A stretch of DNA of 24,887 nt. Source: a virus. The stretch is taken from positions 1-24,887 of the IMG/VR virus record IMGVR_UViG_3300031673_000449; one strand, given 5' to 3'. Of the stretch, positions 1-24,887 are shown piece after piece. The notes under the pieces are model-generated. The model searched no databases and was not told the DNA's origin. It was given only the letters and a program-made list of their open reading frames with translations. Position 1 is the first letter of the stretch. The number at the start of each line of letters is the position of its first letter. The position numbers and the translations under genes were made by a program.

Positions 1-1368
1 TTTGATTAATTTAATATCCTGGAAACGGTTAAGTCCACCACCAGTTCTCTTGCTTGACCTATACTTTACATAACCAGCAGAAGTATATGGGTCTTCAAGT
101 CTCTTCGTTCCTAATCTATCAGCAATAACATAAGAACTGAAATCACCGCAAGCTAAACCTTTCTTGCTTGCTACTAATGTTGCAGTACCATTTGTTATTG
201 AAGCCATTGCTGGAACATAGTCAGAAATAATAACTGGTCTACCATATAATGTTCTTCCATAACCTGTTGCAATCATAGCTGGACTTAATAGATAATCAGT
301 TGAAGAATCTTTCATTCTTAAAATGGTTCTCCATAATAGCGGACTTGTTAAATACTTAGCATTTGTCTGAGCTCTTGTTGGAAGAGTTTCAAAGGCATCA
401 ATTATCATATCTGCGAGATTTGTAAAGTTGGTTGCAATTGTCTCTGCTTCCAATTTTCCTCTTTCATAAATACGAGTAGTTGTCCAAGTATCATAAGCAA
501 AAATTCCTTTTGGCTTGTCATTGTTTCCATCACCAATCATAAAGTCTTCTTCTTGTGCTAAAGAGAAAGCTTCTTCTGTTTTACGATTAATCCAAGAAAC
601 TATATCAATTGCAGAATCTTCAAGCATCTTTGTCGTAATAACTGGCTCTGCGAAATATTCTCCAGCTTTAATTGATACTTTACCAAAACTTGATGTTGCT
701 GTAGCAGTTCTTGTTCCTTCTTCTCCAGGATTCAAAATTGCAAACAATCCATCATCAATTGGGAAATCAATACTTTCAGCGGAAATATTTATTACATTTG
801 CTGAATTTCTAAAGGCTAAAGAAGCAAATTCCCTGCTTTGTACAGCACCTATCTGTGCTGGTAAAGCAACATATCCACCATCTGGATTTACACCTTCTCT
901 AAGAGTTTTGAAGTCTAAGACTGGCATAGAACCAATGCTGTTAGAAGCATCCAAAAGATTTTGTTTCATCTTTTGTATATCTTCTTTATTGCCGTTAATT
1001 ACGCTTTTTTCAGCATATAAATTAGCAGCTTTTTCAAATACTTCAGCATTAATTAAATGATTTTTATGTCTTAATTTAGAATCAAGTTCTTTTACATAAT
1101 CAGCAATTACTTGTGCTTCTACTTCTTTCAAGTTAAGATTTTGTGATTTAGCGTCAAATAAAGAATCTACAATTACTTTTTCAGCTTTTTTTGCTTCTAA
1201 AGCATCTTCAATTTTTTTAAGTTGTACATCAGTTTTTTCAAACTGTGCATTTACATTTTCTGCAAACGATGCTATTTCAGATTCTGAACGATTTTTTTCT
1301 GATTTGAAATCGTTAAGAGCCTGTACAGCAGTTGCAAGACCTTCTTGAAGGCTTTTTACATCTTCCAT
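1..1368 (-). CDS. Major capsid protein, HK97 fold (partial, runs off left edge)
   Basis: Builds the icosahedral head shell. The reading frame is open without a stop for 456 codons to the window edge; the last visible residues (NRFQDIKLIK) look like the usual C-terminal strand of HK97-type capsid proteins, so few residues are probably missing. Residues 1 to about 125 are charged and helical (coiled-coil-like, rich in E/K/A) and resemble the delta (scaffold) domain that the prohead protease removes. Around residues 277-289 is the family signature GDGNNDKPKGIF, followed by the usual S-P-x-x-W-x-x-I and G-R-P-V regions. The ATG start has GGAG upstream, lying in the last codons of the protease gene, whose stop codon is one base away, so the two are translationally coupled. 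Basis: direct translation plus family knowledge; no comparison search was run. Confidence 0.95.
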   Translation of the reverse strand, partial: MEDVKSLQEGLATAVQALNDFKSEKNRSESEIASFAENVNAQFEKTDVQLKKIEDALEAKKAEKVIVDSLFDAKSQNLNLKEVEAQVIADYVKELDSKLRHKNHLINAEVFEKAANLYAEKSVINGNKEDIQKMKQNLLDASNSIGSMPVLDFKTLREGVNPDGGYVALPAQIGAVQSREFASLAFRNSANVINISAESIDFPIDDGLFAILNPGEEGTRTATATSSFGKVSIKAGEYFAEPVITTKMLEDSAIDIVSWINRKTEEAFSLAQEEDFMIGDGNNDKPKGIFAYDTWTTTRIYERGKLEAETIATNFTNLADMIIDAFETLPTRAQTNAKYLTSPLLWRTILRMKDSSTDYLLSPAMIATGYGRTLYGRPVIISDYVPAMASITNGTATLVASKKGLACGDFSSYVIADRLGTKRLEDPYTSAGYVKYRSSKRTGGGLNRFQDIKLIK

Positions 1369-1369
1369 A

Positions 1370-2284
1370 TTAATCTCCGTTGTTTTGTTTATTAATTATA
1401 GAATTAATCCCACTGATTAATTCCTTACACTGTTTTTTAAATTCCTCTGGAATTTCAATACTTTTTGCTTCAACTTTTTCCTCTGGAATTTCAGTTTTAG
1501 CAATTGTTTCGTTTATATTAGATTTCTCTTCTAAAGGTATATCTACTATTTCAATATCTTTTTCAGCGTCATCTATATTCTCATTTTTCATATCATCTTC
1601 TTCTTTAGGTTTAGCTTTTAATTCAGCTAATCTACTATAGAAAGTTTTAAGCTCATTGTTAGTGCAATGGAAGTCCTTACTCTTTAAAGCTTTATCAAAA
1701 TCTTTCATTGACCATTTACTAATAAGTTCGCTTTGATTTTGTTTTGCTTCATTTTCTATTTCAGGTTCTATATCAGCATCTTCCCGGGCTTCTACATCCT
1801 TTTCTAATTCTTTATCATCTATACTAATATTTTTAACACTTGTTATATTTGCTAACTCATTTGCAGGAAAGGTAACTACGGATATTTCCCATAAATCTAC
1901 TTCTTTTAATATCTGCGCATATTCCTCTTCTGTTTCTGTTATAGTTCTATACCCAATAGAAAGTCCGTCTATAGCTCCCGCCTTTAACATTTGGTAAACA
2001 TCAGCACCTTTAGATGTATTAATAAGTATTTTACCTTTACAATATAAACCATTTTCGTCTTCTCTTATTTCTTCCCAAACGCCTATTGGCTCATATGAAT
2101 CGTGTTGCCAAAGTAATTTGACTTTCTTTGCTGGTTTTTTCATTAAAGACTTTGTAAAAGCACCCTTTTGGACTATATCGTCATAAGAGTCTTTATTACC
2201 AAATATAGAACCATATCCTTCTATAGTTCCTGTATCATCTAACTGTTTGATTTCTAGTTTGAAGTCTAATGTTTTATTTTTCAT
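1370..2284 (-). CDS. Prohead serine protease with long acidic C-terminal tail
   Basis: Maturation protease of the HK97/U35 (S78) type that cleaves the capsid delta domain inside the prohead. It starts with the typical substrate-side strand (GTIEGYGSIFGNKDSYDD), then His61 in LLWQHD and Ser109 in GLSIGYR, the two expected catalytic residues, then DLWEISVVTFPAN, also conserved in this family. The protease domain ends near residue 155. The remaining 150 residues are very rich in E, K, D and I and include a helical stretch (SMKDFDKALKSKDFHC) resembling the short C-terminal helix found in many prohead proteases, then a further unstructured-looking acidic segment. That tail makes the protein longer than the usual 180-230 residues; it may serve as an internal scaffold (inference). 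It is immediately followed by the capsid gene. Confidence 0.93.
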   Translation of the reverse strand: MKNKTLDFKLEIKQLDDTGTIEGYGSIFGNKDSYDDIVQKGAFTKSLMKKPAKKVKLLWQHDSYEPIGVWEEIREDENGLYCKGKILINTSKGADVYQMLKAGAIDGLSIGYRTITETEEEYAQILKEVDLWEISVVTFPANELANITSVKNISIDDKELEKDVEAREDADIEPEIENEAKQNQSELISKWSMKDFDKALKSKDFHCTNNELKTFYSRLAELKAKPKEEDDMKNENIDDAEKDIEIVDIPLEEKSNINETIAKTEIPEEKVEAKSIEIPEEFKKQCKELISGINSIINKQNNGD

Positions 2285-2314
2285 AGATTTGTTATGTAGT
2301 TAAATTTCTTTAAT

Positions 2315-2359
2315 TATTACCTTTTAACACGAATGATAAGGTGTATGGAAGACCTGTTG
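2315..2359. repeat. 45-bp direct repeat, left copy (remnant of the gp48-like gene)
   Basis: This stretch matches positions 5280-5324 at 44 of 45 bases, in the same orientation; the single difference is A at 2336 versus G at 5301. Read on the minus strand in the frame of the gp48-like gene it gives TGLPYTLSFVLKGN and then, after one more codon, a TAA stop. It therefore looks like the 3' end of a tail gene stranded upstream of the protease. It lies just left of the promoter of the plus-strand methyltransferase, at the border of that cargo segment. Confidence 0.9.
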
Positions 2360-2370
2360 AGAAAAAACAC

Positions 2371-2398
2371 TTGACAATTAAATTTATATCTATATATT
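2371..2398 (+). promoter_or_regulatory. Sigma-70-type promoter of the methyltransferase
   Basis: A perfect TTGACA is followed after 16 bases by TATATT; transcription would begin near 2405, about 78 bases before the start codon. The bases TTGACAATTA after the -35 box are the same as in the promoters at 24019 and 24584, which use the same 16-base spacing. The leader that follows (2406-2482) is GC-richer than its surroundings and contains GTCAAG (2436-2441) and CTTGAC (2455-2460), which can pair around a 13-base loop and could be a leader hairpin or an operator. Confidence 0.7.
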
Positions 2399-2410
2399 CT
2401 TATATGGGTA

Positions 2411-2440
2411 GTTACACAATTCTTACGGGGGGAGTGTCAA
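2411..2440 (-). promoter_or_regulatory. Possible minus-strand promoter for protease and capsid genes
   Basis: On the minus strand TTGACA (2440-2435) is followed after 18 bases by TGTAAC (2416-2411), which matches the -10 consensus at 4 of 6 bases. Transcription would start near 2404 and run into the protease gene. A separate promoter would make sense because the bidirectional hairpin at 3250-3294 should stop transcription coming from the fibre gene. It faces the plus-strand promoter at 2371-2398, so the two would interfere. The -10 box is weak. Confidence 0.3.
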
Positions 2441-2482
2441 GCCTGCCCACCTTACTTGACTATATTAATAAAAGGTATTAAA

Positions 2483-3247
2483 ATGAGTACGAAAAAAAGA
2501 ATCAAAAATCTTGAATTAAAAATCAAAGAATTAAAAGCAACAATTGAGTATGATAATAATATCATATTTAAATATTTGACTGAAGGGATTGAATTACATC
2601 CATCTTATTGTTTAGAAAGACTTGTAGTTTCTGATTATAAAGAAATAAAAAATAATCCTAATCTTCCAATATGGTATTATGAGCATTTTAATAGGTATGA
2701 CTTTGCAAAAGAATTAATTAAAAAAGATGATAATGTTTTAGATATTGCTTGTGGAACTGGTTACGGTTCACATCTAATAGCTGAAGAAACAGAAGCACAA
2801 CAAGTATTAGGTGTTGATATTTCTGAAACTGCAATTAATTTTTGTAAAAAAATGTGCAAGAATAGTAATTTGAGTTTTAATGTTGGAAATGCTTTAGATA
2901 ATCAATTCTTTTCTGCGTCTTCTTTTAATAAAATTATATCCTTTGAAACATTAGAACATGTTAGGGAAAGTGATTTAAAAATAATGTTAAAAAATTATTA
3001 TAAGTGGTTGAAAAAAGGTGGAACATTTATTGGTTCAACACCAAATGAAGAAGGGCGTCCATTATATCAAAATGGTAAACATACAAATATTCACCATTTT
3101 AAACATTATACAAAAGAAGAAATTGAAAAAATATTATTAGATTGTGGATTTTTAAATATTGAAATCATATATCAAAATAATGCTATTATCTCATCAAAAA
3201 ATAAAAGAAATGATTCAGATTATTTTGTAGTAATAGCAAAAAAATAG
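2483..3247 (+). CDS. Class I SAM-dependent methyltransferase (glycan-locus type)
   Basis: Likely transfers a methyl group from S-adenosylmethionine to a small or glycan substrate. Residues 1-30 are a charged, coiled-coil-like helix. Residues 44-80 (ERLVV, EHFNRYDFAKELI) resemble the segment that precedes the fold in methyltransferases of polysaccharide gene clusters. Motif I is VLDIACGTGYG at 85-95, GVDIS follows at 110-114, and ISFETLEHV (152-160) is motif IV-like. HHFKHYTKEEI (204-214) is typical of the C-terminal part. The chosen ATG has AAAGG seven bases upstream; an in-frame TTG at 2456 lacks such a site. This gene is on the opposite strand to all its neighbours, has its own promoter and terminator, and is visibly richer in A and T than the fibre gene, which suggests later acquisition. 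Modification of the host surface or of the tail fibre is inference; the substrate is unknown. Confidence 0.85.
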   Translation: MSTKKRIKNLELKIKELKATIEYDNNIIFKYLTEGIELHPSYCLERLVVSDYKEIKNNPNLPIWYYEHFNRYDFAKELIKKDDNVLDIACGTGYGSHLIAEETEAQQVLGVDISETAINFCKKMCKNSNLSFNVGNALDNQFFSASSFNKIISFETLEHVRESDLKIMLKNYYKWLKKGGTFIGSTPNEEGRPLYQNGKHTNIHHFKHYTKEEIEKILLDCGFLNIEIIYQNNAIISSKNKRNDSDYFVVIAKK

Positions 3248-3249
3248 AT

Positions 3250-3294
3250 TATATTGAGTAATTGTTGGTAAACTATCAACAATTACTCAATATA
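3250..3294. terminator. Bidirectional terminator hairpin between convergent genes
   Basis: An 18-bp perfect inverted repeat (3250-3267 with 3277-3294) encloses a 9-base loop that can itself extend the stem by up to three pairs. It begins two bases after the methyltransferase stop and ends two bases before the stop of the convergent fibre gene. There is no strong T run on either side and the stem is AT-rich, so efficiency is uncertain, but its position exactly between two convergent stops supports a terminator. Confidence 0.75.
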
Positions 3295-3296
3295 TA

Positions 3297-5210
3297 CTAA
3301 AAATAGTTTCTATAGTCTTGGTATCCTTTTGTATAAAATTTTAATGTGTTATTTATAGTTGACGAAGTAACTTCGTAAACAATTTGCGATGAAGTATTTA
3401 GTTTTATATACTTTTGCATATTTGGATACCTTTCGGCATCTCCTCTACTGTTTAAATCTTCAAATCCAGCACCTCTAGTTGCTACAGATAATCCAACGCT
3501 ACTAAAATTAACTCCTAAACTGTCTCCAGTTCCACTTCCTGCCGCTATTGAGCCGAGAACTTTAGCTCTAAGAGGTAACCCAGAGGGAGCACTTAAAGTT
3601 AAATTGATACTTCCAGCGACGGCAGGGTTGGAAGCATTTAAATCAAGTATATCAGATACATAATTTATTTCTATTCCACCTGACGGTAAAACTTCTCCTT
3701 CAAAGTCATATAAATCACCACTAGCATCAGTTTTAAAACTTGCAATTCTTCTATAAGCTAATGCATTCCTTATATCTCCGATAGTTGGAGTTAAAGAATC
3801 TTCAACATGCCAAGCTTGATCAGTTGCTCTTTGGTATCTATATACATGGTAAGTTGTATCTCCAGTTAAAGCCCCACCAAATTCAGTAGGAAGATTTAAG
3901 TCTGTAGTTGCTCCTGCTTCTATTATTGTCATACCATCTTCACAGATAGCTTTTCCTGCTGTAACATCTATTTCTTCGTCTGTATCAGACCCACTTGATG
4001 AGACAAAACCATATATATAATATTTATCACGTATGTTAGCATTATCTAATAGAGAATCAGCTATTTCAAGCCAGATATTAGAACCGATACATATTAAATC
4101 TAATATATCTCCATTCCTCATATAAATATCTTGATTAGCTGTTAAATTAATTTTAGATTCATTATGTGCAATAGTTATTGTATATCCTGTTCCGCAATAG
4201 ATTGTTAATCTATCACCAGCTATCCCTCCAGTGATATCAGTTAAGGTATCTGCTGCCGCTCCTTCACCTGTAATAGATGTAGCATATCCTGTATATGCTA
4301 TAGCTCCGGAAGAAATCGCTTGCGAGGTAATTTGAGTATTAAATTTATTATTAATTTGTAAATCATCCACTTCAATAGTAGCTCCTCCAATAGTATTCCA
4401 CGCACTACCATTATATAATTTCAATGAATCAGTGTCCTCATCAAAAGCTAACATTCCATCCTCTGCATCTATCTCATACCATCTATAAGGAGTGCCATCA
4501 TCGTATAATTGATATATTTTATTCTCTGTTACAGCCGTATCAGTTCCAGCCCCAACATATCCGTCAGATATTACCCCAGTTGTTGTGTTTATATATTTAT
4601 ATCCTATTGTACTTGCAACAGGAGCGGAAGCTGTAAAGTCTAAAGTTTCTTTAATATTAAATTTTCCTACCAATCCTTCTACCTCGTCAGAAGAAAGTGT
4701 TCTCTTAAGAATTGCGATATTATTTGCTAAGTCTAAATGAACTGATATAATATCATCAGCCACTATATCTCCAACATCCAAGTCAATTAATTGTCCATTC
4801 ATATTTAATTTTTTAAATACAACAGCTGAGTTTGTGTTTAATTGAAACTGGACATTATTACTTTGGTTTGCAGCGGAAGCCTTAAAGAAGAAAGAACCTT
4901 CTATAAATGTAGTTGGGATTTTCATAGATGTTGTTACGGCTGCAACTGGTCTAATAGCAATATATAAGTCGGCAGCACCACTGTGAGATGACCCAGCGCT
5001 TTCTATAAACATATTAGCCATAGCATATCTTGAAACAGATTTAGAAACCTGTGAGGTATCAGAATCTGTTGGAGTTATTCCAACATTATTAATGATTGTT
5101 TGTATCTCTGTACAGGATTGCGTAGCATCTAGTGCGTAATATTGATTAACTTCAGCTGGAGTTCCGCCTGCTGGTAAATCTACTTTAGGTAATGTTGAAA
5201 ATTTAGCCAT
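3297..5210 (-). CDS. Tail fibre protein
   Basis: Probable receptor-binding tail fibre. The N-terminus (about residues 1-70) has the PAGGTPAEVNQYYAL and DSDTSQVSKSVSRYA patterns typical of the baseplate-attachment end of Mu/P2-type fibres. The rest is rich in S, T, G, A and short beta strands, as in fibrous proteins. Residues about 185-275 (GYVGAGTDTAVTENKI, then DTDSLKLYNGSAWNTIG) resemble the small surface-binding modules found in phage fibres that end in YNGSAW. The end (about 510-637) is again beta-rich and does not match a chaperone domain I recognise. Its start overlaps the end of the gp48-like gene by eight bases. It is the last gene of the tail operon and converges on the plus-strand methyltransferase. 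No separate fibre assembly gene is seen. Confidence 0.85.
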   Translation of the reverse strand: MAKFSTLPKVDLPAGGTPAEVNQYYALDATQSCTEIQTIINNVGITPTDSDTSQVSKSVSRYAMANMFIESAGSSHSGAADLYIAIRPVAAVTTSMKIPTTFIEGSFFFKASAANQSNNVQFQLNTNSAVVFKKLNMNGQLIDLDVGDIVADDIISVHLDLANNIAILKRTLSSDEVEGLVGKFNIKETLDFTASAPVASTIGYKYINTTTGVISDGYVGAGTDTAVTENKIYQLYDDGTPYRWYEIDAEDGMLAFDEDTDSLKLYNGSAWNTIGGATIEVDDLQINNKFNTQITSQAISSGAIAYTGYATSITGEGAAADTLTDITGGIAGDRLTIYCGTGYTITIAHNESKINLTANQDIYMRNGDILDLICIGSNIWLEIADSLLDNANIRDKYYIYGFVSSSGSDTDEEIDVTAGKAICEDGMTIIEAGATTDLNLPTEFGGALTGDTTYHVYRYQRATDQAWHVEDSLTPTIGDIRNALAYRRIASFKTDASGDLYDFEGEVLPSGGIEINYVSDILDLNASNPAVAGSINLTLSAPSGLPLRAKVLGSIAAGSGTGDSLGVNFSSVGLSVATRGAGFEDLNSRGDAERYPNMQKYIKLNTSSQIVYEVTSSTINNTLKFYTKGYQDYRNYF

Positions 5211-5826
5211 TTTTATAAACTACTTTAAAATTAATATCAATTACTTCTTCTAGGATAGCTTTTATAACATCTCTGTACCTATTACCTTTTAACACGAATG
5301 GTAAGGTGTATGGAAGACCTGTTGCATCCTCTGAGGTTTCAGAGGTAAATTCTATAATTGCAGTAAATATTGCATCTGTTCCATAAAATGTTAGGGGAAG
5401 AGTATAAGCAAAAGCAACATCTTCGGCATTGTAAACATTTTCAACAGAAATTTCTTCACCAAAAACATCACTTATAAAGTCTTCTATTTGTTCAAAAGTA
5501 ATAAGACCATTTTTTGCATAAGCGAAAGCTTTTATTATAGTGTACATTCTTTCTGTATCAGAAGGTTTTGCAAGAAATTTACTTATTCCTAGCATATCCC
5601 AGTATTCATTTAGATAGGGAGAATCTGCTGAAAGTATCAGTCCATTAAGTTTTTCTGCAATCCAAGTATCAAGTTGCTGATATGTGATTGCTTTTGAGCG
5701 TAGAAGATAATACATATTTGTATCTTCTATTGTCAAAGCTCTGAATAAATCTCCATTAGGATATTTAAGAGCTAAAAGCTGATGCCACCTATCTAATGTT
5801 TTTGCGTTATATACTGTTTCTGCCAT
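5203..5826 (-). CDS. Baseplate/tail protein, Mu gp48-like
   Basis: Most likely the wedge protein that follows baseplate J in Mu-type phages (gp48, YmfQ/DUF2313-like). The N-terminal half has the family layout: an opening LLALKYPNGDLFRAL (variant of the LLPPG motif), long helices, then YLNEYWDMLGIS, equivalent to the WE-x-x-LGL segment. The C-terminal half (about 115-207) is beta-rich and includes GLPYTLPFVLKGN, the part copied at 2315-2359. After that motif the protein runs on for another 21 or so residues, whereas the copied fragment meets a stop at once. It overlaps baseplate J by one base and the fibre by eight. Assignment rests on position and layout more than on identity. Confidence 0.75.
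   Translation of the reverse strand: MAETVYNAKTLDRWHQLLALKYPNGDLFRALTIEDTNMYYLLRSKAITYQQLDTWIAEKLNGLILSADSPYLNEYWDMLGISKFLAKPSDTERMYTIIKAFAYAKNGLITFEQIEDFISDVFGEEISVENVYNAEDVAFAYTLPLTFYGTDAIFTAIIEFTSETSEDATGLPYTLPFVLKGNRYRDVIKAILEEVIDINFKVVYKNG
5280..5324. repeat. 45-bp direct repeat, right copy (inside the gp48-like gene)
   Basis: Partner of 2315-2359 with one mismatch. Here it is coding (TGLPYTLPFVLKGN of the gp48-like protein). The two copies are 2965 bases apart in direct orientation and enclose the methyltransferase, the fibre gene and the end of the gp48-like gene; recombination between them would remove all three while leaving a shorter gp48 gene with a stop. Confidence 0.9.
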
Positions 5827-7187
5827 TATGAAAATACCACTGTGTCATTTTCTAAAAATGGAAATTCGTCATATAATAAAGTAACATCCGCTACCGGCAA
5901 AACTAATGTGAAATTATCCAATAAGAATGTTCCGTTTGCATCATAAGTTTGTCTTATTCTTTGGACTAATCCTTGATATAACACATCTGTTCTAAAATAT
6001 GCGAACGAGGTATCTAAGAATATATTTCTTACACTATCTAAGACGGCAGTTCTCATAGCACTAGTATCGTATACTCCTGTTAATTGTATTTCTACAGTCA
6101 CATCTTTTACGGTTGGTGCCACTATTTGGAAAGCTGTTGTTAAACCCCAAGTAGGATAATAATTATCAATAAGATAATCTCTCAACTCTGTTATTTCACT
6201 AGCGGTTGGTATAAGATTTCCTTCTTTTAGAAAGTAAATTGTTGTATATCCACCAGTTTCTACTCCAGCTGTATTTTCTGCTCTAGGAGTATAAACCAAA
6301 GCACTTCTATATTTTGCGTTATCAAATTCTGTAATATATTGATTAATTGCCGCTTTATTCCACGCTTGTGGTATATTTTGTGTAACATTTAAGATTCTTG
6401 ACCTATATGAAATATCAGTTTCTTGGTCTGTTCCTCCTGTTAATCCATCATAAGAAACATAAAGATTATCATCTATATCAGCTACGGTATTAACCATTGT
6501 TAAGGTTGCCCCATTGTCTTGATTTGTATCTAATCCAGTTTCTGCTGCCTGAATAGGGACAACCGCCATTGTGAATGTTGCTGTAATAGTTCCAGTTGCA
6601 GCGCCGGGAGTGGCGGCGGAAGCAAAAGTAAAGATATTTGAATCTGTAACATTTATTGGTTCATCAACAACATTTAATTCAGATGGTGTTGCTCCCAATA
6701 TAGTACAATTAATACCGCTTCCCATAGTAAAATCTTCGTCTAAAGTAACAGTAGCAACCCCACCAGCTACAACTATAGAGGCTACATCAACAATCGTTGT
6801 TGTTATAAGCCCAACTTGTGTTGTAAGGTAGCTTTGAGCTCCATCTGATACTTCTGTATTTATAGAAATGCTAGTTGTAGCAGTTCCTTGAAATATTGCG
6901 TTTCCATTTGAAGAAGATGCAGTAGATAAAGTAACTCCCCAAGTATTTCCGTGATATAATTTTAATCCGTCATTAGTAGAAGTTTGTGGAAAAAATAAAG
7001 GTACACTAACATTTTCTATTTGATTAGCTAATTGCCACATATTTTGCGCATTAGATACATTTTCTGACTTTAAGATAAGTCCTTGAGTTGTAGTATAATT
7101 TATTATAATCCCTTGATTTTGAAGATATTGCTTCCTATTAAAATCAGTATTACTTTGTACATTTTCTAAATCGGTAAAATCTGTCAT
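5826..7187 (-). CDS. Baseplate J-like protein (Mu gp47 family)
   Basis: Baseplate wedge component. The C-terminal two thirds carry the family's landmarks: TDQETDISYRSRIL before a helical segment (PQAWNKAAINQYITEF), GYTTIYFL, a helix TASEITELRDYLID, then PTVKDVTVEIQLTG and RNIFLDTSFAYFRTDVLYQGLVQRI. Residues about 80-210 form an extra beta-rich region (repeated T/V/A/G strands) that makes the protein longer than Mu gp47 (about 360 residues). It is one base from the gp46-like gene and overlaps the gp48-like gene by one base. Confidence 0.9.
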   Translation of the reverse strand: MTDFTDLENVQSNTDFNRKQYLQNQGIIINYTTTQGLILKSENVSNAQNMWQLANQIENVSVPLFFPQTSTNDGLKLYHGNTWGVTLSTASSSNGNAIFQGTATTSISINTEVSDGAQSYLTTQVGLITTTIVDVASIVVAGGVATVTLDEDFTMGSGINCTILGATPSELNVVDEPINVTDSNIFTFASAATPGAATGTITATFTMAVVPIQAAETGLDTNQDNGATLTMVNTVADIDDNLYVSYDGLTGGTDQETDISYRSRILNVTQNIPQAWNKAAINQYITEFDNAKYRSALVYTPRAENTAGVETGGYTTIYFLKEGNLIPTASEITELRDYLIDNYYPTWGLTTAFQIVAPTVKDVTVEIQLTGVYDTSAMRTAVLDSVRNIFLDTSFAYFRTDVLYQGLVQRIRQTYDANGTFLLDNFTLVLPVADVTLLYDEFPFLENDTVVFS

Positions 7188-7188
7188 C

Positions 7189-7614
7189 TTATGCTCCTAT
7201 TTGTTGGTATGCGAAATAATATTTTCCTATTTCTCCACTTCTAACTTGTGTATATTCTATTGTAAAAATTGTAGCTCCGGTTGCTAAATCATCTATTGCT
7301 CCACTAACATCTATCTCGCTTACAATATTGTTATCTATCAATGGTTGAAGAGCATCTTGAATAACACCTTCTATTTCTAAGATAGTTTCGTCATTCAAAA
7401 TAGAGTGTTTATATTGCCATAAGAAACAAGTTAAAGTTCCTCCAGCCCATCCTTCTTTGTGTCCAACAGGATATGTGTTATCAAAAGCGTTCGTGAACAA
7501 GAGATATGTTATTGCTGAATTTAAACTAGAATCCACAGATAAACCGCCAGATTCTATAGCATAGTCCCATAACCCATTATCGTCCATTAATGTTGCTATA
7601 TCGTTTATTTCCAT
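7189..7614 (-). CDS. Baseplate protein, Mu gp46-like (GP46 family)
   Basis: Small baseplate wedge component. Visible features of the family are the opening DDNGLWDYAIESGGL, then LNSAITYLLFTNAF, the glycine-tryptophan pair in HKEGWAGGTLTCFLW, a helical segment where AL-x-x-LI is conserved (IQDALQPLIDN), and a final beta strand (FTIEYTQVRSG). Length of 141 residues fits the family. It sits between the gp45- and gp47-like genes exactly as in Mu, with one-base overlaps or gaps to both. Confidence 0.85.
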   Translation of the reverse strand: MEINDIATLMDDNGLWDYAIESGGLSVDSSLNSAITYLLFTNAFDNTYPVGHKEGWAGGTLTCFLWQYKHSILNDETILEIEGVIQDALQPLIDNNIVSEIDVSGAIDDLATGATIFTIEYTQVRSGEIGKYYFAYQQIGA

Positions 7615-8339
7615 TAATCCTCAATCATTACGGTTGTACTACCTGATGTTATTGTGCCGGCGTATGTTCCAGCGCTACTACCAGTTGTTACTACTACACT
7701 TACTGTATCGCCTATTCTTGCTCCGCCTTTTGCTGCTGAATTAGAACCAAGTTTTACAGCACCAATTAAGTTAATTAAAGCACTTGTTATACCTGCTTTG
7801 GAAGTCCCAACTATACCAACTTCGTCACTTGTTAAATCTAAGCTAGTATCTCCGTTTATTGTTGTTTCATCAGCAGAAATTTCCGCTGTGGTAGTTGAAA
7901 TAAGCTGTAATAGTTCTGTTTGAACTATATGCTTTACTGAAGATGTAAATTCTATGCTTTCGGTATCGATAAAAACTCTTTTAGTTCCATCTTCTTCTAT
8001 AAGAATTTCACTATCATTTATTCTAACAAAATTATTTGTCTTAAAGTTTCCTTCGCATATTTCATTAGTTATTCTTTCTGGCTGTCCTTTTCTTTCTATG
8101 CAGAATCCCCAAGTTTCCGTTGAATCAATTTCAAAACATAAAACCTCATCACCAGCGGCTGGTTTTGATGCTCTTCCTGTAGGGTCCATCAAAAATATAG
8201 ATTTCTTAATCGGGTCAGAATTAATAGTATGTCCAGTGTCTAAAACTAATGGTTTTGTTAAACCAAGACGCTTTATATAAACAGCATATGGCTGTGTATC
8301 GCTTTCTATTGAATATATTGTTGCTCTATAAATTTTCAT
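7614..8339 (-). CDS. Baseplate spike/assembly protein, Mu gp45-like (gpV type)
   Basis: Central spike of the contractile tail. The N-terminal part (about 1-110) has the strand pattern of an OB fold (IYRATIYSIESDTQPYAVYI, then PAAGDEVLCFEID). From about 115 to 200 are repeated short strands rich in I, T, E and S, expected for the trimeric beta-helix of spikes. The end has AAKGGARIGDTVSVVVT, close to the ARVGD-type motif common at the C-terminus of such proteins. No metal-binding tip motif (HxH) is obvious. It follows the hub gene and precedes gp46-like, in the Mu order. Confidence 0.85.
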   Translation of the reverse strand: MKIYRATIYSIESDTQPYAVYIKRLGLTKPLVLDTGHTINSDPIKKSIFLMDPTGRASKPAAGDEVLCFEIDSTETWGFCIERKGQPERITNEICEGNFKTNNFVRINDSEILIEEDGTKRVFIDTESIEFTSSVKHIVQTELLQLISTTTAEISADETTINGDTSLDLTSDEVGIVGTSKAGITSALINLIGAVKLGSNSAAKGGARIGDTVSVVVTTGSSAGTYAGTITSGSTTVMIED

Positions 8340-8349
8340 ATTTTATTGT

Positions 8350-9861
8350 TTATTTTAAATATTTTTGTAAAGGAGCTTTTGTTCTTTGTGTTAAGAAAAT
8401 CTTTGTTTTATTCCACTGGTCTAATTCTTCTTTTGTTGTTGGTATTCTTTTTTGTCTAGCATCTTCTAGCTTTTGTTCGTTTATTGATTGAGATGCTGAT
8501 GTATATGCACTAGGAAGAGTTAAATTAAGTGTTGTACTCGCCCCAGCTTCTCCCCAGTAAAGGGTTACTTCTTTCATAAACATACTCGTATCGATTCCGT
8601 ATTTCTTGTCAGCTACATTTATGTTTTGATTTACATCCCAAAATAATTTTCCTGTTTTGTTTATTCCGCTATTAATATTCTTAATTGATAAACCTTGTTT
8701 GAATCCTATTACATCAACACTATAAGTATAACTTTCCGCTACCCTTCTATTTTTTTCATAATTTATTAATGTTTGCAGATATTTTGCACTAGCATTTACT
8801 TTAAATTCTACAACATCTATTGTTCCATCAAGTATTGCTAAATCTCTAACGCTAGCTATAGTATCTGGGTCTGAGTCGGTGCTTTTTCCCCCTTTTTTAC
8901 ACACTCCTATGTATTCAGTAAATCTGTTACTTTTATCCACTAAGAATCTTGCATCAGGATTTAAAACATTTGAAGCATCTCCAAAACCATTTTTTACAGA
9001 AGCAAGAGAAATATCAAATTGTCCTTTTTGAACGGAGGAAGAATTGGTGGTCAAATTTACACTAGGTTTAACAAGAGCAAGAATATAGATTTGTTTCTTT
9101 CCACTTCCGGTTAATCTTGGTAATTGAGATTTTAAATATTTTTTTAATTCTTTGTCGTTTATAGCATCGTATGTTCCTATACAACTTAAAAATAAGTTAT
9201 TTGGTAGGAGTACGCTTCGTATAAAATCTAGTAATGGCGTCCCTACATTAGCTTCTGGCTTTTGAGAATCGTCTAATTCTACAGTATCAGAACCATAATC
9301 AAAAGGGTCATATAAAATATAATTCATAGTGATATTTTTTTCTGTCCATCCAGAAAAGCTCGTCATTTGAGATAGCAATGGAGTTGTTTTACCGGCTATT
9401 TCCGATACTCTATTAATATATTTTAATACGGTATTTTCTGCAACAGAACTAGTGTCGGCAATAAGTTCTTTCTTGTATATTATACCTCCCCCTATAACAT
9501 TTTGAAGGAAATCTTTAATTTTTTCTCCACCATAAGATATTCCACTAAGACATTTTGTTTTTGCTATTTCATATCCATATCCATTACAGTTATATTGGAT
9601 TACATTTGATTTTTCTATTCTTGAAGTAATATATCCTCCGCAATAAAAATCACCGTCCATATATACTCTTGCTTCAGCTCCAGTTATATCTCCAACATAA
9701 TTTAGGGAACTAAAAGGAAGATTAAATTCAAAATTAGGGCAAATATCCCCAAATTTTTTATTTACCTTACCAGATAAAGGAGCAAATCTATTGGATTTCT
9801 TGTTAGCGGTAGTTACTTCAACTTCAAATGTTCCAGCTTGTAATTTTTTATTAGATAGCAT
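8350..9861 (-). CDS. Baseplate hub protein, Mu gp44-like (gp27/gpD type)
   Basis: Hub ring between tail tube and spike. The N-terminal domain (about 1-150) is beta-rich with EARVYMDGDFYCGGYI, typical of the barrels of gp27-like hubs; the middle contains KTTPLLSQMTSFSGWTE and a helical insertion; the C-terminal part holds VGFKQGLSIKNINSGI and DVNQNINVADKKYGID, resembling the region where these proteins give instructions for joining the spike. The ATG at 9861 is preferred because GGGGAG stands ten bases before it; an upstream in-frame ATG at 9885, adding eight residues, has no ribosome-binding site. The chosen start overlaps the end of the gp43-like gene by 11 bases. The final 40 residues are charged and contain TTKEELDQW. 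Confidence 0.82.
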   Translation of the reverse strand: MLSNKKLQAGTFEVEVTTANKKSNRFAPLSGKVNKKFGDICPNFEFNLPFSSLNYVGDITGAEARVYMDGDFYCGGYITSRIEKSNVIQYNCNGYGYEIAKTKCLSGISYGGEKIKDFLQNVIGGGIIYKKELIADTSSVAENTVLKYINRVSEIAGKTTPLLSQMTSFSGWTEKNITMNYILYDPFDYGSDTVELDDSQKPEANVGTPLLDFIRSVLLPNNLFLSCIGTYDAINDKELKKYLKSQLPRLTGSGKKQIYILALVKPSVNLTTNSSSVQKGQFDISLASVKNGFGDASNVLNPDARFLVDKSNRFTEYIGVCKKGGKSTDSDPDTIASVRDLAILDGTIDVVEFKVNASAKYLQTLINYEKNRRVAESYTYSVDVIGFKQGLSIKNINSGINKTGKLFWDVNQNINVADKKYGIDTSMFMKEVTLYWGEAGASTTLNLTLPSAYTSASQSINEQKLEDARQKRIPTTKEELDQWNKTKIFLTQRTKAPLQKYLK

Positions 9862-11110
9862 ATAGTTTAATCTCCCCAGAAACATTGTTTATATCAGTAA
9901 CAATAGAAGAGTTTAAGGCGAGTAATTCATTGTATAAATCTAAACTACCATACCTGTCAAATACTATTTTATCAAATGGCTGTATCCTAGTAATATCAAC
10001 AAGTATAACAGAATTGATATTCAATCTTATTGAATTAAGATATTCATCAGCCGCTATTTTTGCTTCAAATAACGATTGTCTAACTTCATTTGGTAAAGTA
10101 ATATCTGAGATTAAAAATCTATAAGTTTCATCTAAGGAGTTTTGTACTTTATCTACTTCTTCACTGTTCTTGTATTCTATACCAGAGGCAATGCTTATCA
10201 AAGATATGAAAGCAAGAGAATTAAAGATTGCATTATTTCCATCTTCATTAGATTGCTTATAATATTCTTGTGCGTTCGTGTAGGTTTTTGACTCTGCTTT
10301 TTGGAAAGTAAATGTATTTGCTACTGCATCAAATGTTGATGCTGTATCTCCAAAATATACTCCTACTTGAGAAACTGTGCTTATTATTGTTGCATATAAT
10401 GTTTGCGGAGTGGAAGCTAAAGACCTTACGCTACTATTTATTTCTAATAAAGAGGACACCCACTCACTAGGTTGTTGGAATAATCCAACTACATCAGAAC
10501 CAAGTTCTTCTAAAGTAGATAATTTATCTTGTACTTTTTCTACAAAGTCGGCAACTGTATCTGCTGTTTGTGGTAACGATGTTAAAAATTTATTAAACCC
10601 AATAACCTTTTCATTTTTAAAGAAGTCATCAGCAGTGTCTGTAATAGTTCTTTGCAAATCTTGAACCCATTCTGGAAGTTTACCTTTATCTGGTGCGTCA
10701 GATTTAACTTTTGGAATAGGATAATAAGTGCATTTGAAAGAAACGGTAAGTTGTCCAGTACTATTACTGCTCTCAGTTATTGTACCATTATTGAATACAC
10801 ATCGTTTAGTCTTTCCATCTGGAAAAGTTAGGTGGAATATTTTACTTTTTTCAGTGTTAAAAAACTCATTTAACCAGTTCTTATCTCTTCTATATGCACT
10901 TTTTCCGGAAGGTGCTTTTGCTCCAGTAATAATATTTACATCAAAAGAACGAAGACTTTCACCAAAATACTGTATTAATGGAGTATCAATATAATTTATT
11001 TGTTTTATATCTAATCTTTTTCCAAAGCTATCAGTTATTGAAGTCCACTTAAACTTTTTAGTACCACTATCACTGCTTTTTATTTTTATATAGTCTCTTA
11101 ATACGCTCAT
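9851..11110 (-). CDS. Tail protein with DNA-circularisation N-terminal domain (Mu gp43-like)
   Basis: Baseplate/tail protein of the family named DNA circularisation protein after Mu N; its role here is taken to be structural, by position between tape measure and hub. The N-terminal domain (1-125) is well preserved: KFKWTSITDSFGKRL, then TPLIQYFGESLRSFDVNII, AYRRDKNWLNEFF, and a beta hairpin with GKTKRCVFNNGTI ending in KCTYYPIP. The remainder is helical with scattered T/S-rich segments and ends in FDRYGSLDLYNELLALN, resembling the LysM-like end found in some homologues. Overlaps the tape measure gene by four bases (ATGA type). Confidence 0.85.
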   Translation of the reverse strand: MSVLRDYIKIKSSDSGTKKFKWTSITDSFGKRLDIKQINYIDTPLIQYFGESLRSFDVNIITGAKAPSGKSAYRRDKNWLNEFFNTEKSKIFHLTFPDGKTKRCVFNNGTITESSNSTGQLTVSFKCTYYPIPKVKSDAPDKGKLPEWVQDLQRTITDTADDFFKNEKVIGFNKFLTSLPQTADTVADFVEKVQDKLSTLEELGSDVVGLFQQPSEWVSSLLEINSSVRSLASTPQTLYATIISTVSQVGVYFGDTASTFDAVANTFTFQKAESKTYTNAQEYYKQSNEDGNNAIFNSLAFISLISIASGIEYKNSEEVDKVQNSLDETYRFLISDITLPNEVRQSLFEAKIAADEYLNSIRLNINSVILVDITRIQPFDKIVFDRYGSLDLYNELLALNSSIVTDINNVSGEIKLYAI

Positions 11111-13101
11111 TGTAAGCCTCCAGCATAATTATATTTAACATTAATGAGACCATTGTCGTTAAAAATACTTGATTCTACTTGGTTATTATTATTTGACCTA
11201 ACATTTAAGTTAATATCAATCGGAGAACCTTTTTGTGTCCCTCCTTTTGGACCATTCATTTCTACATCAGCAGGTGCTTTTTTGTAGTGTCTGTATGCCA
11301 TATAACTAGCTACGCCAACCCCAGATGTTACCAATGCAATCAGCGCAGGAACGCTGAATAGAAAACCAGTTATTAAAGCAAAAAGTTTTCCTATCGCCGC
11401 TACACCGGTAGCAAGCAGTCCAACTTTCCCAATTCCACCAACAGCTTTGCCTACTGTCTGCATTCCTTTAAGTTTTGCACGTTGACTCGCTCCAAAAGCT
11501 AGTGCGCTTTTTGCGCCTCCTCCAATCTGACCAACCGCCAGAGCTCCAAAAAGCGAAGGCATAATCCAATCTTTCCAACCAACCTTTTCCCCCTGTTGTT
11601 TTTTTTCTGCTATAGTTGATAGGCTAATTAAAAGAGCTACATAAGAACCAATAGCTCCACTAAAAGCAGACATCATCGGAATTCCTTTCTTTAAAGCTCC
11701 AAAACTTCTTACTCCGAAAAAAGCGTGTAATAATGCTCCACTGTGTTTGCTTAATATTGATAATCCAGCACCAAAAGCCATTGTAGTCAGTATAGGAGCG
11801 ACAAGTGTTAAACTTTGGAGTGCTTTGGTAAGACCATAAATCGTAAATTTTGCTGTCAATCCACTTGCGCCAGTTCCTCCCATAGCTTCTTGCAAGTTTT
11901 TAAATTGAAATGATAACATTTGAAGAGCTGTGTTTAAATCTCCTTTTTTAAAGAAGGCTACCAATCCGCCATATTCTTTTTGTATTTTTACAGCCATTTT
12001 TTCTATCAAGATGGTTGACGCTAAATCTCCACTTGAAACTAACTTATCTAATTCTCTAGTAGTCATTCCCATAGCATCAGCTGCTAATTTTAAAGCACCA
12101 GGAACACGATCACCAAGTTGCCTACGTAATTCTTCCATTGAAACAACTCCTTTAGACTGCATTTGTGTTAATGCGTAGAACATTCCTTTCATTTCTTCGC
12201 CAGTAAGACCATAAACTTTACCAAGAACCATAAAGGATTTTGCATTTCTTCTAGCGGAATCTAAAGTTCCTTGAGAAGAAGCTAAAAACTGTGCATAAGG
12301 TTTTTGAACAGTATAAGGGTCAATTCCGATTTTAGTCATTTCTCTTCTAAACCGCATTAAATCGCCTTTAGCAAACTTCATAACCTCTTCAGGTCTACCA
12401 GTAATACCAAAGTTTGGCATTATAGCCGCCATAGTTCGGATAGCGGAATCTGTTTGAGCTTTTATTCGTACTGAATTTAAGACAAATTGAGCACCAGCAT
12501 AAATACCGAAGAAACTTCCAACTGTTACTAACCTTTTTTTGAAGAAATCCTCTATTCTTCCCATCTGTTTTCCACCCTTTATATTCTTTTCAAAAGAATC
12601 TAAAAAGTTTGTAGACAGATTTGCTCCTAATTGATTTCCTAATTTTAAAACAGCTTTTTTATCTACTGCTTTTGACAACATAGATGTCTGCACATTACGA
12701 AACATCTGAGCTTGCGCCATTGTTATATTTTTATCTGCTAATGTTGTTCTAAGACGACCAGTTAATTGAGCTAAACCAATATTAGATGATAAGGCTGGCA
12801 GATTAAATAATCTTTTAAATTGGTTTTCCGTAACCTTCCCTGTTATATTTACTCTTGCTAGGCTTCGCTGTAATCTATCCGTACTAAGGGTGGTTCTCGC
12901 CATACTTTCCTTAGCTTGCATACTTCCCTTTCTAAGACTAGCCATAGCTTTTGCTTCGGCAGCTTGAGTTTTGGCTGATAAAAGAAAACCTTGTTTGTTT
13001 ACTTTGTTTGTACTTACGCCAATGCGTTTTATTAGGTTGTCTACATTCTTTAATTTTTTTTCTATAAGACTATTAATGTCTATAGGAATTTGATAAGCCA
13101 T
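11107..13101 (-). CDS. Tail tape measure protein
   Basis: Sets tail length and likely helps DNA passage through the inner membrane. The first 200 residues are helical and basic. The tape-measure domain lies at about 205-365 and is highly typical (AQTDSAIRTMAAIM, RNAKSFMVLGKVYGLTGEE, QMQSKGVVSMEELRRQLGD, PGALKLAADAMGMTTRELDK). The rest includes several glycine/alanine-rich hydrophobic stretches, the longest at about 560-605, that could cross a membrane. At 664 residues it predicts a tail of about 100 nm using the usual 1.5 angstrom per residue (inference). AGGA six bases before the ATG; the -1 frame of the chaperone gene stops right at this start. Confidence 0.93.
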   Translation of the reverse strand: MAYQIPIDINSLIEKKLKNVDNLIKRIGVSTNKVNKQGFLLSAKTQAAEAKAMASLRKGSMQAKESMARTTLSTDRLQRSLARVNITGKVTENQFKRLFNLPALSSNIGLAQLTGRLRTTLADKNITMAQAQMFRNVQTSMLSKAVDKKAVLKLGNQLGANLSTNFLDSFEKNIKGGKQMGRIEDFFKKRLVTVGSFFGIYAGAQFVLNSVRIKAQTDSAIRTMAAIMPNFGITGRPEEVMKFAKGDLMRFRREMTKIGIDPYTVQKPYAQFLASSQGTLDSARRNAKSFMVLGKVYGLTGEEMKGMFYALTQMQSKGVVSMEELRRQLGDRVPGALKLAADAMGMTTRELDKLVSSGDLASTILIEKMAVKIQKEYGGLVAFFKKGDLNTALQMLSFQFKNLQEAMGGTGASGLTAKFTIYGLTKALQSLTLVAPILTTMAFGAGLSILSKHSGALLHAFFGVRSFGALKKGIPMMSAFSGAIGSYVALLISLSTIAEKKQQGEKVGWKDWIMPSLFGALAVGQIGGGAKSALAFGASQRAKLKGMQTVGKAVGGIGKVGLLATGVAAIGKLFALITGFLFSVPALIALVTSGVGVASYMAYRHYKKAPADVEMNGPKGGTQKGSPIDINLNVRSNNNNQVESSIFNDNGLINVKYNYAGGLQ

Positions 13102-13320
13102 TTATTTCCTCATAGATTTTTCTATATCTTTCGCATAGGAACAAAGAGCTTTGTCTAGTTTGACCATCTCATCTAGCATTTTATCTATAGGCATTTTTAT
13201 AAGGTATTCTAAACTAATACTTCCTTTGAATTGAATAGGTAATTTTCTTATATTCAAATCTATGTCGTTATGGAGTTTCCTGTTTCCGATACAATATAAA
13301 GTATAATAACCTCTGCCAAA
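13102..13320 (-). CDS. Tail chaperone -1 frameshift extension (G-T type)
   Basis: In the -1 frame relative to the chaperone gene, an open stretch begins at the T run and continues 71 codons beyond it to a TAA that directly abuts the tape measure ATG. A ribosome slipping back one base on the run would make a fusion of about 247 residues instead of 194. The extension (N-terminus GRGYYTLYCIG, C-terminus DKALCSYAKDIEKSMRK) is hydrophilic and has no good start codon of its own at its beginning. Without it there would be an unexplained 158-base gap in an otherwise gapless operon. This is the arrangement of lambda G/GT and of many other tail operons. Seen: frame and run; inferred: use. Confidence 0.8.
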   Translation of the reverse strand, partial: FGRGYYTLYCIGNRKLHNDIDLNIRKLPIQFKGSISLEYLIKMPIDKMLDEMVKLDKALCSYAKDIEKSMRK

Positions 13321-13844
13321 AAAAAATCCATTATGCTCTTGTACTCTAAGCCAAGCTCTCTCATAACATCATCCCTAGTAATAGGAATAGTTAATTCTTT
13401 ATCAGCAAACATAAATTTGCTCATTAAATTTTTAGACTGTTCCTTTAATTTGAAAGTAGGAAGCCCAGCAGATTTAGCCATATTTAGCTTATTAAGAACT
13501 ATAAATTTATCTATCTCTTCTTTAGAGAAATTGTCCTTTAATTTCTTTAAATCTTTTATTGCTACTTCTGATTCTTTTTGTAACTCTTTCTCAGATTTAT
13601 TTTTATTCGTTTCTTCCTGCTCAATTGCAACTCGTCTTTGTGCTATAGATTCATATTTGTCTATTAAATCCATAAGATTATACGACTCTTCTTCGTATTC
13701 TTCTATTTGAGTCCATCTTATTTCTTTTGGGTCTAAACAATACAAAGTTTTAGTTTTTAAAAAAGTCCCTTCTTTAGAATACTGTATCTCTTTATTAAGT
13801 TTATATTCTAAAACTTTCTTCTCTTTTAGTTTAGTAGTTTCCAT
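13260..13844 (-). CDS. Tail assembly chaperone (G-like, upstream of frameshift)
   Basis: Probable chaperone that coats the tape measure during tail assembly, assigned from its place between tube and tape measure genes and from the frameshift signal near its end. The protein is helical and highly charged (K and E rich between about 70 and 125), with a beta-like N-terminus (EYKLNKEIQYSKEGT). The end (IMDFFLAEVIILYIVSETG) becomes hydrophobic when translated in the zero frame after the slippery run. AGGGAGA stands upstream of the ATG. I see no recognisable sequence motif beyond this. Confidence 0.75.
   Translation of the reverse strand: METTKLKEKKVLEYKLNKEIQYSKEGTFLKTKTLYCLDPKEIRWTQIEEYEEESYNLMDLIDKYESIAQRRVAIEQEETNKNKSEKELQKESEVAIKDLKKLKDNFSKEEIDKFIVLNKLNMAKSAGLPTFKLKEQSKNLMSKFMFADKELTIPITRDDVMRELGLEYKSIMDFFLAEVIILYIVSETGNSITT
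13318..13326 (-). promoter_or_regulatory. Programmed -1 frameshift site (run of nine T)
   Basis: On the minus strand the codons GAT TTT TTT TTG contain nine consecutive T. The heptamer T TTT TTT (13326-13320) is a canonical X XXY YYZ slippery site in the correct phase. It lies 22 codons before the zero-frame stop, and only the -1 frame remains open to the tape measure gene; the +1 frame meets a stop (CCA TAA) after 16 codons. Confidence 0.8.
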
Positions 13845-13867
13845 TTTTGTTCTCCCTTAAACATTAA

Positions 13868-14293
13868 TTAAACTTTGTCACTTGTAAATTGTGTTCCAAC
13901 GACCGTCAAGTTTACGACATCTCCGTTATTTCCTGTTGGAATATCAACAAATTGAGCACTTGATACTTGCTCTACATAGCCTTCTTTCTCATAAGAAAGT
14001 CTCATAGTAAACGAGTTTCCACTTTTTCTATTTCTTAATACGAAATTTCTTAATGAAGCACATTGCACAACTGGGATTGTATATTTAGTACCATCGTTTG
14101 TTGTTTCCTCAACATACATAACACTACCACCATATAATTTAATGGTTTTTATAGTGTTAAGACCTGAACTCTCAAGTGCTGGAGAGCTATCTTGTTTTGC
14201 ATATTCAAATTGAGTTCCATCGAATTCTAATCTTGGGAATACATCAACGGTTTTGTTTTCCCAATCATTCATATTTGTTGTGTCTATCGCCAT
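13868..14293 (-). CDS. Tail tube protein (Mu gp40-like)
   Basis: Inner tube of the contractile tail by position: it directly follows the sheath gene and precedes the chaperone and tape measure. It is 141 residues, similar to other small tube proteins, predicted mostly beta (FPRLEFDGTQFEYA, IKTIKLYGGSVMYVEE, YTIPVVQCASLRNFVL, SFTMRLSYEKEGY), with a closing strand VVNLTVVGTQFT, consistent with the beta-sandwich fold of tubes. No catalytic motifs. The ribosome-binding site is poor (AAGAATAG at some distance), unlike most of its neighbours, which is odd for a highly expressed protein. Confidence 0.78.
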   Translation of the reverse strand: MAIDTTNMNDWENKTVDVFPRLEFDGTQFEYAKQDSSPALESSGLNTIKTIKLYGGSVMYVEETTNDGTKYTIPVVQCASLRNFVLRNRKSGNSFTMRLSYEKEGYVEQVSSAQFVDIPTGNNGDVVNLTVVGTQFTSDKV

Positions 14294-14315
14294 AATATAT
14301 AACTATTCTTATTGT

Positions 14316-15827
14316 TTATAAATATTGAAATTTGTTAAAGAATTGTACTATTCTCAACTGTGATAAAATACTTAATACAGCTTTAGTAATATCAACTTCT
14401 CCCGAAGATAATGTTACTGTCATAGTATCTTTCAAAGTAGTCATAAACTCATCTTTTCCATCAGAATCTAATAAAATATACTTATTTCCATTTTCATCTT
14501 CTTGTACATTTGATAAAGCATCATACCATAATGAGAAGTAAGATGTTATTTTAGAACGAGCTGTTGCAGAATAAAGCCTTTGATGTTTCAATGTCTTCAA
14601 CATTGTATAGAAATATGAATTTGAAAACTGTGCAATAAGTTGTCCATTTACAAAATGGAAAGCAACATCAGGATTTCCTTCAGAATCTGTAACATAAGTT
14701 GTTACTACATTTCCAAGCTCTAAGTTTCCTGCTGTGTTATTATGCACTACGAATACTCCCGCAGCTTCTAAGTTTATCATTTCTGTTAAAGTCCAACCTT
14801 CTCCGTCTGTTACATAGTAATCTTCTGAAACAATATCAGCGAATGGTACGCTTCTATTATCTGGACTACCAAGTGCTATATTTGGTAAGAAATCAGAGCA
14901 ATCTGCCCCTTCTGTTAAGCATACTGCATATATTCCAGCTACATAACTTCTCCAAAGACATTCTGTTGTAAAGATATGATTAGAGGAAGTTTCTGTAGCA
15001 CTTGTTACAGCTTTTAATCCACTTAACCATACGGTTCTGTCATTATATGTGGCAGGGTCAACTAATAAACTAGCATAAGTATCTGTGCTAGAAAGTATAA
15101 CATTACCCTGTTGGTCTAAGTTATTAATTTCTTTATATGTTTCTAACATAGTTGTAATAGGAGTCATAACAACTCCATCCTCTACTAAGATAACATCATA
15201 TCTTGCTTCAGCAGCATCCAATATTGCTTGTATTCCAGTAACTACTGGAGGATTTACTCCGGCAACACCACCTAGTGTTCCAATAACTATCCCCTCAGCA
15301 GAACCACTAATTTTTAATGGTATTGCACTTTCTATTCCACCATAAACTTTTGATGTTAATGTCAAAGTTCCTGTACTATTTGATGGAGTGAAAGGAAAGT
15401 TTTCTAATTCGTCTAATGCGGCGTCTAAGGCAACCCCTATTTCTTCCGCAGTATCATCTATAGCAACGGCAACTGTTGCAGTCCAAGCTCTGTCTCCTAC
15501 AGCAACAGTAAAAGAACCGGCTGCGGTTGCAGTTCCAGTTAAAGGTATCGTTCTTGTTCCTGCGGTAGCTGCTACGGTTTCTTCAAGAAAGATAAAATCT
15601 AATGTTGTTTGAAACTTTTTATCAGCTTTCCAAAAAGCATCAGCCATATTATATAAGAATGTTCCTCCTCCTATAGCTGTAATCAAAGCACTTTTAGAAG
15701 CAATAGTCGTAACGAGTGAGCCTGTGCTTACTCCAGTTTGTGTGTGCTCGGCACTTCCTATCATAAGAGTTTTATACTCTATTGATGGAGAACCTTGCTC
15801 TATTGTATTAACATATATTCTTGGCAT
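14316..15827 (-). CDS. Tail sheath protein (Mu gpL-like)
   Basis: Contractile sheath. The N-terminus (IYVNTIEQGSPSIEYKTLMIG) and the early segment ALITAIGGGTFLYNMADAFWKAD are typical. A beta-rich insertion (about 90-180; GTATAAGSFTVAVGDRAWTATV) corresponds to the protruding domain of Mu-type sheaths. GEGWTLTEMINLEAAGVFVV and LELGNVVTTYVTDSEGNPD are followed by a C-terminal helical part ending in RIVQFFNKFQYL, matching the conserved end that binds neighbouring subunits. Length of 503 is usual (Mu 495). Followed by the tube gene. Confidence 0.9.
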   Translation of the reverse strand: MPRIYVNTIEQGSPSIEYKTLMIGSAEHTQTGVSTGSLVTTIASKSALITAIGGGTFLYNMADAFWKADKKFQTTLDFIFLEETVAATAGTRTIPLTGTATAAGSFTVAVGDRAWTATVAVAIDDTAEEIGVALDAALDELENFPFTPSNSTGTLTLTSKVYGGIESAIPLKISGSAEGIVIGTLGGVAGVNPPVVTGIQAILDAAEARYDVILVEDGVVMTPITTMLETYKEINNLDQQGNVILSSTDTYASLLVDPATYNDRTVWLSGLKAVTSATETSSNHIFTTECLWRSYVAGIYAVCLTEGADCSDFLPNIALGSPDNRSVPFADIVSEDYYVTDGEGWTLTEMINLEAAGVFVVHNNTAGNLELGNVVTTYVTDSEGNPDVAFHFVNGQLIAQFSNSYFYTMLKTLKHQRLYSATARSKITSYFSLWYDALSNVQEDENGNKYILLDSDGKDEFMTTLKDTMTVTLSSGEVDITKAVLSILSQLRIVQFFNKFQYL

Positions 15828-15829
15828 AT

Positions 15830-16099
15830 CTATTTACTTTCTTTTTTGTTATTAATTTTTGTTAAAATTTTTTCTTCTTTAATCTCTTCTATAACTTCTT
15901 TTTTAATTTCTTTAATTTCTTTTTTTACTATAGAAACACAATTATCTGTAATAGAATCTTTCAATCTTCTTTGATAAAATGGCGAACGAGGTGTTTTTTC
16001 ATCAAAAGCTTCTATGGTAATTATCTTACCAAGACATAGCTTTTCTCCCTTTTCACCTATAAAACCCTTTTTATTTATTTGAATTTTAATGTATTGCAT
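15830..16099 (-). CDS. Small DUF2635-type protein (Mu gp38-like)
   Basis: Function unknown; Mu-type phages keep one such small gene directly before the sheath. The first 55 residues match the layout of that family (a strand IKIQINKKGF, LGKIITIEAF, then SPFYQRRLKDSITDN, resembling the usual W-x-RRL-x-DGD). The last 35 residues are a lysine/glutamate-rich helix (KKEIKEIKKEVIEEIKEE) that homologues generally lack and which may form a coiled coil. AAGGAG precedes the ATG; the stop is two bases from the sheath start. Confidence 0.72.
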   Translation of the reverse strand: MQYIKIQINKKGFIGEKGEKLCLGKIITIEAFDEKTPRSPFYQRRLKDSITDNCVSIVKKEIKEIKKEVIEEIKEEKILTKINNKKESK

Positions 16100-16112
16100 A
16101 TCAGCTCCTTTT

Positions 16113-17213
16113 TTAGTAATCTACATTTGTAGTAGATAATTCATCACTGTCTTCTATGGAAGACCTGAGAACTAACTTATTCAATCTAGTGCTATCATAA
16201 GGCAGTGCAAAATCTGTAGACCAAGTTCTTATTTTAAATTCATATTGAAATTCATAAGGATAAATAACTCTATCTCTTGTTGCCGCCATTCTTGATTGAA
16301 TAAATTTTAATAATTCTGTTTCCGGGACAGAATATAAGTCATCTGTTTGTAATCTTTTATCTCCAAGTATTTTATTCATAACTTCAGATTGGAGAAAACT
16401 CATTTTATCTCTTGCTAGGTATCTCCTACTATTTTTAATTGGGGCAAATACATAAAGACTTAGAAGAAAACTATACATTCCTTGCGAAGTATCTTTAGTA
16501 GCTGTGTTCCTAACGACTGGTTGTAAGTCAATATAAAGAGTTAGTTCACTATCCGTTTTAAATAACACATCAACTATTTCACCATCAGTGTTTTTCTTAC
16601 CAAAAGAATTACAATATAAGTCATACGCATCAGCGTAATCAGAGCATCCATACACTCTTTGATTTTTGATAAGAACTATTCCAGAGTTCTCAACAAGTCC
16701 GTTCAAATCTGTTAGAGTTTCTTGATAAGAAAAAGTAGTATCAGAAAGTTTCGTGATTGTTTTCCAACCATTGACTAATTGTTTCTTTTCTAAGATTAGA
16801 TAAGCATCTGTTATATCTGGAGTTTGAGCTGTAGCCGAGTCTACAGTTATAGTAAAATGGGTAGAATCTATATCTTCTATAAAAACCATATCACCGTTAT
16901 ATAAACTATCTACGACCCCTTCTATTTCAGAAATAGTTGTATATCCTGTAGTTTGGTCGTGATATGTACTTGTTGTTACTGTAGCAATTATAGAATCTGC
17001 ACTTTCTTTTGTAATTGCTGAGATTTTTATTGGTACATTCGCATTCTTTATATAGATTACATCATCTGTAAGTAAATTATGGTTAGCTAATGTGGTAACT
17101 GTGCATAAACCATTCACAATATTTATTGATGCTATACTTTGTTCTTCAGCAAAATAACTTGTAAATTCTGGAAGCCAAGCTTTTATTTGTGATATAATTG
17201 TTGTTGTATACAT
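16113..17213 (-). CDS. Probable tail terminator/completion protein with inserted beta domain
   Basis: By position between the gp10-like protein and the sheath block this is the slot of Mu gp37 (tail terminator), but the protein is about twice the expected size. Residues 1-28 (an opening helix, ISQIKAWLPEFTSYF) and 200-366 (CSDYADAYDLYCNSFG; RYLARDKMSFLQSEVM; YPYEFQYEFKIRTW) look like the core fold. Between them are three strand-rich repeats, the first being NGLCTVTTLANHNLLTDDV, the pattern seen in phage adhesion or FCCH-like modules (T-V-T-T, H-x-L, D-x-V). The last visible strands end with TFSYQET. Such an insertion would decorate the outside of the neck. Stop of the previous gene overlaps this start (TAATG). 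Confidence 0.55.
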   Translation of the reverse strand: MYTTTIISQIKAWLPEFTSYFAEEQSIASINIVNGLCTVTTLANHNLLTDDVIYIKNANVPIKISAITKESADSIIATVTTSTYHDQTTGYTTISEIEGVVDSLYNGDMVFIEDIDSTHFTITVDSATAQTPDITDAYLILEKKQLVNGWKTITKLSDTTFSYQETLTDLNGLVENSGIVLIKNQRVYGCSDYADAYDLYCNSFGKKNTDGEIVDVLFKTDSELTLYIDLQPVVRNTATKDTSQGMYSFLLSLYVFAPIKNSRRYLARDKMSFLQSEVMNKILGDKRLQTDDLYSVPETELLKFIQSRMAATRDRVIYPYEFQYEFKIRTWSTDFALPYDSTRLNKLVLRSSIEDSDELSTTNVDY

Positions 17214-17635
17214 TATTTTATAAAAATCCCATAGTGTTTATTTACAGCCTTTACTATTAAATCTTCTACGATTATAGGATTATCCATAACATCGCTTACT
17301 GCGTTCTGCAAATATGGTCTATTTAAGTAATTACTAGCCTCCATATATCCAGCATATTTAGTGTTATTAATAATATCTATAACAGTAGTTTTTCCACCAA
17401 CTTTTTTTGTTCTATAAAAGGTGTTTCTTTTTGTTTCTCCAGTATCTGAAGCTGGAGGCTCACCCCATTCAGACCTAGGTTTACCGGTATTTTTATTCAA
17501 TACTCCAGATTTAGGTTCATCAAGAGATAATTTTGCTCTATCACGCACTGTTTTTCCAACTTCTTGTGCAAGGTCTTCTCTTATAACTTCAAATAGTTTG
17601 TACAAATCATTTGGTAATTGTGATATATTTGCCAT
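17213..17635 (-). CDS. HK97 gp10-like / tail completion protein
   Basis: Neck or tail completion protein of the HK97-gp10 type. Indicators are an N-terminal helix (LYKLFEVIREDLAQEVGKTVRDRAK, seen in part), a central loop rich in P, G and S (SEWGEPPASDTG), and the C-terminal signature NTKYAGYMEASNYLNRPYLQ, where homologues have Y-A-x-x-x-E-x-G followed by RPFL. Length (140) fits the family. Joined to both neighbours by TAATG-type overlaps. Confidence 0.72.
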   Translation of the reverse strand: MANISQLPNDLYKLFEVIREDLAQEVGKTVRDRAKLSLDEPKSGVLNKNTGKPRSEWGEPPASDTGETKRNTFYRTKKVGGKTTVIDIINNTKYAGYMEASNYLNRPYLQNAVSDVMDNPIIVEDLIVKAVNKHYGIFIK

Positions 17636-18057
17636 TATAGCTCAGACCCCACAATATTTTCGTTACCTTTTTCAATTAAGAACAACTTTAAATACCTTCT
17701 TTTCTTATCTACATTATCTATGCTTTCTAGCTTGTATCTGACCCCTGTTTCTTTATAAAGAAACCAAGTATCTGCTACTGTAAGATTTGTTCTATATGGC
17801 ATTACGATACAGGCATTCTTAATATTTTTAGCTACTAAGGATTCAGCATCACCAACATCTCCTTCACCAACAGCCTCTATAGGTTTTAAATCTTGCCAGA
17901 AAACATTTACCGTGGAAATGGTTTCAAAATCTATTACTTGAGAGCCACTTACATTATTAGACGGGAGTTCAACTCTTTTTTGTATTTCTACACAATGACT
18001 AAAATCCCCAAAGTTAAAATTATCAAAATTTCCATAATTATCTCTCGTACTAGACAT
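17635..18057 (-). CDS. Head closure / head-tail adaptor protein
   Basis: Closes the head vertex after DNA packaging and accepts the tail (SPP1 gp16/HK97 gp7 type). The arrangement is characteristic: FSHCVEIQKRVE at the start, TVNVFWQDLKPIEAVGEGD in the middle, where homologues have a W-A-x-I/L-P strand, then ACIVMPYRTNLTVADTWFLY and GVRYKLESIDNVDKKRRYLKL, ending with a beta strand. 140 residues versus the typical 105-120; the extra length is an N-terminal extension of asparagine- and phenylalanine-rich residues (about 1-18). Confidence 0.75.
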   Translation of the reverse strand: MSSTRDNYGNFDNFNFGDFSHCVEIQKRVELPSNNVSGSQVIDFETISTVNVFWQDLKPIEAVGEGDVGDAESLVAKNIKNACIVMPYRTNLTVADTWFLYKETGVRYKLESIDNVDKKRRYLKLFLIEKGNENIVGSEL

Positions 18058-18058
18058 T

Positions 18059-19159
18059 TTAAATGCTCAAATATTTATACTTATTATATATATCTTTTGT
18101 TATATCTGACTTATCCATAGTCTTGTAATCATTATTTTTTGCTACGCTTACCATATCTCCTCTGTTAGCCCATAAGAACGCACAATGTGTTTGAATAGCT
18201 CTTTTTAAATCAGATGGCACATTATTATCTTCATATCCAGCTGAGAAATATATTGCATAAGGATAAGCTGTGTCTTTCACATCGGTAGGTAATATAAATC
18301 CACTATCCTTGTTTGGCAATACAAGCATATATTCCCCATACAGCCCAGCATTGACTATATCAAACAACGTCATATCCATATCTTGTTCTACATCAGATTC
18401 GTCTATATATGTTATTCTTGATACAGAAAATATATCTCTTTTAGGTAATGTGATTGGTAAATAATCATTTCCAGTTATTATATAATCTATCCAATAAGGT
18501 GTTGATTCATAATGTGAAAATACGCTATAATTAAATTTTAATATATCTGTATTAATTAAAGAATATCTATCATCTTCAACTGGAAAGGCACTTAGTTCAT
18601 ATTTGTAATCAGTATCAATTATTGACTTACCGGTAAAGCTTTCTGCATAATTTGTTACAGAATCTATGCTTCTATATAATTGGACATAATTTGTTTCTAA
18701 AAGCTCTGACAGATTAAAACCTTCTACAAATGTAGGCTTAAAATAACTTATACCAGGAGCGTCTACAGCAACATATTCTAATATATAAAAGATATTTTCT
18801 TTTATTGAGCTAGCTGGTAAAAGAATTGTGCCAGAGATATTATAAAGTGGAACTTCTAACGATGCTATATCTAAAAATTTTAATACCACTTTAGTATATG
18901 CAGAGTTACCGTCTTGCAATATTAATCGTATGCTATCTCCATCAGAAAAAGAAGCTGGTGCAAATAGATTGTTATCAAGCTCTACATCAAATGTAATAGT
19001 ATCAACATCAATTGTAGTGTCCCCATTTCCAATATAAGTAGCGTTATTTTCTGAAATACAAGGAAACCCATTTTGATGAATTTGTTGTTCGCCTACTGTA
19101 ATTATCCTCTTTGGATTTTCTTGTACTTTACTCAGTTTTACTTTCACCTTCGCCTCCAT
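18059..19159 (-). CDS. Head-tail connector (gp6-like) with N-terminal beta extension
   Basis: The C-terminal half (about 150-366) is a gp6/gp15-like connector: LSELLETNYVQLYRSIDSVTNYAESFTGK, quoted here only in part, is the first helix region, and PYAIYFSAGYEDNNVPSDL followed by KRAIQTHCAFLWANRGD is the diagnostic last region. The N-terminal 20-140 are predicted beta strands (GDTTIDVDTITFDVEL, SYFKPTFV at the border) not found in ordinary gp6 proteins (about 100-200 residues) and may project from the neck. The ATG overlaps the portal gene by 32 bases and lacks a good ribosome-binding site; a GTG four codons later (19147) has GGAGG five bases before it and may be the true start. Confidence 0.7.
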   Translation of the reverse strand: MEAKVKVKLSKVQENPKRIITVGEQQIHQNGFPCISENNATYIGNGDTTIDVDTITFDVELDNNLFAPASFSDGDSIRLILQDGNSAYTKVVLKFLDIASLEVPLYNISGTILLPASSIKENIFYILEYVAVDAPGISYFKPTFVEGFNLSELLETNYVQLYRSIDSVTNYAESFTGKSIIDTDYKYELSAFPVEDDRYSLINTDILKFNYSVFSHYESTPYWIDYIITGNDYLPITLPKRDIFSVSRITYIDESDVEQDMDMTLFDIVNAGLYGEYMLVLPNKDSGFILPTDVKDTAYPYAIYFSAGYEDNNVPSDLKRAIQTHCAFLWANRGDMVSVAKNNDYKTMDKSDITKDIYNKYKYLSI

Positions 19160-20453
19160 CGCTTTGTTCGTTTGACACGCCGTTTTTGTCTACAGCGTTT
19201 CGTGTCGTCATATTATGTGGCATTTCTCCTGTTCCAATTAATACAACATCACCGCCATCGACTGGGTCTAAATGTTGTAACGCTCTTCTTTCATTAATTG
19301 TTAAAGCACCAGATTTCTTTGCTATTTCAAATATTTCATATTTTCTCTTTTCTAGTGAATCTATAGACGATTTGTCATATGTTAAAATTGCTTTTTTGAA
19401 TCTTGAGGTATTAGGTTTGTTTAAAGCGTATCTAAACATTGTAGAAGCACTCATTTTTCCATAGAACAGATTAGCAATAGGCATTATAGTATTATCAAAA
19501 AAGGCGGTTCTAGCTTCTTCTGCTGAGTTATATGTCTTTGCTTTTGTAATGCCAACCATTTCAGGTGGAACGCCATAAATCATACAAATCATTATTATAG
19601 ATAATTCTGTAAGTTCTTTAAAATCCATATCTTTATTATTTGTTGATAGCTGTTTTATATCCATTCCACCTTCAAGTATCATAGTCTCACCAGCGTTTTC
19701 AGCACCTCCAATTTTACTTTGTAATTCAACTTTTAATGCATTTCTTTGCTCTTGTGTTAGCTGTCCAGCGTATCCGTTCTCAGCACCTATTATTAACGCG
19801 AAACTTGGTCTAGCTCCCTTTTTTAAGAAAGAAAGATTATATTTACTCGCTAATTCAACGTGGTGTATTTCATCAATAGCCGAGGAAAGTTTTGGCACTC
19901 CTTTCTCACCAAAAAACATTGATTTGGAATTATATTGAGACCATTTTAATAATTGTGCTCTTTTATCAAAATATGGATAATACTTAATATTTCTTTGAGA
20001 ACTATATCCTTTGACAGTATAGTAATCTGGATTTCCACTTATAGTATTAATTTTTATATTAACATTTTCTTCTTTAACTCTCGTAAGGTGATTTATTTCT
20101 CCATTTGTGTCCAAACCTAGATAAGTATAAGAACTAAAATTAAGTAGATAATCAGATATTGTATCTCTTACAAATTCAATCCAAATTTGTTCTTCGTTCG
20201 GAGTCTTTAATATACTTAAAAAAGGATGGTCTTTGATTTTTGATCGATTATCTTCGTTAATTATCAAGGGAGGAAGATTAGCGACTGAATCAGCGATCAC
20301 AGAGACCACCCTATTTACAATAGGACTCCTATTGTATTCTGAATTTAATGTTACATAAAGCAAATCAAATCCGTTTATATTATATCTCTGCACAAAAGGC
20401 ATATCTTGTGAAGCAGAAAACTCTGTACTTTTTTTATTAAAAATTCCAAACAT
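19128..20453 (-). CDS. Portal protein, HK97 family
   Basis: Dodecameric DNA entry and exit gate of the head. Family features in order: NRSPIVNRVVSVIADSVA near residue 45, DHPFLSILKTPNEEQ, WIEFVRDTISDYLL, then a middle section with QLTQEQRNALKVEL, GETMILEGGMDIKQLS (about 260), FKELTELSIIMICMIYGVPPEMVGI, and SAEEARTAFFDNTIMPI. The C-terminal tail (TINERRALQHLDPVDGGDVVL) contains the L-T-x-NE-x-R motif common at the portal end. 441 residues, usual length (HK97 about 424). Starts two bases from the small membrane protein. Confidence 0.93.
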   Translation of the reverse strand: MFGIFNKKSTEFSASQDMPFVQRYNINGFDLLYVTLNSEYNRSPIVNRVVSVIADSVANLPPLIINEDNRSKIKDHPFLSILKTPNEEQIWIEFVRDTISDYLLNFSSYTYLGLDTNGEINHLTRVKEENVNIKINTISGNPDYYTVKGYSSQRNIKYYPYFDKRAQLLKWSQYNSKSMFFGEKGVPKLSSAIDEIHHVELASKYNLSFLKKGARPSFALIIGAENGYAGQLTQEQRNALKVELQSKIGGAENAGETMILEGGMDIKQLSTNNKDMDFKELTELSIIMICMIYGVPPEMVGITKAKTYNSAEEARTAFFDNTIMPIANLFYGKMSASTMFRYALNKPNTSRFKKAILTYDKSSIDSLEKRKYEIFEIAKKSGALTINERRALQHLDPVDGGDVVLIGTGEMPHNMTTRNAVDKNGVSNEQSDGGEGESKTE

Positions 20454-20455
20454 TA

Positions 20456-20782
20456 TTATTTTTTGTTATTCAATAGAATAAATGTAATTAACATTGTAAA
20501 TAAAGTACCAAATGAGCAGGCATTAGCTATAAATTCCTTTAGTGTATGAAGATATGTAAATCTATAAGCAAAAAAGAGTAACGATATTGTTAGTGTTAAA
20601 TCTAATAGTCCTTTTGAGTTTCTTGTTTCTTTGATTGGAAAAATAAATAAGAATAAAAACTTAATTATTTCCTTTGCTGTTTTCCATAATTTCTTTATAA
20701 TCTTCGCTATAAATTGTTTTATTTTTTGCAATAAGATAGGAATTTTCTTTAACATATTTCTAAGTTTTTCTATACTGACCAT
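20456..20782 (-). CDS. Small membrane protein between terminase and portal
   Basis: Not recognised. 108 residues: a very basic amphipathic N-terminal segment (1-36, nine or more lysines in LRNMLKKIPILLQKIKQF and after), then three hydrophobic stretches at about 37-50 (FLFLFIFPI), 60-76 (TLTISLLFFAY) and 84-104 (FGTLFTMLITFILL), and a short lysine tail. The start has GGGAG eight bases upstream and overlaps the terminase end by 13 bases. Nothing else in the window looks like a holin, so a lysis role is possible, but no adjacent endolysin is seen and its location within the packaging genes is atypical. Could equally be a membrane-anchoring or superinfection protein. Confidence 0.6.
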   Translation of the reverse strand: MVSIEKLRNMLKKIPILLQKIKQFIAKIIKKLWKTAKEIIKFLFLFIFPIKETRNSKGLLDLTLTISLLFFAYRFTYLHTLKEFIANACSFGTLFTMLITFILLNNKK

Positions 20783-22410
20783 ATCTTAAACTCCCTTTTT
20801 TTGTTATATAGGTTTACCTTGCACCAATTCAATAATTGTGAAATTGTATCAACAGCATCATCGTGTATCTTTTTACCACCATTTGGGAAGACCCGCATTT
20901 GTAGTTTTACCTCTTCAAGACTATTGGTGTTCTTTCCATTTATCTTTGATGTTCTTTCTAAACTTTCTGGGAAAAAGACTTTTCCACTATTAATTTCACT
21001 TGTAGCCATCTCTGCCCTATCTTCTTTCTGCATATTAGATTTTATAGCAATTATTTTCTTATTCTTTTGTGGGTGTGTTTTCTCAAGCACTCTACCATAT
21101 ATTCTAGTTTCCATTTCTTGTAATAAAGATTGCCCACTAGCTTTATCTTCTATTAATAAGAAATTAGGTTCATACTGTTGGTAAAGAGAATCCATTTTAT
21201 CTATAAGGTTTGTATATTCCAGTTTATCTATAAAAATATCTACTAAATAATATTCTACATATTTTCTACCTTTTACTTTTCCGTCTCTCATTTTTATAAG
21301 CCAAGTAGTACAACACGAAAAGTCATTTGCGTTTCCTGTTTTAAATGCTGTGTCCCACGATTGTATAATATAATCAGCTTGTAGGTCATTTAAAGTTTCT
21401 TCGTCATATTGTTTTATAGCGCTCATATTGAACAGAGAGCCTTTTTCAGATAATCCTTTTTGATAATATTGATATTGAAAATCAATAGGTCTACCATCAA
21501 ATTGTAATATTCTTTCTTCTAGTTTGTCTTGGTCAAATATTTTATCAAATAGAAATTCTCCCTGCCTTCTAAAATACTTAAAGTCATTTACTTGATAAAT
21601 CTTTCCTAAAATTGTTTTTCCGTCTTTTGTGTCTATAGCTTTATTGGATACTTCTTGCTCTACAACCGGCATAATAACGTGGCACCAAGAACCTGGCTTG
21701 CTTGTTCTTATTATTTCATCACTTATATCTCCTTCGCAAATCCTCTGCCCTATTATCACTGATGGCACTTCTCTTTCGCCTTTTATTTCTCTTATACGAA
21801 GGAATAATCCCATAATAGCGTTGTTTACTCTTTCTATATATCCTTGATGTTGAGTAAGATAAGTATTATAATCTACAGGGTCATCAACAAGAAGAAAATC
21901 ACAGTCCGTTCCTGTTATTGTACTATTAGTAGATTCTACAAATATATTTCCACCACCAATAATGTTTCCGTTTATTTCGATTCTTTTCATAAAGAAGTCA
22001 TTTTTTTTATTAGTGCTTGCTTCTGTATCTCTTTCTACTAAAGGAAATAATTCTTTAAATTTTTTAGATTCCATTATACGACCAAGCGAGGTATAATATT
22101 TTTGTCTTACTTTTTCAGTGCTAGATAATATCAAGAATCTTGTGTTAGGATAAAGCCCTATATATAAAGCACAAAGCGTTATCATCATTGTTGTTTTAGC
22201 GTGCCCTGGAGGCATATTAAAAAGAAACTTATTTGTTTTTTTTGATAAGATATTGACTATATATTGACAACAATATTCTATGTGCCAATTTGTTATTCCA
22301 ACTCTTCCTTCACTTATATACATAAATTCTGACCATAAATCTACTATATGTATAGATATATAATCCAATCTATCTTGAACAAATTGGTCTAAAACCTCAT
22401 TTTCCTGCAT
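20770..22410 (-). CDS. terL: Terminase large subunit
   Basis: ATP-driven packaging motor and nuclease. ATPase domain: Walker A PPGHAKTT (67-74), Walker B FLLVDDP (172-178), coupling segment SVIIGQRICEGD (217-228). Nuclease domain: acidic residues at Asp353 (IIQSWDTAFKTGN), Glu421 (LLIEDKASG) and Asp517/518 (KKIHDDAVD), as expected for the RNase H-like fold of the type whose C-terminal half is PsiM2-ORF9-like. Length of 546 is normal. AAGGGG five bases before the ATG. First gene of the minus-strand operon. No helix-turn-helix small terminase is found next to it. Confidence 0.95.
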   Translation of the reverse strand: MQENEVLDQFVQDRLDYISIHIVDLWSEFMYISEGRVGITNWHIEYCCQYIVNILSKKTNKFLFNMPPGHAKTTMMITLCALYIGLYPNTRFLILSSTEKVRQKYYTSLGRIMESKKFKELFPLVERDTEASTNKKNDFFMKRIEINGNIIGGGNIFVESTNSTITGTDCDFLLVDDPVDYNTYLTQHQGYIERVNNAIMGLFLRIREIKGEREVPSVIIGQRICEGDISDEIIRTSKPGSWCHVIMPVVEQEVSNKAIDTKDGKTILGKIYQVNDFKYFRRQGEFLFDKIFDQDKLEERILQFDGRPIDFQYQYYQKGLSEKGSLFNMSAIKQYDEETLNDLQADYIIQSWDTAFKTGNANDFSCCTTWLIKMRDGKVKGRKYVEYYLVDIFIDKLEYTNLIDKMDSLYQQYEPNFLLIEDKASGQSLLQEMETRIYGRVLEKTHPQKNKKIIAIKSNMQKEDRAEMATSEINSGKVFFPESLERTSKINGKNTNSLEEVKLQMRVFPNGGKKIHDDAVDTISQLLNWCKVNLYNKKREFKIWSV

Positions 22411-22418
22411 TTTTCCCC

Positions 22419-22447
22419 TTGACTGTCTTTGAAGTACGCATTAATAT
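22419..22447 (+). promoter_or_regulatory. Plus-strand promoter for the accessory gene block
   Basis: TTGACT (5 of 6 consensus) followed after 17 bases by TAATAT; transcription would begin near 22454 and the first start codon is at 22480. The promoter overlaps the terminase leader and the candidate minus-strand promoter, so the two directions may compete. Confidence 0.5.
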
Positions 22448-22474
22448 TATAAGTGTGTATTCAATGTTATGGAA
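22446..22474 (-). promoter_or_regulatory. Possible late promoter for the structural operon
   Basis: A perfect TATAAT (minus strand, 22451-22446) is 17 bases from TTCCAT, a poor -35 box (3 of 6). Transcription would begin near 22440, 30 bases before the terminase start. A weak -35 box would fit activation by a phage late regulator, which is inference. Confidence 0.4.
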
Positions 22475-22479
22475 GTCCT

Positions 22480-22788
22480 ATGAATAACCCCAAAGATACT
22501 GAACTGCAAGACCACAGAATGTGTACATTATTCCAAGCTGTTATATGGCGTAAATTAGCTGATTTAGAAATTATATCTAAACATAAGAGATGTAAGAATG
22601 CACCTGAAGAAGCTAAAAAATGGCTAAGTACAAAAAATAGTGATTTTCTTATGGTTTGTGATTTAGCAAGATATAATCCAATTAAAATAGAAGAAATAGC
22701 TAAGAAGACTATAAACTTTAAACGAGACGAAAAACATAAACGATTTATCCCCACTACATTTGGTGTAAAATTTCATAAATCAAAGTAA
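22480..22788 (+). CDS. Small protein of unknown function next to the terminase
   Basis: Not recognised by name. 102 residues, mainly helical: TLFQAVIWRKLADLEII, a basic turn, then EEAKKWLSTKNSDFLMVCDLARYNPIKIEE, of which the pattern A-x-x-W-L, F-x-x-V-C-x-x-A-x-x-x-P is like that of small uncharacterised phage proteins often coded just before the terminase; the C-terminus is basic (KRDEKHKRF). The ATG at 22480 has GGAAG four bases upstream; an in-frame GTG at 22453 would add nine residues but lies at the predicted transcription start. A role as atypical small terminase or DNA-binding factor is possible but unsupported by a visible helix-turn-helix. Confidence 0.65.
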   Translation: MNNPKDTELQDHRMCTLFQAVIWRKLADLEIISKHKRCKNAPEEAKKWLSTKNSDFLMVCDLARYNPIKIEEIAKKTINFKRDEKHKRFIPTTFGVKFHKSK

Positions 22789-22793
22789 ACACT

Positions 22794-23456
22794 ATGGAAA
22801 CTTCTTTTTTAAACGGAAGAATAAGAATTATAAATTGTGACTGTATGGAATATATGTCATCTCTTAAAGAAAACGAATTTGATTTTATATTGACAGATGT
22901 CCCTTATGGAAAAGGAAATGGAAAAGTGTCAGCTTTTGGAAAGAAGAAAATAAAAATAAAAAAGAAGAAAAACTGGGATTTAACAAGACCAGATAAAAAA
23001 TATTTTGATGAAATGCAAAGAGTGTCAAAAAATCAAATAATATTTGGATATAATTATTTTGCTGACATAATACCGATAACTAATGCTCTTATTTCTTGGG
23101 ATAAAATAGGACATTATAATTTTACTAACCCCTTTTCAGATTTTGAACTTGCTTGGACTTCTACTAATAAACAAGCAAAAAAATATACAGTTATTCAACA
23201 AGGGTTTATATCCGAAGAAAGGGATTACTTCCACCCTGTTCAAAAACCAGTAAAACTATTCGGGAAGATAATAAATGATTATTGCAATGATATAACATCA
23301 ATTTTAGACCCATTTGCTGGAAGTTGCGTTACTGCAATAGCTTGTATATTAACAAACAAAACTTGTGTTTGTTGCGAAAAAGATAAAAAAATGTTTGACC
23401 TATCTGTTAATAGGATAAAAACTTTCTTAGAACAAAAAGATTTATTTTTGAATTAA
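22794..23456 (+). CDS. DNA methyltransferase, N6-adenine/N4-cytosine type
   Basis: Methylates an amino group in DNA. The order is that of the beta group: catalytic motif IV first (LTDVPYGKG, 33-41), middle section QRVSKNQIIFGYNYFAD (75-91) and ISWDK, FSDFELAWTS (114-123), then HPVQKPVKLFGKII (147-160) and motif I LDPFAGSCVTAIA (171-183). The usual DPPY is DVPY here, a known but less common variant. Residues 40-60 are an unusual lysine-rich insertion (KKIKIKKKK). No restriction gene accompanies it, so it is probably an orphan enzyme, for example protecting phage DNA from host cutting. It follows the previous gene by five bases, without a strong ribosome-binding site. Confidence 0.88.
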   Translation: METSFLNGRIRIINCDCMEYMSSLKENEFDFILTDVPYGKGNGKVSAFGKKKIKIKKKKNWDLTRPDKKYFDEMQRVSKNQIIFGYNYFADIIPITNALISWDKIGHYNFTNPFSDFELAWTSTNKQAKKYTVIQQGFISEERDYFHPVQKPVKLFGKIINDYCNDITSILDPFAGSCVTAIACILTNKTCVCCEKDKKMFDLSVNRIKTFLEQKDLFLN

Positions 23457-23458
23457 TT

Positions 23459-24022
23459 ATGAAAAAAACATTAATAGACCAATCAATTCCATTAGAAGCA
23501 CACACATCTTATCCAGCGTGGTCGCATAGAATGGCAAACAACATAATTACAATAGACGGAGTCCAATATCAGAAATGCGTTAAATGTGGAGAAACTAAAC
23601 CACTATCTGAGTTTTATAGTTATTTCTATTACACAAATAAAAAAGAGAGAAAAAAGAAATATAAAAACTCTTGTAAAAAATGCCATATAAAAGTTGTAAT
23701 GGAAAAAAGAAACTCAGATATAAAATTCGTTAAATTACATAATTTATATAATGCAAATGTAAAATTAAAAAAACAAGATAGAGCAGGTGAACAAGATAAA
23801 AGACCTTATTTAAAATATATATGGCAAAAAAGTAAAGAGGCTGGGTTACTTCACGATATTAGAAATGAATTAAAAAAAGGAGTAGAAAGAAAAGAAAAAC
23901 AGCGTCCATACTCTAACAAACATAATAAAATAATAGCTAAAAAAGTACGTGAAGAAAAAAAATTATTACATACAATAGAACAACAAGAAATTCTTGATGT
24001 GCTTTCAGAAATTAACACTTGA
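23459..24022 (+). CDS. Zinc-ribbon protein, possible degenerate HNH-like protein
   Basis: 187 residues. Two CxxC pairs, Cys40-Cys43 (KCVKCGETKPLSEFY) and Cys72-Cys75 (SCKKCHIK), 28 residues apart, form a zinc ribbon; the K-P-L-S-E-F-Y after the first pair is very typical of the ribbon in front of HNH endonucleases. The remaining part is lysine-rich and helical and contains no H-N-H triad that I can find, so it may be a DNA-binding remnant or another regulator. The start codon follows the methyltransferase stop after two bases; no good ribosome-binding site. Its stop codon lies within the -35 box of the next promoter. Confidence 0.7.
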   Translation: MKKTLIDQSIPLEAHTSYPAWSHRMANNIITIDGVQYQKCVKCGETKPLSEFYSYFYYTNKKERKKKYKNSCKKCHIKVVMEKRNSDIKFVKLHNLYNANVKLKKQDRAGEQDKRPYLKYIWQKSKEAGLLHDIRNELKKGVERKEKQRPYSNKHNKIIAKKVREEKKLLHTIEQQEILDVLSEINT

Positions 24023-24046
24023 CAATTAATTTTAGTTATATAGAAT
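24019..24046 (+). promoter_or_regulatory. Sigma-70-type promoter of the secreted protein
   Basis: TTGACA, 16-base spacer, TAGAAT; transcription would begin near 24053, before the start at 24080. It shares CACTTGACAATTA with the promoter at 2371 and both boxes and spacing with that at 24584. The -35 box contains the stop codon of the zinc-ribbon gene. Confidence 0.72.
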
Positions 24047-24079
24047 GATTTCAAGAACGATTAACAAACAAATCACAAA

Positions 24080-24340
24080 ATGAAAAAACTAATATTCTTT
24101 TTATTAATCTTATCTTTTCCAATTAACTCTAATGCAAATTGTATAGTAAAACTACATAGCCCTGAAATGCCGAGAATGTGGGAAACTACCTATTGCCCAG
24201 TTGAAGGTGAGGATGGATGTTATAGATTTTTTACTTACCCAGCACAATTTGAAATCAATATGTGTCCGGGAAATCAAGAAGTAGAAATCATCCCGATGAC
24301 AAAGAAGCGGGAATCATACCAAATTAAACCAATGGAATGA
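24080..24340 (+). CDS. Small secreted four-cysteine protein
   Basis: Function unknown. The first 20 residues are a classical signal peptide: KK, a hydrophobic core LIFFLLILSF, then INSNA with likely cleavage after Ala19. The mature part is about 67 residues with cysteines at 21, 39, 47 and 62, enough for two disulphide bonds, so it probably functions in the periplasm or outside. Cys21 is not in a lipoprotein box (preceded by NAN). Own promoter and no Shine-Dalgarno sequence. Stop overlaps the next start (ATGA). Could act in superinfection exclusion or be a lysogenic conversion factor (inference). Confidence 0.7.
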   Translation: MKKLIFFLLILSFPINSNANCIVKLHSPEMPRMWETTYCPVEGEDGCYRFFTYPAQFEINMCPGNQEVEIIPMTKKRESYQIKPME

Positions 24341-24576
24341 TATTAAAACTAAAAAATTTATATTCATCAAACGAAGATGAGGCAAAGAAACTAATTGCTC
24401 TAATAGACGAAATAAATAGAGGCGGATTATATTTAATAATTACCGCAAAAAATCTGAAACCAAGCACGATTGCAAAAATGAAAATGATTTGTGAGAATAG
24501 GCTTGGAGGGGCTACAAAAGAAAACATTTCTGATTTAAAATACCTACTCATTACAAAAAAAATAAAGATTACTTAA
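24337..24576 (+). CDS. Small protein of unknown function, coupled to the secreted protein
   Basis: Not recognised. 79 residues, no signal peptide or membrane segment; predicted helix-strand-helix layout (EDEAKKLIALIDEINRGG, then LYLIITAK, then PSTIAKMKMICENRL). The start overlaps the stop of the secreted protein gene in ATGA, which implies translational coupling. Predicted cytoplasmic, so the pair would be one exported and one internal protein. Not long enough or distinctive enough to call an immunity protein. Confidence 0.55.
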   Translation: MILKLKNLYSSNEDEAKKLIALIDEINRGGLYLIITAKNLKPSTIAKMKMICENRLGGATKENISDLKYLLITKKIKIT

Positions 24577-24583
24577 TTATCGC

Positions 24584-24611
24584 TTGACAATTAAGATATA
24601 GAGCGTAGAAT
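24584..24611 (+). promoter_or_regulatory. Sigma-70-type promoter of the structured RNA candidate
   Basis: TTGACA followed after 16 bases by TAGAAT, the same two boxes and spacing as at 24019. Transcription would start near 24618. The only ATG of the open frame that follows (24610) overlaps the -10 box, so it would not be in the transcript. Confidence 0.72.
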
Positions 24612-24617
24612 GGTTTT

Positions 24618-24775
24618 ATCAGTAAAAGGTAATTTCTTTGAAAGGTCAGATAAGGTCAGTGTACCGAGGCTTGCAAGGTCAGGACTATCTCCGTTTCCGA
24701 TGGAGACCTTGCCGACTAGGGTTGTTAGCTGTCAAAGCTATTCGGTAGTCTTCTTCGGAAGGTTTGTAACAGTTG
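24618..24775 (+). ncRNA. Candidate structured non-coding RNA
   Basis: About 50 % GC between 24643 and 24766, against roughly 30 % in adjoining genes and under 20 % just after it. Elements read by eye: an outer stem of seven pairs (24662-24668 with 24741-24747, two of them G-U or equivalent); inside, hairpin A of eight perfect pairs (24673-24680 with 24705-24712), continued by a six-pair inner stem after a nine-base bulge; hairpin B, TAGCT with AGCTA (24726-24730, 24736-24740) stacked on the outer stem; and after the junction CTTC-TTCG-GAAG (24750-24761), a stable UUCG tetraloop. GACTA (twice) and TAGTC could form an alternative pairing. No SD sequence, and the frame across it uses AGG and CCG codons rare elsewhere. 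No known family recognised. Confidence 0.55.
24642..24682 (+). repeat. Three copies of AAGGTCAG
   Basis: The octamer AAGGTCAG occurs at 24642-24649, 24652-24659 and 24675-24682, the first two exactly ten bases apart. Each contains AAGGTC, which can pair with GACCTT at 24705-24710, so in RNA they could compete for one partner; in DNA they could be binding sites on one face of the helix. Confidence 0.7.
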
Positions 24776-24781
24776 AATTTA

Positions 24782-24816
24782 TTTTATAAAATATTATAAA
24801 AAGACTTTATTTTTTT
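24782..24816 (+). terminator. Possible weak terminator after the RNA candidate
   Basis: TTTTATAA (24782-24789) pairs with TTATAAAA (24794-24801) around a four-base loop, and a run of seven T follows at 24810-24816. The stem has only A-T pairs and the T run is eight bases away, so this is weak evidence. Confidence 0.35.
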
Positions 24817-24887
24817 ATATATTAATTATTATTAACGAGAACCAAGTTAATAAAAAAAGTTTTTACTAAAATACCCTGAGTTTCAGG
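24817..24887. other. AT-rich spacer to the window edge, no gene seen
   Basis: No open frame of note. At the very end CCTGA (24875-24879) and TCAGG (24883-24887) form a five-pair hairpin with a three-base loop that may continue beyond the window. Confidence 0.5.

Follow-up and report, generated by a model that had tools for sequence, protein, structure and literature searches.

The RNA of type III toxin-antitoxin systems (ToxI) is arranged as a promoter, repeats and a terminator. Its repeat unit is 36 nt long (PMC12373285). In the phage-encoded AbiF system of C. difficile, the toxin gene is directly preceded by a SigA promoter, an RNA of 132 nt and a terminator (PMC12373285), and the DRT9 RNA is found directly before its reverse transcriptase (PMC12483538). 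Prophages and phages also carry small regulatory RNAs, for example the Pas sRNAs of E. coli (PMC13192938).

A locus at the right end of the phage record studied here invites comparison with each of these systems. Like the abiF RNA (RF03085), of which RCd22 of a C. difficile prophage is an example, the candidate is phage-borne and falls within 100-200 nt, with its own sigma-70-type promoter, a repeated short motif and a terminator-like end (PMC12373285). However, its repeats are 8 nt long, whereas those of the abiF RNA are stem-loops of 33-37 nt, no AbiF gene is present in the window, and the Rfam model of abiF RNA gave no match, the lenient threshold included. The order of promoter, repeats and terminator is that of ToxI, but the candidate carries three irregularly spaced 8-nt copies instead of repeats of about 36 nt that are each a unit, and the window contains no toxin gene. 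Like the RNAs of DRT2, DRT9 and retrons, it would be a structured RNA that has its own promoter and may stand directly before a missing gene (PMC12483538); unlike them, it is accompanied by no reverse transcriptase in the window, has no Rfam match and shows no sign of template features. As a short phage RNA near a contig end it also resembles the template RNA of a diversity-generating retroelement (DGR). The DGR template idea was rejected, as no variable-repeat copy differing mainly, or specifically, at adenines was found in the window. The likeness to the Pas sRNAs (PMC13192938) is that of a short non-coding transcript on a mobile element, which in the present case is putative; no sequence relation was found.

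Our preferred explanation, to which we assign a probability of about 0.5, is that the locus is an accessory ('moron'-type) unit whose product is a small non-coding RNA, standalone and about 195 nt long. Host RNA polymerase would start at about position 24618, independently of the leftward late genes, and the stem AGAUAAGGUC/GACUUUAUUU would shape the RNA into a multi-branched fold with its 3' end at the T run. Acting in trans, the RNA may then reach a host target by base pairing or protein binding, most likely via its three AAGGUCAG copies; the AAGGTCAG repeats are the most obvious candidates for target contact. The features of the locus are listed in Table 1.

Table 1. Features of the candidate RNA locus, in coordinates of the window
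Feature	Position	Strand	Basis
Sigma-70-type promoter TTGACA-N16-TAGAAT, extended -35 TTGACAATTAA	24584..24611	+	11/12 consensus matches
59-codon open frame, judged non-coding	24610..24789	+	Start codon inside -10 box; codon scores poorest of frames compared; neither family nor tblastn match
Candidate non-coding transcript, about 195-199 nt	24618..24816	+	Placement between promoter and T run; no coding signal in any frame
GC-rich core, 48.5% GC	24640..24775	+	GC reached by 0.5% of windows of 136 nt
Three exact AAGGTCAG repeats at 24642, 24652 and 24675	24642..24682	+	No other exact copies in window
Predicted closing stem AGAUAAGGUC (24648-24657) / GACUUUAUUU (24803-24812) around core	24648..24812	+	Pair probability up to 0.77
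Hairpin with perfect 8-bp stem GCAAGGTC (24673-24680) / GACCTTGC (24705-24712), inner hairpin	24673..24712	+	Predicted fold
Possible UCUUC-UUCG-GAAGG tetraloop hairpin	24749..24762	+	Competes with longer pairing in best fold
Putative weak termination site: AT-only 8-bp hairpin (24782-24801), T7 run (24810-24816)	24782..24816	+	Read from sequence and fold

The window, i.e. the whole virus record of 24,887 bases, is likely a fragment of the genome of a tailed phage. Its minus strand carries the late genes of a contractile-tailed phage, encoding the terminase large subunit, portal, tail sheath, tape measure, baseplate proteins, head protease and major head protein, and its plus strand carries short accessory units, including one for a SAM methyltransferase (about 2483-3247). 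The plus-strand genes at the right end comprise an unknown gene, a DNA methylase, an endonuclease-VII-like gene, a short secreted-looking protein and a 79-aa unknown, and the RNA candidate is the final item before the contig stops at 24887, 71 bases past the T run. Based on its terminase, portal and head protein, the phage is isolated: all matches of these proteins were below 60% identity, and those among the matches listed were at about 23-32% (50,697 phage records).

The initial annotation described a good promoter common to two other cargo genes, and our analysis bears this out. The promoter of the candidate is near-consensus, and a twin at 24019-24046 also matches 11 of the 12 consensus bases. 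The extended motif TTGACAATTAA-N11-TAKAWT occurs at 24584-24611, 24019-24046 and 2371-2398, i.e. three times in the window compared with none in 100 shuffles, a count for which the final bases of the pattern were fixed after the three sites had been seen; the exact 11-mer and the constant 16-base spacer across the three promoters are clear by themselves. Each of the three sites precedes a plus-strand accessory unit. The candidate has one trait of a moron-type unit, a promoter of its own, opposite to or independent of the minus-strand late genes; this is a sequence match and not a mapped start. A near-consensus promoter with two siblings argues for the standalone RNA, and the motif provides a concrete promoter signature with which to find accessory units in this phage lineage.

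Two observations concern the siblings themselves. At 2371-2482, the same promoter type is followed by a leader of approximately 80 nt with a GC-rich patch, ACGGGGGGAGTGTCAAGCCTGCCCACC, before the SAM methyltransferase gene; this leader folds no better than shuffles and has a weak DUF2815 RNA match (E 0.077, below threshold). Behind the twin promoter, 24080-24340 encodes a protein of 86 aa whose start resembles a signal peptide and which contains several cysteines; neither a family nor a phage relative was found for it.

The 59-codon frame across the candidate had been described as starting in the -10 box and using atypical codons, and both points are confirmed. Its synonymous-usage score (-0.002) was the lowest, with 27 other genes at 0.13 to 0.36, as was its coding log-odds (-0.229), with other genes at 0.036 to 0.461. 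A small protein gene of 59 codons could be argued from the frame being open across 180 bases and from a GAG six bases 5' of the ATG. However, since this ATG sits inside the -10 box, a transcript from this promoter would begin after it and exclude it, the codon scores are the poorest of the frames compared, and no relative of the product was found, either as a family in Pfam, PHROGs or PADLOC or by tblastn among phages. We consider a protein gene highly unlikely, and the idea was dropped on the grounds of codon use and start position. Only one other plus-strand frame of at least 20 codons was found around the candidate, of 36 codons and with a TTG start. Codon statistics, the position of the ATG and the missing relatives of the product thus make an RNA more likely than a protein, as had been proposed initially.

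The boundaries of the presumed transcript are placements and not mapped ends, with the start set about 7 nt past the -10 box and the end at the T run. Within it, the GC-rich stretch that had been noticed in this AT-rich phage is evident over 136 nt (24640-24775), with 48.5% GC, whereas windows of the same size average 31.9% (sd 5.3%) and the contig has about 32%; 0.5% of such windows are as high as the core, the others among this 0.5% being in coding sequence. This jump in GC, together with the lack of a coding signal and of a protein relative, favours the standalone RNA, as do the three repeats, which occur only here in the window. The copies are irregularly spaced (10 and 23), and any of them could pair with GACCTT (24705-24710) and, via one G-U, with GACTTT (24803-24808). 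The AT-only hairpin and T run at the presumed end of the RNA are both present, but they do not form a canonical terminator, with the T run starting 8 nt past the hairpin and a terminator scan finding no terminator on the plus strand. The closing stem, which finishes at the T run, supports the standalone RNA, while the non-canonical terminator counts against it.

The best predicted fold of the presumed transcript has an energy of -48.2 to -48.5 kcal/mol. Its closing stem is AGAUAAGGUC/GACUUUAUUU, the 3' arm of which reaches into the T run, and within the fold lie the 8-bp hairpin, a long arm from 24725 to 24776 and the AT hairpin. The perfect 8-bp stem GCAAGGTC/GACCTTGC was found as it had been drawn by eye, with pair probabilities mostly 0.65-0.73 and 0.38 at the innermost pair in a fold of 24612-24822. 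The sequence of the proposed UUCG tetraloop hairpin is also present, but its formation is rivalled by longer pairing in the best fold. The three-way junction of the initial annotation was not supported by energy: it reaches -43.4 kcal/mol compared with -48.2 for the best fold, i.e. 4.8 kcal/mol worse. At a distance of about 2 kcal/mol or less from the best fold there are several others of very different shape, one reason being that the three AAGGTCAG copies can vie for the GACCTT and GACTTT partners. A cloverleaf-like shape with a 7-bp UACCGAG/UUCGGUA stem and three arms was seen in the constrained fold, which is 4.8 kcal/mol above the best, but it was not recognised as a tRNA.

Compared with shuffled sequence, folding gave a z of -1.87, and of -1.63 to -1.80 for whole-transcript ends. 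The GC-rich core with flank (24648-24776) reached -0.76, and a z of -2.87 was obtained solely for 24648..24812, the ends of which were picked after the fold had been seen; overall, z spans -0.3 to -2.87 depending on the ends chosen. Of 550 windows scanned across this phage, 14 scored at or below the fold-optimised window (z -2.87). Structure beyond chance is not confirmed by these values: with whole-transcript ends the candidate folds only slightly better than shuffled sequence, and a fold energy this near to it, with several folds competing, speaks against the standalone RNA. As modelled here, single-sequence folding neither proves nor excludes a structured RNA.

These values also bear on two readings in which no RNA is required. 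The region could be a DNA element near the terminase end that serves in packaging, replication or recombination, with a protein binding its palindromes and AAGGTCAG repeats in double-stranded form. Consistent with this, direct repeats lie within 41 bases, the two strands differ little in how well they fold relative to shuffles (z -2.87 for the plus and -2.46 for the minus strand), and the large terminase gene is 2.2 kb away, with the candidate upstream of it. Yet the region lies directly 3' of an accessory-type promoter, the plus-strand fold is 12 kcal/mol stronger in absolute terms, via G-U pairs, and the repeat spacing is irregular, and we regard a DNA site as improbable. Decayed or chance sequence, the functionless remains of imported host DNA behind a promoter, would agree with the lack of relatives, the weak folding z and the poor codon fit. 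Against it, the promoter matches two functional-looking siblings, and in phage genomes an intact near-consensus promoter is rarely followed by 230 idle bases; we find this reading about as doubtful. Both are less likely than a standalone RNA or the leader considered next.

The contig end, 71 bases past the T run, counts against the standalone RNA, since readthrough into a gene is possible there. The main alternative is that the candidate is the 5' leader of a gene past 24887, in which case its structured part would control that gene through attenuation, or would also be the RNA partner of the encoded protein, as happens in AbiF, type III toxin-antitoxin and DRT modules. The succession of promoter, structured RNA, weak T run and contig end would suit such a leader, as would the weakness of the terminator, and the RNAs of AbiF (PMC12373285) and DRT9 (PMC12483538) offer precedents located directly before their protein genes. 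However, no Rfam match to abiF RNA or any other family was found, the final 98 bases contain no plus-strand ATG start codon, and no plus-strand frame of 20 codons runs off the contig end. The sole listed frame there is leftward (24822-24887, minus strand), so that the next gene would be convergent. A leader is possible, though on balance unlikely, and the 71 bases 3' of the T run, with no plus-strand start of a new gene, favour the standalone RNA. More specifically, the candidate could be one half, the RNA, of a new RNA-protein module for defence, counter-defence or toxin-antitoxin function. The module would be phage cargo, its protein gene would lie just past the contig end, and the RNA would represent a family with no relation to those of Rfam; we hold this proposal to be improbable. 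The leftward frame, open from the contig end to a stop at 24822 (21 codons), may be the last part of a convergent gene. Adjoining it at 24828-24852 is a perfect 8-bp palindrome, TTATTAAC/GTTAATAA, and a CCTGA/TCAGG hairpin is located at the very end of the contig.

Searches for relatives agree with the earlier view that the candidate belongs to no recognised family. Rfam 15 gave 0 matches in the window at curated thresholds, and a lenient search of the region returned just rli49 (E 0.95, other strand) and an 11-base end match. ARAGORN found no tRNA or tmRNA in the window. Nothing was found by blastn of the candidate against phages, plasmids and E. coli genomes, nor by exact 17-20-base core patterns in IMG/VR. 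Pairs of AAGGTCAG occur in at least 120 stretches of IMG/VR, and among the matches listed none extends to the RNA. The one pattern match in GTDB genomes, 28 bases in a GC-rich Verrucomicrobia stretch with no extension, was judged to be chance. The terminase yielded no relatives from the single sequence; its alignment gave 80 loci at 23-27% identity, and the DNA methylase gave 17, none of them with the RNA, these 97 related records having been read as whole records. No relatives were found through the 79-aa gene. Because no homologue was found, the fold is without covariation or conservation support, which is a further point against the standalone RNA; absence from the phage, plasmid, E. coli, IMG/VR and GTDB collections searched is not absence in nature. 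An antisense role, one of the functions suggested initially, is disfavoured for the phage genes in the window, as the longest complementarities to them were equal to those of shuffled RNA.

Taken as a whole, most of the initial sequence description is correct, and the locus is a credible orphan phage RNA candidate. If real, it would be a further small RNA that is carried by a phage and lacks known relatives, encoded in an accessory unit that has its own promoter. Host takeover and defence are frequent functions of such units. Taken by itself, with neither homologue nor transcript, the candidate opens no long-standing question.

Two further observations were made at the other end of the window. 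In 1-5210, the head protease and major head protein genes come after the tail-fibre region and not after the portal gene, which is an unusual gene order for a tailed phage. Additionally, a near-perfect 21-bp AT-rich hairpin at 3235-3310, between the convergent ends of the methyltransferase gene (plus strand) and a tail gene (minus strand), is the strongest local fold in the window (z -9.4) and is very probably a two-way terminator.
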